A stretch of DNA of 64,000 nt from Lodderomyces elongisporus. Taxonomy: Eukaryota; Ascomycota; Pichiomycetes; Serinales; Debaryomycetaceae. Location: NCBI RefSeq assembly GCF_030384665.1, contig NC_083674.1, positions 1,798,001 to 1,862,000 on the forward strand, given 5' to 3'. The position numbers and the translations under genes are program-made. Under the pieces are notes generated by a model. That model was not told where the DNA came from. It saw only the letters and a program-made list of their open reading frames with translations, and did no database searches. The first letter of the stretch is position 1, and each line of letters starts with the position of its first letter. Positions 1 through 64,000 of this stretch are shown here, in pieces.

Positions 1-2256
1 TCGTTGCTTGGCACAACCTCCCATTTCTTCTTCAATTTTGTAATTTTTGATGGGGTGAGTCACACTCGAACCACCTGTTTACCTATCAGTATTGTATGCA
101 AATATCCATTTTTCCACCTTCAAGTCTAGACCAACATCAATGGTGAACAAAGAAAAAGAGAAAGAAGAAGAGAAAGAAGAAGAAGAAGAAATCCAAAAAA
201 AGAGAAGGCTGCCACTTTAAAGAGTAATCTGCAAAAGTATAAACGCAGGTGGTTGAGGTCTGAGGGGAAGAGGAGATGGGGAAGACTCGGCTTGTAAATT
301 TATGCTACCAATCGTTCTTTCTTTCTTATTTTTTCTATGTTGTTGTTGTTGTTGTTGTTGTTGCTCTATATTTTTTTTTTTGCTCACTGTGTGTGCACCG
401 GAAACGGTGTTGCATTGTTCATTGTCTGTTTTCATTTAAAAATTTCATTTGCTTTACAATCTGGTTTACAAGGTAGTTTTCTTGATAATTAATCCGAACA
501 ACGGTGTTTTTAGTTTTAAATTTCACTTTTCATATACTCAGACTTGCTTACGCGAAGTTACACTAACGTACACTAACGTACACTAACTTGCGGTAACTTG
601 CGGTAACTTGCGGTAACTGTTGAGGGATCTCAAGATAAGAGACCATCACGATTATTGTTTGTGCACACAAAATCGGATATACTGCATCTATGCCACTCTT
701 CGTCTAATTGCATCTCAGCTTTTTTAAGCGGCACCAATAGATGTGTCTACATATAAATAGAATTTGATAATAATAAATATAATAATAATATTATTATTAT
801 TATTAGCAATTGTATCCACAATAATGTCTTTGTTTCAAATGAGACTTAGCAAAATCGAACAGAGCATAACCAACATAGACGACGGAACTTTACAGACCGT
901 GAGAAGCTTAATAAATAACTTTAAAGCGATGAGTAACAGTAAGCTTAGACGATGCAACCGGACTGCTTGAAGCGATGAGTAGTTGGTTTTGTCATTTGGA
1001 GGACATTGTTTTTTTTCTTCTTCTTTTCTTTTCTTTTCTATTCTTTATTTTATTTAATTTTGTTTTATAATTATTATTTTTTATATTTTTACATTGTTTG
1101 TAACGACATCCAATATGAGGAAGGGGCTAACAAATGGATAATCATGTAACCGTTGGGGGAGGGGGAGGGGGAAAGAGGGAAAAGGAGGTGGTAAGGCATA
1201 ATGATTTATGAAACTCAAACAGAATTTGTCTTTTATCTGCTTTGCTTTTACCTTGCGCTCACAACCCATTAACCTATTAGCCCATATCCTAAAGCTTAAA
1301 GGCCAATGCCCATAACCAGTATAAACTAGTGCACCCAAAATTCTCTGTTTCATATATTAATTTGAGACACTACCTTCCAGTACATCTAGAGTCTTGCAAA
1401 CATCGTGTAAGCTTAAAAAAGAATAGGAGAGGGGGGCGGTTAGATAAATAAGGTTGGTAATAAACTGTAAAGAAACTAAACAATACTTACAATTGAATTG
1501 ACAATTAAATGAAGAGTAATTTTTTCTTTTTGTTGATTTATTAAGAATAAGCCTAGCTCCATCACCGCGGGTATTTCACTACAAATATATATACATATAT
1601 TTGTGTGTGTATAATATTCTAATCTTAACTGTAAGAATAATACCTCAAAGCCACATTGTAAAACACACTTTAAGAAATACAATAAGAAGAAAAAAAAAAT
1701 ATTAAAAAAATTAAAAGAATTAAAAGAAAAAGAACAAGAAAATCATGTATTTTGAATGTCACACCCATACTCTTATTTATATATATATATATATATATAT
1801 ATCCAAATGTATCACATCGTTGATCATCTCTACTCCGTCACTGTCTTATCTTCTATAGAATCTTCTATAGTCTCTACTCCTTACTTCTTGATTTGAAAAA
1901 AAACAAAATAGTTACTAGATTAAAAGGACATATAACACAGTCACTATATGCATACCCCAGACTGTTAGCTTGATAAACTATCCTACAATACATATATACA
2001 CACATATATATATATACACCGACCATCTTCAACGGTTAAACCAAAAAAACAGAAAAGAAGAATAAAGAAGCAAAGAGAGATATAAAACACATCCAATATA
2101 CATATATAAAGGAAAACACACAAGCCATCCCATTCCTTTCTTCAAGTGTTTTGTTTTGTACCCCCCCGCCCCGCCCCTTTAGTCCTTGTTTCTTCACAAA
2201 TCATCAGCACCTTATCTTGTCCTAATATATATATATATATACATATATATTAAAGG
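1..2256. other. Intergenic region upstream of the amino-acid permease
   Basis: No convincing gene is seen. The stretch holds polypurine runs (about 155-200), a TTG triplet run near 340-362, a decamer repeat array (561-620), a G-rich tract (about 1154-1180) and long AT dinucleotide runs near 1780-1802 and 2228-2250. An open frame near 764-970 begins with a run of isoleucine/leucine codons derived from an AT-rich repeat and lacks an ATG at its start, so I do not call it. The last several hundred bases presumably contain the permease promoter and 5' leader. Confidence 0.7.
561..620. repeat. Decamer tandem array with TAAC core
   Basis: Six consecutive 10-bp units run without a gap: two copies of cactaacgta, one hybrid cactaacttg, two copies of cggtaacttg and a final cggtaactgt. 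Every unit has TAAC at the same position. The hybrid unit in the middle suggests that two related decamers were amplified by slippage or unequal exchange. The period is close to one turn of the DNA helix, so any protein bound to the TAAC cores would lie on one face. No gene overlaps it; the nearest is the permease 1.6 kb downstream. Confidence 0.9.
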
Positions 2257-4425
2257 ATGGAGCAAAAAAATGCACACTACATGTCTACTATTAGTTCGGT
2301 TTCATCACAACGACTAAATAGTGCCACATCGGCGAATGGCAGCTACCCCTCCTCGATCCACGGCTCAGAATATGCTTTATCTTCTTGCTCTTCGTCCACC
2401 TCCACCTCTTCCTCTTTAGCCTCTTCAGTTGTTTCCACGAGACACAGATTCAACCCAACATTTGCATTCCATAATTTCATCGAGTCTTTTAAACCATTCG
2501 ACTATTCATCACTACCCCCGGTATACTTGGACCATTTTCAACTAAACTCACAACAAACAAAAGAGTTTGGTGAAGAGCTCAATACACAACATGGGAACCC
2601 AGCAGGTACCCAAGTAAAGAATCAAATTGGATCTAGTACCAGTCCCAATTTAAATTCACTTGTACTGCCGAGAAGAAGTCAACTAGATGGCAGCAATGAA
2701 GCAGCACTACACCCAGCACATCCCAACTTTGACTATTCCCAATTCACACAACTCGAACGAGATGCCATTATCACGGCAATGAGCCCCTTGAGCAAAAAGT
2801 TGCGTGCACGACACTTGACGTGGATCTCGCTTGGGGCAAGTATTGGTACTGGATTATTCATTACCCTGGGTGTGTCCTTACACCATGCAGGACCATTGGG
2901 TCTTTTATTGGTATGGATGTTTATAGGAAGCTTGGTCTTTGCCACAATGTCGAGTTTGTCTGAATTGGCCACTGCATTCCCTGTGAGTGGTGCATTTGTT
3001 ACTTTTCCAACCCTCTTTATCGATAAATCGCTTGGTTTTGCCATTGCTTGGAACTATGCCTTGCAGTGGTTGATCACAATGCCGCTAGAGTTGGTTGCTG
3101 CTTCAATGTGTATTCAGTATTGGCGACCAGACTTGAATCCTGCGATATTTGTTACTGTTTTTTACGTTGTTATTGTATTTATCAACTTGTTTGGTATCAA
3201 GGGGTATGGTGAGATTGAGAGTGTGATGAGTTTGATCAAGGTGATTGCTGTTATTGGGTTTAATATCCTTGCAGTGATTATTGTTGCTGGTGGTGTTCCA
3301 GGACAGCCATATATAGGAGGTGCCAACTGGCATCAGCCACAAGGTGGTCTTTTCAATTCTCATTCTCCATTTAAGCAAATGTGTTATATAATATCCAATG
3401 TTTCGTTTGCATTTGCTGGATTGGAGTTATTTGCGTTGGGTGCGGTTGAATCGGCAACACCAAAGATTTCGATAAACAAGTCGAGAAAGTGGATCTTGTA
3501 TCAAATTGTTATATTTTACCTTGTGTCAATAGTTATGATTGGGTGTCTTGTGTCGTACAAGAATCCACAATTGGATCCAGCAACCTCACGGGATGGTGGT
3601 TTGGGTATTGATGTTAATACTTCTCCATTTGTTATTGCCATTAGACTTGCCAATATCCATGCTGGGCCTTCTATTATGAATGCTGCAACCATTATTACAG
3701 TTGTATCTGTGGGTAATGCCTCTGTGTATGCCTCGACTCGTGTGCTTTGTGCTGTTGGTGCTTTAAGACAAGGTCCCAAGTTTCTTCGGTATATTGATAG
3801 AAAGGGTCGTCCAATGGGTTGTCTTGTTGTTCAGTTTCTATTTGGTCTTTTGGGGTATTTGGTGTGTGTGCCTGGACGCACAACAACGGCGCAGATATTT
3901 GCATGGTTGTTGAGTTTGAGTGGGTTGAGTGCTTTATTTACCTATTTGTCTATCAATCTATCGCATTTGAGGTTTCGCCAGGCATTGTATCATCAGGCAA
4001 GATCACCTAAACTGGAGTTGTTGTATACTTCGCCCGTGTGGTGCTCGTGGTATGCCATTGTAACCACATTGATTGCGCTAGTTTTGCAGTTTTGGGCTGC
4101 ATTGTGGCCTCCAGGTAGTGGTACCGGTGGTGGTGGTACCGGTGGTGGTGGTACCGGTGGTGGTGGTGGTGCTGATGTAAAGTCCTTTTTCCAAGTGTAT
4201 CTTAGTTTACCAGTGTTTCTCCTTTCTTATGTGGCACACAAGGTGTACGACTATTATTGGAATGGAGTGCCCTTGTTCAAGTTGTGGCTCGCTGTGGATG
4301 AGATTGATGTTGATTCTGGCAGGAGGCAGGTTGACTTGGAGGTGGTGAAGCAGGAGATTGCCGAAAGGGCCAATATGCTTGAAACAAAACCCTGGTGGTT
4401 TAGATTATACCACTTCTTTTGCTGA
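2257..4425 (+). CDS. Amino-acid permease (yeast AAT/APC family) with long N-terminal tail
   Basis: A 722-residue plasma-membrane amino-acid:proton symporter of the fungal AAT family. About 185 hydrophilic residues, rich in Ser, precede the first membrane helix, which carries the family signature RHLTWISLGASIGTGLF at about residues 184-200. Roughly twelve hydrophobic segments follow. The carboxyl end has the usual DSGRR motif followed by an acidic/aromatic tail ending in FFC, resembling the palmitoylated FWC tail of GAP1-type permeases. The N-terminal tail is longer than in most transporters (GAP1 has about 90 residues) and approaches the length in the sensor SSY1, but the core lacks the large SSY1-type loops, so I favour a transporter. 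A Gly-rich repeat (4123-4167) lies in the loop before the last helix. The ATG at 2257 is preceded by an AT-rich leader. Substrate range cannot be read from the sequence. Confidence 0.9.
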   Translation: MEQKNAHYMSTISSVSSQRLNSATSANGSYPSSIHGSEYALSSCSSSTSTSSSLASSVVSTRHRFNPTFAFHNFIESFKPFDYSSLPPVYLDHFQLNSQQTKEFGEELNTQHGNPAGTQVKNQIGSSTSPNLNSLVLPRRSQLDGSNEAALHPAHPNFDYSQFTQLERDAIITAMSPLSKKLRARHLTWISLGASIGTGLFITLGVSLHHAGPLGLLLVWMFIGSLVFATMSSLSELATAFPVSGAFVTFPTLFIDKSLGFAIAWNYALQWLITMPLELVAASMCIQYWRPDLNPAIFVTVFYVVIVFINLFGIKGYGEIESVMSLIKVIAVIGFNILAVIIVAGGVPGQPYIGGANWHQPQGGLFNSHSPFKQMCYIISNVSFAFAGLELFALGAVESATPKISINKSRKWILYQIVIFYLVSIVMIGCLVSYKNPQLDPATSRDGGLGIDVNTSPFVIAIRLANIHAGPSIMNAATIITVVSVGNASVYASTRVLCAVGALRQGPKFLRYIDRKGRPMGCLVVQFLFGLLGYLVCVPGRTTTAQIFAWLLSLSGLSALFTYLSINLSHLRFRQALYHQARSPKLELLYTSPVWCSWYAIVTTLIALVLQFWAALWPPGSGTGGGGTGGGGTGGGGGADVKSFFQVYLSLPVFLLSYVAHKVYDYYWNGVPLFKLWLAVDEIDVDSGRRQVDLEVVKQEIAERANMLETKPWWFRLYHFFC
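4123..4167 (+). repeat. In-frame 15-bp minisatellite (TGGGG units) in the permease
   Basis: Three tandem copies of accggtggtggtggt encode Thr-Gly-Gly-Gly-Gly starting at residue 623, just before the final membrane helix. With N and C termini in the cytosol and twelve helices, this loop would face outside. Copy number is expected to vary between strains. Confidence 0.85.
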
Positions 4426-5778
4426 GAAAAGAAGAAGAAGAAGAAGAAAAAGAGAAAAAGAGAAAAGAAGAAGAAGAAGAAGAAAAAGAGGAAAAGAAGA
4501 AAATAAAGGATAATTTTTGTAATTGTTTTACTAAAATTTGGTATATAATTTGTACCTCATGTTGACTTGATGATTATTATTTATATATTTATTGGATTTA
4601 GATGTACAATCATGCAATAGTGATGTAGTTTCCCCCCTCCCACCCCCCCCCCCCCCCAAAAAAAAAAAAAAAAAAAATAAAAAATTAGTCAAGTGTTCTA
4701 TATATGTGTTGCAAAACAGAAAGTTGGAGTGAATGAGAAAGGGGAAGTGGGCAGATTTGGTTGCAAAACTTTTTTTTTGTTTTTTTTTTCATCTTTCTCA
4801 GGATGCGATCTTCTTCTTCTTTCCTATCTCTCTCTTCTTTATTTATAGATGCATAAATAAAATAAAATAAAATAAAATAGAATAGAATAAAATAAAAATA
4901 GTCTTTTTTCCTTATATATATATTATATATTAAGCAATCCTGATATATAGTATGGGCTAACTAACGATACCCATACTACAAATAGTGACTGATCAAGTGA
5001 CTGTGTTGCCAAAAGTAAGAAAAGAAAAAGAAACAGTAATAAATATAGATGTTTCTTTTACTATTCTGTTTTACAGATCACAGCGAGATACACATGTACT
5101 GTATATATATATATATGTATATAGTATCTGTTTCGCTACTTGATATTTGCAACACAATTGTTTGTAGAAGTAGGAGAAAAATGAGAGAAAGTGGGAAGAT
5201 GAGGAGATATTTATAATTTTTATTTTAATTGGTTGAAGTATTTTAATTTTACTTTTACTGCTGGCTCCCTATCTACCAAATGTATATACATACATATTAT
5301 ATTATATATATTTATATATATGTGTATTATATTATATATTGGTTCTCCACTTGTCGTTGGTGAAATCTGGGGTAAGGAGATGTTAAGTAGGAAAGTGAGG
5401 GGGTGAGGGAGTGAGAAAGCGGGGGAACAAAAAGGAGAAAAGCTCATATTGAAGAATCAGACATTTTTATAATTGACTCTGATTTTTTCTTTTACTTGAC
5501 TTTCATTCACATTCTAAAATATTTTACACCTCCTGTATTTGTTTGTTTTTAACTATGCTAAGCTATAAGTGTGTTGCCTAATATTGCTTACTGCTTCTCT
5601 TTGAGTAAACTTACAAACAAGAGCAAAGAATTAAAAAAAAAAAAAGAAATTAAAAAGTTACCGTTTGCCCGTAATGAGGGGAAGTTTGTTGAAGTGGGAA
5701 AAGGACAAAAAAAAAGGTGAATAAAAGAAAAAGAAATTTCAAGACAAACAAATGAATATGAATATATTGAATCCTTAG
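4426..5778. other. Intergenic region between permease and retrotransposon
   Basis: The 3' flank of the permease begins with GAA-rich purine repeats (4426-4505), then a C-run followed by an A-run near 4640-4678, AATAA/AAAAT runs near 4860-4900, and AT dinucleotide patches near 5100-5120 and 5300-5340. I see no tRNA gene here, which matters because Ty3-type elements often insert next to tRNA genes. No coding region is supported. Confidence 0.7.
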
Positions 5779-5783
5779 AGAAC
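5779..5783. repeat. Target-site duplication, left copy (AGAAC)
   Basis: The five bases immediately before the left LTR are agaac, identical to the five bases after the right LTR (14438-14442). Five base pairs is the duplication length typical of Ty3/gypsy integrases. Confidence 0.95.
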
Positions 5784-5892
5784 TGTCACAGTGCGACACA
5801 CATTGGACGCTCTGTGCCCTCGTTTCCGCTAAGTGAATATTTGGAGAATATTGCACGACATAGGAAACTTGAAACTTCAAACAAGATGAGTT

Positions 5893-5900
5893 TATATAAA
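5893..5900 (+). promoter_or_regulatory. Putative TATA box of the LTR promoter
   Basis: TATATAAA lies 109 bp inside the left LTR, a sensible place for a U3 promoter that would start the genomic RNA some tens of bases downstream in R. The same motif recurs in the right LTR at 14093-14100. No mapped start is available. Confidence 0.5.
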
Positions 5901-6159
5901 TAGGAACGAGAAGTGGTAAAATTAACTTATCACTATTATATAGAAATATCGGTAAAATATAGATTTTATACGGTCAACTACATTGAACACAAATCACTAG
6001 GTGAACGTGCAGAGTGTATACTCTCACGATTCTCCTTACTAGTGACTTTGTATGAGACAATTTACTCTCTTAACTTATGAGCATTGAGACCTTTATAGGT
6101 GCGATCATTGACAATTACACTTAGTTGGAATATAGCCTATCAAGTCACGAACTCAAACC

Positions 6160-6182
6160 GCTGGTATCGGTGAGCTACCAGC
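6160..6182 (+). other. LTR hairpin with flanking direct repeat
   Basis: gctggta (6160-6166) and taccagc (6176-6182) are perfect inverted repeats around a 9-base loop. The 9-mer ctcaaaccg occurs at 6152-6160 and again at 6182-6190, overlapping each outer edge. The structure sits about 50 bp from the LTR end, probably in R or U5, and is repeated in the right LTR at +8200. A role in 3'-end formation, strand transfer or RNA packaging is only an inference. Confidence 0.6.
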
Positions 6183-6240
6183 TCAAACCGATGCTCAGCA
6201 GTCGTACACTTGTTACTTGTGACAGTGCTATGCGACAGAA

Positions 6241-6257
6241 TGGCGACCAGAGTGAGG
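6241..6257 (+). other. Primer binding site (minus-strand priming)
   Basis: Three bases after the left LTR comes tggcgaccagagtgagg. Its complement ends in GTCGCCA, the form of a mature tRNA 3' end with discriminator G and added CCA. The preceding CTCAC matches the T-stem of yeast tRNA-Asn as I recall it, so tRNA-Asn is the best candidate. Serine tRNAs also end GTCGCCA but differ in the T-stem. It does not match initiator tRNA-Met, the primer used by Ty3 itself. The tRNA identity is an inference. Confidence 0.7.
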
Positions 6258-7535
6258 ACCTCAAATCCTTGCAAATCATGTTGTTTGAATGATTTGATAT
6301 GGTTACCTAATATTTCAAGTAATTGATACATTGGTTGAGGCTACTGTTAAGCAGTATTGTCGACCAGGATATTGAATGATCATGACATTTCAATACCTTG
6401 GCATTTCAACATTTGGTCAATATCATTTATGAGAAGGACCTGTGGAAGAGTAAATCTCCTATCCACGAATTAATAGCTTCACTATTGTGAACTACAGTTT
6501 AAAGGAGGAGCTACTCCTCATTGGAGAACTATGCGAGTTTAGTCCAATGGAACATAATGCATCGTAGTCATCGGGACGTATCCGAGACTACACCAGAAAA
6601 TATCAAATAGCGTATACTGTCAACACTTTATGATGGAATATTCACCCATCAGTTGACAAAGGGCGAAGGTTGTAGACGTTAGACAGAGTGCAACTATAGA
6701 CCGAATAGAGTCGTGTCTGCTGACTTGGCTATAGTTTGAAGGCTGTACGTGTGATAGGCATGGCGTTGAAACGAGTACCGAAGATTGCACGGGTATAGGT
6801 GGCTACCCTCAATTGGTGCAAAGATCGAGGAAAGTATTTTTAGGATAATGACCACATCCCTAATTTGGGTTTATATCATTTTTTTAAAAAAGACTTATTA
6901 CATTCTAGAAGGTAAATAAGCACCGTTAAAGCAGCGTTTAAGAAATCATCATTACTGTCTACGGACTCATCTGAGTATGATGGTAGCAGACTAAACAAAC
7001 TACACGGGTTATCGGTGAGGTAGAATTACACCAGATAAAAACGGCGGAGATGGTAACTACCGAGGGAAAGACTAAATTGCATCTCGCAAGAAAGACTATA
7101 TAGCATCTTGAGAGAAAGACAGAATTGCATCCCGAAAGAAGCAACCAATTATTATTATGAAACTACAGTGTTTCAATAGGTCGTTCAATCATCACTTTAT
7201 TAGAGATACTGACTTAGCGCCTGCTATATAGGAGGAGTCAAATCCGAGGCACTCATTTATTGTCGACAAAATTTTTAAGATGAGGCCAGGATACACGACT
7301 ATGCGCTGGTGAAAAATTTTCACCCTACTCAACAAAAATTGTTGTCCACGACCTCTTACTCGCGTGACGAGAACTATAAGTATTCCCGAGATTGATTGAA
7401 CGAAACCCTTGATAATTTGGAACAAAGGGTTTATCTACCATAAAAACATATCACCAAAAAGTTTAACACCAAGTATATCACATATTACATTCAAGCAAAA
7501 TATTATTCCAAAAACTTGAAAAACTTCTACTACAA
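6258..7535 (+). other. Long 5' leader of the retrotransposon
   Basis: About 1.28 kb between the primer site and gag ATG, with no ORF of note on the sense strand. It contains a triple 24-bp repeat at 7067-7138. Ty3 itself has a very short leader, so this length is unusual. It could hold packaging/dimerisation signals or an internal translation element; nothing in the sequence settles which. Confidence 0.7.
7067..7138 (+). repeat. Three tandem 24-bp imperfect repeats in the leader
   Basis: Three abutting 24-base units at 7067-7090, 7091-7114 and 7115-7138 share the frame AAAGAC....AT.GCATC.....AG. All begin AAAGAC and contain (T/A)GCATC at the same offset. Divergence between the units shows the repeat is old compared with this insertion, which has identical LTRs, so it is probably maintained by selection or fixed in the family. 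Confidence 0.85.
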
Positions 7536-9296
7536 ATGTCATCTTCAACAAAAGATTCTAAGACCTCTAATCCTACTCCAAGGAGTATCAACCCTGGTCC
7601 AAGTAAACCAGACCTTGCTGGTGTCGACTCATCTTCAATTTCCGGGCAGTCTATTTCTACCTCGGGAAGAGCCGATATGAGCGAAGGTGAAGATGAATCT
7701 CCTGGTTTGAAAAGGACAGAAGCTCCTCAAATAAATCAGGTTGAGATTAACGAGATCTTAGACTTGAAATCTGAGATGATGATGATGCAAGAGCAGATGA
7801 AACAAATGACTGCTATGTTTAAAGCCGCTATGATTCAAACAGTCCCGCAACTTAGCACTCCTGTACCAGCTAGGAACGATGAGGCTAACAAGGCCCAGAT
7901 TTCGGATGATAACAACAGCATAACCCTGCCAACTGACGTGCAAATGAAAGTTCATCCGGAAGAACACACATTTTCACCAGGACGTAACTTCCCTATCTCG
8001 AGGCCACACTCACTCGCTTCACCCTTGACTCACCAATCCCGTCAAAGTGGTACTCCTAGTGCTTATGGATCTGATAGATCTGTTGCATCTTACGATGGTA
8101 TCCTTTACCATGGAGAAGTAGTCCATAGCGGATTCTGGGTTGAAGGCCATGAAGAAGCTTGTCAAATCATAAACGAGGCAAGACAGAGGTACCCTCATGG
8201 GGAAGACGTCAGGGTAATTCCATACATTCGAGTCCCAGACATAGCTGTCGAAAAGGCATTCATGGCGTACTACGACAAACTCCTTGCCAAACAAGGGAGA
8301 ACTCAAAATGACAATATGGCACTCGGTCAGTATGACATTGCAAAACGTGTCCCTTTGAAGTTCTCCGATGAGGAAGGTTTCATGTTCTGGTTAAAGTCGG
8401 TTTTGTGGCACAAACACACCTACGGTGTTCCTGATAAGCTCATCATTAATGAGTTAAGGAACGGAGCTAATTTGACGAAGTCAGAGTCGTTGAAGGACAT
8501 GATTGAGATGTCATGTAAGAGTGAGGGCCCCTTTGAACAACCGGTGGTTGATTACTTACCTATCTTGGGCAATGGGGGCACTCCTCCAGAAACGAACCAA
8601 GTTACTGATGTTATGACTGCTATCCATGATGCTTTGAAAAAGAAACATAATCCTAGAGTGAAAATGACCATTATTGGTATTGCTGTCAAAAAGTATTTGA
8701 GGATCACCAATACATCTCACCTAGCACAGGAAACATGGATCTCAATCTTTAAGACCCTTTTCGAAAGGATGGGTAGTGTCATGGATCAAATAATCATGTA
8801 TATGACCCCGGAAGTTAAAATCGAAAAGCCGGGAAGGACTGGACCAATAGTCACGTTTGAAGATGCGTCGATCATAAAGATTGGCCTTGGACTCCTCAAG
8901 AATAAACCTAACGATAAAATCATTCAAGGTGTCAAATCATACGATTTGACATTTGAGAGGATCTGGGATGCTGTTAATGCAACATTTCAAACGAGGATGC
9001 ATCTTATCTCAGATGACGAAGAAAAAGATGCCGGTACTACACTGGTGTCTAAAGGTGACAAATCACAAAAGACTACTAAATGTAATTTTTGTGGAAAGTA
9101 CAGACACACTGTTGATAGTTGCCACTTATTGGTGACTGCTTTGGATGAAAAGTTGGTAAAGAAAGTCGATGGGAAGTATTACTTAGCAAACGGTGAACCG
9201 TTGGTCATGGATTTCTATAAGTGTCCCCTTTTAAAACACCTGAGCTTGAAATCTCTAAGTTCTAATGCGAGGCATCGCACGCCCCCAACAAAGTAA
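7536..9296 (+). CDS. gag: Gag polyprotein (capsid plus nucleocapsid)
   Basis: A 586-residue Gag. Residues 1-170 are polar, rich in Ser/Pro, with a short helical segment near 73-105. Residues about 170-490 are the likely capsid region, mixed helical with aromatic residues. A CCHC zinc knuckle of pattern C-X2-C-X4-H-X4-C starts at C516 and ends at C529, near the carboxyl end, as in retroviral nucleocapsids. Gag is twice the length of Ty3 Gag (about 290). The ATG at 7536 is the first long-frame start after the leader. The last 38 nt overlap the pol open frame, and a +1 shift in this overlap would produce Gag-Pol. Its job is assembly of the virus-like particle and RNA packaging in the cytoplasm. 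Confidence 0.92.
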   Translation: MSSSTKDSKTSNPTPRSINPGPSKPDLAGVDSSSISGQSISTSGRADMSEGEDESPGLKRTEAPQINQVEINEILDLKSEMMMMQEQMKQMTAMFKAAMIQTVPQLSTPVPARNDEANKAQISDDNNSITLPTDVQMKVHPEEHTFSPGRNFPISRPHSLASPLTHQSRQSGTPSAYGSDRSVASYDGILYHGEVVHSGFWVEGHEEACQIINEARQRYPHGEDVRVIPYIRVPDIAVEKAFMAYYDKLLAKQGRTQNDNMALGQYDIAKRVPLKFSDEEGFMFWLKSVLWHKHTYGVPDKLIINELRNGANLTKSESLKDMIEMSCKSEGPFEQPVVDYLPILGNGGTPPETNQVTDVMTAIHDALKKKHNPRVKMTIIGIAVKKYLRITNTSHLAQETWISIFKTLFERMGSVMDQIIMYMTPEVKIEKPGRTGPIVTFEDASIIKIGLGLLKNKPNDKIIQGVKSYDLTFERIWDAVNATFQTRMHLISDDEEKDAGTTLVSKGDKSQKTTKCNFCGKYRHTVDSCHLLVTALDEKLVKKVDGKYYLANGEPLVMDFYKCPLLKHLSLKSLSSNARHRTPPTK

Positions 9297-12200
9297 GTCC
9301 AAGGCAGCACAAGTTATGGAGGTAGAGGTTATTCCTAAGAGTACAGTCACTAGTAACTCTAGAGAAAATACCCACCACGAACGATTACCGACAGAAGTGA
9401 TGCAATCTAATTCTCATATAATGTCTGATTCAATAGATGAAGTGATTAAACCCGGACCCATCATGATTGATGACGTCCCGGTTTACTTGGTGCACGCAGC
9501 CAATGCTCAATCTGCTAAGAAGGTAGTGAAGGATTGGACTGCGAAGAAAGCCCATCTCCCTAGCTCGCGAAAAGATGCTCACAATAAGTTGAAGGCTGAT
9601 AAGGTGAAACAGCAACTCAATGCAGCAGTTAGACAACGGCAGGAGATGGAGAGAGTGGAGCGTGAAAGCGCACCTAGCCCTGTAACAGAGCAATCTATGC
9701 AGGAGTCCCGACGGGAATTAGACACTGAGTCCCCGCCGATCGGAGAGCAGTCTCCACCCTATGACTCACATTTACCATTCCTGGAACTCCAGTTTCCAGA
9801 TGAAAACATAGACGTAGACCCAGACTACGAGTATGAAGAACCTAGCTCGGCTGGTATTCGGTTCGAACCCTCCGCACTGACAATGGATAGGGAATTAGAA
9901 AACCTAGCCATGGAGGACACCGTAGATCCTGATGAAGAGTTAAAGTTATTCCTATCCGAAGGAAAAGGAATTGAACAGACTTCTACGCCACCGGAGAATG
10001 GAAACATGATGAGTCACCCTCAAGAAGAAGTGCCTAAGGTGAAATCTGACGTTGTTGTTAATGAACCACTTAATGAGGAACAGGCAAATGCTACCGCTGA
10101 TGATGGAGTTGACTCCCCAGTGGCTGACGATTCAATTAAACTCTTTAGTGTCGAAGACATCTTGAGAGAGAATCAGCTAGATGAGCTTGCCAAATTAAGT
10201 GCAACGTCCGACCAACCACACCACCTTGCTGACGATTCCACTGATCCACAGCGGAAAAGTCAGCGCCGAGTACGTACTAGTAAATTGACCATACTAGACA
10301 AACAGGCTGCATTCAAAGATGCCATGAAACATAACTTCTTCGTGTTTATGGATCTTTCGAAGTATTTGGGAATGCACGATGATGCTCGAGCCATGATGAG
10401 AGAAAGTACTAAAGCTATGTTGGTTGACAGAGATGTTTTGCAGAAAGCCCTTAAGGATGGTATTGCCAAGTTCAAGAAGAAACCAGTTGTTACTGAAGTA
10501 AATCTGACGACCACTTCGACAGGCTACCACCAACCAGGGGTCACTCAAGAACTACTCTGTTTCCCCGCATCCATACATGGCCGTAGGATAGAAATGAAAT
10601 ACGACACCGCGGCCCAGTTGAGTTTGATCAACCCGCAAACACTAAAAGGGTTACCAATTAAGCCTTTTCCCTTGAGCCAGCCAGTATTTGTTCAAGGTGT
10701 TAATAATGACACCAAAGCAATTACTCAGGGAGTGTTTTTAGATGTTACTGTCCATTTCATCTCCTTACCTGCAATCCTCTATTTGCACGAGCAAATTCCT
10801 GTTGGTCAGGTACTACTCGGGTTGCCATTCCAAGATGCGCACAAACTCTCCATTGGGTTTACTGATGATGGTGATAAACGAGAGTTACGTTTCCGCGCGA
10901 ATGGCAACATTCATAAATTCCCTATTCGTTACGATGGGGATTCTAACTACCACATCGATTCATTTCCAACTGTCCAAGTGAGTCAAACCGTCGTCATTCC
11001 TCCCCTTTCAGAGATGCTTCGACCTGCATTTACCGGGTCTAGGGCGAGCGAAGATGATATTCGGTATTTCGTGGACCAATGTGCTGAGGTGTCTGATGTC
11101 TTCTACATTAAAGGTGGAGACCCTGGCAGACTTAAGCCTGAAATACACCCTCCCGTTCGTATCAACTTGCGAGATCCGAATGTTCACTGGCGGATGAAAT
11201 CGATCCCATTAGGATCTAAACGTACCGCTGCAGTAGAGATTCTCCAAGAAATGATACGACAGGGGCAATTGGTCTATAGTGATGCGACTTATCGGAACCC
11301 ATGGTTTCTCATAAGTAAGAAGGATGGAAGGCATCGATTGTTGATTGACCTTCGGGAACTCAACAAAAATGTGGAGTTGGAAGGGGGTCACCCACTCTCC
11401 GTGGATGATCTCACTACAGAGATTAGTGGTTGTTGGTTTATAAGTACTATTGATGTGCAGAATGCGTATTTTCAAATACCATTGGATGCTGCTACTAGCG
11501 ATGTTACCAGTTTTAACAGCCCGTTAGGTTTGTTGAAGTATGCTGTCCTTCCTCAAGGATATATCAATTCAGTAAGTGAGTTTAGTTCTATCTTACAAAA
11601 GATTTTGAGCCCAGTTGCGAAGGATGTGATGTGTTTTATTGACGACATTGCCATCGTGGGTCCCAAAGTAGATGAACTTACCGACTCACTGGTTCGAGAA
11701 CACCTAGATAAGATTGTCGAAGTGTTCCGTCTTCTAACCAATGCTGGCTTGAAGATTAACCCTGCGAAGTTAAAGATCGCTGTACCTGAATGTGATTTTC
11801 TTGGATACCATATTTCACCTGCAGGGAAAACGTTAATTAGGGGTCAAGTGGATGCATTATTGAATTACCCACTCCCTAACACGGTCAAACAGCTAGAAAG
11901 TTTCCTTGGCTTGGTCAATTATTACCGACAGTTGATTGTAGGGCATGCTGAGTTGACTGCTCCCCTCTACAACTTAGTCAATCAAGCAAGGAAGGAACCC
12001 AAGCATCAGATTCATTGGGATCCTACAACTAAGCGGTTTTTCCACCAAATCATCACAGTACTAACCAACCAACCGATTCTCCAACCCCTTAATTTTAAGG
12101 ACCTCATTACTGTCCACACTGATGCTTCGACAGACTCTTGGGGTGGTGTGTTGCAAAACACCAATGCGGCTGGAGAATCGAAACTAGTCCTGTGCTATTC

Positions 12201-13848
12201 TGGAAAGTTCCATGGTTCTGAAAAGAACTATACTATTTACGAAAAGGAACTTTTCAGTATTTATAAGACGTTTGATGCAATCCATCCACTCTTGTTTGGA
12301 TTTACTGGGGTCATTCATTTGTACTGTGACAACAAAGCTCTTGTCCTTGTGATGAATAAACCACTCGATAATTCACACTTTGTAAATCGGGTTTACAAAT
12401 GGTTGAACTTCATCAGGACCTTCAACTATCAGATCCATCACATTGATGGACTGAAAAACATCATTGCCGATGCTCTTAGCCGATGCCACACGTCTACTCC
12501 GCAGACTGATCATTATGAGGTCAGAGAAGCTATTGCCGAGTTTAGGGCGAAGTTGGATCCTAAAGTACTAGCAGAAGTTAATGTTGTTACCATTGAAGCT
12601 GAGCCTAATAACAGTTATAAGAAGATCCCACTTCAAGCGCTTAGAAAGTACCTTGAGGCACGTACCATTCCCGTTTCGCACAACGCACCTGCTGACGCCA
12701 GACGTTTCATCAACCGCGCACTAGAGTTCTATTTACATGATGGAATCCTTTACAAGTTAGGTCGGACCGGTTCATACACTCGACGCGTCGTTTATGAGAA
12801 CAATCAGGTTGAACACATATTCAATCTTGCTCATAGAGATCGTGGTCACCCAGGAGTTGAGACTACGTTCAATCTAATAAATACTGGATTCTACATTCCG
12901 AACCTCTATCGCAGACTTGCCGACTATATCAAACGGTGTGTTTATTGTCAAAAGGACCAACCTGCAACTAGGCAGCGGGATCCATTGTACTTGAACTACC
13001 CGGCTGGTATGTTTCATACAATCGTCTGTGACTGCGTTAAGCTCCGTGACGCTACTGTTGTCGTTGCACGTGACGAATTTCTGGGATGGCCCGAAGCTCA
13101 GGTTTTACCAAAGGTTACTGCAGAGGCAGTAGCCGACTTTATTTATTCAAACTTTATTGCTCGTGTAGGAACCTTTAGTGTTTTGAAAACCGACAATGGT
13201 CGTGAATTTCACAATGAGGTCCTCCAGCAATTGCTCTCAAATTATGGCATTTCTCCATCTTATTCTGTACCGTACCATCCGCAGGGGAATGGGATGATCG
13301 AAGCGTCGCACAAACGACTTATCAGATTCATCAAACTGGTTCCAGAGAATAAGAATTTGAGCAAAGTTTTGAATGCTGCATTGTGGGTGGATCGTACTAC
13401 GGTTCGTAAACGTACGGGATTCACACCACAATACTTGGTTTTTGGATTTGAAGGTAATAATCTGCTCCAATCATTGATGCAAACACCATCTGATATACAA
13501 CAATACACGGAGGACGAACTATTCAAGTTCCGCGTTGGTCAGTTTTATTTCCGTAAACAACAGGAAGACTCTGCTAAGGAAACTCAACGCCGCGATCGGG
13601 ATCATCAGAAGGAAGTTTTTGACAAACGTTATGACACTAATGTACCGATCAAGAAAGGAGACTTAGTCTTAGTTTACGATGCTGCTACCAACAAGATGGG
13701 CTTGAATTGGTCGGGTCCTTTCGTTGTCCGGAAGGTGCTGTCGAGGATTTACTATCTTAGTAACCTCCAAGGCATTCCCATGAAACGTCAGTATACTAGG
13801 GAGATGTTGAAACCGTTTGTTGCCGCTCCGCTTAGTACTACAAAATGA
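9265..13848 (+). CDS. pol: Pol polyprotein: protease, reverse transcriptase, RNase H, integrase
   Basis: 1527 codons from the first in-frame ATG; expression is probably as Gag-Pol by +1 shift, with the frame open from 9259. Residues 1 to about 430 are acidic, low in known motifs and longer than in Ty3. The aspartic protease site is DTA at D447-A449 (usual form DSG/DTG). Reverse transcriptase has the first catalytic Asp in TIDVQNAYF (D730) and the box FIDD (D793, D794). RNase H shows D953, E993/E995 and D1022. Integrase has the zinc site H1190, H1195, C1225, C1228 and a catalytic D1256, D1310, E1346 with exactly 35 residues between the last two. A GPF-type module (WSGPF, about residue 1487) follows; I see no chromodomain. 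All catalytic residues appear intact. Confidence 0.95.
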   Translation: MRGIARPQQSKSKAAQVMEVEVIPKSTVTSNSRENTHHERLPTEVMQSNSHIMSDSIDEVIKPGPIMIDDVPVYLVHAANAQSAKKVVKDWTAKKAHLPSSRKDAHNKLKADKVKQQLNAAVRQRQEMERVERESAPSPVTEQSMQESRRELDTESPPIGEQSPPYDSHLPFLELQFPDENIDVDPDYEYEEPSSAGIRFEPSALTMDRELENLAMEDTVDPDEELKLFLSEGKGIEQTSTPPENGNMMSHPQEEVPKVKSDVVVNEPLNEEQANATADDGVDSPVADDSIKLFSVEDILRENQLDELAKLSATSDQPHHLADDSTDPQRKSQRRVRTSKLTILDKQAAFKDAMKHNFFVFMDLSKYLGMHDDARAMMRESTKAMLVDRDVLQKALKDGIAKFKKKPVVTEVNLTTTSTGYHQPGVTQELLCFPASIHGRRIEMKYDTAAQLSLINPQTLKGLPIKPFPLSQPVFVQGVNNDTKAITQGVFLDVTVHFISLPAILYLHEQIPVGQVLLGLPFQDAHKLSIGFTDDGDKRELRFRANGNIHKFPIRYDGDSNYHIDSFPTVQVSQTVVIPPLSEMLRPAFTGSRASEDDIRYFVDQCAEVSDVFYIKGGDPGRLKPEIHPPVRINLRDPNVHWRMKSIPLGSKRTAAVEILQEMIRQGQLVYSDATYRNPWFLISKKDGRHRLLIDLRELNKNVELEGGHPLSVDDLTTEISGCWFISTIDVQNAYFQIPLDAATSDVTSFNSPLGLLKYAVLPQGYINSVSEFSSILQKILSPVAKDVMCFIDDIAIVGPKVDELTDSLVREHLDKIVEVFRLLTNAGLKINPAKLKIAVPECDFLGYHISPAGKTLIRGQVDALLNYPLPNTVKQLESFLGLVNYYRQLIVGHAELTAPLYNLVNQARKEPKHQIHWDPTTKRFFHQIITVLTNQPILQPLNFKDLITVHTDASTDSWGGVLQNTNAAGESKLVLCYSGKFHGSEKNYTIYEKELFSIYKTFDAIHPLLFGFTGVIHLYCDNKALVLVMNKPLDNSHFVNRVYKWLNFIRTFNYQIHHIDGLKNIIADALSRCHTSTPQTDHYEVREAIAEFRAKLDPKVLAEVNVVTIEAEPNNSYKKIPLQALRKYLEARTIPVSHNAPADARRFINRALEFYLHDGILYKLGRTGSYTRRVVYENNQVEHIFNLAHRDRGHPGVETTFNLINTGFYIPNLYRRLADYIKRCVYCQKDQPATRQRDPLYLNYPAGMFHTIVCDCVKLRDATVVVARDEFLGWPEAQVLPKVTAEAVADFIYSNFIARVGTFSVLKTDNGREFHNEVLQQLLSNYGISPSYSVPYHPQGNGMIEASHKRLIRFIKLVPENKNLSKVLNAALWVDRTTVRKRTGFTPQYLVFGFEGNNLLQSLMQTPSDIQQYTEDELFKFRVGQFYFRKQQEDSAKETQRRDRDHQKEVFDKRYDTNVPIKKGDLVLVYDAATNKMGLNWSGPFVVRKVLSRIYYLSNLQGIPMKRQYTREMLKPFVAAPLSTTK
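9267..9273 (+). promoter_or_regulatory. Candidate +1 ribosomal frameshift site GCG-AGG-C
   Basis: Pol lies in the +1 frame relative to gag and opens only after a stop at 9256-9258, so the shift must occur between 9259 and the gag stop at 9294-9296. Within this 38-nt window, in the gag frame, is GCG AGG C. Ty3 shifts at GCG AGU U and Ty1 at CUU AGG C, both relying on a slow second codon. This site combines the Ty3 P-site codon with the Ty1 A-site codon. Skipping the A at 9270 puts GGC (9271-9273) into the A site in the pol frame. Confidence 0.75.
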
Positions 13849-13861
13849 TTTTCTACTTTGC

Positions 13862-13872
13862 AGGGGGGGAGG
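13862..13872 (+). other. Second polypurine-tract-like copy
   Basis: agggggggagg at 13862-13872, just after the pol stop, closely copies the polypurine tract next to the right LTR, 109 bp further on. It could act as an extra plus-strand primer, or mark an ancestral LTR junction. No LTR sequence follows it. Confidence 0.5.
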
Positions 13873-13970
13873 CCACAACGGTTATCATCAATTTGTACAG
13901 TTATTTTACCTCAAATCAATTTTTTCCGAAATGCAATGAAAATAAGGCCGTATCGCTCATTCAGACTCTG

Positions 13971-13983
13971 AAGGGGGGGAGGA
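13971..13983 (+). other. Polypurine tract (plus-strand primer)
   Basis: aagggggggagga directly abuts the TG of the right LTR. A purine run in this position is the RNase H-resistant primer for plus-strand DNA synthesis in LTR retroelements. Confidence 0.9.
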
Positions 13984-14437
13984 TGTCACAGTGCGACACA
14001 CATTGGACGCTCTGTGCCCTCGTTTCCGCTAAGTGAATATTTGGAGAATATTGCACGACATAGGAAACTTGAAACTTCAAACAAGATGAGTTTATATAAA
14101 TAGGAACGAGAAGTGGTAAAATTAACTTATCACTATTATATAGAAATATCGGTAAAATATAGATTTTATACGGTCAACTACATTGAACACAAATCACTAG
14201 GTGAACGTGCAGAGTGTATACTCTCACGATTCTCCTTACTAGTGACTTTGTATGAGACAATTTACTCTCTTAACTTATGAGCATTGAGACCTTTATAGGT
14301 GCGATCATTGACAATTACACTTAGTTGGAATATAGCCTATCAAGTCACGAACTCAAACCGCTGGTATCGGTGAGCTACCAGCTCAAACCGATGCTCAGCA
14401 GTCGTACACTTGTTACTTGTGACAGTGCTATGCGACA
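13984..14437 (+). repeat. Right long terminal repeat
   Basis: 454 bp, same ends as the left copy (TGTCACA...TGCGACA) and identical to it by eye over the whole length, offset by exactly 8200 bp. It supplies the 3' processing region of the genomic RNA. Confidence 0.97.
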
Positions 14438-14442
14438 AGAAC
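14438..14442. repeat. Target-site duplication, right copy (AGAAC)
   Basis: agaac directly follows the right LTR and matches 5779-5783. Confidence 0.95.
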
Positions 14443-15851
14443 CATACTTTTTGAACAGACAGACAAACACATTCTCTCTTGCTGAACAATCTAGACTTGC
14501 TATACTCTACTTTTCTCCTTCATCTCTTATATACGGATATATATGTACTTGCTAAGTTTGTATACCTTTTGAAATATCTCATGTGTATCTCTATGTATAT
14601 TTCATTTCATTCAAAAGAAGCTTAAATAAACTAACTAAACAATTGGAAAAGAAAATATATATAATAAAAAAAAAACATAAAGAGAGAAAAAAGTCATTCG
14701 GTTGCTGTTGGACAAGACCCCTCATGCTTTTCCTCTGTTATTTCTGTTCTGTCCAAATTGACTAAACTTTTGGAGATCTTTTAGAAATGTTTTTTTTTTT
14801 TTTTTTTCAGATCTTTTTTCTTTCTTCAATTAATTGTTGTAAAGATTGTGTTGTGTACAAAAACGGAATAGTCTGTAAAAGTGTATTTAGGTAAATGAAA
14901 AAAAATAAAATATAAAAGCGAAAAGCGGAGAACGTGGAGGAGATATATATATATATATAGAGACAGACAGACAGACAGACAAATAGCGAGAGTGGAGAGT
15001 GGAGAGTGGGGAGTGGGGAGATATCACCCTTATACTTTTTCTTTTTCTATTTTCATTTTCATTTATTTATAGAGACACAGACACAGAGAGAGATTTCTCT
15101 TTTTAGTCTTCCTCCACCAGCTCAGAATACTTTTGGTAAACAAACTTCGGACTTGCAAATCCATGACTTTTTTTTTTTATTTTTCCAATCTTTATTTTTA
15201 TTTTTATTTTTATTTTTATTTTTATTTTTATCTTTAATTTTGGTATTTCTCTTTCTAACCAGTGCTCTATTTACCTAATACACCCACACATATATATATC
15301 TAACACATAGATAGAGTGTATATATTACAAACTGCCATATTAGAAAAGTAATTGAAAAAACACTTTTGTCCAATACTGTTATTGATCAATAGAGTAAAGA
15401 GCTTATGCAAAGGAACAAAAGGAACAAAGGACAAAGGAACAAAAAAAGAACTGTATTGATTAATCTCTAAACACACACGTGTGTATGTATATATGTATAT
15501 ATATATATATATGTATACACTACTTGCAATAACTGTATGCCTTTCAACACCCCCCCTTCCCCTTGAAAAACCAGTTTATATCCTAATGTATATATAAACT
15601 AGTTAATCAAAGATAGCAAAAAACAAAGAAAAAGAAAAGAAAAAGAAAAGAAAATTGTGAATGAAAAAATATATATTAATTTGAAAAAATTAAAAAAAAT
15701 TTGATAAAGAATTGAAAATATATACCCAAACCCCATAACCTTCTTGAATCTAAACTGTACTCCTTCAAGATTAAAAAAAAAAAACAAAGCCAATTGCATG
15801 CAACACTCAACACACTCAACACACCTTATGTATATCTCTCTCTCTCCAAAT
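14443..15851. other. Intergenic, microsatellite-rich
   Basis: No gene seen. Contains a T-run near 14790-14808, AT and GACA repeats near 14943-14982, GGAGAGT/GGGGAGT repeats near 14989-15022, a TTTTTA run near 15190-15235, a palindrome acacacgtgtgt at 15473-15484 holding a CACGTG core, and AT runs near 15490-15515. This is also the 3' flank of the minus-strand gene that ends at 15852. Confidence 0.7.
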
Positions 15852-16370
15852 CTAGTATGATGGAATGGTGAGTTTTAGTAGGTATGCTTTGTAATTGTTC
15901 TTGATCAACTCATTGTTCTTCTCTACTATGCTATTCTCCAGTAGATACGATGAATCGTAATTACTATTATTATTATTATTGCTGCTGTTGCTATTGTTGT
16001 TATAGTAAAAGGTGGGACTGGAAAATTCAAAATGTGGCGATGACGAGTATGAAGAAGAAGAAGACACAGATGGTGATGTGCTGGATAAGGCAGAGTCGAC
16101 GCTTGATATTGAAGAGTTCCGGCTATAGTGTTGAGGAGTCAAGAGTGGCGATGTGAGATCCAGTTGCAACTCATTCACCAGACTATACTTGTTATTGTTA
16201 TTGTCATAGTAGTAGTATGATGCTGATTCAGTATTAGAACTACTTGTATTGGTAGTCACTGGCTCTTCAATGTTGAGCTCAAAGATATCTTCTTCATAGT
16301 CCTGAAGCTGTGGTTCAGTCATTATAGGTGTGTTTGTTTGATCAAATTGGAATTTAGAAGTGTATGCCAT
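15852..16370 (-). CDS. Small Ser/Asn/Tyr-rich protein of unknown function
   Basis: A 172-residue ORF from the first ATG (16370); the open frame continues upstream but only through a T-rich, Phe-coding leader with no ATG. I do not recognise it. The amino-terminal 60 residues are acidic (a DYEEDIFELNIEE stretch), followed by a serine-rich region with a likely phosphorylation segment (SRNSSISSVDSALSS), then Asn repeats and a basic/hydrophobic carboxyl end. There is no signal peptide, membrane helix or DNA-binding motif. It sits alone in a 6.4-kb gene-poor region with a very long upstream region containing clustered bZIP-type sites, a layout often seen for regulators in this clade. That role is inference; a low-complexity chance ORF is possible but less likely given its acidic, non-repetitive start. 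Confidence 0.6.
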   Translation of the reverse strand: MAYTSKFQFDQTNTPIMTEPQLQDYEEDIFELNIEEPVTTNTSSSNTESASYYYYDNNNNKYSLVNELQLDLTSPLLTPQHYSRNSSISSVDSALSSTSPSVSSSSSYSSSPHFEFSSPTFYYNNNSNSSNNNNNSNYDSSYLLENSIVEKNNELIKNNYKAYLLKLTIPSY

Positions 16371-16906
16371 TGTGTTTATAACTTGTTCAAAATCCTGATA
16401 AAAGATGAAAAAAAAAAATTGAAAAAAAAAAGTTGGGTATGTATTAACTAAAAGTTGCTTGAGCACAAGGTATAAGTAAGAACAATTGTGTTTGCAAATG
16501 CTCTTTTAATGCTCAAATACTAGTGTTGTTTTGTCTTTGTAGATGTATATATATATATATGACAATCTTTGTATTTAAATTAGAAAGAAGGAAGGAAGAA
16601 TAAGGATTAGATTAAATAGTTGAGTTTCAAAAGTTCTTATTTTTTTTTGCAAAACATGAACCCCTATATATATATATATACATTTGAATAAATCGTTTTG
16701 CTTCTTTGTCTATTGTGGTTAATTGTTTAATTTAATTTAATTTAATTCTTTTTTTTTTTCAAGTATTGACTGATTCTCTTTCTTTTTCCTTCTTCTGTGA
16801 CTGTGTGAGCCATTTTATTTTTTTTTTTTTCGTACCCACCACAGTCACAATCGCAATCAGACACAGACACAGACACAGACACAGATACACAGACACACAG
16901 TTTGTC

Positions 16907-17160
16907 TTACGTAAGTGGTGACTCAGTCACAGTTGTTACACAATTACACAATTTATATTTATTTATTTTTTATATTTATTTATTTATTTTTTATATCAGT
17001 GAGTGTGGTGGTGGCGGCGTTTTCTTCTCTATCTCTCACACTGTGTATGCAGTACAGATCAAAGAAAAAATAAAAAGAGTCCACACAGTACACACAGTTT
17101 TTCATTCTTTCGTTTTTCTGACTAATGAGTCACGTGGCCCAACAAAATGTGGATGACTAA
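16907..17160. promoter_or_regulatory. Cluster of bZIP-type sites with overlapping Gcn4/Cbf1 motif
   Basis: Within 254 bp lie TTACGTAA (16907-16914, Yap/CRE type), TGACTCA (16919-16925, Gcn4/AP-1), TGACTAA (17119-17125, Yap type), TGAGTCA (17126-17132), overlapped by CACGTG (17131-17136, Cbf1/E-box), and a second TGACTAA near 17154. They are about 540-790 bp upstream of the minus-strand gene at 15852-16370. Factor identities are inferred from yeast consensus sequences. Confidence 0.5.
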
Positions 17161-18322
17161 GAGAACTAATGGGTAACCACACTTTTTCTTTTTTTTTTTT
17201 TCTTTTCTCTTCCCACCTTCACAGTTTTGTTATTCTTTGAAGAAGTCATAACCACTATAATTACAATTACCTCCAAAATAACTACAATAACTACAATAAC
17301 TACAATAACTACAATAACCTCAATAACTGCATCTACTGTTGCATCTACTCTTACAACATAGGAGATCTGTAACTACTATATAGAAGAAGAGAGAAAAAGT
17401 TGCCTACAACAACACAGTTCTTTCCTATCCCGCCTCCCCCCCCACTTCTCTCACAAGCTTTGTCTCCTTATTTTCTTTTTTCTTTTTGGGTGTATTGTTG
17501 AAAATGAACCGAGCTTATCCGTTATAAACCCACTCTTATCTATTACCTGTTTCTTTTCTTTTCTTTTCTTTTCTTTTCTTTTTTCTTTTTTTTTTTTACT
17601 CCAATTTTGAGAAACGCGCAATTTTTTAGAACAAAAATAAATAAAAATAAAAAAATAATAAATAAAAATAATAAAATAAAAAGATAGGTTTTACTTTTTG
17701 TTGTACAGCGCGCAACATAACATAGACAGAGAGACAGACAGAGAGACAGACAGACAGACAGACAAAAATGAAAGAAGGAAAACAGATTGAGAATCTCTTT
17801 AAGTGCATAATGAAAAATTCAATTATAGGGGCCATAGTACCCAACCAAATTTTTTTTTTTATACTCTTATTTGTCTTTTAACCTCCTATTTCTCACCAAC
17901 ATTTTACATTCCTTCTATTAATTCCACTAAACTTTGCTAGCTTACTTTACTTATCTGGTTCAATCAACATTATCCTTTTATATCTAATCTTTTGGTAATT
18001 CTAACAATCATTCAAATTAGATAAACAAACATTCAAGGAGAATAAAAGAAATTCCCAAAAAATAGTTACCGCACTTTTTAATAATAGATTTACTTTTTAT
18101 TTATTTATTTTTATTTTTATTTATTTTTATTTATTTATTTGTATTTGTTGTTAGGCTGTAAAAAAGATATAGCGCACGAGGTTGTAGTTATAGTTGGAAA
18201 GTCCAGAGGTATTACTTGACTACCAAAACACGTTTACACATATTCCTCTTGTTTGAAATCTGTACACAATTGTTGACATGACAAAATAAGAATATAGTAG
18301 ATAAAGACTATATATGTATATA

Positions 18323-18358
<36 letters not shown>

Positions 18359-19139
18359 GAGGAAAATAAAGGGGAAAAGGAGGGGAAGTGGCTCATGAAG
18401 AATTGTGGGAAATAAGAGAGAGAGATAGGAGAAAGAGAGAGAGAGAGAGGAGAAAGAGAGAGAGAGAGATAGGAGGAAGAGAACAAAGTAATGATGGGCT
18501 TTTTCATTATTAATTGAAACAAAAGTAAGAGACAAGAACCATGGTCTAGCCTTGTTGGTTGAGCAAATTAAGATAAAGTGTTTTTGCAATCTTTTTCAAT
18601 ACAGACACTTCCCCCCCTCCCCCGACTAAACCCTTTCAACAAGCGCAATTACCTCTTTTCTTTTCTTTTCTTTTCTGTTTTTTTAGTTTTCCTTTTCTCA
18701 ATTTTAAAGAGAAAGTAAAGAATAAAAAAAAAAACACTTGAACGTTTCTCCTTTATTCGCAATAGGGTATACATGTATGTCCCCATACCGCCTTTATTCG
18801 CTGAATTTTCCAGCGTGGGGGGGGGGGGGCGGGGGAAAAGAAGGCAATATTATGTACTGGAGTGGTGGAGTGGTTAAATAAAGCAAGACAAAAAAAAAAG
18901 AAGAAAAGAAGAAAAGAAGAAAAGGGCCGAAAAGTTTTCGCCGTAATAATTCGTACTCGGAAATTAAACCCCGCATTCAATACTATGACTGGCTGTTACA
19001 CGTTGGTTTTTTTTTCTTCTTTTCTTTCTTTCTTTCTTTTTTTTTTTTTTTTTGTTTTTTTGACATTCTCCTAAACCGGAGATTGGTTATCAAGAGCAAC
19101 AACAACAACAACAACAACATCTTTTATTTTATATTTATT

Positions 19140-19170
<31 letters not shown>

Positions 19171-20604
19171 TATTTATATTTATTTATATTCATTTTTTAA
19201 TTTTTTGGATCAATTGTGCGGATAATGATAAAATAAAAGTGCAAGTTGGGATAGAGGGAAACACTTTCCTTATTGGGCAACTTACCAACAAAATATCTCA
19301 CAATAGATGACATCAACACTTTACTTTATTATCCACAAGCCTCAAGAAAAAGAAAAAGAAAAACAGACAACTCAACAACAAAGTATTAAATGACTCAATT
19401 GCAATTCAGTAACTACATCGATTATCTAGTCTTATTCAGAAACCTATGTGCGGGATTTATGTAAAGAAAAAGAAGAAAAAAAAAAAAACCTCAGTAGCAA
19501 ACATTGAAGATAAACTGTAGATACTAAAACAAAATGGATCATCAACCGGAAATGGCAATTTGCTCGGTTGCGTGAGGTACTGAGCAAAAAAAAAATAAAA
19601 GAGAAAAAGAAAAAAAAAAATTCTTTTTTTTTTTTTTTTTTTTTTTGGGTGGTTATGCAATAACTATTTTCATATTTAATACTACTACTATTTAGTACTG
19701 GGAAAAACCCAATGTTTGGTGCTTGTTAAGTGGTATGATTTATTTTAGTGCCATCGTTATGGCTGAGCAACCATTGTGTTTAAGCTATTCCTCTCTATCC
19801 ACATATTTACATTTTCTACTACTCTGCACCAATATTTGAGCATTGACTTATAGTAGAGATAAGAGATAAAGAGATTGTGATTTAACAAACACCCCAACAA
19901 ATACAAACAAGTAAGCAAGCAAGTAAGTAAAAACTACACTAACAACACTAACTTGAGAAACTCACAAGCTACTGTTGCTATTGTGGTTGTAGTGATTGTG
20001 GTTATGTGTGGCTATGGATCTGAAACCTGACTCACCTGATCCACCTTTCTTTTAACCATCCCCTACTCTGCTTTTTTTTCTTTTCCTTTTCTATTTGTTT
20101 TTTTTTTTTTTTTGACACATCTTTTGAGCCACAGGTTGTTTGATGAAATCCCCACCGTTTTCATTTTATGTGAGCCGCCACAGGCTGCAAAATAAAAAAG
20201 CAACACAGACACAGACACACACACAAATAAAACAGAAAGTGTATTCACCACACTTGCCCTTCTCTTAAATGAACCACATAAATATGGGGGAAAGAAAAAA
20301 CTGTTTACAAAGTCAAGTACCTAGAAACACAATTAATTAAACTGTCTCTTGTTTTCTTTCTTCTTGCCTTTACTAATGAAAAAGGTTGTACCATACAAAG
20401 TCAAGTGGTAGTGCGAAAACATACCAATAAGAAAAAGTAATAAGAGAGATCTTTTAGATAAAGGAAATAAAAAAGAAGAGAAAACTCGGAAGTAAAAAGT
20501 ACAAAAAATCGGAACAAGAAGAAAAAGAAGACGAAGAAGAAGAAAAAACAAAAACAAAAAAATGAACAGAGAATAAAAAAAATTACAAAGACTTTTTACG
20601 GCGT

Positions 20605-20621
20605 ATTGGCCGATAGATTGG
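20605..20621. promoter_or_regulatory. Paired CCAAT boxes upstream of the LRR gene
   Basis: Two ATTGG (reverse CCAAT) motifs at 20605-20609 and 20617-20621, 12 bp apart, lie about 210-225 bp before the chosen ATG. Such sites are bound by the HAP/CBF complex; function here is inferred. Confidence 0.4.
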
Positions 20622-20829
20622 ATACAACAATGTACGCAAAATCAAAAGTCAATTAAATGTTTACCAATCTTAAAGCTTATACTGCTTAAAGGATTTACAC
20701 ACATTGCAAACACTACACCAACTTCCCTTTGCCTCTTCTACTTCATCCTCCCTCCCCTGCTCCTCCCCTTCATTCCCTCCCTCTCTTTTTTTTTTTTTGT
20801 TTTTTTTTTTAAAACCTTTTCCTCGGCCA

Positions 20830-23394
20830 ATGAACAATTCAGGGATACATCGAGATCAGAACCTAAATCAGAACCCAAATCAAAGAACCCTACTAGACTT
20901 GTATCCCTCAGAGATTCTCGACAAGATCTTATCGTATACGACACTAGAATCATGTATCACCACATTCATATCTACACCACAGGGCCAAGAGTTTCTCCAA
21001 ACTAACAGAAATGTCCGAAAAGCAGTTAATAGGTTAATACAATGCAAGAGCGGGAGTATCCAATACAACAATCGAATAGCAAGATTATCTTTTGCACACA
21101 TGTACTTACGAACACCAACATTCATTGCAAAAGAAGATGCACTGCTATTGCAAAACACACACCAATTCATTGCACTAAGCGAATACTGCGAAGAAAATGG
21201 AATTGAAGTAACACTCACTATAGCCTACTTCTTTTGGACTCTAGTCGATGCAATTGAGTTGACTAAACTAATTACAAGATTAAACAAAAGGAGCACTAAG
21301 AACAACAGTAAGAACAACAACAGTAAGAACAACAACAGTAAGAACAACAACAGTAAGAACAAAAAGTATGTGACATATCAAATGGACTTGGAAATATTGG
21401 AAGGCTACTTATACAGCATCAACATGGACCACATCTTCCACTTATACAGCCATCATTGTGGAGACACAATCAAAACAATAGTTGTAAGCGGAGTATTGGA
21501 TGAGTTCACAATCGACTTGGCAACAATGTTCCCCAAATTGCAAAACTTGTGGCTACACGATTGCCAACGTGTTAAACTTGTCAACTTGGAAGCATCAAGT
21601 CTACAAAAACTAGCACTCATTGGCTATAATCGCAATGACCACTCTTGTCCAATAAATATATACAAACTACCTCAAACACTCACTCACTTACAACTCCAAA
21701 ACACTCTTTTAATTGCCAACAATAACACAAACAATGACAGTGACGACACTACCGACAATGAAATCAACACGCTACCTATATTTACAGCACCACCATCATT
21801 ACAAGTTCTCTCCCTCGATTGCTGCAAATTCAACAATAGAAACAAAAACTTAGATTTAAAGCAACATTTTGTACAGCAAGCCATTATAAACAAGCACTCA
21901 TCAGACTTGACAACTTTCGAGTACGGAGCAAACGAATTCGAAACTGCGTCTATGGTCCCTACTAGATTTCCTTTTCAGATTGAAAAACTTGACAACTTGA
22001 CCTCACTCAAACTACACAGTCTCAATTTAAATGACATCTTTGAAGTGCAATTGTTTGAAAAATTGGGAAAATTGGAAAAACTATCACTATCTTCATTGGA
22101 ATATACAGACATTTTAAACAAAATCAAATATCCACCAAGTTTGAAAGAAATAGACTTGAACAACAACACAATAACCGATCTTTCAGCCATCGACGCAAAC
22201 TTACCTCAAAGTCTACAAAAATTAAACTTGGCAGACAACCCCATATGGTGGGGAACGTATACACCAAGGCTCACCAATTTTACACAACTCAAGTATTTGC
22301 GACTATTCAATACACACCTTGGCCAGAGTATTGAAACAATACAATTTCCAGACTCGATAGAGGTACTATCACTCGAAGTTAATCAATTGCAATCGATTGA
22401 TCAAGTAAGATTCCCCAAAAATTTAGTCAATTTGGGTATTGGCTCCAATAAACTAACCACCGTTTATAAACCACATTTTCCATCAACTATAAAGACCTTG
22501 CATCTAACTGAAAACTTGTTGAGAAAAGTAGATCTCTCAACAAATAACCGTGGGCAGCCGTTGGAAATTGAAATATTATACCTCAACTATAACAGAATCA
22601 GCAAACTAAGCAACTTGAACCTCCCGCAAACATTGAGAATCCTAAACTTGGATAGCTGTAAAATTTCTGAAATTTCAGGATGGCAGTTTTCTTCCACAAT
22701 CGAAGAATTAAGCATAATGGGTTGCAGACTCAGGATTTTCGAAAACGTTTCGTTTGGCGAGGATTCCCAACTCAAGTACATTTGCTTATCAAATAACGAG
22801 TTGAGGAAACTAGATAATGTCCGATTCCCGCACTCTGTAGAGACAATAAATTTATCGAGCAATAACTTGAGCAAGATCCCTACTTGCTTAAAAAGTTTGC
22901 AAGGATTAAAAGTGTTAAATTTGTCATCGAATAAACTCCGCTCAATAGTGTTTAAATTCGATACACCAAACTTGGAAGTATTGGATTTCTCCTACAATCA
23001 CATAAAGAAACTACAACTTAGTCACTGGCTGAAGAAATACGAATCAAGGCTCGTCTCCATCAATCTATCGCGCAATGACTTGTCAATCTTTAACATGGAA
23101 ATGATTGGCCACCATATAATGGAAGGCAAAGCCAGTTGCGAGGTTGGCCATAAAAATCTCGTCGAGATAGATTTGAGTTTTAATAACGAGTTGCAAATAG
23201 ATCTCGAGTCTTTAATACCAACACTTCCACCCCTGCTTACATGCCTAATGTTGGAGTCAACAGTCAATAATAGAAACGTTCATGGCGGTCCCATGGGATA
23301 TAGATTTGCCAGGTCGTGCTTGCCCAGATCAGTGGCAAATGGAAAGAAATCATTAATATATTCTAAACGGATCGATTACCCCAGTGCCACTTGA
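20830..23394 (+). CDS. Leucine-rich-repeat protein, possibly F-box type
   Basis: 854 residues from the ATG at 20830; the frame is open upstream but only through a CT/T-rich leader with no ATG. Residues about 18-65 (LLDLYPSEILDKILSYTTL...) resemble a degenerate F-box, with the leucine/proline pattern of the Skp1-binding motif. From about residue 230 to the end there are at least sixteen leucine-rich repeats of the LxxLxLxxN type, many beginning with a P-x-(T/S)L-x-x-L pattern, typical of the expanded LRR families of Candida relatives. A 15-bp repeat encoding Lys-Asn-Asn-Asn-Ser interrupts residues about 157-178. If the F-box is real, the protein is a substrate receptor of an SCF ubiquitin ligase; otherwise it is a generic LRR scaffold. 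No signal peptide is seen from this start. Confidence 0.85.
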   Translation: MNNSGIHRDQNLNQNPNQRTLLDLYPSEILDKILSYTTLESCITTFISTPQGQEFLQTNRNVRKAVNRLIQCKSGSIQYNNRIARLSFAHMYLRTPTFIAKEDALLLQNTHQFIALSEYCEENGIEVTLTIAYFFWTLVDAIELTKLITRLNKRSTKNNSKNNNSKNNNSKNNNSKNKKYVTYQMDLEILEGYLYSINMDHIFHLYSHHCGDTIKTIVVSGVLDEFTIDLATMFPKLQNLWLHDCQRVKLVNLEASSLQKLALIGYNRNDHSCPINIYKLPQTLTHLQLQNTLLIANNNTNNDSDDTTDNEINTLPIFTAPPSLQVLSLDCCKFNNRNKNLDLKQHFVQQAIINKHSSDLTTFEYGANEFETASMVPTRFPFQIEKLDNLTSLKLHSLNLNDIFEVQLFEKLGKLEKLSLSSLEYTDILNKIKYPPSLKEIDLNNNTITDLSAIDANLPQSLQKLNLADNPIWWGTYTPRLTNFTQLKYLRLFNTHLGQSIETIQFPDSIEVLSLEVNQLQSIDQVRFPKNLVNLGIGSNKLTTVYKPHFPSTIKTLHLTENLLRKVDLSTNNRGQPLEIEILYLNYNRISKLSNLNLPQTLRILNLDSCKISEISGWQFSSTIEELSIMGCRLRIFENVSFGEDSQLKYICLSNNELRKLDNVRFPHSVETINLSSNNLSKIPTCLKSLQGLKVLNLSSNKLRSIVFKFDTPNLEVLDFSYNHIKKLQLSHWLKKYESRLVSINLSRNDLSIFNMEMIGHHIMEGKASCEVGHKNLVEIDLSFNNELQIDLESLIPTLPPLLTCLMLESTVNNRNVHGGPMGYRFARSCLPRSVANGKKSLIYSKRIDYPSAT
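21298..21360 (+). repeat. 15-bp in-frame minisatellite (KNNNS units)
   Basis: Units of aacaacaacagtaag in tandem, four copies, inside the LRR gene between the F-box-like and LRR regions. Every unit keeps the reading frame. Confidence 0.85.
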
Positions 23395-23972
23395 AAGTAA
23401 ATATATGGCGGTGATTTTTAGACATAAGGAAAATAGAGAATTTATAGAGTAATAGAAAAGTATAAGATCTTAGTGATTATCGATACTGTAGTGATGTAGA
23501 GGAACAAAAAAAAAAAACAACAACCTTTTTGCACACTCTACTTTCCTAAATTTGTCATTTTGGAACTTGTTAAAAAATAAAGAAAAAGAAAAAGCGTGGC
23601 CAACGAATAAAGAGGAGAAGCGAGAGAGGGCATAAGAAGAAAGAGGGAAAAATGCAGTTTTCAAAACTAATATGGTCGTTCTTTTATACTCCATAGCAAA
23701 ATATAGTTCCCCAAGATTGTAGTTTGAAAATAGAGTTAACAATACTGAAAAAGGTAAAAAATAAATATCTATTAGACTTTGTACAAAAAATTGTTTGCGA
23801 GTGAATGTAATGTACTTAGCACCATCTGATATAATATAGGATATGTATTTCTATGTGCAGACGTAGATGGTAGGAGGAGGGGGTGGGGGAAAAGGAGCCA
23901 GCATTGTCCTTTCCAGGGGAGAGTGGGAAGGGATAAGAAATTTAATGAAAAGCACTAAACTTTTTCAACAAT
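23395..23972. other. Intergenic, convergent 3' flanks
   Basis: Between the ends of the LRR gene (+) and YAH1 (-). Contains an A-run near 23506-23516 and a G-rich patch (23870-23890). An open frame on the minus strand near 23470-23742 begins at TTG and reads as low-complexity Phe/Ser; I do not call it. Confidence 0.7.
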
Positions 23973-24542
23973 CTAATTGAAATCTTTATTTTGTAAATTC
24001 CTAGTCATTGCTGGCAATGCAACTCTTAGTCCATCCAACTCTTTAGTCATCTTGACTTGACATCCCAACCGACTAGTCTCTGTCAATCCAAATGCTAAAT
24101 CCAACATATCATTCTCATCATCATCGGGCTCTGGAATCTCATCATAAAATTCTGGGTCAACAATGATGTGACAAGTTGAGCAAGCACAAGAGCCACCGCA
24201 AGCACCTTCCATATCCAAGTTATTTGCTTGTGCTATATCCAAGATATTGTCGCCTTCTGCAACTTCATAAGTATGTTGCTTGCCATCTTTAGTTATAAAA
24301 GTGATGTGGAGCTCCTCACCTGGTTTTGGTTTATGTACATGTCCATGATATCGTGGAGCAGAAGTTTGAAGTTGTCGGCATGAGTGCAAACGAGGAAGGG
24401 CCGAAATGAAGGCTGCGGGGGTAGCAGGTTGAGAAGATGTGAAATTCATCGTCTTGCATCGAAGTGAAGATGCAAGAAATACCGAATGGTTCGACCTGGC
24501 ACTGAGCCTTTGTATGCTTCTAATCATATTTGGAGTCAGCAT
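23973..24542 (-). CDS. YAH1: Mitochondrial [2Fe-2S] ferredoxin (adrenodoxin type)
   Basis: 189 residues with a mitochondrial presequence rich in Arg and Ser (first ~65 residues) and an adrenodoxin-type fold. The iron-sulfur ligands are C115, C121, C124 and C161, in the adrenodoxin spacing C-X5-C-X2-C-X36-C (EGACGGSCACSTC). The conserved segments DDENDMLDLA and TSRLGCQ match yeast Yah1 closely. It passes electrons from ferredoxin reductase (Arh1) to Fe-S cluster assembly and to heme A and ubiquinone synthesis in the matrix. The usual length is about 170. The start at 24542 is the first ATG and leaves a typical targeting sequence; M6 and M32 are alternative starts. Confidence 0.97.
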   Translation of the reverse strand: MLTPNMIRSIQRLSARSNHSVFLASSLRCKTMNFTSSQPATPAAFISALPRLHSCRQLQTSAPRYHGHVHKPKPGEELHITFITKDGKQHTYEVAEGDNILDIAQANNLDMEGACGGSCACSTCHIIVDPEFYDEIPEPDDDENDMLDLAFGLTETSRLGCQVKMTKELDGLRVALPAMTRNLQNKDFN

Positions 24543-25155
24543 GTCGAAAATGAAGGATTTTTAAAAATAATCACAGATTCCGCCTTTTTTTTTTTGTAAA
24601 AAATTCTTTCTTTTCACTTTTTTGTTCTGTTCTGTTCTGTTCTGTTCTGTTCTATCCTGTTCTGTCCTGTTATGTTGTGTTCTTTGTTTTTCTTTAGTAT
24701 TAAGTCTTTCTTCTGCGGCGATGAAAGTTGTGAAATTTCGGATCGATGATATTTTTCGTTTTCCATTCGCTTTTCCTGCAGCAGTTTCAAGATCTCAACG
24801 TTAGCGCGAAAGATTACTCAGCTCTATGATGTCTCATAAATAAACCCGCGTCCGCCTATAATTTTAAACGGATTACCAACACTGTTTAATTTTTTTTTTG
24901 ACTGTTTAATTTACATTCTTTTCTTTTCTTCTATTTTACTTTACTTTGCTTTACTTTGCTTTACTTTGCTTTATTCTGTTTTTTTCTTTAAGAGCTCTAG
25001 TTTCAATTTTTTTTCTTTTGAATCGTTGCAGTTTCTAGTTTCCCTTCCTTCCTTTCCTTTTTTTATACCTTTTTCAATTCATTAATTTGATATTTCTAGT
25101 ATCATTCTTGGATTCATTAACTTTCAAACAATTATATATCTACTTAAAATTTGGT
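24543..25155. other. Intergenic between YAH1 and VTI1
   Basis: Upstream of YAH1 and downstream of VTI1 (both minus strand). Contains a TTCTG pentamer run (about 24626-24660) and TTTACTTTGC-type repeats (about 24935-24975). No gene seen. Confidence 0.7.
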
Positions 25156-25964
25156 CTAGGAAAACTTACTATAAAGAACTAAAAGGATTAACAAAATCAA
25201 CACTGCAATAATGGCATAGCTGATAAACTTATTGGCCACCAACCGTCTGCCCATGCTTTTCAAAGTCTGTACGCTCTTGTCAACATACGTATCAGCCTGC
25301 ATCAACGTATTTCTTGCACCGCCAATTTGTTCCCTCTGCGACCTCAAATCATTAAGGATATTACCGCCAATCTGTTCCGTCTCCAACGCTATACGTTGAC
25401 TATCTTGTAATCTCTGAGACGAACGCTCTAATGATGAATGATTATTCAACAACTGTTTTCTTTGTGAGTCTCCAGCACCGCCATTGCCAAACTCCAGGTC
25501 GTCTTTGTATCGACTACCAAATAGATCGTGCTTGTCCTGGGAGTCAGCAAGTTGCTTATACTTTTTCTTTGTCTCTTCAACTTGAGACTTGTACTGGCGA
25601 ATCTTGGTGTTGTATGACGAACGTTGATTCGAGGGAAGGTTTTGTACTTCAATAGTCATTTGGTCAAGCACTTCCAATGCCTCATCGTTAGCAGCTTCTA
25701 TCGCTTTCAAATATTGTTTTCGTTGCTCTATTATTATGTTTTTTTTTTTTTTGGAAAAAAAAAACATTCGTTAGTATACAAGAGCTATGAGTAAAGCGTG
25801 CTGGCAAAGCTTTACCTTTTACCTTTGGCTTTTTCTATCTTCTTTATATCTTTTGACAATGTCTACTTACCTCCGTCTACAGACTCAATCTGGGAGATTT
25901 TGGCTTTGGCTTCCTGCAATGCAAGCTGGAAGTCACTTTCATACGTATTGAACGAGTCAGACAT
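25156..25964 (-). CDS. VTI1: SNARE protein Vti1, two exons
   Basis: A 221-residue Qb-SNARE assembled from exon 1 (25964 down to 25871, 31 codons plus one base) and exon 2 (25727 down to 25156). The splice restores a continuous frame: ...SQIESVDG joins EQRKQYLKA. Exon 2 carries a heptad-repeat SNARE motif (about residues 130-190) ending in a hydrophobic tail anchor (FISYAIIAVLILLILLVLY), with only a few residues in the lumen. It works in vesicle fusion at the Golgi, endosome and vacuole. The size matches yeast Vti1 (217). An intronless reading of exon 2 alone begins in the intron with lysine/phenylalanine codons and lacks the conserved amino terminus. Confidence 0.95.
25728..25870 (-). other. 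VTI1: Spliceosomal intron of VTI1
   Basis: 143 bp on the minus strand. The donor is GTAAGT (25870-25865), the branch point is TACTAAC (25776-25770), and the acceptor is TAG at 25730-25728. Joining leaves GAG (Glu) across the junction. Donor and branch point match yeast consensus. Confidence 0.93.
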
Positions 25965-26519
25965 GGCTATGGCTAATGTTGTGGTTGGGCTGTTGTTGTG
26001 TATTATCTCCTGACTCTTTTGCTCTCTTTCTCTCTTGGTTATTCAAACTCTTGTATTTTTGTATTTTTGCTCCTTTGTTAACTTTATGATTTAAAAGAAG
26101 AATGCGGAGGGGACGAAAAGGAGGAGAGAGAAAAATAAAAAAAATAAATAAAAATTACACAGAGGCTTAAGAACGCAAAGATAAATTGTCCAAGCACTGG
26201 GGTCGTGTACCAAAAGTTTCATTACCACCTTACATTAAGAGAAGGGGAGGGGCAAGAAGAGGATATTGGTGGCTCAGTAAATACACCTTATTTCTATAAG
26301 TAATATCTATTCTACTATCTAAACAATTCGATATATGTAACGATTTATCCAAAAAAAAATCAAATCTAAGCTCAAAAACTCTAGCCTCTAAATCTCTAAC
26401 AAATCTTTGTACCTATTCTTTTGAAAAAGAAAGCAAAAAAGCAAAAAAAAAACAACAGGAAAACAAAAAGATAGTAAGAGAGAGAGAGAGAGAGAGAAAG
26501 ATAAAATAAAGCATGGGTT
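25965..26519. other. Intergenic between VTI1 and the GH63 gene
   Basis: VTI1 promoter and 3' flank of the glycosidase (both minus strand). Contains a GA repeat (26477-26497) and A-rich patches; no gene seen. Confidence 0.7.
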
Positions 26520-29500
26520 TTAACATCTAGTTTCAAACTCATCTCCGGATACTCCATCGTCATCTTCGGTTCTTGTTCTGTACTTCTTGAATGCCGATTT
26601 AACTTGTTCCAAGAAATCATCGTCAACCTCGGCTTCAGAATCAATTGATGCACCTGATTGAGTCCTCTGCAATCCTGCCAACTCCTTCTTCAAGATCTCA
26701 TCGGTAACATTCATACCATGATCCAAACCCGTAACTGTTCTTTCCACATTAACTCTATCTTGTGTTTCTTCTTCATCACGGTCAAGGTCCAAAGCATTAA
26801 CAGTCAAGTTGAGCAAAGATTTACCAGACTTTCTTCTCATTAATTTACCCGAGAATGGACCATCCTTGGGCACAATCTTTTTGTAATAATCGTCCGTCTT
26901 TTCACTATCGTGGAGATAACACGAGGATTTCCTTCTATTGATTGGAGTTCTAGGAGTCTTTGGAACTCTGCATGACGCACCATTATCATGGATCCATTTC
27001 GCAACCACAGCAGTCCAACCACATTGATGAGATGCCCCCAATCCCCTTCCTGTATCACCATCAAAGTATTCGTAAAATGGAACATAATCTTTGAAAAAAG
27101 GGTCTTTATTGACCAATTCATTGTCACCATTACATGCTCTGTTTCCATCCTGGTCTGGAAGAAACAAGTGAATCATACGATGCTGGATTTCTTGAGCACA
27201 TTGAGCCAAGTTCAAATATTCGCCAGAGCCAACGGGACACTCAACTTTCAAGTCTGGACCATAGTACAAATAGAATCTTTGCAATGCCTCAACCAACAAG
27301 AAATTTGTTGGAAACCAAATGGGGCCCCTCCAATTAGAGTTACCACCAAACATACCAGAATCTGATTCACCAGGCAAATACTCAACTTTAAAAGTCTCTC
27401 CATTAACTTCCATTGAGAATGGGTGGTCCTTGTGATATTTCGATAATGATCTAATACCATATGGAGACAAAAACTCGTCTTCATTCAACATTCTATGCAA
27501 GATGGCAACAAGCCTTTCTTTTGAAACCAAGGACAACAATAATCTTTCACCACAGCCTCTTGTCTCCATTGATGCAATGTTTCTATCTGCCAAGTCTTTT
27601 CTATGCTCAAGGAACCAATCCAATCTCTTTTTGAAGGAAGGATACCTTTCCAACAATTCTGGTTCTAAAGTTAACGAAGCATAAAGGGGAATTAAACCAA
27701 CCAAGGATCTAACAGGCAATGATTGTGTATGGTGGTCACCATACCTAATCGAGTCATAATAAAATTGATCCTTTTCATCCCACAAGGAGTTTTTGGTTGA
27801 ACCCTCTGCACCTTCTTGGCCCCTGAATGTCATTGCATCAGCAATAATAACAAAATGTTCAAAAAATTTGGAAGCAATATTTTCATACACAGGTCTGGTC
27901 TTGGCCAACTCCAAGGCAATGTTCAACATTTGCAATGCAAAAAACGCCATCCAACCCGTCGAATCGGCTTGTTCCAAATTACCTCCGGTAGGCAATGCTT
28001 CAGACCTATTAAAGATACCAATATTATCCAAACCCAAGAATCCACCTTCAAACACATTGTTTCCCTCGGCATCTTTTCTATTCACCCACCATGCAAAATT
28101 CAACATTAATTTTTGGAAAACTCTCTCCAAAAAATCAATATCCTCGCGGCCATACATCTTTCTCTCAATCTTAAAGATTCTGTATGCAGCCCATGCATGC
28201 ACAGGTGGATTAACATCACTAAAGTTCCACTCGTAGGCCGGGATTTGACCATTGGGGTGCATATACCATTCACGTAATAACAAGTCAATTTGATTCTTGG
28301 CAAACCACGGGTCAATCATTGCAAATGGAATACAATGGAACGCAGTATCCCAAGCTGCAAAGAATGGGTACTCCCATTTATCTGGAAGCGATAAGATATC
28401 GTCAATGTACAAATGGCTCCATTCCTTGTTTCTTCCATTGGCTCTATTGACTGGTGGCTTCATTGTATTTGGGTCACCATAGGCCCAATAGTTGTGGACA
28501 AAATGGTAAAATTGTTTAGACCACAAGAGACCGGCAAACGCATACCTCTGAATTTGTCTCAATTCATCACTAATGGGTAAAGGTGACACTTTCCAATAAA
28601 ATTGGTCTGCCTCATTTTGTCTCTTGCTAAAGATTTGATCCAATTTATATTCGTCAACTTCGGTGTTTTCCTTTGTGAACTTGTAACGAATCGTGACATA
28701 GTCTCCCGGTGGCACACCTCCGTCTTCGTCAAACACATACCATGCTGCTGCTTGAGTTCCTTCTTTATCTGGATTTACAGCCTCCTTGTTGTTTTGTACA
28801 ACCAATTCGTGGAATGCATCTTTGGTGTATTTCGACTTGTTTTCTTGATCATACAATTTCTTGGTATTTGTTTCATTTTCAGAAAACACCAATTGTGGCT
28901 CAACGTCAGGCGAGTTGTCGTTGATACCTGGGGATGGTGCAAAGGATAAGTAGCGTTTACCAAATTTTGATGTGGTGACTTCGATGGTGTAGTCATCAAT
29001 TTGCTTCACGTGTGGTTTTTCCTTGTTTTGCGAATCGACGTTACCCCAAACCCAAGTGTTTCTCAAGACCAAGTGGGGCAAGATGTGCAAAGGTGCTGGT
29101 TTATCGCTTCTGTTGTAAGCAGTGATTCTAAAGTACAAGTCGTCTGGCGAGTCCTTGGCACATTCAAACACGACATCAAAGTATTCGTTCTTGTCAAACA
29201 ATCCAGTATCGGTGAGCTCAAATTCTTCTTCAAGCCTAGACCTCTTGCCGTTTTCTTCTTTCAATTGTTGATAGGGAAATTTGTTTTGGGGGTACTTGTA
29301 CAAGTACTTCATGTAAGAGTGGGAAGGTGTGTTGTCGAGGTAGTAATAAAGTTCCTTAACATCTTCACCGTGGTTTCCTTGATTGTTTGTCAACCCGTAT
29401 AATTTCTCCTTCAAGATCTCGTCTTTACCATTCCATAGAGCCATGGTTATGTTGACTAGCTGGCGTCTATCGGACACACCAGCCAATCCGTCTTGGGACC

Positions 29501-29666
29501 AACGTGATACTCTGGCGTAATCCTCGAATTTGAAGGAGTCCCATGCATTTCCGTCAACACTATAATCTTCTCTAACAGTTCCCCAGGATCTTTCGGACAC
29601 ATATGGACCCCATTGTCTATAATGGATATCCTTCAATCTCTCTTCCTCTGCAGTTAACCCAGGCAT
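26520..29666 (-). CDS. GH63-like glycosidase, bacterial-type, cytosolic
   Basis: 1048 residues from the first ATG (29666); the open frame continues seven codons upstream to a GTG, which yeast would not use. The first ~35 residues (EERL...RQWGPYVSERSWGTVREDYS) and the blocks GLTNNQGNHGEDVKE and THSYMKYLYKYPQ-like match a broad group of bacterial and fungal glycoside hydrolase family 63-like proteins. The carboxyl half has the (alpha/alpha)6 barrel pattern with conserved Trp/Gly/Asn segments, and ends in an acidic phospho-rich tail (about residues 950-1048). No signal peptide or transmembrane helix is present, so this is not Cwh41, the ER glucosidase I of the same family. Substrate is unknown: mannosylglycerate and other alpha-glucosides have been assigned to relatives. 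Saccharomyces cerevisiae has no close equivalent that I know of. Confidence 0.9.
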   Translation of the reverse strand: MPGLTAEEERLKDIHYRQWGPYVSERSWGTVREDYSVDGNAWDSFKFEDYARVSRWSQDGLAGVSDRRQLVNITMALWNGKDEILKEKLYGLTNNQGNHGEDVKELYYYLDNTPSHSYMKYLYKYPQNKFPYQQLKEENGKRSRLEEEFELTDTGLFDKNEYFDVVFECAKDSPDDLYFRITAYNRSDKPAPLHILPHLVLRNTWVWGNVDSQNKEKPHVKQIDDYTIEVTTSKFGKRYLSFAPSPGINDNSPDVEPQLVFSENETNTKKLYDQENKSKYTKDAFHELVVQNNKEAVNPDKEGTQAAAWYVFDEDGGVPPGDYVTIRYKFTKENTEVDEYKLDQIFSKRQNEADQFYWKVSPLPISDELRQIQRYAFAGLLWSKQFYHFVHNYWAYGDPNTMKPPVNRANGRNKEWSHLYIDDILSLPDKWEYPFFAAWDTAFHCIPFAMIDPWFAKNQIDLLLREWYMHPNGQIPAYEWNFSDVNPPVHAWAAYRIFKIERKMYGREDIDFLERVFQKLMLNFAWWVNRKDAEGNNVFEGGFLGLDNIGIFNRSEALPTGGNLEQADSTGWMAFFALQMLNIALELAKTRPVYENIASKFFEHFVIIADAMTFRGQEGAEGSTKNSLWDEKDQFYYDSIRYGDHHTQSLPVRSLVGLIPLYASLTLEPELLERYPSFKKRLDWFLEHRKDLADRNIASMETRGCGERLLLSLVSKERLVAILHRMLNEDEFLSPYGIRSLSKYHKDHPFSMEVNGETFKVEYLPGESDSGMFGGNSNWRGPIWFPTNFLLVEALQRFYLYYGPDLKVECPVGSGEYLNLAQCAQEIQHRMIHLFLPDQDGNRACNGDNELVNKDPFFKDYVPFYEYFDGDTGRGLGASHQCGWTAVVAKWIHDNGASCRVPKTPRTPINRRKSSCYLHDSEKTDDYYKKIVPKDGPFSGKLMRRKSGKSLLNLTVNALDLDRDEEETQDRVNVERTVTGLDHGMNVTDEILKKELAGLQRTQSGASIDSEAEVDDDFLEQVKSAFKKYRTRTEDDDGVSGDEFETRC

Positions 29667-30073
29667 TAGTCTATATCTGTTAATCACTTGCTTTTTAGAT
29701 TAAGGATAAAAGAAAAAGGATAAAAGAATAAATAAAGATATAAAGATGATAAAATGATAAAACAAAAAAAAATTAAATTCAAATTCAAATTCAAATTGAG
29801 TGGGAAAAGAGGGGGGGGGGGGGGAAAGTAAAAAGGTAATGAAGATGAAGGTGTATTCTTTTTTTATTCTTTTTTTGGGTTAGTTCTGTTATGCAATTAA
29901 GTAATCCAGAAGAATGAATGTAGTTTTTTAGATTGGCTTTTCCTCTTTGAATTTCTTTGATAGAAATGTCAATTGAGTCGTACGTGTTTTATTCAAGAAA
30001 ACTCAAAGCAATAGCAACATTACTTTAGGGGAGGTTGTGAGAGTTTGTGAGAGTTTGGGGAGAGTTTTGGGGA

Positions 30074-30646
30074 GAGTTTTGGGGAGGTGGGGAGGTGGAA
30101 AATTACAAGGAAATATCTGAGACTCAATTTCTGCACATTCGATTTTGTGTTTCCTTTTCCTTTTTCCTTTTTCCTTTGGGAGAATTAATTAACATTCAAT
30201 CCACCCGCAACAATCAACAAAAATCTATCCCTTAAAAACACACGCTATTTTCAATCCGAAACCTCCTTACTATGTATTTTATATCATAGATAGCTATAGT
30301 ATATATATATATTATTCTTTTCAGATTCTTTATAAAAGCCTACAAAAAATAAAAAAAACAAAAGCGTTTCATATTTTCATCCCTACTTTAATTTTAATCT
30401 GCCTTTTTCTGATGTTGAGTTCCTTTACAATTGAGATTCAGTATCCAACAATCGGATTGGTCCCAAGCCGAAAAAAAAAAAAAATAAAATGAAAAAAAAA
30501 AAAAATTTAATTGAAAACAATTTTTGTGTTTGAGAGCAACAATCATTGAGCGCAATGTATGAAGAGAAGTTCCCCCCCTCCACTCCCCACTCCCCACTCC
30601 CCACTCCCCACTCCCCGCCTCTTACCTCCCCACCTCCCCAAAACTC
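30074..30646. repeat. Perfect 22-bp inverted repeat, 529-bp spacer
   Basis: The G-rich stretch at 30074-30095 (gagttttgggg then aggtggggagg) is the exact reverse complement of 30625-30646. The arms flank the C-rich array. Both arms lie in otherwise similar simple repeats, so the pair could come from shared low-complexity origin rather than a mobile element. Confidence 0.7.
30572..30618 (-). repeat. C-rich heptamer array; G-quadruplex-capable on the minus strand
   Basis: Five tandem CTCCCCA units within a cytosine-rich block. The minus strand reads repeated GGGGAGT, giving at least five G4 runs with 3-base loops, a strong intramolecular quadruplex pattern. It lies about 0.9 kb upstream of the GH63 start. 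Confidence 0.75.
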
Positions 30647-31493
30647 TTTAGTTCTGTGTCCACACGGCCACAAAGACTTTAGGGCCTAATATTCTGGAGT
30701 TGGCAGTTTTGTGGGCTGTTAACTACTATATTTTACTTTCATAATCTGGATTTGATTGCATCCTATTGTTTCCTGTACTAAATCAAATCAGTCGTATTGA
30801 TTTGAAACGAAAAAGAAAAGAAAAGGAAAAGAGGAAGAGTTTACAAAAAACAAAAATAGAATAAATGTTCACGAAATATTTTGCGTTTCTAAATGGTTAC
30901 AAAAACCATGCTCATTTTCAAACTAAATCACCAGTTTTTGAAATTAATCAAGAGACAGATTCAAAGACTCCAAATTTCAAAAGTGTAAAGAAGAAGGTGT
31001 AGATGTCCATTAGAGAGACGACAGAATGTTTTAGTTTGAATTTTTTTTGTTTTGTTCTTTCTTCTTTCTTCTTTCTTTTTTCTTTTCGTAAATAATTTAT
31101 TGGGAAATCTAAGCATGCAACGAAGACTGCTTGCCAGTATAATTTAATTTTTTTTATTTTTTTTGCCTTTTGTTGGTGATTTCATCACAACCCAACATTG
31201 CAAACTTTTTGCAACCAAACAAAGCTTTCAAAAGGACTTTCTATGCAAAAAAAAAGATAAAGAGACTATATTCTTCTTCTTTTTTTTGGTCTATTCACTC
31301 CGGCAGATAACAAAGTGCATTCACAACCCAGACCTTTTTGCTTGTTTTGACATATTACTTCCAATCTGATAAGTATCTGTGTGAGAGTACGGACGGGGGA
31401 AAGAGGAAAAGGGAAAGGAAAAGTAGAGAAGAAAAGAGATTGTTTTTACTGTATTTACATATGGTCACAACAATATTCTAAATACTGTTTCAT

Positions 31494-33101
31494 TCATCTA
31501 CCAGTATATTTCTTTTCAAATGGCCTCACTAGATTGTACCCTATAAATGCAAATACGATATTCAATTCGAATGAGATATCGCCGCCATCTGCCCCAATAC
31601 TTCTCGCAATTACTCCCTGGTACCATGTTTGGTCCATTGACAATACTGTTGAACATATTCCAAAAGCAAAACCCACAACTCCTGCGATTCCCACTGGAAG
31701 GGTGCTTCTATCGTTAAAGTTGGATACATCATACCCTTTGAAGCCTCGTCTATATACAAAGTGCTCGGCAAGAGAAAGCCCAATGTATATAGAGACATTG
31801 TATCCGATAATGGAGAGGAAATTGGACATTGCAGACTCAAACACATAATATGCTGGGATGGCAAATGCAAGAGAGATCAAGTTACCAGCAATACACCATG
31901 CAATACGTGGCACCTTGGCAAACTTGGACCATATACACTGGATTGCAAGGGAAAGCGAATAACCGCCACTCAAATTGTTTTGCACTGCCGATAATGCCAA
32001 AATCACCACGAGAAATCTATAACCCTGGTTATGATTGTTTCCACAAAGAATCTCATAAATCAACCCACCAAACGAGTTTTCATTATACGCATCTTGAAAA
32101 CGGCCGGGCTTGTTTATACTCGTGGTGATCGCAGCTCCCAAGATACACGAGCCTATCGCAGGTATACTCAACCCAGATATCATTGCCAAAGACACTTTCC
32201 ACGATTTCCTATTGGGGTTGAAATAAACAAGGTAATCGCTTGCACTCGGTGACCAACCAGCAGTGAATCCAAACATCACCACAATATAACTCAACACATT
32301 CCCCGCCTTTGTAGCACTCGAACCTTCATCGTGTCCCCAGTCAAACGCCCTTTCACTAGCAAATTTACCAATAATGACCAAATACACCACAAATGTAGGT
32401 ATCCAAGCATACCGCTCGTAAAGATGCACAATTTTGTATCCAAACACCGATAAAACACAAACACAAAGTACAAGTATCAAGCACCCTATCCAAGGCTTAA
32501 AGTTATGATTCACCGAGTTGAGCAATTGGGCACACGGAATAACATTTATCGCATTCCATCCTATGCACGATATGACATTAAAAAATGCAAAAACACGACC
32601 CATAATATTACCAGTGAGATACCGTGACACTATTTGTTGTCGAAGCCCAAACTTCATGCCAAACAAGCAAAATAACCCCACCGGTATACTACCAATTATA
32701 GAAAATAAAACTATTATGACGACTGTTGTGCTAAAACTCAACCCCATAACAATCCCCACTGAACCAGTACTCAAGGCAGATACCGCCATTTGTGGAGTAA
32801 AGAAGATTGTAAATGCATTCAACAAATTATTGTCGTCTTTATCCTCGGGCTCTACTTTTTCAATACCACGAATCTCTGCATTCATCAAAAGTCCAATCCT
32901 GTCAACAAAATTGGTAACCTTTGCATCCTGTGTCCCGTCCAGCTGCTCGTCTTCAATGATTGACGAATTTTCACTAATATTCAATGCATTTAGTTGGGTC
33001 TTTTCATCTTTAAAGTCTCCTTCTCTTTCTCCATCTCCTTCTCCTTCCCATGGCTCGTGCGACTCTATGACCTGCTCATCGTCAACGTATTTTTTAGACA
33101 T
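31494..33101 (-). CDS. Purine-cytosine permease (FCY2 family, NCS1)
   Basis: 535 residues, the size of yeast Fcy2 (533). An acidic hydrophilic tail of about 90 residues is followed by about twelve membrane helices. Family blocks include GFTAGWSPSASDY (about residues 275-290), EHFVYRRGF and the carboxyl end NLVRPFEKKY-GR, which line up with Fcy2. It imports cytosine, adenine, guanine and hypoxanthine with protons and in Candida is the entry route of flucytosine. Related fungi carry several paralogues (FCY2, FCY21, FCY22), so the exact one is not assigned. A CGG-inverted repeat lies about 0.5 kb upstream. Confidence 0.92.
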   Translation of the reverse strand: MSKKYVDDEQVIESHEPWEGEGDGEREGDFKDEKTQLNALNISENSSIIEDEQLDGTQDAKVTNFVDRIGLLMNAEIRGIEKVEPEDKDDNNLLNAFTIFFTPQMAVSALSTGSVGIVMGLSFSTTVVIIVLFSIIGSIPVGLFCLFGMKFGLRQQIVSRYLTGNIMGRVFAFFNVISCIGWNAINVIPCAQLLNSVNHNFKPWIGCLILVLCVCVLSVFGYKIVHLYERYAWIPTFVVYLVIIGKFASERAFDWGHDEGSSATKAGNVLSYIVVMFGFTAGWSPSASDYLVYFNPNRKSWKVSLAMISGLSIPAIGSCILGAAITTSINKPGRFQDAYNENSFGGLIYEILCGNNHNQGYRFLVVILALSAVQNNLSGGYSLSLAIQCIWSKFAKVPRIAWCIAGNLISLAFAIPAYYVFESAMSNFLSIIGYNVSIYIGLSLAEHFVYRRGFKGYDVSNFNDRSTLPVGIAGVVGFAFGICSTVLSMDQTWYQGVIARSIGADGGDISFELNIVFAFIGYNLVRPFEKKYTGR

Positions 33102-34456
33102 GTTTATAAACCGACTCTTCTAGTTCAAGCACCCCAAAATAAGTGGAAGATGTAGAGAAATGAATAAATATTGTACAATCTTTCAAGGAAGTGATGAAAG
33201 GAGGAAAAGAGAAAAGAAAACATGAACAGTTTAAATCTATTATTTTATTTCATAAATATCAATCTTTTATTTTTCCAATCAGTCAGAAAAACATCCCCAC
33301 CCTCTTGCCGCCTGTGACAAAAGACTCCGATTTGTGATCTTATCATTCGATACAATTGGAAAGAGGAAAGAAAAAAAAAATTTCTATCTTTCGGGCGTCA
33401 CTCTTCAGATTGAAATATTTTTATTTTTTTTATTTTTTTTTATTTATTTTGTTCTTTCTCACTCTATCTATCTTTTTATTTCTTTGTGATAAGCATTTGT
33501 GCACAGCTGTCACTCAAATTCACAAAATAGTTGAAGTTAATTACTTATCTAAGCCCGCTTTGGTTCGGCGCTTGAAAATTGAAATTTGGTTTTTGTACGG
33601 CTCCAAACCGAGTCGACACGGCAAAACAAAGACAATCTAGTTGTACATAGACACGTATATAGAAGGAGAGGAGAGACAGGAAATCGTGTTTACTAAAAGA
33701 TAAAAAAAAAAAAAAAAGAAAATTCTTTAGTTTTTCAGATTATTCTTCCTTTTTGATTTTCCACTTTCTATTTTCCATCTTTTATCTTTCTTTTGTCGCT
33801 ACGATTGGAAAGCATTCCTTTGGAGACAATAAAAGATGTAACCAAATTGTCTCTTGTATCCTGTATTTTCTCTCTTGCATGTTCTTTTTCCCATGATGGA
33901 GAGAGTGCAACTAAATCCTTTATCATGCTTTTACATCTCATATCTACACACTAAAAGTGGGGTTTATAATATGTGTCACAAGTGCTTAGTATCTCAAAAG
34001 TAAGGGGAAATGCCAAGATAAGTTTGGTGGGTGAGGGTACTTTGTTGACGTTGATTTACGATATTTCAAAGAATACTTTTCATTTATTTGTCTCTATTTC
34101 TATTTTTATTTTTTTTTCATTATTTTTTTCTCCCATTTTTCGGTATATTACTTTGAAATTTTATTCTACCTGATGAGATGTCAAATCTTAAAAACAAAGA
34201 AGGAAGTAAATGGAAAAAGAACAACTAAAAAAAAAAAAAGAAAACACTAAGCGAGTTAAAAGTAAAAACAATTATAACAATGAGAAAACGAAGATGCAAA
34301 TAACTCTTACTTGTTAAAATGCTATTTGAGTCTATAAATGCCCTTTTGAACTGATGCAAATAAGATTATTGAATCGAATTTAAGAAAAAAAAAAAAATTC
34401 AAAAACTGAAAGACGAAAAAGAAAACTAATCAGAGTTTGCATCGGTACATTTTTTT
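33102..34456. other. Intergenic upstream of the FCY2-like gene
   Basis: Promoter of the FCY2-like permease and 3' flank of SNG1 (both minus strand). Mostly T-rich runs; includes the CGG-type site at 33598-33621. No gene seen; a frame near 33356-33640 is Phe/Leu low complexity. Confidence 0.7.
33598..33621. promoter_or_regulatory. Candidate zinc-cluster (Zn2Cys6) binding site
   Basis: CGG (33598-33600), seven bases, CCG (33608-33610), eight bases, CGG (33619-33621). An inverted CGG pair with a fixed spacer is the usual target of dimeric fungal Zn2Cys6 factors; Ppr1 of the pyrimidine pathway uses a six-base spacer. It is about 0.5 kb upstream of the FCY2-like ATG. Function is inferred. Confidence 0.35.
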
Positions 34457-36073
34457 TTAAACGCCTTGTTGCCCTTTCTCTCCTTTTTTCTCCTCTTCCT
34501 GTTTTCTTGCTCTAGCTTCAGCCTCTGCCTTGGCAGCTGCTTGTGCTCTTTTAGCCATGGTTTTACCAAAAAGTACAACAACAAATGGAAAAATCAATGT
34601 CAAGACTGCCCACCAAGCAATCAAAATACCAAAATTACGACCCAATTGACCCTTGTAAACGTCGAAAAACACAGTCTTTGTGGCTTCAAAACTATTGTGT
34701 ATAGGTATAGCATAGCCATATCTATAGAATCGATTCATCAATGCAATTGGACCAAATGTTGGTGATATGTTGATGACAACCCATGACAACATCCAGCATC
34801 CAAGGAATGGAGGATGAATCATAATCAAAGTCATTGCCATGATTTCGTTGGCCAATCCCACAGCACACATTGTCAAGAAAGCAATACACCAGTAAACTAG
34901 GAACCCTGATTTTCCATACGTGACGGTAAAATCAACTTGGAAAGCCAACGTCACCAAACCAAAAAACAATGAAATGATAACGTAGGTAAGGATGGACGAC
35001 AAGTATCGGTATAGCATAAAATGCGGTTTCTTTACTCCGGATTTTGCAGCGATTTGGTGTGCCTCGGTGAAAAAGTTGAATACAAAAAATGTAAGAATAA
35101 TCATGTAGATAAAACCAACCTGACATGGCGCAACCAAAACAGGGTCGGTGAATGGAGCTCGATCAAGAAATTCAAAAACCAATGGCAGGCTCAAAAGAGC
35201 AATCTTGGATGCTGAATTGATATCGATGGTACTATTGATAATCTTGGATACCATATTGGGCTGTTCTTTTAACCAAAGTTTTTCAATTGCCTGAACTTGA
35301 GGGGTGATGTACAGTTGCATGTTAAGGAAATCTCTGCCCGTTTCATATCGCGAAATTACCGTGTTGGCTGTAACATTGTAGCTAGAATCGCCATTTTTGA
35401 GTGCATTGTAGTAGTTGTATGTTGCATTGGGAAGTACGTGGATAGAGCTCCAGTACTCTTGGTGGTGGATGAGTCGATTTATCTCATCTTCAATACTATT
35501 TTCGTTGACATCTGCTCTCTTTTTAAACTGAGTCAGACTGTAAATATACCAATCGCCATGTTCTTTCGCCGTTGCAGACCGCAACAATTGGTCCATAGAG
35601 TTTCCAAACACTGGCTCAACTCCCTCAATTGTTTGATCGTCTTCAATCACAACCAACATCTTCAAGTTTTTGTACCTACTAGATCTTTGATAATAAGAAC
35701 CCCAATAAATAGAAAATGCAGCCAAAATGAAAACACACAACATCAAGTTATTGAGCAAAAATCGTTTTACCAAACGACGTCTGTGATGCTTGTAATCCTC
35801 ACTGAAGAACGAATGGCCACTTCCTTTAGTAGCAGGTGCATCAGGAGGAGGATTGGTAAAAGTAGAAGGAGGGCCCTGTTGATTTTTTGGAATATTCTCA
35901 GAACCATTCTTTGACTTATTTTGAAGCTGGGATTGCTCTGGGTTCCCGCCAATTTCCTCTAGCACTACCTCATTTCTTTGAGGAACATCTTCCTCCAACG
36001 GGCTATCATCGGAGACTGAAGAGTTTGCCCGCTCGTTGCCGGACATTTCCTTGTCAAAACTATTTTTTTCCAT
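34457..36073 (-). CDS. SNG1: SNG1-family membrane protein (DUF3533)
   Basis: 538 residues from the ATG at 36073; ten upstream codons lead to a TTG and are excluded. An acidic/polar tail of about 100 residues is followed by one membrane helix (about residues 107-126, LLNNLMLCVFILAAFSIYW), a large extracytoplasmic loop with several Asn-X-Ser/Thr sites, then about five helices and a basic, Ala/Glu-rich tail. This layout and length match yeast Sng1 (547), a plasma-membrane protein linked to nitrosoguanidine resistance and lipid asymmetry. It is alone on the minus strand between two large intergenic regions. Confidence 0.9.
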   Translation of the reverse strand: MEKNSFDKEMSGNERANSSVSDDSPLEEDVPQRNEVVLEEIGGNPEQSQLQNKSKNGSENIPKNQQGPPSTFTNPPPDAPATKGSGHSFFSEDYKHHRRRLVKRFLLNNLMLCVFILAAFSIYWGSYYQRSSRYKNLKMLVVIEDDQTIEGVEPVFGNSMDQLLRSATAKEHGDWYIYSLTQFKKRADVNENSIEDEINRLIHHQEYWSSIHVLPNATYNYYNALKNGDSSYNVTANTVISRYETGRDFLNMQLYITPQVQAIEKLWLKEQPNMVSKIINSTIDINSASKIALLSLPLVFEFLDRAPFTDPVLVAPCQVGFIYMIILTFFVFNFFTEAHQIAAKSGVKKPHFMLYRYLSSILTYVIISLFFGLVTLAFQVDFTVTYGKSGFLVYWCIAFLTMCAVGLANEIMAMTLIMIHPPFLGCWMLSWVVINISPTFGPIALMNRFYRYGYAIPIHNSFEATKTVFFDVYKGQLGRNFGILIAWWAVLTLIFPFVVVLFGKTMAKRAQAAAKAEAEARARKQEEEKKGEKGQQGV

Positions 36074-38130
36074 GTAGATGTGTTTGTCAAAGACCAAAAT
36101 CAAAATGTTTTAAAAATGCTTCAATTAACGTGTTGAGATAAAACTCGATGGTGAGGGTTCTAGCAGCAAATAAAGATATATATATATATGTGTGTGTGTG
36201 TGTGTTTGTGTGTGTACTTGCGTGCTGATTACATATATCCATGCTTGTATAAGATGAGATCCAGCTTCATTCGTCAAGTGATGCGCCTAAAATTGTAAAA
36301 TCCGTACTCAAATGGAACAAAAATAGCGTATCTAGACATTTGGAATGACAAAGAAAATTTCTCCAAAAACAGGAAATGCATAAAAATGCATAAAAATGCT
36401 TCAAAAAAAAAAGCAATTTCCATCAGCACTGTTTTGTGATGACAAATTCAAAAGATCCCAAAAAAAATATAAAATTGTGAGAACGAAAGTGAAAATGAAA
36501 AGAAAATTTCGGAACGTATATCCGATACTTCACACACACACACACTCTCTCTCTCTCACTCACTATTTTTTTATTATTTTTAATTTATTATTGCTTTGTT
36601 TATGGATTACAAAGCAGAACCAGAAAAAAAATGCGGCGTTAAGACGGAGCTTACAATCACGTGAAATCCGTTTTTTTCTCTCTCTCTCTCTCTCTCTCTA
36701 TTTACTCCGTTAGCTTAATAATCGCAATTTTAACAAATAGCTCCGACCCGTCTCCAAATTCATTGTTTTAAAAAAATTGTTTACCCGGCAAAACATATAT
36801 TGATCAATTTGGCTCGTTTCAAGTTTGAATCTGTAGTTGGTCAATTCTCAATTTATTTGCCAAACTTTTAAACGCATGGACGTCAATCAATTCTTTCATT
36901 CTTCCTTTCTTCTTTTCTTCTTTTCTTTTCTTCTTCTTCTTCTTTTTTTGTTTTGAAGACAATTTAGGAAATTGAGTATTGAGTTTAGCTTGTGGAAGAT
37001 TATTTTTGACAACACATTTTTCAAGTAAGACGTTGCAAAATTATGAATAACTGCTTTGTCTTTTCATCTTTCTTCTTCAGCTTCTTGTTTCAGATAGTTC
37101 AGAACAGTCAGGATAAAGCTTGAACCAGTACTCCTTCATTTCCATTATTTATATATTTTTTTTTCTTGTTATTCCTTAGTTGAATAATAGAATTATTAGA
37201 GTAGACTAAAATATGATCCATAACTAACCAATATCTAGATGATATAATCTTTACTTTATTCTTGCAACCAAATATTAATGAGAATGTGGTACCTTTTATC
37301 AGTGTCTCACTTTAACGTCGCATAAAATCTTTAGCTTTTGCGACATTGGACACAGAAAGCGCGCGTGAGACATTTTTTTTTGTTCCTTCTTTATTTAGAA
37401 AAAAAGAAAAAAAGATTGCGAGTTTTGAATCCAATATATCAATTGTCCTTTCAAATAGAGAATGCTTTTGAATTTTTCTCTGTTCTTGTTTTATTTTATT
37501 TTATTTTTCTATTTTGGAGGTTTTTGAACCATTTGAATCAATCCAACATCACCCGTTCACTCAATCACCAACTGTTTTATATTACTACCATAGACCTAAG
37601 GGACACCCCCATATAGCACAATTTTCTTTGTTTTCCCTTTTTTTTTTCTTATTCCGTCATTTCATTTCAGTCCGTCCATCGTTCACCCATTGCTGTTTTG
37701 TATTAATTGCTTTTTTATTGTTCAGTTATTTCGCTTTTCCCTCCGTCCCCCTCCGTCCCCCACCATTCCCCACCAAACTGATCATAGGAACCTTTTCTGT
37801 TTCTTTTTTTAACGTTCTCCTTACCCTTATCCTTACACCTCCCCACCCCTCCACATCCTTCCGTGATTCCCAATTTTGGCAACAATATCAAAAATCTTAT
37901 TTTAGTTTTTCAATCACTAAACACTTTGAGAATAAGGATCGAATCGATTTGATTAGATATAAGAGAGTGAAACACTTATTGATAAATTCCAACATTTTTA
38001 TTTTCATTACTGCTTTTCATTCCTTATATATTTTTTTTTTGTTCTTTGGGATTTTATTTTAGTCTATTTTCTTTTCACTTTTTTTTTTTAACTTTCCCAA
38101 TCTTATTTATCATTCAAATCAGTAACAGCT
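36074..38130. other. 2-kb divergent promoter region (SNG1 / HFI1)
   Basis: No gene seen. Contains AT then GT repeats near 36178-36215, ACAC/TCTC runs near 36534-36560, a CACGTG at 36658-36663, a CT run (36678-36700) and long T-runs. Frames near 37338-38062 are Phe/Ser/Pro low complexity with non-ATG starts. Confidence 0.7.
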
Positions 38131-39888
38131 ATGGCGACCAAGGTAATATCATCGGGGTTAAACCCGTTGAAAAATGGCAGCAGCAGCAGCACTACACAAG
38201 TCAAAACAGAGTCGAAACCCCATGTTCCAGCTAGATCATCAAGCGGAGCGAACCACTCACAACAACAACAACAACAACAACAACAACAGCAATTACCACC
38301 AACCACATCGCATCAGCATCCGCAGCAGCATCATCTGCAACACAGAGTCAAGTCTGGAAAGCGCTTGGAATTAGAAAAGTTAATTCGAGAATTCCAAAAC
38401 AAGCTAGGGAAGAATTGGGAAAAATACCATGAAACACTTAGTCTTTTCCTCGTTGGTAAGCTTTCAAGACCGGAGTTGATATCAACAATCACACCTTTCT
38501 TGAAGGAGCACAACCTATTCCGATACCATAACAAACTACTCATGCTCAATTTTGCCAATTCATTAAAAGACGGTGGCTCATATGACACCACAAATGAATT
38601 TGCATCATTCTGGAATAAAAGGCTATCTAAAAGCACTCGAAATGTCAAGAGCACTCAATACGAAAAATTCAAACAGAATATCATGGGTTTGCCAATTAAA
38701 GAACGACGGAGAATCAAGAATATCACACGGGATAGTGGAAAGAGAAATAAACTCAATGCGGGTATCACTTTAACAAGACATACGTTGTTGCCCAAAATTC
38801 CAATGATACAGGATAAGGAGCAACAACAGATGCAAGTAAACAATTTGGTTCAATGGCAGCAAGATGTATTGAATGGTATCAATACCCCCATAGCTACTGA
38901 AAACTACGAGATACCAGATGCTGATAATTTGACCAAGACGATGTTGATGATTATGAGAGAACATGGGTTGACTGGCGGACTTAACGCTGGTGTTTTAGAA
39001 GTTCTTCTACTAGGATTGAAATCTCACATGAAAAACGTTGTTGAGAGCGCTATCGACGTGGCCAAATATAGGAAAAATAAGTACACCAATAATGATTATG
39101 TATCGTACGAGATGAAAAATGGCAGTGCAAGCAGCAGCGATGAGACAAGGAATTCAAAGAAAAGGAAGTTGGACCAGTCAGAACAGGACAGTGAAGGTGA
39201 GACAAACAACAAAGATATTATACTATCTGTCGAGGATTTGTACGATACATTTGAAATGTTCCCGCATTTGATTGAGCCAGGTGGTCCAAGACTTCGACTC
39301 TCAAATGTTTTACTTGAAAATGACGATTGTGTTTTGTCTAAAGATGAGTTAGGTTACACTTTACCTCCAAAGCCAGCTAGTCTCATGTTCAGCAACAATA
39401 ACAATAATATTAATAATAATAATAACAACAACAACAATGGTGTAGCAGTAGTGGAAAAGAAGGCAATCACAGCAGCAGAAGCTCCATTGAATCAATCTGC
39501 AGTATCTGGCAACAAGACTGGTTTAGTTTTGAATAACAACAATAATAATGTTACAACCACCGCGACGACGGGCCCAAGCACAAGCACAAGCACACCCGCA
39601 ACCTCAAACTCTTCAGATTTACAGTCAATAAAACCTGGTCATAATAGAAATGGTTCTGGCGTTGATCCGTTGCATGCATTACCTGCACCCTCGTCAGCAT
39701 CTCCTTCATCATCGTCGCCTCCTACACAATCACTATCACAGCAGCAACAACAGCAACAAAAACAACAACAACAACAACAAAGTTTGAAAGCGCAGATGCA
39801 ACTGGGCACTTTACCTAGACCGGACGCGCATATTGGCTCTACGGATGAGTTGAAATGGGTTCTACATGACCTTGTCTCTACAATGTAG
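38131..39888 (+). CDS. HFI1: SAGA complex subunit Hfi1/Ada1
   Basis: 585 residues. After a Ser/Gln-rich start with a poly-Gln run, residues about 72-160 form the SAGA Ada1 amino domain (LEKLIREFQNKLGKNWEKYHETLSLFLVGKLSRPEL...). Residues about 282-330 (HGLTGGLNAGVLEVLLLGLKSHMKNVVESAIDVAKYRKNKY, seen in the translation) are the histone-fold region that pairs with Spt7. The remainder is low complexity with Asn and Gln runs. Hfi1 is a core structural subunit of the SAGA histone acetyltransferase. The ATG at 38131 has an A-rich context. The stop lies 55 bp from the stop of the convergent gene. Confidence 0.93.
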   Translation: MATKVISSGLNPLKNGSSSSTTQVKTESKPHVPARSSSGANHSQQQQQQQQQQQLPPTTSHQHPQQHHLQHRVKSGKRLELEKLIREFQNKLGKNWEKYHETLSLFLVGKLSRPELISTITPFLKEHNLFRYHNKLLMLNFANSLKDGGSYDTTNEFASFWNKRLSKSTRNVKSTQYEKFKQNIMGLPIKERRRIKNITRDSGKRNKLNAGITLTRHTLLPKIPMIQDKEQQQMQVNNLVQWQQDVLNGINTPIATENYEIPDADNLTKTMLMIMREHGLTGGLNAGVLEVLLLGLKSHMKNVVESAIDVAKYRKNKYTNNDYVSYEMKNGSASSSDETRNSKKRKLDQSEQDSEGETNNKDIILSVEDLYDTFEMFPHLIEPGGPRLRLSNVLLENDDCVLSKDELGYTLPPKPASLMFSNNNNNINNNNNNNNNGVAVVEKKAITAAEAPLNQSAVSGNKTGLVLNNNNNNVTTTATTGPSTSTSTPATSNSSDLQSIKPGHNRNGSGVDPLHALPAPSSASPSSSSPPTQSLSQQQQQQQKQQQQQQSLKAQMQLGTLPRPDAHIGSTDELKWVLHDLVSTM

Positions 39889-39943
39889 ATTCGTATAATT
39901 TTTTGAGGAGCGATTAGAATAATACACGTATTTTGTTCGTTTT

Positions 39944-41921
39944 CTACATAACCATAGATTTCTTAGCACAAAGTGTAGTCAAACTTAGATCCCGTAATTT
40001 TTTGGCCATTATATCCAGTTTCATCTCGGCAAGCACCAAGACTTTACTTTGGCCCAGAATCCATCTTGCTAATGTAGTCTCGGCCTCACCAGCATTCGCA
40101 CAAATATCGGTACCAGCATTGTCATGGCTAACACGTCGCAGCTGGTTAGTAAAAGATTTTTCAATCAATGTTAACATTTCAACTTGTGACAGCAGGGGCG
40201 AGACATGAGACATGTCCAAAACGACCAATTTTGTATCAAACAGAGTAGGTACAGTAGTACCACTCTTTCCTTTTCCTTTTCTGACTCCATTAACTGAAAT
40301 GATATGAACCACAAAGGTAGCGTTATCGACGTCGATGATTGGCTGATTTTTGATCAGCAAGATGGACTTGTTTTGATCATTTCTATCAATTGGTATCTTT
40401 TGACTATCAAACAAAGAGCGTTGATCAATTGTGGTGTTTGAAATCAAGTCCCTCAACGTATTATTATTTTCGATAATGTCGCTGTTGTCGCTGTTGTCGC
40501 TGTTGTCGTTGCAGTCAGCACCTTTAGTAATCCCCACGCACTGGTAGTACAAACAGATATCCCAATTATGCATTTTGGATGCACTATAGTCCAACAATGG
40601 TTGTATCAACCTTGAAGTTATTGTACAACCTGATACACATTGGGTGACAATGGTTACATTTGAGCCACGTAATGTACTGCATGCCAAATGAGAAAATTCA
40701 TCAATGATAAATGATGAAGGTGTCCCAATCTTGAACTCTTTGCTAAAGAGCAGCGGATTTGTTCCTGGTTCAGAGTCCGTCAAGGCATAAACTCGAACTT
40801 TATGCTGATAATCCATTATTGAGTTTTCTAAAATGCGTCTATGTTCATCGTGTTTCTTGATCTTTTGAGCAATTGTGTCGTATCTAGACTTTAATTGATC
40901 AAATTCAGCTTCTTCCCTTTCACCCTTATTTAGTTCAGATGCAAGTTGCTTATTGAGAATACTTAATTGAGCCTGCAAAGTTTTCTTATTTTGAGAATAA
41001 TTGTTCATCATCTCTTCGGTAACCCGTATTTTTGATTTTGTTTCATTCACCATCTCTAACAAGTTTATTTTTGCTGTACTAGCTTTTCGATATCCTTCTC
41101 TAGCTTGTTCAAACTCGCTGTTCTTTACACCCAACTTTAATTGCGAATCATTGCGTGCCTTTTCGGTGCTCTCAAGTTTAGCATGCAGTTCCTTCTCAAT
41201 TATAGCCACTTCTTGCTCGTATCTTTCTCTATTTACATTTTCTTCCATTCCGATAGTATCCCGCACTTTTGTAACCTCTTCCTTTAATGTTTCAATTTGT
41301 TTATTTAATTCGGTATAGTCAAATTTCTTTACCTCATCTAATTCTTGCATCATCTCGAATTCCAACTCCCTGAACTGATTATCCAATTTGATTTGATTTT
41401 CTTCAAGTTTTATGTCAATTAATTTTTCCTCATTGGCAACTGCTTTAAGTACTGTTTCCTCCATAAACTCAAACTTTACATTATATTGGTTTATTTCGTC
41501 CTTGATAGTTTCTACTTTTTGTGCAAAATTTCGATGTATGCGTCGTAATCTGTGAAGATCTTCATTGAGCCTTGCTACCTGCTGTTGCTTTTCACGGTAT
41601 TGGTCATTTACTGCGTAAAATTGATTATTTAGTTCGCTAGTTCTTGAGCTTACTAGGAAGTTCTGTGACACTTGTGGGTTCTGGGGTTTCTGATGAGCAG
41701 AGGACGAAATCAAACTCTCGCGTCTCGATGGGATCAATGTAGAATGATTTCTGTTGCCCAACCGTTCTTGAATTGATAATATCTGGTGTTTATACTCTTG
41801 AGAGAAGTTAGACACTGTTTTGTTACTACCATGAATGTTCAATTTGCTGTTGTTGCTGTTACTGTGGTTGTTGTTGTTGTTGCTGTTACTGTGGTTGTTG
41901 TTGTTGTTGCTGTTACTGTGG

Positions 41922-41961
<40 letters not shown>

Positions 41962-42229
41962 AGTTGTTGTTGCTGCTACTACTTAATGAATGGTCCAATT
42001 GCGGTAACCTAGTCTTTTTTTGATTCTGAGACAAGACCAAAGATGGAACAGGAGCCGAGGTGGAGAATGGTGCGCTCATGTCAAAGGTAGATTCTTGTGG
42101 TGGATCAAAAGAAACACTAGCCATTTCAAATCCTAATGAATTTCGCCTCTTCAGTGGAGGTGACTGGTGCATTGAATTTATGTCCCTAGCTTCTAAAGGT
42201 CTCTTGCTATGTACATTCGGCAGTGTCAT
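39944..42229 (-). CDS. Non-motor kinesin-14 partner of Kar3 (Vik1/Cik1 type)
   Basis: 761 residues. A disordered head with an RRNS motif and long Asn runs (about residues 85-130) leads to a long coiled coil (about 200-465) and a carboxyl domain of about 290 residues. That domain follows the kinesin motor pattern (FSKEFKIGTPSSFIIDEFSHLACSTLRG...TIVTQCVSG) but lacks a P-loop (GxxxxGKT) and the switch motifs. This is the organisation of yeast Vik1 and Cik1, which dimerise with Kar3 and bind microtubules without ATP hydrolysis. Size exceeds Vik1 (647) mainly through repeats. It faces HFI1 tail to tail. Whether it is the single Vik1/Cik1 orthologue cannot be told. Confidence 0.8.
41852..41932 (-). 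repeat. 27-bp in-frame repeat (NNNNNHSNS units)
   Basis: Three exact 27-bp units starting at 41852, 41879 and 41906 encode a nine-residue Asn/His/Ser motif in the VIK1-like protein, beside a longer pure Asn run. Confidence 0.9.
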
Positions 42230-42516
42230 TTCAAACTATTTACTCAATAAATAGCCCTATTACTACTATTGTTATTAGTATTTCTGGTCTTGTATTTGTT
42301 TTATTTTTCTGAATAATTTTGTCAGGGTAATAACAACGGGAATCGATGTTTCTTGTTTTATCATTCTGATACAACCTTGAATCAAATTGTAAACACAGAA
42401 AATTAAAAACAAAGGATCAATTACACAAAACTGTTTACAGATGGTAGCTTTATTACCAAAAAAATAAAAGTTTGGTTGAGACTTGTATATTGTGTTACTT
42501 TTCATTTACAACAAAT

Positions 42517-42588
42517 TCCCAGATAGTTTAGTGGCTAGAATTACCGCTTGTCGCGTGGTAGACCAGGGTTCAATTCCCTGTCTGGGAG
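42517..42588 (+). tRNA. tRNA-Asp (GUC)
   Basis: A 72-nt gene with acceptor stem TCCCAGA/TCTGGGA, discriminator G at 42588, an anticodon stem ACCGC/GTGGT around the loop TTGTCGC (anticodon GTC, aspartate), and T-arm with GGTTCAATTCC (B box). No intron. It closely resembles yeast tRNA-Asp. Its 3' end does not match the retroelement primer site. Confidence 0.97.
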
Positions 42589-42589
42589 A

Positions 42590-42596
42590 TTTTTTT
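42590..42596 (+). terminator. Pol III terminator of tRNA-Asp
   Basis: Seven T residues begin two bases after the tRNA discriminator base. Confidence 0.85.
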
Positions 42597-42840
42597 GAAT
42601 TTCGCAATTCATGGATTTTTTTTTCATTTTTCTACTTTTGACTGTTACCGTGAACAACTTAGGGTCAGTAGTTTATAGAGAAAGAATGGATAAAAAATAA
42701 AACATTTCCAGTTTGTTGAAACTCTATTTGGTCGCTATTCACTTGTTAGTTGCCTGTATTATATACTGTTCATTCATGCATAATGCACCACACACATACA
42801 CACATATATATATATACATATATACATATATACGATATTG

Positions 42841-44124
42841 CTACTGTACCTTCTTTTCCACTACGTGGCTATTGTCCACCAAGAGACCTTTCTTGTAAAA
42901 CCAAATGAGTCTGAACACAATCCAGTGTGATTCATCCCACAAAAATGAAATGTACTTGTTGCGCAAACTTTCTAGCAAAAATCGTCTCAACACTTTTCGA
43001 TAGTCAACGATATTGAAATAAGAATAATTCAAGTCTGGAGCACAAGCTGCACATACCAACAGCCACGAAAATAGCCATAAAGCAATAGTCCATTTGTAAT
43101 AAGGTTTCGCTATTGGATTCACGGTTGTCAAATTTTTCAAAGTGCGGCGAATGGCGTAGACGTAGACACTTATTTTGGCCAAGTTTGCAAATGCAACAAG
43201 TAATGCTACTGGTCCACTATAATGATTGATTCTATATTCTCTTGCAAGTCGTTCTACCGAGCTTAATCCATCATAGTTGGCCGCACCTAGTACTCCTTGA
43301 ACCACAGTATAGCCTGTATTATTGATTTGCAAGAAATGATCATCGGTTTTCAAGTCAAAGTATCTCGAAGCAAACGTTGGCAAGACAGTCAATATAACGA
43401 TTAGTAAAATCTTGTTGACATTTTCGTCTCCATACTTAGAGTAGGTAAGCCCATAACCCATTAAAAACAACAACGTTACAATTTCGTCAAGGGCAACCAC
43501 AATATTCTCGGCATAGCTTATGACTCGCACATTGAGCAAAGCCAATACCGCCGTTGCTAAGAAAATGCCGATCTTGATTAATTGAAAAATAGATATGCTT
43601 CTAAAGATGATAGGACAGTTTCGGTAAAAAAATAACTGTATCACAATTATCGCACTCACAATGTTGACGATACAGTACCATATATCGTCGTATTTCTCAT
43701 AATATCCAGGACCTTCATCAACGCTCACCTTGTACTCATAAGAGCCAATCTTGGGAGCATAAACGCACCATACACCATTTGAGTCTATATCAAAAGATAA
43801 AGGCTTATCCTCTAAAATATCGTTGTAAGTATAAACAGTATCAGTTTTGGAAAGTGTAAATTGTCCATACTCATAGTATTCTTCTAATTTCCCATCAGTG
43901 GTTAAAAAGTCAAAATTTGGCAAGTTTTTGAACATCGTTCTGTGCCTATAATCAAACACCAAGAGGGGCAATGGGTCCTGACCCATAGTTCGTGTAATAT
44001 CAATTGTGGTCGGAGCTTTGATATCGAGACATGCAACATTTTGAGCAACGTCCAAGTGGAATTGTCTACCTTGACATATTTGGCAAAGGATGCCGGCAAC
44101 AAAAAAGAAGTTCTGAACCCACAT
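42841..44124 (-). CDS. Multi-pass membrane protein with lumenal domain (GOST-like topology)
   Basis: 427 residues: a signal peptide (about residues 1-19), an extracytoplasmic domain to about residue 148 with tyrosine-rich segments and a few cysteines, and about seven membrane helices beginning near 150, 178, 208, 240 and 300, with two more toward the end. A GYG motif (residues 223-225) and the overall shape resemble the Golgi GOST/Lung7TM family (yeast Ptm1), but I see no firm signature and it is shorter than Ptm1 (523). If correct, it would sit in the Golgi/endosome. I rate identity low, membrane topology high. The ATG at 44124 gives the signal peptide. Confidence 0.75.
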   Translation of the reverse strand: MWVQNFFFVAGILCQICQGRQFHLDVAQNVACLDIKAPTTIDITRTMGQDPLPLLVFDYRHRTMFKNLPNFDFLTTDGKLEEYYEYGQFTLSKTDTVYTYNDILEDKPLSFDIDSNGVWCVYAPKIGSYEYKVSVDEGPGYYEKYDDIWYCIVNIVSAIIVIQLFFYRNCPIIFRSISIFQLIKIGIFLATAVLALLNVRVISYAENIVVALDEIVTLLFLMGYGLTYSKYGDENVNKILLIVILTVLPTFASRYFDLKTDDHFLQINNTGYTVVQGVLGAANYDGLSSVERLAREYRINHYSGPVALLVAFANLAKISVYVYAIRRTLKNLTTVNPIAKPYYKWTIALWLFSWLLVCAACAPDLNYSYFNIVDYRKVLRRFLLESLRNKYISFLWDESHWIVFRLIWFYKKGLLVDNSHVVEKKVQ

Positions 44125-44590
44125 TGATCAAGCGCAGTAGATGGACAGACGATTAGAATAAGAGGCAGGGTGAGTGAGTGAGTGAGTGAGTGAGTGTGTG
44201 TGTGGGAGGGCGGAAAATAGGGTAAGTACGAAAATAAGAAAAGAAATATCAAAAGGGAAAAGAAAAAGGAGTAAGAAGAAAAGAACGTTAAATATACAAA
44301 TTGGCGATTATTTAATCTCTTTTCAATTCCCCACTTTATGTATCCAGCAAAGAAGTTGAAGAAGAAGAAGATGCCGAAGAAGCAATATTATCGTAATTTT
44401 TCAATTTTTGTGTCTCATAATTTCTCTAAAATGGAAATAGGTTTGTTTATTTCGTGACATAGTTTTAGTAAGATTACTCTATTGGGAATTATTGCGCTGA
44501 AGAAAAATACTATATCCTAAATCAACTAGCACCTATTAGTATTCAAATTGAATTATGGAAAACTGGCAACTTATGGGCTGCAAGCCAAAA

Positions 44591-44621
<31 letters not shown>

Positions 44622-44719
44622 CAAAAGAAAACAAAACAACCAAAAGAAAAAAAAGAAAAAAGAAAAAAAGAAAACAGGAACTCATTGAATCAACGTGATT
44701 GCCGTACCCGATCAAGGTG
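44125..44719. other. Divergent promoter region
   Basis: Between the membrane-protein gene (-) and the STB6-like gene (+). Contains a GTGA repeat (about 44168-44196) and a CAAAA/AAAAG repeat block (44588-44675). No gene seen. Confidence 0.7.
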
Positions 44720-47700
44720 ATGCTAAGTCCATATAACTATACACCACGAGAACCAGAAGCATACAACCGGCACAGCTTCTATGATTCACAAGCAAAGAAG
44801 AATTCACTAGCAACTACAGCTAGTACCAACACAACATCAAGCCTGAATAGTAATACTTTTACCAACCCCGATGATTTTATAACGTATATTGTTCCAGATT
44901 TTAATGCCGTCAAGTATTTCCAAAAGGACTTTGTTACATCTAACGAGTTTTATTTGCAAGAAGAAACCGAGGTAAACGGGTTTGAGCTATATCTAGTAGA
45001 GCAATGGGTGATAAATCGAAATATAGGAACAGCCGTCACCACATTCACAGGTAATGAGCTGTCCAAAATTTCAGCCATTAGGTTTACTGTGATAAAAAAG
45101 CCAACGAAATACTATCCAATCCGGTTTCAAGAGTATCTCAATGAGATTATTCAGAACCATTCGAAAATGAAAACGGTGGACAAAGTTGATCGTGAAAGAC
45201 CCAGTGTAGCAACGGAGAGTCGAGCAAACAGTACCAACGAATTGTTGATTGTTTCAAAATTAACCAACAAGCCTCCGCTGTTGAAAAGGGAAAAGGCAAC
45301 ACTGGAGCTTGCAAATGAGGTATGCTTTGTAACAAACTTGGCATCGCTTCCTTCAAATTTGAACCTTATTCCAGTTCCCGATGGTGATGTTCGTAAACTT
45401 GAAGCACCATTCATGATCAACTATGATTTAAAAAAACTCCATTGCACCGGTCGGTCAATGTCATTGACGACGGAGAAAATTACAGATGCCAGCGAGGGGA
45501 AATTCCGCCAAATGTATGTTGTTTACAATGTTAAAATCCCAGTCAAGTTTGCCGTGAGAGAGTTAGTTAACATTATTCAAACATGTTTATTCTACTTTGA
45601 CCTATTGGATGGTAGATATTGCACTGGACTATTATGCATCAAAACCGAGGAAGCAATCACCAATTGGTGGAACTTAATTGGTCTTCCACACTTTAATACT
45701 AAACCTGATTCCCTGAACGGGATTTTACCTCCAAAAACTGTTGCTGCCATTATTAGTTTACTTTTAAGTATCAGACTACGATTGATTATTCTCGGTGTCT
45801 CTGACGTGCCAAAGGATCCTTTTGATTTCGAAGCATTTATGTTGGCAATCGGTATGTTTCAAAGACAATATAAGATTGAAAAATCACGGAAGTTGGATAT
45901 GCAGACTTTGAACAAGCTTTTCACCACAACAAACCTGAAGCTTATGCCAGAAAAGGGCTCAAACTATTTTTATAGCTCACCTTATGGCCCAGAGGAAATT
46001 GGGACTCAGAGCGAGTACGATTTCATGGCTAATCCAATGATAACGCCATCATCAAACGAATTGGGATCTAGAACGAGCTTCAATACTCCAACAATGTCCA
46101 AGCGTCTGTATGGGAAAAGGGAATTGAAGAAGATGGCCAACGTGATGAAGAATACAGTACAGGACCATATTAGTGCTGCTGCAAGCACTCGTGATAACGA
46201 TGATTCAGGCTCAAGCTCGAAAGTTACTGGAGGTAGAATAAGGAATAGAATTGCAAAATTGGCAGACACTGCTAGCCCATTGGACGTCGAAACTCTTGAA
46301 TTAGGCAACTTGGTGCAAAATAACCTAGCGGGAAGGACCCTAATTAGACTCTTCCATGGTATCAATTCCGGCGGTGCATTTTTGATGCACGATGCAGATT
46401 TCCGTGGTGGTCGTCATCATAAAGTTAATGATTTGTTAACATCAGCACCTTCAACATCAACTTCTACATCAGCAGCAGCCGTAGCAGCAGCAACATCGGC
46501 AGCAACAACATCAACAGCAGCACCGACTACATCAACATCAACAGCCACAGCCGCAGCAACAACTGCAGGAACAGGAACCGGAACAGCAGCAACAACAACA
46601 CCAACAACAAATGCGAGAAATGGCAAGCATTCCAATGATGGACAGTCTTACTTGTACAGTTTTGAAAGTTTAAGAGATAAGATTATCCAGAATAATAATA
46701 CCCAATTAAATCCAGACAATTCAAAGTATTCTTTGGGATTTTCAAAAAAATTTGGACTCCCAAGTAAGAAAGGTGTGAATGAAATAAACCCTTCATCTTC
46801 CCATTTGGAAGTATCCAAATTTGATGCAAAAAGATCTATGCAAAGCTCATCCATGGTTGATTCATTCTTGCGGCTCGGCGATCATTTTACAGAAAATACT
46901 GGCTCTGACGCAAGCAGAAAGTCAATAGATTCCCATCGTGTTAAACAAAAACAAATTCCTGATACACCCTCAACTCAGTTTATCCGCGACTTGAATAGAC
47001 GTAACTCATGGCCACTTCTATTGAATAAGAATGAAATTAGTCTCAATACTTCTATCCAATTTAAGAATGAGACCAAGGTCAACCCTGCTAAAGTCTCCGC
47101 TTCGAGGGATAAAGCAATGAAAAAAAGCTTTAGCACGTCTCAAATATCGCAAATATCAAGTTCAGGATTTGGTACTACTGACACCGCTATGGCTGCTACT
47201 CATGCTACAACCACTGAACAAACAACACTTGTCACGATTTCCAAATTTGTAAATACATATTTGGCCAATATAAACAAGTTGATGAAGTATGAAAATTTAA
47301 GAAACCACTATTTTTTAAACGACAACAAAGAAGAGCTTTCTAATGTTGCACTAGCCAAGTTGTTTCAATTGTTGAATGTTGATCTTATGAAAGTCAAAAA
47401 TATGAAAGGTCATCTTCTAAACAATAAGCGTAGGGTTATGGAAGAAGGTTTAGCGGATAACCTCGAGTATAACTTGAATACATTGTCTAACAATGTGGAC
47501 CGCTTATCTTATGAAGCCAGAATTGTGTCAAAGAAATTGAGAGAAACGGAAGACAATTTCAAAGTGTACGAAATGAAGTTGAAAGAAGATTGCCAGAAAA
47601 AGATTCTCAATATTGTAGACCAGGTTTTGAAATCTAGAGATTTTAAAGAAGTTTATCCTAACATAGAGGAACGCAGACAAATTGCATTTAAACTAACAGG

Positions 47701-47959
47701 TGACGCAAACTATGCTGATTTTGACAGCGATGACGAAAGAATGAGTCCCATTAGGTATATTGTTGTATTAATTTACGACATATTTATTTGTATACTCCTG
47801 TTTGTTAAATTTGAAAAAACACACATGAACCTTGCAAGGATAAGAAACAGCTGGGCTAGAGTTGATCCATCGAAAAAGTTTATAAATAGGACTTATTCAT
47901 ACCTCGGCCGTCGTCCATCTTCCGATAGTGTTGCTATATCCGATATGAACGAAAAGTAG
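44720..47959 (+). CDS. STB6/STB2-like protein with C-terminal membrane segment
   Basis: 1079 residues from the ATG at 44720; seven upstream codons begin at TTG and are excluded. The amino domain (about residues 50-120, including FELYLVEQWVINRN) matches the conserved start of the yeast Stb6/Stb2 family, which are proteins that bind Sin3. The middle is disordered: an Ala/Thr/Ser-rich tract (about residues 574-635) from nucleotide repeats, then Ser-rich stretches. Near the end is a helical/coiled section (about 850-990) and one hydrophobic segment (about residues 1013-1034, YIVVLIYDIFICILLF) followed by a basic tail, so it may be a tail-proximal membrane protein. Function of this family is poorly known. 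Confidence 0.8.
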   Translation: MLSPYNYTPREPEAYNRHSFYDSQAKKNSLATTASTNTTSSLNSNTFTNPDDFITYIVPDFNAVKYFQKDFVTSNEFYLQEETEVNGFELYLVEQWVINRNIGTAVTTFTGNELSKISAIRFTVIKKPTKYYPIRFQEYLNEIIQNHSKMKTVDKVDRERPSVATESRANSTNELLIVSKLTNKPPLLKREKATLELANEVCFVTNLASLPSNLNLIPVPDGDVRKLEAPFMINYDLKKLHCTGRSMSLTTEKITDASEGKFRQMYVVYNVKIPVKFAVRELVNIIQTCLFYFDLLDGRYCTGLLCIKTEEAITNWWNLIGLPHFNTKPDSLNGILPPKTVAAIISLLLSIRLRLIILGVSDVPKDPFDFEAFMLAIGMFQRQYKIEKSRKLDMQTLNKLFTTTNLKLMPEKGSNYFYSSPYGPEEIGTQSEYDFMANPMITPSSNELGSRTSFNTPTMSKRLYGKRELKKMANVMKNTVQDHISAAASTRDNDDSGSSSKVTGGRIRNRIAKLADTASPLDVETLELGNLVQNNLAGRTLIRLFHGINSGGAFLMHDADFRGGRHHKVNDLLTSAPSTSTSTSAAAVAAATSAATTSTAAPTTSTSTATAAATTAGTGTGTAATTTPTTNARNGKHSNDGQSYLYSFESLRDKIIQNNNTQLNPDNSKYSLGFSKKFGLPSKKGVNEINPSSSHLEVSKFDAKRSMQSSSMVDSFLRLGDHFTENTGSDASRKSIDSHRVKQKQIPDTPSTQFIRDLNRRNSWPLLLNKNEISLNTSIQFKNETKVNPAKVSASRDKAMKKSFSTSQISQISSSGFGTTDTAMAATHATTTEQTTLVTISKFVNTYLANINKLMKYENLRNHYFLNDNKEELSNVALAKLFQLLNVDLMKVKNMKGHLLNNKRRVMEEGLADNLEYNLNTLSNNVDRLSYEARIVSKKLRETEDNFKVYEMKLKEDCQKKILNIVDQVLKSRDFKEVYPNIEERRQIAFKLTGDANYADFDSDDERMSPIRYIVVLIYDIFICILLFVKFEKTHMNLARIRNSWARVDPSKKFINRTYSYLGRRPSSDSVAISDMNEK

Positions 47960-48477
47960 TCAAACAGCAAGAACAAAACGAAGGCAAAAATTTAGGCAAA
48001 AATATAGGTTTGAAATTAAAAAAGAGCGCTGGCGCTAGCTAATAAGATTTCATGACTCCCGACCCCTTATGATTCTATCGTAGCTGTATCATTCTTTTTA
48101 TTTTTTAATTTTCAATTTTTTAATTTTTAATTTTTTGTTTTTTCTTTTTATTTTTTCTAATTCAGCTTTACTTTTTCTTTGCGGGCGACTACATTAGTCA
48201 ATGGAGTCCTCAAAATTTTGTAAAATCCAGAAAGATTGATCGACATTGGACTGGATAGGTGAAAAGGGGATGAAGAGGGAGGGGGTGTAGGGTAAGGGAA
48301 AGCTTAAAGTAAACTTTGTATACTCATATCTGGCTTTCATCAAATGTTATCTAGTTTTGAATGAAAAAAGCATTTATATCATGTTGTTATACAAATAGAA
48401 ATTTTTCTCTCATGACCAAAAATCTAAGGTCCGCAAAATCATTTTTGAAATATATCTTTAGACATCGACATCATTCT
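47960..48477. other. Convergent 3' flanks
   Basis: Between the STB6-like stop (+) and the coiled-coil gene stop (-). T-rich runs near 48090-48170; no gene seen. Confidence 0.7.
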
Positions 48478-49026
48478 TTAAGAACCTTCTTTGTCTCGTT
48501 GTAATTTTTGAAGTGTGGGGAAAATGCATTGCAGGAGGTATTTTTCCAAACTTTCTTTTGCTTCCAGCCTTTCTTCCTCTTGCAACTTATCATGTGACTT
48601 CAAAAAGTCTTTAAGGGTGTCAAATATTTCGCCATACTGCTCGATTATATTTTCTAACTTGGCAGTGATGAAGTCTTGCTTTTGCAATTCCATGATAAGT
48701 GATAATCTTTGGCGCTGAAGATCCCGGATTCTTTGTTCGTGCTCACTAACATTTAGTATACCTCTTTGACTCTTTTCTTTTGATACCTGATCCTGATCCT
48801 GACTATTTCTTTCTTCTTCTTCTTCTTCTTCCCCGAGCTTATCTGATTTTGTTTCGCGGTTACTCAGATCTCGGTTGACGAGTAACGCATAGACATCTGG
48901 TGGAACTAGTTTCTTTAAAGTGTCATCGATATCGTTTAACGTTTCGGAAGAATTTCCAATCTGCTGGCTCAAAGACGTGACTAGAGATGTTATTGCAGAA
49001 AGTTCGTCATAATCGCAATCTTTCAT
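48478..49026 (-). CDS. Small acidic coiled-coil protein, unknown
   Basis: 182 residues with a proper ATG at 49026. Two helical coiled-coil regions (about 8-45 and 90-178) are separated by an acidic stretch of seven Glu and a Gln/Asp-rich linker. There is no catalytic or membrane motif. The shape is typical of small kinetochore or spindle subunits in yeast, but no signature supports a specific one. It is divergent from SEC13 with 421 bp between starts. Confidence 0.75.
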   Translation of the reverse strand: MKDCDYDELSAITSLVTSLSQQIGNSSETLNDIDDTLKKLVPPDVYALLVNRDLSNRETKSDKLGEEEEEEERNSQDQDQVSKEKSQRGILNVSEHEQRIRDLQRQRLSLIMELQKQDFITAKLENIIEQYGEIFDTLKDFLKSHDKLQEEERLEAKESLEKYLLQCIFPTLQKLQRDKEGS

Positions 49027-49447
49027 ACTCAGTTGCTCATAAAGGACGCGGCGAGTGTAAAGGAAGCCAATACTCTTGAAAATGACATTTGATTTAGTGT
49101 AGCCCTATTTAAATTTATTTCAAATTTATTTTTTATTATTATTATTTTTTTTTTCTCTCTGCCGCAGTTGAACACGTCCGCACAGTCACACACACACACA
49201 CACAAACTTAAAACTCTTACTTCCACTTCCACTTCCACTTCTACGCTCACGCTCACTCTGGCTCTCATTCTCGATTTCACGAGATTCGGAAAATAAAACA
49301 TTGGCCTGAATTTGTCTTGACAATTTAGCAGCTTCACCAGATTCACTCCCATCTTTCAATCTTTCACAATTAGACTTTAACTGCACAAGAGCACACATAC
49401 ATACTTGAAGCTTCGTTCCAACATCCACATACTTTTTTACATTAACC
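49027..49447. promoter_or_regulatory. Divergent promoter for the coiled-coil gene and SEC13
   Basis: 421 bp between two outward-facing ATGs. Contains T-rich stretches, a CA run (49190-49204) and a TTCCAC repeat (49220-49240). No ORF is called inside it. Confidence 0.6.
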
Positions 49448-50356
49448 ATGGTAACAATTGGAAACGCACACGAGGACCTTATTCACGATGCCGTGCTAGA
49501 CTATTATGGTAAACGATTAGCAACATGTTCATCAGACAAAACCATCAAAATCTACGACATTGAAGGCACGGAAAATTACAAGTTAACTGCTACATTGACT
49601 GGCCACGAAGGACCAATTTGGCAAGTGGCATGGGCACACCCAAAGTTTGGCTCCATCTTGGCCTCTTGCTCCTATGATGGAAAAGTCTTGATTTGGAAAG
49701 AGCAACAAGATACACAACAATGGTCGATTATCGCTGAGCACACAATTCATCAAGCTAGTGTTAACTCAGTGAGTTGGGCTCCACACGAATTGGGAGCGGT
49801 GCTATTATGTACTTCATCTGACGGTAAAGTTTCAGTAGTGGATTTCAACGACGATGGTACAACCTCACATGTGATCTTTGACGCACACGCCATTGGTGTA
49901 AATTCTGCTTCATGGGCTCCATTTACAGCTGCATCATCAACCTCGTCGAAAGATGCAAATACATTGAAACAACACCGCAGGTTTGTCACATGTGGTTCCG
50001 ACAATTTGGTGAAGATTTGGAAATATGATACAGCTCTGGAAACATACGCCGAAGAGGCTAAGTTGGAGGGCCATACCGATTGGGTGCGAGACGTTGCATG
50101 GTCGCCATCCAACCTCGTGCGTCCGTATATCGCTACAGCATCACAGGATTGCACCGTTTTGATCTGGACCCAAGATAAAGACGGTAAATGGCAAAGTCAG
50201 CCATTGACTGAGGAAAAATTTCCTGATGTATGCTGGAGATGTTCGTGGTCTTTGAGTGGAAACATTTTGGCTGTTTCAGGTGGCGATAATAAGGTTACTT
50301 TATGGAAGGAGAATTTGCAAGGAAAATGGGAATCGGCTGGAGAAGTAGAGCAATAG
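49448..50356 (+). CDS. SEC13: COPII/nuclear pore protein Sec13
   Basis: 302 residues, about the same as yeast Sec13 (297). Six WD-type blades are visible: GH...D...W/Y-D repeats such as [42 protein letters not shown] and [14 protein letters not shown]. It pairs with Sec31 to form the COPII outer coat and with Nup145C in the nuclear pore. The ATG at 49448 is in good context and the amino start ([21 protein letters not shown]) is conserved. Only one CTG codon occurs in the whole gene, in a variable loop (ALETY), consistent with a CTG-Ser genome. Convergent with NDUFAF5. Confidence 0.98.
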
Positions 50357-50595
50357 TAATAGCAATTTCAATTTCAATTTCATTGTGTACTCAGAAATAA
50401 AAGAATAAATCAAATAAATCAATCAATCAATAAAACATTCTATTCACTTAATTTAAGAGCTTTAAACAATTGAATTGATCCAGAGATGGGTAATCATGTA
50501 GTAAAAAAGAAAAAATCAAAAAATTAAAAAAAGAAAAAAAACAAAAACACAAAACAGAAACATAATTGAACATACGTTTGGCACCCATCTTATGG

Positions 50596-51666
50596 TTACT
50601 GTAAAACATCTTTCAAGTTAACTTGGCCAGATCCCCTCTGCAAAGGTTGTGGTTGCGATGCACTTTTCTTCCAACCAATCATGAATATGACATTGAATGT
50701 TGCAGGTAGCAAGACGTTTCCGTCTGGTTGAGCTTCGCCGTGCAAAGTTTTGTAAATTTCATTTGCCGCTAATAGCACGTCTCTAGGTAAAATATTGGCT
50801 CTTGATAACACGGCATTTTGCTCCCCCATTATTTGCAAATCTTCACAAACAGCAAGAATATCAGGGAACCCACCAACTACAATGTCCTCTGCGTCAATGG
50901 TAAGCATCGAAAAGCCTGCTTTGTTCAATAACCCACCAACATCATTGAGATGCACAAGAGGAGATACTCTGGGAGACATTCCACCTTTCCTTTCCAATTC
51001 AGCTAGTTGCAAGGAGGTACGAAGTTCATACAACGTATCGCCTCCAAAAAGTGTCCCCATAAACAAGCCATCAGGTTTAAGTATTCGATTTATATTTGCA
51101 AGTGTTTGTGGTAAATCATTGATCCAATGCAAGCTCAAGTTTGAAAGAACCACATCAAACTGATTTGATTCGGAAAGTATGCTATGATCAAATTTTTCCT
51201 CATCGCCTTCAATTCGGGTGACTTTGCCAGGAAATTCGTAATCAAGTTTAATATTTTCGTCCCTATCCAATAAGTTTTTCGACGAGTCAAACAATACAAG
51301 CTCTTTGATCTTTTCCCTCACTAGGGTCTTGTCCTTATTCAATTGCTCAACTAATTTCTGCTCTACTTCGTCAGAAGCAAGTTCTGGTGGAAGGTGGCTT
51401 TTAGTACACAAGTTTTGCAAAAAATTGCCTCCATGACTACCAAAGTCGAGCACTTTGTCAAATGGACGTGTGATAAATGCCAATCTCTCTATTGTCTTTG
51501 TAGCAACTTCATCTCTCAAGTAATCTTTCTTTCGCGAGATTAAAGGGTCAAGCTTTGCATATTTGGATCTATGTACTAGTTTCGCAGATCTGTCAAAGAC
51601 ATTGAATTGAGGCTTGGGAACACCTTTCGCAGCTGTCGCAAGCTCACGAATAATATTGAAACTCAT
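50596..51666 (-). CDS. NDUFAF5: Complex I assembly factor NDUFAF5 homologue
   Basis: 356 residues. A SAM-dependent methyltransferase fold with motif I VLDFGSHGGNF (about residue 92) and a carboxyl half closely matching human NDUFAF5: LSLHWINDLP, FGGDTLYELRTSLQLAELERKGG, FNVIFMIGWK and a final QRGSGQV segment. NDUFAF5 acts in the mitochondrial matrix during early assembly of NADH dehydrogenase, where it hydroxylates an Arg of NDUFS7. Its presence implies complex I, absent from Saccharomyces. The start (ATG at 51666) gives a short basic/hydrophobic presequence. Confidence 0.95.
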   Translation of the reverse strand: MSFNIIRELATAAKGVPKPQFNVFDRSAKLVHRSKYAKLDPLISRKKDYLRDEVATKTIERLAFITRPFDKVLDFGSHGGNFLQNLCTKSHLPPELASDEVEQKLVEQLNKDKTLVREKIKELVLFDSSKNLLDRDENIKLDYEFPGKVTRIEGDEEKFDHSILSESNQFDVVLSNLSLHWINDLPQTLANINRILKPDGLFMGTLFGGDTLYELRTSLQLAELERKGGMSPRVSPLVHLNDVGGLLNKAGFSMLTIDAEDIVVGGFPDILAVCEDLQIMGEQNAVLSRANILPRDVLLAANEIYKTLHGEAQPDGNVLLPATFNVIFMIGWKKSASQPQPLQRGSGQVNLKDVLQ

Positions 51667-52211
51667 TTGTAGAATAAAAGTCTCTTTTTTTTTTTTTTTT
51701 TAATTTGGTTGTATTCAAATGGTGAATGAAGATGAAAACTAAAAATTCGAAACTAAAAACTTAGAACCATAAAAGCAAGAAAAGTCAAAAAAAATGAAAA
51801 GAGAAAAATAAAGATGAATTAAAAAAAAAAAATCATGGATAAAGCAAAGAAAAAATTACAGTAGAAATAATATTGACTAGTATACACGAGACAAGGTAGG
51901 GAAATAAAGATGTATGGTTCCAGTTACTTGTAAAATATCCGATACTTGCACTAAAACTTTTAAATCGGTCTTTCTCGAGGTAATTTGTTAAAATGTAATC
52001 GGAGTTTAACTAAAATTTAAAAGATTTCGTAGGTTAGTCAAAAGAAGAGTGTAATTTTACAATTTCTCATCGAAATGTCTATAGACTTGCGCGGAGGTGC
52101 ACACACCTGAAAAATAAATATGTTGAGGGGAGGGGAGAGGAGGGGAGGGTAGGAAGGGATTTGCAAGTGAACTACGAGTCTTTCAAAAAACAATAATTCT
52201 AACAAACGTAC
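51667..52211. promoter_or_regulatory. Divergent promoter region (NDUFAF5 / mitochondrial protein)
   Basis: 545 bp with A-rich and GGGGAGAGG-type repeats near 52130-52160. Both flanking genes encode likely mitochondrial proteins. No gene seen. Confidence 0.5.
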
Positions 52212-53774
52212 ATGTTTAAAGCAAGCGGAAGACTAAGGTCATGTCTACCGCTCCATTCAAATGCGCATTGTCGACCTGTGAGATTTTTATCAATAGTTGA
52301 CAAGCAAAATTTCAAGAGCGTTTCTGATGTCGTGACAAAGTTTGAAGAAAGAGGACCTGTGCCATCAGAAGAATCCAAATGGGATAGTTTTTTGAGTGCT
52401 ATCAAAACAACAAATCCACGATTACGACGAGATAATCAACAAGACTTGACTTTGCAAACAAAAAAAGACATCGGTGCACCGGAGCAGCCATCAGTTTCCA
52501 GTACTAAAATAATCAACCAAAGGAGCTCTATAAATGACATTCAAAATACCTTACTTCAAATCGAATCGAAAAAGGAACTCAAGGAATTTTTGGATTTGAT
52601 TGAGAAAATGCAGGTTCCAGTATTTAATAATTGCCCATTTATCCAGTTTCTTTTAAGTTCACGAAAAGATGATTTTCACGTTTCTAATAACTTGTGGATA
52701 CGACATCGGAAAGTTTGTACTCTTAATATAGAGCAGAGCCAAGTTGATTGGGTATATTTATACTTGTTCCGTTTTAATGACAACATTGTTCATATTCCAA
52801 ATTTCAATTTACAATGGATTAAAATCAGTGAACATTTCCCAGATTTGATCCTGACTTATATGCTGAGTTATCTACATTCGCTAGTCAACGTGGGTCAGAA
52901 GGAACTTGCTATAAATTACTTACTGGACTGGGTAAAAGATAAGAGAATTGATGTTCAACACTTTCCTATAAACAAACTTATCGAAATTCTAATAAGAGAG
53001 AAAGATCAGGAAATATTACCAAATGTATTACACGAATTGAAAGCAAAAAAGATTGCTTCAATAGATGACATGACATGGGTAAAGATACTTGATTATGGGT
53101 TGCGAAATAGCATTTACAAACTTGTATTAATTGCATATCGTGATTATATAATGAGACAATACCCAACAGGCAAGATACATGCCGAGGATGTTATATTGAA
53201 CCAGAAAGTGTCCAACGATTCTGTTTTAAACTCAATGAGTAACAAGTTTCTTTTGGATATCTTACAATGTTTTTCAGTAAACGGGGACGTTGAACTGACC
53301 ATGGACTTGATCGAGAGTCATTTCTTTCATAGACTGTTGACGGGAGGCACAAAAATGAACAAAGATCTTTGTGTTCGTATCATCGAGAGCTACTGCTACC
53401 GACTTGAAGTGCAACGTCGACAGAATAAACAGAAAATATCATTTGAAGATATGCAAAAGCTTATCGTAATGATTGATCAGTTTGTCAAAAACAACTTGGA
53501 AGCAAATTTACCGCTCATCAATGCACAAGATCTTTCCTTACCCATGAGCATACTTTTTGGTGGTTCCAATTCACAGCATTCCAAAAAACTGCTAACAAGA
53601 ATAGATATAGATAGGTACTTGGCAGTTGCTGATAATTTAGATATAAACAACATCACTAAGGATATCTATATGGATTGCTTATTTGACTTTATGATGAAAA
53701 ATAGGACACATCAAAAAACATTCCTAGTAGTTGCAATCTGCAAAGCTGCATGGAATCAAGTTACGCATCTGTGA
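52212..53774 (+). CDS. Predicted mitochondrial protein with helical repeats
   Basis: 520 residues. The first ~30 are rich in Arg and Ser/Leu with no acidic residue (MFKASGRLRSCLPL..., then RPVRFLS), a clear mitochondrial targeting pattern. The rest is mostly helical with pairs of hydrophobic helices resembling pentatricopeptide-like repeats found in yeast mitochondrial mRNA-stability and translation factors. I cannot name it. It shares a divergent promoter with NDUFAF5 and ends 132 bp from the convergent gene. Confidence 0.75.
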   Translation: MFKASGRLRSCLPLHSNAHCRPVRFLSIVDKQNFKSVSDVVTKFEERGPVPSEESKWDSFLSAIKTTNPRLRRDNQQDLTLQTKKDIGAPEQPSVSSTKIINQRSSINDIQNTLLQIESKKELKEFLDLIEKMQVPVFNNCPFIQFLLSSRKDDFHVSNNLWIRHRKVCTLNIEQSQVDWVYLYLFRFNDNIVHIPNFNLQWIKISEHFPDLILTYMLSYLHSLVNVGQKELAINYLLDWVKDKRIDVQHFPINKLIEILIREKDQEILPNVLHELKAKKIASIDDMTWVKILDYGLRNSIYKLVLIAYRDYIMRQYPTGKIHAEDVILNQKVSNDSVLNSMSNKFLLDILQCFSVNGDVELTMDLIESHFFHRLLTGGTKMNKDLCVRIIESYCYRLEVQRRQNKQKISFEDMQKLIVMIDQFVKNNLEANLPLINAQDLSLPMSILFGGSNSQHSKKLLTRIDIDRYLAVADNLDINNITKDIYMDCLFDFMMKNRTHQKTFLVVAICKAAWNQVTHL

Positions 53775-53906
53775 TGGTTGCAATGATCATCCACCTTTTG
53801 TAGCATAGTAATACCCGGATTTTAAGATTATATGTATATATATATATGTATGTATATGTGTGTGTGTGTGTATGTGTGTCATCACATTCAATCTTGCTAG
53901 TAAACA

Positions 53907-54716
53907 TTAGCCACTGATTGCAGCTTTCAAATCATCTTCATTGATTTCAATTCTTTTTAGTCCCTCGGCTCTCTTTTTACGTCGAGCACCGTTCTTTCCG
54001 CAAATACTATCGTCATTTTCATTTTCAATTTCATGCATATATCCTTCATCCTCCTCATCACTGTAGTAAAGGGTTATATGTGGTAGTGATGTTGAATTGA
54101 AAGAACTTAGCATTGTGGAATCAACAGCCATTTGAAGGATTCTATTGGCATGACAGGCTAGCTTGTCTTCGGAGTCATCAGTGGATTGTTCTTCACCACT
54201 AGGTAGTTTGTCATTTTGCTGTATTTGTTCCTTTAACTGTTGCTGTTGTTTTCTTCGTGGAGTTGATTGTAACTTCACATCAACAGGATCTACATTTGCT
54301 TCTTCGGATAAGATCCGCTTCTTATTTCTATCACTGGTTATATTAATGATGTTTTCTTTGTCACCAAGATTTGAGTTCTTCAGATTATACGTTAATGCAT
54401 TGTCCAAAATACTCTTTGTATTTGAAGAAAGGCTGATTGAAGAGGATGGTATTTGTATCTTTACTTGATCAAGAGCATTTCTGCTCTCTTTCAAGATCCC
54501 AGAAAGTGCATTGTTTTCGTCTACTCTAGCATCGGCAGTGTCGGCAGTGGCGGCAGCAGGCACAATGACCGTGTCATTAGTGTAGATGGCTTTAGGTAGA
54601 TTGGTGAACGTATATTTATTTTGTTTATTTTCTTTTGACAGATGGTTGAAATCATCAATGATATTAGGCATTCGATTACTTTGATTAAGACGAGGGGTGT
54701 TTGTAATGTCTCTCAT
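53907..54716 (-). CDS. Disordered protein with two KEN boxes
   Basis: 269 residues from the ATG at 54716 (two upstream codons start at TTG). Mostly polar with no fold or membrane segment. It contains KEN twice (SKENKQ near residue 28 and DKENII near residue 120), a motif used by APC/C for cell-cycle degradation, basic patches (RRKQQQQ; ARRKKRAEGLKR) and an acidic patch with an aromatic run (LYYSDEEDEG, about 217-226). The general form resembles cell-cycle regulators such as securin, but no sequence signature proves it. Confidence 0.7.
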   Translation of the reverse strand: MRDITNTPRLNQSNRMPNIIDDFNHLSKENKQNKYTFTNLPKAIYTNDTVIVPAAATADTADARVDENNALSGILKESRNALDQVKIQIPSSSISLSSNTKSILDNALTYNLKNSNLGDKENIINITSDRNKKRILSEEANVDPVDVKLQSTPRRKQQQQLKEQIQQNDKLPSGEEQSTDDSEDKLACHANRILQMAVDSTMLSSFNSTSLPHITLYYSDEEDEGYMHEIENENDDSICGKNGARRKKRAEGLKRIEINEDDLKAAISG

Positions 54717-57117
54717 TTTCAATTTTCAAGCTTTTTCTTTGGTCCTAACAATGGGGTTTGAATTATTATTTAATTTAGATTAGTTTAGTTAAGTTTCTGA
54801 AAGTGTTTTAGGTGTTGGAGGAAGATAAAAATTTCTCTTACTTTCTTGTGAATGACAATATTTAATATGTGATTTGAATAAAATGAATAAGATACAGAAT
54901 GTTAAAGAGACAGATAGGAGAAAAAAGGTGTGTGTGTGTGTGTGTGGGGGGGGGGGGAAGGGAGGGAGAGTAAAATGTGGTTCAAGAGAAATCAATTTGG
55001 ATTGGATGTTTCAATGTGGCAGTTGAAGGACATGGAAATCAGGTGCCTGTTAGAAAGATTCAGAAGGGGGAGGGGAGGGGGAAGAATGGTTTGGGCTATG
55101 CTGTTTATCTATTTGCCAAATCTGTATCGAGTTTCGGAGTTAACGATTTCTCGCTTACTTCTTATTGTCTGAAACGAACTTTCTGGTCTAAAAATTACCA
55201 GCGCCTGTACTAGACAAGAGAAATCATACGTGTATAAACTCCTTTTATTTACGAGATCGAACAAAACCTCATTACTTTAAATTCTATAGCAATGGGTTTC
55301 AGGTGGTTTCTGAGTGGGTTTTAAACATTTTGTACCAAAGGTTTGTCATTCATGTATATCAGACTCCAAAGATCAATTACACTGTACTGTGACTTAAATC
55401 ATTTTGTATTTTTTCATACCTTTTTCATACTTCTTTCATCTCTTGATCAGAAACACAAGTTACCCAGAGCATTTCAAGGGTAAAGATAAAAGTTGTATCT
55501 ACACTCAATAAACCTTACAAATGCGCTATATTTGTGATGATGCCTAAATTGTCATATGTTCATTGATAATGAATAATAGCTCAATACATTTTAGATCAAA
55601 TATAGCTATATATATATATATATATATACATAGATACATAAATATGTACAAGATTGTGTATAACGTGAAGAAACGGCAGCCATCATAAATTATTCTAATA
55701 CTTCCTCGGCAGATAGTCGTAAAAAATATCATGTTTCTGGTTTTGATTATATGCTCGCATTATGGAAGCACCACATAGTAATCATTGGTCTGTCGTTCAT
55801 TCTGCAAACAATTTATGGGCCCGCCCATATTGAAAATGTGTACCAGTGGGAAGAAGCAGCGAACAAGGACCTCTCCAAAACTCATGGAATCAAACATGTA
55901 TTTCGCCTGCTAAACTTTTCATCCTTTTTTTTTTACAAATACATTTAATAATTTGAATGATTGTTTCCTCCTCTTTTTGACTATCAGCATTTATATTTTA
56001 GCTTTCAATGAATTGAAAATACAGTTTTTCTCTCTCCGCCGGGGGGGGGGGGGAAGTAGGAGGAAGAAATGAACGCATTGTGTCGAGAATATCAAAATCT
56101 CTCACTATTCTGTTTCTTCACCATCTCTTCCTGTTGCTTAAATTTTTCGTTTGTATCGTTTCCGTGCAAACTATCCACGGGACAAGGTAATACTGAGTTT
56201 GCACCAACAAGCATAAAGCAGATGGCAAATGTGGAAGTGAACAACGATTGTGTAAACTTATTCCTCTGACTAGCTTTGATATACTGAAACATTACTTTTT
56301 TAATTTAAATATTTAATGATTAATCTATTTGTTCGGAGTGTTTGGTGACCTCTTTTATTGCTCGAGAATAGTCCAGTGAAAGAAACGAAAATTAGAATTA
56401 TCCAGTAGTATACGATTCTTGCGTCCGCTAGATGGAAACCGCTACCAGCAAAGGAAGGAAGAAAGACGAAAAAGATGGGGGAAATTATTGGAATGGAAAC
56501 AGGCAACTACTGTTTCGAAAACTAGACGAGTCTGTGTGGGCTTCTGAGTAATAATGGTAAACTAATGAGTGGTGTTTTGTATTTTTTCTTTAATAATTTT
56601 AAGAATCTGGATTTTTCAAAGTCTGCCAAAGTCTGCCAAAATGCTTTAGAAAAATGAAAAGCAAAACACATGTCATCTGACTATATGCAGGACAAAAATG
56701 AAAATTTTAGCCAATCACTGCGGTGGTGATGGTACAGCCTTTTATATGAATAAAAGAAAAAAAAATCGATTCTATAAGATTATAGCCAGAAAGTAATAAT
56801 TGCCAATGTCATATAAAGTATGCAACATGATACTCATGGGTCTTTCTAACTCGATTATGAAGGGTAGAAATGAGAATATCTACAGCATATTTACACTGTT
56901 GATGACCAATACTTTAAAAATTTTTTCGAATTGGGGTTCAAAGTTTCCACCTAAACGCCAAAGGTTCGATTTGCAAATACACATCTATTAGATCATTATA
57001 TACACATGTCAAAAGGTTTCTCAACTATCCTGACTCTTTCCTTTTTTCTATTTGTCTATTTTTCATTCTTTCATTTTTTTCATTTATTCATTTTAGCATT
57101 TTAGCATTCTCTTCTCC
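54717..57117. other. 2.4-kb intergenic region with one small minus-strand gene
   Basis: Contains a GT run then G-run (54928-54957), TATATA (55605-55626), a G-run (56040-56053), a small membrane-protein gene (56092-56292, minus) and short frames that I do not call. A plus-strand frame from GTG at 54977 to 55213 reads without stop in a protein-like way but lacks ATG; it may be a decayed fragment. Confidence 0.5.
56092..56292 (-). CDS. Small single-span membrane protein, possibly mitochondrial
   Basis: 66 residues from an ATG at 56292. Basic amino-terminal stretch (about 1-13), one hydrophobic segment (about 16-36), then a conserved-looking CPVDS motif (residues 37-41) and a charged Lys/Glu-rich tail. 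The codon choice is yeast-like (aag, gtt, ttg, ggt), and the hydrophobic-then-CPVDS pattern looks like a real small mitochondrial inner-membrane protein rather than noise. I do not recognise the family. A 66-codon frame on the other strand overlaps it and looks poorer. Confidence 0.55.
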   Translation of the reverse strand: MFQYIKASQRNKFTQSLFTSTFAICFMLVGANSVLPCPVDSLHGNDTNEKFKQQEEMVKKQNSERF

Positions 57118-57417
57118 TTAATCGTACACCTTCAGTGTCCCATTTTTGATCACTTCGAATCCTTTAGCAAACTTCCTTTCTTGATTTACCTCCTCTTTTG
57201 TCTTTTTCTCCTCTGAAAGCTCTACTTTAACCAATTCCTTGATCTTTGTTAAAGAACTAGCAGATGATGGTGACACTTTTGCATACACCACCTGATTTCT
57301 TCGCTTGAGGCCAAAAGCTTGGAGCACCGCTCGTGTTTTCACGGGCACACCTATGCTTGAGCGATGTTGTGTAATCCTGTAATATAGCGTCTTTGCAGCA
57401 GGGTTAAGCGACGACAT
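57118..57417 (-). CDS. MRPL33: Mitochondrial ribosomal protein uL30m
   Basis: 99 residues matching the L30 family: YYRITQHRSSIGVPVKTRAVLQAFGLKRRNQ is the typical start (IxLxRSxIG...LxxLGLxRxxQxV). A basic carboxyl extension follows. Yeast Mrpl33 has 86 residues. It is a large-subunit protein of the mitochondrial ribosome. It is divergent from CIN1 with a 504-bp gap. Confidence 0.93.
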   Translation of the reverse strand: MSSLNPAAKTLYYRITQHRSSIGVPVKTRAVLQAFGLKRRNQVVYAKVSPSSASSLTKIKELVKVELSEEKKTKEEVNQERKFAKGFEVIKNGTLKVYD

Positions 57418-57921
57418 TTTCTCGGTACTATGTTAATCTTTTTCTTTTTCTTTTCCTTTTCCTTTTTTTTTTTCTTCTTGCTTTGTTTTATTTTACTTCT
57501 TAAATGGTCAAGATGTATTTCTTTTGACCAATCCTTATTAGTAATGAAGAAGTAGCAAATCTGTGTAGATAAGATTAAATAAAATGAAATGAAAAGTAAC
57601 TTGAAACTAGGGCTTTTATGATATATTAAATTTCGTAGCGTTGTCTTTGCTGTTTAGTACCAAATATCAACACACGCTTTCACAGATTTTTCATTTCCTT
57701 TTCATTCCCATGTCGCTGTTTTCTTTTTCTTTTTTTTTTTTCTTCTTTTCTTTTTCTGTTTCTCCGAATCAATTTTTGTTACCTATTCGCTTCTTCTGCG
57801 AACATATGTGAAATATAAAAATTGTAATGTCTAAAGTACTGCAAAATTCATCGCCAATCTAAATATAAAACACCGCTTCACCTTCCACGTCCATTTCTAT
57901 CCCCTCCCTTATCATTATGCT
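57418..57921. promoter_or_regulatory. Divergent promoter (MRPL33 / CIN1)
   Basis: 504 bp, T-rich on both sides with CTTTTT-type runs; no ORF or clear site recognised. Confidence 0.5.
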
Positions 57922-60900
57922 ATGGACGATTTACAACATGTTCAAGTTTACAAGAATGATGGCCAATTACAATTAAAAATTCAGCAATTGCTTCAGAAGT
58001 TGCACGATATTTGTGCGCCTAGCTCAAAACACTCAAGTCAAGACCTCAAGATTGTGCTTCAAAGTATAACTTTTGAATTGGACGCGACAATTAGGCAATA
58101 TGAGCCACAACCCCAACTACTCGAAAAGCATCTAGAGCAGTATATCACGTCTTTACTGAAAACATTTTTAGATTACGAACTGTCGCGTGAATATGTTGGT
58201 GCAATTGTCTACTCATTCACAAAAGTTTGTGGAGTCAAGGCTGTTATATTGCAATTCCCACCAGATGTTTACTTGTTTGATAAGCTTATTGAGATATGCC
58301 AGAAACTGGACCTGGACGCTATTGAGTATGCGTGTTTACTGTGGCTATGTAATATGGTAATTGTACCGTTTCCATTGTCCAGCATAGACGTCTCATTATC
58401 AGATAAGGCATTTGCTATCGGCAAGGAACATTTACACAGGTATTCTAACTGTTCAAAAGTTCAAGTGATCTCGCTGATTTTGTTATCACGTCTTTTGACT
58501 CGGCCAGATAGCAAATTTTTGTTACAATCTTATGTTGAAACGTTCAAAAATACATGGCCTGCGCTAAATCCAGATGTCAAGTTGGGCCATCTTTTAGTGC
58601 TCAATAAAATATTGAAAAGAGCTCAACTAAAGCATTCTGATATGGAGGTCATATACAATTGTATTTTGAATGATTTATTATTGATTGAAATATCAAGTTT
58701 AAATGCTCTTTACATGATTAAAATATTGGGCAAAATGGGTAAACGGTATATCCAAAGTTTTGAGTATGGAACTGTGGCAGACATAATTAATACTCTTGTA
58801 AATGAAATCTTGTTAAGTGAACGAACCATTACGGGCTTTGATACAAACTTGAGATACGGAATGGCCAAGGCACTTTGCACACTTGTATCGCAATTATCAT
58901 TTCAAGCCATCAATTATCAAAGTCAGGTTATTGAATTTATTTTTGACTTGATTACTGTGCATGCCAGTAATGAGGAGATAAATTTTCCAGTAACTCACAC
59001 AGCTTTGTTAACTTTGGGGTATATTGCTTTGCTGAACAAGCTCCCTGAGAAATTTGTTGACCAGAGTTTGGAGATTGCCAGAAGATTTCTCTTTTACAAA
59101 GTTAATAGAGGTACAGTTGTAATTGGAAGCCAAATTCGCGATTCTTCTTGTTTTTTGATCTGGGCTATTGTGCGTAATTTGAGACAAATTCCACAGCAAA
59201 ACGGAAAGAGTACAGTTGCAAAAGTATTTGAGGATTTACTCGTTGTTTTGATTTTTGACAATGAGTTGATTGTAAAAAAATGTGGCATGGCTGTTATTCA
59301 AGAGATCTTGGGAAGATTGGGACCTCAGATAATTCCCATAGAAAATGCAATTGCGAGAGGAGAATACATTTTAAAATTTGTCGAGCTGCTCGGTAATCTT
59401 CATTTGAATCAAAAAATATGCTACCTGTTTGTTGATGAATATTACAATGCCATTGACATGGGTTTCTTGATTGAACCTTTGGTAAAGCATATTTGTGAGG
59501 AAGATGGGGATGGTAAGTATCTTAATAAATTATTGCAGCAGCAGCAGCAGCAACAACAACAATTTCAACAACAACAAGTGCGACAACTAAAGCTGCTTCA
59601 ACTTCCTGATAAATTGTTTTTGCGTTTAAACATCAGCCGTCCTCCGACCCCAGATGTGATAAAGAACATGTTTATCAAGTCAAAGAAGTGGCATATTTTG
59701 TATGATGTCGATGATTTCCGTGAAGCAGCAACCCAACTTTTTACAGATTTTGAATTTGACAATACCAACACTGAACTCATCAAAGGATATTTGAATTATA
59801 TCAAGGACAGACAACTTGAGAATTACCTGGAGTGGCATAATCTTTTGCAAGCCACTAAAAATGAGCAATTACTTGAGGAGTTTCGTGCAATCATTGCTAA
59901 CCAAGATTCAGTTCCTTTAGACGAAATAGTTAATCATTTACCACACAATACAGTGCTTTCGAAAACAATATTTGATTTCAAGCATTTTAGCCAGGATCAG
60001 CTTATACAATTAGTACAAAAGCTAAGAAATACTGATACATTCAATGCGAATATTAGGGCGAATATGATTGATAACTTGAGTGACAACCTTGGGGGCAACT
60101 ATGCATCTAGTTTTCAAATTGAGCAGTTACTTGATCTATTTGATGACTATACCACCACTGACCAGGGCGATGTTGGTTCCAAAGTGCGCTCTTCCATGAT
60201 TCGATTAGTGCGGAACAATAAGTTCCATTGCGTTGAGCTTGATCTTAAGCTTATTCGACTTAGCGGGGAACTTATGGATACTATCCGGCACTCTTCATTT
60301 AGACTTTTAGCCGGTAAACCATTTTCTTGGCCAAACTTGTTTGATTATTACAACAATTCAATTGCAGATTCACAAATGAAGACTGAGTTTTGGCGTGGTG
60401 TGGTTTTCACTATTGGTTCAACCATAGGGAACTCCAAAACTATAAATGAAGGATTCAATGAAATGCTTTGCCATAAAATTACCACTTCTGATATCGACAT
60501 CTTGTTGAGCTTTGTGAGTTTACGCAAAAACCGCAAGATGAATCGTCGAGAGTTGAAATGTGCACAGTGTACATTGCAGCTAATTTTAAAGCTTTTTGAG
60601 GCTAATTATCAGTTTCCCCAAGATCTAAACTTTACACATATTTTTGTCGCATGTTATAATATGCACATCAACACAAGAAATATGAACCGTATTAAAACTG
60701 TTTTGATGATATTTTATTACATTGCATTGAAATCTGAAACGTGCAAGCAACGAGTTTACGATCGATACCTTTGGATATTGAAGAATCATACACTTAATGA
60801 AGTGAAAGTATTTGTGGGTGAAGTCATCTTATTCAACATTGTTAATGACTTAAATATAGTGCATGAAATTGAAGATGATAATTTGTTTGCTTCATACGAA

Positions 60901-60963
60901 AAAATAGATTGGTTCGATATTGATGACCAGGCCATGGAGTTGGCAGAGGCTGTACTCAAGTGA
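57922..60963 (+). CDS. CIN1: Tubulin-folding cofactor D
   Basis: 1013 residues, the size of yeast Cin1 (1014). HEAT-type helical repeats run through most of the length, and the segment EYVGAIVYSFTKVCGVKAVILQFP near residue 94 followed by CLLWLCNMVIVPFPL (about residues 139-153) matches the conserved start of the TBCD family. A poly-Gln insert lies about residues 539-556. Cin1 helps fold beta-tubulin and release alpha/beta dimers in the cytosol with Pac2 and Cin4/Arl2. The gene is intronless as read; the ATG at 57922 is close to the promoter. Confidence 0.93.
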   Translation: MDDLQHVQVYKNDGQLQLKIQQLLQKLHDICAPSSKHSSQDLKIVLQSITFELDATIRQYEPQPQLLEKHLEQYITSLLKTFLDYELSREYVGAIVYSFTKVCGVKAVILQFPPDVYLFDKLIEICQKLDLDAIEYACLLWLCNMVIVPFPLSSIDVSLSDKAFAIGKEHLHRYSNCSKVQVISLILLSRLLTRPDSKFLLQSYVETFKNTWPALNPDVKLGHLLVLNKILKRAQLKHSDMEVIYNCILNDLLLIEISSLNALYMIKILGKMGKRYIQSFEYGTVADIINTLVNEILLSERTITGFDTNLRYGMAKALCTLVSQLSFQAINYQSQVIEFIFDLITVHASNEEINFPVTHTALLTLGYIALLNKLPEKFVDQSLEIARRFLFYKVNRGTVVIGSQIRDSSCFLIWAIVRNLRQIPQQNGKSTVAKVFEDLLVVLIFDNELIVKKCGMAVIQEILGRLGPQIIPIENAIARGEYILKFVELLGNLHLNQKICYLFVDEYYNAIDMGFLIEPLVKHICEEDGDGKYLNKLLQQQQQQQQQFQQQQVRQLKLLQLPDKLFLRLNISRPPTPDVIKNMFIKSKKWHILYDVDDFREAATQLFTDFEFDNTNTELIKGYLNYIKDRQLENYLEWHNLLQATKNEQLLEEFRAIIANQDSVPLDEIVNHLPHNTVLSKTIFDFKHFSQDQLIQLVQKLRNTDTFNANIRANMIDNLSDNLGGNYASSFQIEQLLDLFDDYTTTDQGDVGSKVRSSMIRLVRNNKFHCVELDLKLIRLSGELMDTIRHSSFRLLAGKPFSWPNLFDYYNNSIADSQMKTEFWRGVVFTIGSTIGNSKTINEGFNEMLCHKITTSDIDILLSFVSLRKNRKMNRRELKCAQCTLQLILKLFEANYQFPQDLNFTHIFVACYNMHINTRNMNRIKTVLMIFYYIALKSETCKQRVYDRYLWILKNHTLNEVKVFVGEVILFNIVNDLNIVHEIEDDNLFASYEKIDWFDIDDQAMELAEAVLK

Positions 60964-61266
60964 TTGTATGAGAATCGATTTTTTTTTCTTTTTTTTTTTT
61001 GCAGCTATGATAATTAGTATAGTATCAATTGGTAGTCATATTTATTCTGGAATTTGAGCCGCAACTCTATTATATGGATATTCTTCTGATGCGCATTTTT
61101 TTTTTGTCTTCTCCAACTCGATGATCATCTCTCACTTTCTCACTAATTCACTCTCTCACGCAATATTTACGACCAAAACCAAAACCAAAACCAAAGTTGT
61201 AACAGCAACAGCAACAGCAACAGCCAATTATAATCACAACGACAAGAGCTATATTTATAAACAATA
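60964..61266. promoter_or_regulatory. Intergenic between CIN1 and KRI1
   Basis: 303 bp. T-runs near 60978-61002, CT repeats (61127-61158) and an AACC/AACAGC repeat (61174-61225) just before the KRI1 ATG. It holds the CIN1 3' end and the KRI1 promoter. Confidence 0.5.
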
Positions 61267-63195
61267 ATGCCTAGAAAGAAGTCAGCAGCAAAGAAGGCAA
61301 AGGAAGCTGCAGCGGCAGCTGCAACTTCAACCACAGGGACGGCTACCACAGGATTGAAAAGCAATGATTCCATAGCATTGACTACTAGTGGCACCACCCA
61401 CCCAGCAAGAGAAAAGCTCATCCAGGAATCCCAAAAACAAAATTTTAAAGACGATAATTTGGAAAATTTCTCTTCTTCTTCTTCTTCGGATGAGGAAGAA
61501 GACGAGTATGGAGATCTTATTACTGAAGATGTTGAACAAGGAATCAATCAAGTTATGGAAATCATCAAGAAAAATCCATCAAAGCTCTTGGATCCATCGG
61601 TCAAGTTTTTTGATGATCCAGAGACCGCTGCCGATAAAGCTAATGTAGCTGGTGGTAAGTCTCTGGAAAAGCCAATGTACTTGAAAGACTACCACCGTCA
61701 GATGTTGCTTGATGGGTCTTATAAAGAATTCGACGAGGGTGAAACTGTTGATGGAGTTAAATCTTTTGCAGCCGAGCAAAAAGAGGAGAGGGAAAAATTG
61801 TTGAGTGATATCAAATCAGCATTCAATGAAGCTAACGAAGATGGCGCTGATGACGGCGATGATGATGATGAAGATGATGACGGGTTCTTGAAGAAAAAAG
61901 ATGCAAACAAAACATCAACTTTAACATCATTAGAAGAGAGTGGCGAAGCTGCTTCTACTGCGGGACCAAGGCAATTGCCAGACCCCGAGAAGGACCAACA
62001 AGGTTTTCTTTCAGCATTTCTTGACCAGAAAGCATGGATTCCTACAAAAGGTGATAAAGTGTTGAACTTGGACCAAATTGACAAAGACGACGAAGAGGAA
62101 TTCGATGATGCAGCTGAGCAATTCGAAACTGCTTACAACTTCAGATATGAAGACCCCAACTCAACTGAGATTATTTCTTACGCGAGAAACCAAGCTTCAT
62201 TGAGGCGATCAAAGACCAATGCGAGAAAGAGAGCCAGAGATAAAGAGCACGAAGAGAAGAGGAAAGAAGAAGAAAAGAAAGAAGAGTTATTGAAGAAGAA
62301 AAAGACTGCGAAATTGAACAAGGTCATTGATAGATTAGCTAAAATTAAAGAAGCAGTAGGCGAGGAAGTTCCAGATGAAGTGATTCAACGTGTGTTTGGC
62401 GAGTCTTTGTTGAACGATGATTTTGATGATGCCGATTGGGATAACAAGATGGCGCAAATTTTTGATGAACAATACTATGGAGCCGAAGTTGAGAAACCAC
62501 AATGGGATGATGAGATCATGGACGGCTTTAAACCAGAAGGTGGTGCAGATAATGATGATGAAGAAGAAGAAGAAGAAGACGACAATGAAGAAAAACAAGG
62601 AGTAGAAAAAGGAGGGGAACGAGACGGTAAAGATGAGCAGTTTGATTCAATTGAATTTGTTGAGGATGGAGAGCCACCAAGAAAGAAGTCAAAGAAAGAA
62701 CAACTCAAGGAGAAGAAATTGGCCAAGAAGGAGAAAGAAGCATTGAAACTCAAAGCACAAGAAATAATCGATGCAAATACTCTCAAGATAAAAGAGGAGA
62801 TTGAAGAAGAGGCGCAACAGCAAGAACAACTGAGAGGAAGAAGTCGAAATAAACTGGCTGATGTTAAATTCAAGTATAGAGAGGTTTCTCCTGAAACATT
62901 TGGATTAACAACACGAGATATCTTGCTTGCTGATGATACCCAGTTGAACAGCTATATCGGAATCAAGAAGTTTGCACCATATAGACCTAAAGAGTTGCGA
63001 ATGAAGGATAAGAGGAAATATGCAAAGAAGAAACATTTGCAAGAATGGAGAAAAGAAACATTTAAAGGTTTGCATATTCCAGAAGAAGCAAAGGACGGTG
63101 AGATTTGGATTCCTGGCGAAGCTGAAAGTAAACATAAGAGCAAAACTAAGAGTAAAGACAAGAGTAAAACAAATAGCAAAAAAAGTCACAAATAA
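61267..63195 (+). CDS. KRI1: Ribosome biogenesis protein Kri1
   Basis: 642 residues, near yeast Kri1 (591). It starts MPRKKSAAKKAKE, like the yeast protein, with a Lys/Ala-rich head. Acidic blocks follow, then the conserved block FRYEDPN...ARNQASLRRSK... (about residues 288-325) and the carboxyl Kri1 domain (FKYREVSPETFGLTTRDILLADD, about residues 536-575) ending in a Lys-rich tail. Kri1 is an essential nucleolar factor for 40S ribosome maturation with Krr1. Convergent with the sulfatase, 62 bp between stops. Confidence 0.95.
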   Translation: MPRKKSAAKKAKEAAAAAATSTTGTATTGLKSNDSIALTTSGTTHPAREKLIQESQKQNFKDDNLENFSSSSSSDEEEDEYGDLITEDVEQGINQVMEIIKKNPSKLLDPSVKFFDDPETAADKANVAGGKSLEKPMYLKDYHRQMLLDGSYKEFDEGETVDGVKSFAAEQKEEREKLLSDIKSAFNEANEDGADDGDDDDEDDDGFLKKKDANKTSTLTSLEESGEAASTAGPRQLPDPEKDQQGFLSAFLDQKAWIPTKGDKVLNLDQIDKDDEEEFDDAAEQFETAYNFRYEDPNSTEIISYARNQASLRRSKTNARKRARDKEHEEKRKEEEKKEELLKKKKTAKLNKVIDRLAKIKEAVGEEVPDEVIQRVFGESLLNDDFDDADWDNKMAQIFDEQYYGAEVEKPQWDDEIMDGFKPEGGADNDDEEEEEEDDNEEKQGVEKGGERDGKDEQFDSIEFVEDGEPPRKKSKKEQLKEKKLAKKEKEALKLKAQEIIDANTLKIKEEIEEEAQQQEQLRGRSRNKLADVKFKYREVSPETFGLTTRDILLADDTQLNSYIGIKKFAPYRPKELRMKDKRKYAKKKHLQEWRKETFKGLHIPEEAKDGEIWIPGEAESKHKSKTKSKDKSKTNSKKSHK

Positions 63196-63257
63196 AAAAC
63201 TTTAAGAAGCGGCACCAAGTTGTTTTATAACATAATTAGGTTAAAATAAAAATAAGA

Positions 63258-64000
63258 TTAATCTTTTAATATGCGATACTTGATTTCATTTCTTTCATTA
63301 TCTTCACCATCGCCTGTGATTTTTTCAGCTTCAAAGAAATCTGGTCCCAATTCAATCAATCCAGTTTCTGCTGCATACACGGCCCAATGGTCGGTTAATT
63401 CCTGTAGGACATCCGAGTAAGTCTCAGACAAGTCGTGAGTTTCACCTGGATCTTCGATGATATTAAACAATTGCCATTTTTCAGGTCCAAATGGTTTAGG
63501 GATAAAAACCGCCTTGTACCGGCCCTTTCTTATTGCTTGTTGACCAAACAATTCCCAACCAGTAACCGTATTTTCATCGTGGACGTAGGGAGTTTCCCCT
63601 TGTAAGTATGATTTCCATGACTTACCTTTGGGAATCGCAACTTTCCTGCCCTGGTATTCTGAGCCTGGATGTTTTATACCGGCAAGATCCAACACTGTAG
63701 GTAAGATATCCATAACGGTAGTGAATTCCTTCAATATTTTCCCTTGTTGGTCATTGTGCTTGAGAAGTGGTGGGTAATGAACAATTAAGGGACAAACAAT
63801 GGCGCCTTCGGTACTCCACATCTTGTACATCGAGTGAGGCGCTGTAGCAGCTTGGGCCCATTGGTCACCATAAAACGTGAATGAATTGTACTTGCCTATG
63901 TTGTCGAGTGAGTTGTCATAATACTTGTTAACGAATCCAGTAATTCTTTGATTAGTTAAAGGCAATGCTTCCATCAACATTCCTTCGGCACCGTTATCCG
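63258..64000 (-). CDS. Sulfatase (arylsulfatase type), C-terminal part, cut by the window end
   Basis: 246 residues plus a stop are visible; the gene continues beyond 64000. The start of the visible frame reads DNGAEGM, the conserved sulfatase segment that contributes metal/substrate-binding Asp and Asn. It is followed by STEGAIVCPLIVHYP and MDILPTVLDLAGI, typical of the central-to-carboxyl half of arylsulfatases. The cysteine/serine that becomes formylglycine (C/S-X-P-S-R) lies outside the window, so activity cannot be judged. No signal peptide information is available. A sulfatase hydrolyses sulfate esters; related bacterial genes have entered yeasts by transfer, and this could be another case. 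Confidence 0.9.
   Translation of the reverse strand, partial: DNGAEGMLMEALPLTNQRITGFVNKYYDNSLDNIGKYNSFTFYGDQWAQAATAPHSMYKMWSTEGAIVCPLIVHYPPLLKHNDQQGKILKEFTTVMDILPTVLDLAGIKHPGSEYQGRKVAIPKGKSWKSYLQGETPYVHDENTVTGWELFGQQAIRKGRYKAVFIPKPFGPEKWQLFNIIEDPGETHDLSETYSDVLQELTDHWAVYAAETGLIELGPDFFEAEKITGDGEDNERNEIKYRILKD

What the first reader, a model, noticed from the sequence alone, without database searches (positions are those of the whole stretch)
5784..14437. Intact, recently inserted Ty3/gypsy element
LTRs of 454 bp that appear identical, perfect 5-bp target duplications, unbroken gag and pol and all catalytic residues present. This combination suggests a recent, possibly active insertion. The 8.65-kb size and 1.3-kb leader depart from the compact Ty3 form.
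Basis: partly seen in the sequence, partly recalled or inferred. Interest (0 to 1): 0.75.

Follow-up and report, generated by a model that had tools for sequence, protein, structure and literature searches.

The report
Young burst of a yeast retrotransposon
This is one of about 19 nearly identical, freshly inserted copies of a virus-like jumping gene in the yeast Lodderomyces elongisporus, part of a family that swaps pieces with shorter relatives that seem to live off it.

Summary
Confirmed. Two identical 454-bp LTRs (5784-6237, 13984-14437) with AGAAC duplications flank an 8654-bp Ty3/gypsy element of Lodderomyces elongisporus NRRL YB-4239. Gag and pol are open under code 12 (CTG=Ser). Pol lies in the +1 frame, probably reached at GCG_AGG_C (9267-9273), a heptamer shared with two diverged families of this genome. 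The primer site (6241-6258) matches tRNA-Asn(GTT), 18/18.

Nineteen two-LTR copies of this LTR type were found, 19/19 with perfect 5-bp duplications. Seventeen keep both frames; the 16 of equal length differ at 19 sites, and one on contig 5 is identical to the window's. This is a very recent burst.

Two further layers emerged. (1) Against the one full-length copy of an older subfamily B, RT-RNase H-integrase is almost unchanged (dS 0.05-0.08) but gag is diverged (dS 1.6): the active lineage is a recombinant carrying a different gag module. (2) Twenty shorter two-LTR elements (2.4-5.0 kb) look like non-autonomous passengers. Five were read: all keep the LTRs and 5' leader, and three carry the active element's leader version. 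The leader probably holds cis-acting replication signals.

New member of a known kind. Present-day activity and strain polymorphism are untested.

The parts
5779..5783 (.). 5' copy of the target-site duplication, AGAAC
5784..6237 (+). 5' LTR, 454 bp (TGTCAC...GCGACA); TATA-like box at 5893
6241..6258 (+). primer-binding site, 18 of 18 nt complementary to the 3' end (with CCA added) of tRNA-Asn(GTT); the three matching genes are on C2, C3 and C5
6238..7067 (+). first 830 bp of the leader, kept by all five non-autonomous elements examined; inferred cis-acting region (priming, packaging)
7068..7535 (+). rest of the leader, 59.5% identical to subfamily B; no ATG in the last 234 nt before gag; inferred gag-expression region
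7536..9296 (+). gag, 586 aa, one CCHC zinc knuckle (C516-C529); 58% aa identity to subfamily B
9267..9273 (+). probable +1 frameshift heptamer GCG_AGG_C
9265..13848 (+). pol frame (+1 to gag); fusion product read from 9271
9271..10545 (+). linker of about 425 aa between frameshift and protease; its first 255 aa are diverged from subfamily B
   Evidence: boundary approximate
10546..10905 (+). protease region (motif KYDTA)
   Evidence: boundary approximate
11236..11925 (+). reverse transcriptase (motif FIDD)
   Evidence: boundary approximate
11926..12510 (+). RNase H
   Evidence: boundary approximate
12511..13845 (+). integrase (HHCC zinc domain, DDE core); no chromodomain hit
   Evidence: boundary approximate
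13970..13983 (+). polypurine tract GAAGGGGGGGAGGA abutting the 3' LTR
13984..14437 (+). 3' LTR, identical to the 5' LTR
14438..14442 (.). 3' copy of the target-site duplication, AGAAC

Best explanation
An intact, autonomous Ty3/gypsy LTR retrotransposon (subfamily A) that has just gone through a burst of copying in Lodderomyces elongisporus NRRL YB-4239. Inferred life cycle: an LTR-driven RNA carries the leader; Gag is made from gag, and Gag-Pol by a +1 shift at GCG_AGG_C; tRNA-Asn primes minus-strand DNA at 6241; the purine tract at 13970 primes plus-strand DNA; integrase joins the DNA with 5-bp staggered cuts, mostly outside long reading frames. The lineage is itself a recombinant: a gag/linker module joined to LTRs and a pol shared with the older subfamily B. 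It also appears to supply proteins in trans to shorter elements that lack pol and have repeatedly taken over its leader by template switching. Shown by sequence: anatomy, copy number, youth, mosaic structure. Inferred: frameshifting, priming, trans-mobilisation, present activity.
For: LTR identity and duplications. 19 two-LTR copies, 17 with both frames open. 16 equal-length copies: 19 variable sites, pairwise differences 0-8, mean 3.4 of 8654. Two LTR variants occur in both LTRs of the same copy (158/8358 and 164/8364), as reverse transcription of one template predicts. tRNA-Asn match. Heptamer kept in subfamily B and in family C. Mosaicism A against B. Twenty short two-LTR elements, 11 of 14 outside the array with perfect duplications. 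Leader exchange.
Against: No RNA, protein or transposition data. LTR identity can also come from gene conversion. Differences among copies in coding sequence are 9 replacement to 1 silent, so they give no sign of selection keeping the proteins working; the number is too small to argue either way. Trans-mobilisation is inferred from structure only. The genome has a single full-length subfamily B copy, so the direction of the gag exchange is not known.
Confidence: 0.9

Rival explanations
1. The copies are older, and gene conversion or LTR-LTR recombination has kept them alike.
For: Gene conversion acts on dispersed repeats in yeasts (recalled). A second solo LTR, C3:2205073-2205526, is close to the A type though it carries the other start variant.
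Against: Each of 19 copies sits at its own site with a perfect duplication. Variants are shared in nested groups of copies, e.g. sites 1667 and 2213 together in L015, L016, L021 and L024, and the whole 8654 bp is equally young, not patches. Subfamily B, with 97% similar LTRs, has not been homogenised.
Confidence: 0.05
2. Gag and pol are joined by re-initiation at the pol ATG (9265), not by a +1 shift.
For: An ATG opens the pol frame at 9265, inside the overlap.
Against: In subfamily B and family C the pol frame has no ATG at that place, yet GCGAGGC and the +1 frame are kept. Ty3 uses GCG_AGU_U and Ty1 CUU_AGG_C (passages of PMC12661321).
Confidence: 0.07
3. The A/B contrast reflects very fast evolution of gag rather than an exchanged gag module.
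For: Gag is the fastest part in comparisons with family C too.
Against: The silent-site distance also jumps, 1.59 in gag against 0.05-0.08 in RT-RNase H-integrase, which protein-level selection does not explain. Family C is equally far from A and B in almost every segment.
Confidence: 0.08
4. The short elements are internal deletions that never moved.
For: Six of 20 lie in one tandem array that carries a duplication only at its outer ends.
Against: The other 14 sit at separate places; 11 of 14 have perfect 5-bp duplications, 2 have one mismatch, 1 lies in a GAC repeat. Equal LTR spacings recur at different sites: 2071, 1945, 2775 and 4577.
Confidence: 0.05

Closest known systems
Ylt1 (Yarrowia lipolytica) and 'Ylt1-like' elements
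   Same: Large Ty3/gypsy element: Ylt1 is 9453 bp with LTRs of about 715 bp (PMC5014426, passages). PMC3248453 (passages) already notes Ylt1-like elements in the L. elongisporus genome.
   Different: No Ylt1 sequence was compared here. Shorter element and LTRs.
Ty3 (Saccharomyces cerevisiae)
   Different: A-site part is AGG_C as in Ty1 instead of AGU_U; tRNA-Asn primer; no tRNA-gene targeting; 8.65 kb with a 1.3-kb leader and a long linker.
Tf1/Tf2 (fission yeast) and Ty1/Ty1' subfamilies
   Same: Near-identical RT and integrase with diverged gag (PMC7175516, passages), the pattern of A against B here.
   Different: Tf elements have a single frame and self-prime (same passages).
LARD elements of Scheffersomyces stipitis
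   Same: Non-autonomous LTR elements in a CTG-clade yeast (PMC8546629, passages).
   Different: There a centromere component with Tps5 elements; here dispersed over at least seven of eight contigs as pairs or single LTRs, with leaders exchanged with a Ty3/gypsy element.
Gag-pol proteins of Candida subhashii and C. maltosa (P0011, P0010)
   Same: 39-45% identity class in pol, Gag with CCHC, long segment before the protease.
   Different: Gag and pol are given as one continuous protein, so no frameshift is implied; the DNA was not seen.

Membership tests
Ty3/gypsy (Metaviridae) | pol order protease - RT - RNase H - integrase | tested here: met
   (protease and integrase core just under Pfam cut-offs)
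Ty3/gypsy (Metaviridae) | LTRs with TG...CA ends, primer site, purine tract, short target duplication | tested here: met
Ty3/gypsy (Metaviridae) | Gag with CCHC zinc knuckle | tested here: met
   C516, C519, H524, C529 kept in all 7 aligned sequences; the motif name is recalled
Ty3/gypsy (Metaviridae) | retroviral-type capsid fold in Gag | tested here: inconclusive
Ty3 proper | +1 heptamer GCG_AGU_U | tested here: not met
   the overlap holds GCG_AGG_C
Ty3 proper | initiator tRNA-Met primer (recalled) | tested here: not met
   18/18 match to tRNA-Asn
Ty3 proper | insertion at tRNA gene start sites | tested here: not met
   1 of 19 copies within 1 kb of the 63 tRNA genes scored (822 candidates; lower bound), 0.15 expected; 1 tRNA in 38 flanks of 500 bp. 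5S genes not tested
Chromoviruses | chromodomain at the integrase end | tested here: not met
   no chromodomain among families up to E 0.1
Ylt1-like group | clusters with Ylt1 in an RT tree | not tested
   stated for L. elongisporus elements in PMC3248453 (passages); no Ylt1 sequence at hand
Non-autonomous partner elements (LARD-like) | LTRs, primer site and purine tract kept, no pol frame, own duplications | tested here: met
   5 of 5 read elements; duplications 11 of 14 perfect

The most novel reading that the evidence does not exclude
The burst followed a gag-module exchange. By replacing gag and the linker while keeping LTRs and pol, subfamily A may have escaped restraint by older relatives, for example copy-number control acting through Gag, and then became the driver whose leader the non-autonomous elements captured. 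One recombinant passenger (L030; a second element of equal size lies at C5:861786) carries 398 codons of A-type Gag without the zinc knuckle and could act as a trans-dominant brake on the new driver. GCG_AGG_C would be a natural hybrid of the Ty3 and Ty1 shift sites.
Probability: 0.2. Interest if true: 0.7.

Novelty: new member of a known kind. Interest (0 to 1): 0.45.

Why it matters
L. elongisporus is a close relative of Candida parapsilosis and an emerging human pathogen (PMC10586162, PMC10484426). A family this young offers natural markers for strain typing and a way to watch a retrotransposon burst in the CTG clade. The A/B contrast and the leader captures give a genome-level record of gag replacement and of recombination between autonomous and non-autonomous elements, so two ideas become testable: that gag turnover releases an element from control, and that the leader holds the signals that passengers need. 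The hybrid frameshift site is testable with a simple reporter.

Tried and rejected
Leader as a specially structured RNA: one search gave z -3.72 (20 shuffles), but with controls in one script the leader scored -1.84, subfamily B's leader -2.05, six other stretches of the element -1.36 to -2.71 and the leader's antisense -4.16. Rejected.

Leader intron: no GTATGT or TACTAAC in the leader; one TACTGAC at element position 1424 and GTATGA at 267 and 1192. No case made. ATG gap before gag: 234 nt without ATG, shuffle P 0.0125 in A, but 0.097 in B (120 nt); kept only as a hint of a separate gag mRNA.

Integrase targeting to tRNA genes: rejected. First primer search used a pattern one base too long and found element copies and unrelated places but no tRNA gene; one search corrected it.

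Literature: 10 searches (one search found no paper). In those on Lodderomyces (18, 53, 54, 97) no listed title is a study of this element family; the only statement met is the Ylt1-like remark in PMC3248453.

Full report
What is there. The element runs from 5784 to 14437 with 454-bp LTRs that match at every base, AGAAC on both sides, a purine tract against the 3' LTR and a primer site 3 nt inside the 5' LTR. Gag is 586 codons; pol overlaps it in the +1 frame. The best protein match is LELG_02911 of Lodderomyces elongisporus NRRL YB-4239, 100%. The genome behind the window has 16,086,460 bases in 8 contigs and a 3,597,007-base contig, the figures given for the PacBio assembly of that strain in PMC10586162 (text read, part 1 of 2). 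The host reads CTG as Ser; 3 CTG codons in gag and 10 in pol are affected and both frames stay open.

Expression and priming. The only stretch where a ribosome can leave gag for pol is 9259-9296 (read). It holds GCG AGG C at 9267-9273. The same heptamer, in the same two frames, stands at the gag-pol overlap of subfamily B (L028) and of family C (L040), whose pol is 57% identical over 1314 residues. Passages of PMC12661321 give Ty3 as GCG_A.GU_U and Ty1 as CUU_A.GG_C; 'GCG AGG' did not occur in the held part of the review PMC5009743. Related proteins of C. maltosa and C. subhashii carry Gag and pol in one chain, so the strategy seems to differ within the clade; their DNA was not seen. The 18 nt at 6241-6258 complement the 3' end of tRNA-Asn(GTT) plus CCA; three such genes were found.

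Copies and age. A 31-nt LTR start pattern with up to 3 mismatches has 99 places, which fall into 40 pairs and 18 singles plus one LTR piece inside L022. Nineteen pairs have this element's exact start: 17 at 8200 spacing, one at 8315, one at 7187. All 19 have perfect 5-bp duplications; 17 keep both frames. L022 carries a 115-bp piece with LTR start sequence near the gag end, which removes the overlap; L010 is deleted and rearranged, with inverted gag sequence. LTR pairs are identical in 17 of 19. Among the 16 copies of exactly 8654 bp there are 19 variable sites, mean pairwise difference 3.4; the window copy equals L024 on contig 5 and L013 equals L020. One LTR difference in 16 x 454 aligned bases arose after insertion. 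With a yeast mutation rate of 1.7-3.3e-10 per base and generation (recalled), that is of the order of 10^5 generations on average, my arithmetic and rough. Coding differences are 9 replacement and 1 silent: too few to show selection. One solo LTR of this type, C6:943580-944033, is flanked by GATAG on both sides.

Where it lands. Three of 20 empty sites (19 A and the B copy) lie in a frame of at least 120 codons, against 61% of random positions in this window, about 3e-5 by the binomial (my arithmetic). The control is one gene-rich window, so bias of integration and later selection are not separated. tRNA genes are not the target.

A recombinant lineage. The one full-length subfamily B element (L028, C5, 8709 bp, both frames open, LTRs differing at 3 of 454) was compared with the window element. 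LTRs 97%, first leader part 87%, leader end 59.5%; gag 58% in protein with dS 1.59; first 255 linker residues 57%; RT, RNase H and integrase 98.7-99.5% with dS 0.05-0.08. From about window 10846 to the end of pol DNA identity is 97.3-99.6%. Family C is about equally far from both in nearly all segments; an exception is the last 85 Gag residues, 27% to A and 38% to B. I read this as exchange of a gag/linker module. Tf1 and Tf2 show the same contrast (PMC7175516, passages).

Passengers. Twenty pairs have spacings of 1945 to 4577. Five were read (L029-L033). All keep LTRs, primer site, the first 1284 positions or their B counterpart, and a purine tract; the middle is made of remnants of a B-like element. 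None has a pol frame; L030 has a 408-codon frame whose first 398 codons are A-type Gag but for a few changes. For the other 15, lack of pol is inferred from length. L029, L030 and L031 match the A leader at 99.3-100% and B at 89%; L032 and L033 match A at 88% and B at 96-97%, while all five end in the same passenger-type 3' part, 82-86% to either. L030 switches near position 2951 from 99.8% A to 99.7% L033. Template switching in shared particles is the simplest reading; Arabidopsis shows such exchange in bursts (PMC5668417, abstract). Common descent means that keeping the leader is not five independent events.

Verdict. The element is an ordinary kind of thing in an unusually good state, and what is worth following is the family history around it: gag exchange, leader capture, and a frameshift site that combines halves of the Ty3 and Ty1 sites.

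Noticed in passing
G000 C5:1387917-1425364 (L048-L056, L077-L079): Tandem array of six non-autonomous elements with a period of 6983 bp (one 7021); every inner junction joins the LTR end directly to TCATGG of a 4459-bp unit, and only the outermost flanks form a duplication (AAGAT). Content of the unit was not read.
   Followed up: partly
L022 (C5:247325-256093): A 115-bp piece from the purine tract and LTR start lies inside gag's end, just before the frameshift site, in an otherwise near-identical copy.
   Followed up: partly
L010 (C1:507451-515091): A copy with a deletion in pol replaced by inverted gag and pol pieces, yet with identical LTRs and a perfect duplication: it probably formed during reverse transcription.
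   Followed up: partly
L040-L043 (C7, C2, C3, C4): A second young family (C): four pol copies, 100% identical to LELG_04884 as reported, open frames of 1422 codons without stops.
   Followed up: partly
L028 and L033, element positions about 1218-1740: Direct repeats of about 104 bp in the leader, in differing numbers between elements.
   Followed up: no
P0126: A Gag nearly identical to subfamily B's, from Logan/ENA contigs, while the A-type Gag cluster (P0125) lists only NCBI, UniRef and nr sources: perhaps other strains carry B but not A.
   Followed up: no
window 5280-5339: AT-rich 30-bp direct repeat 0.4 kb before the insertion.
   Followed up: no
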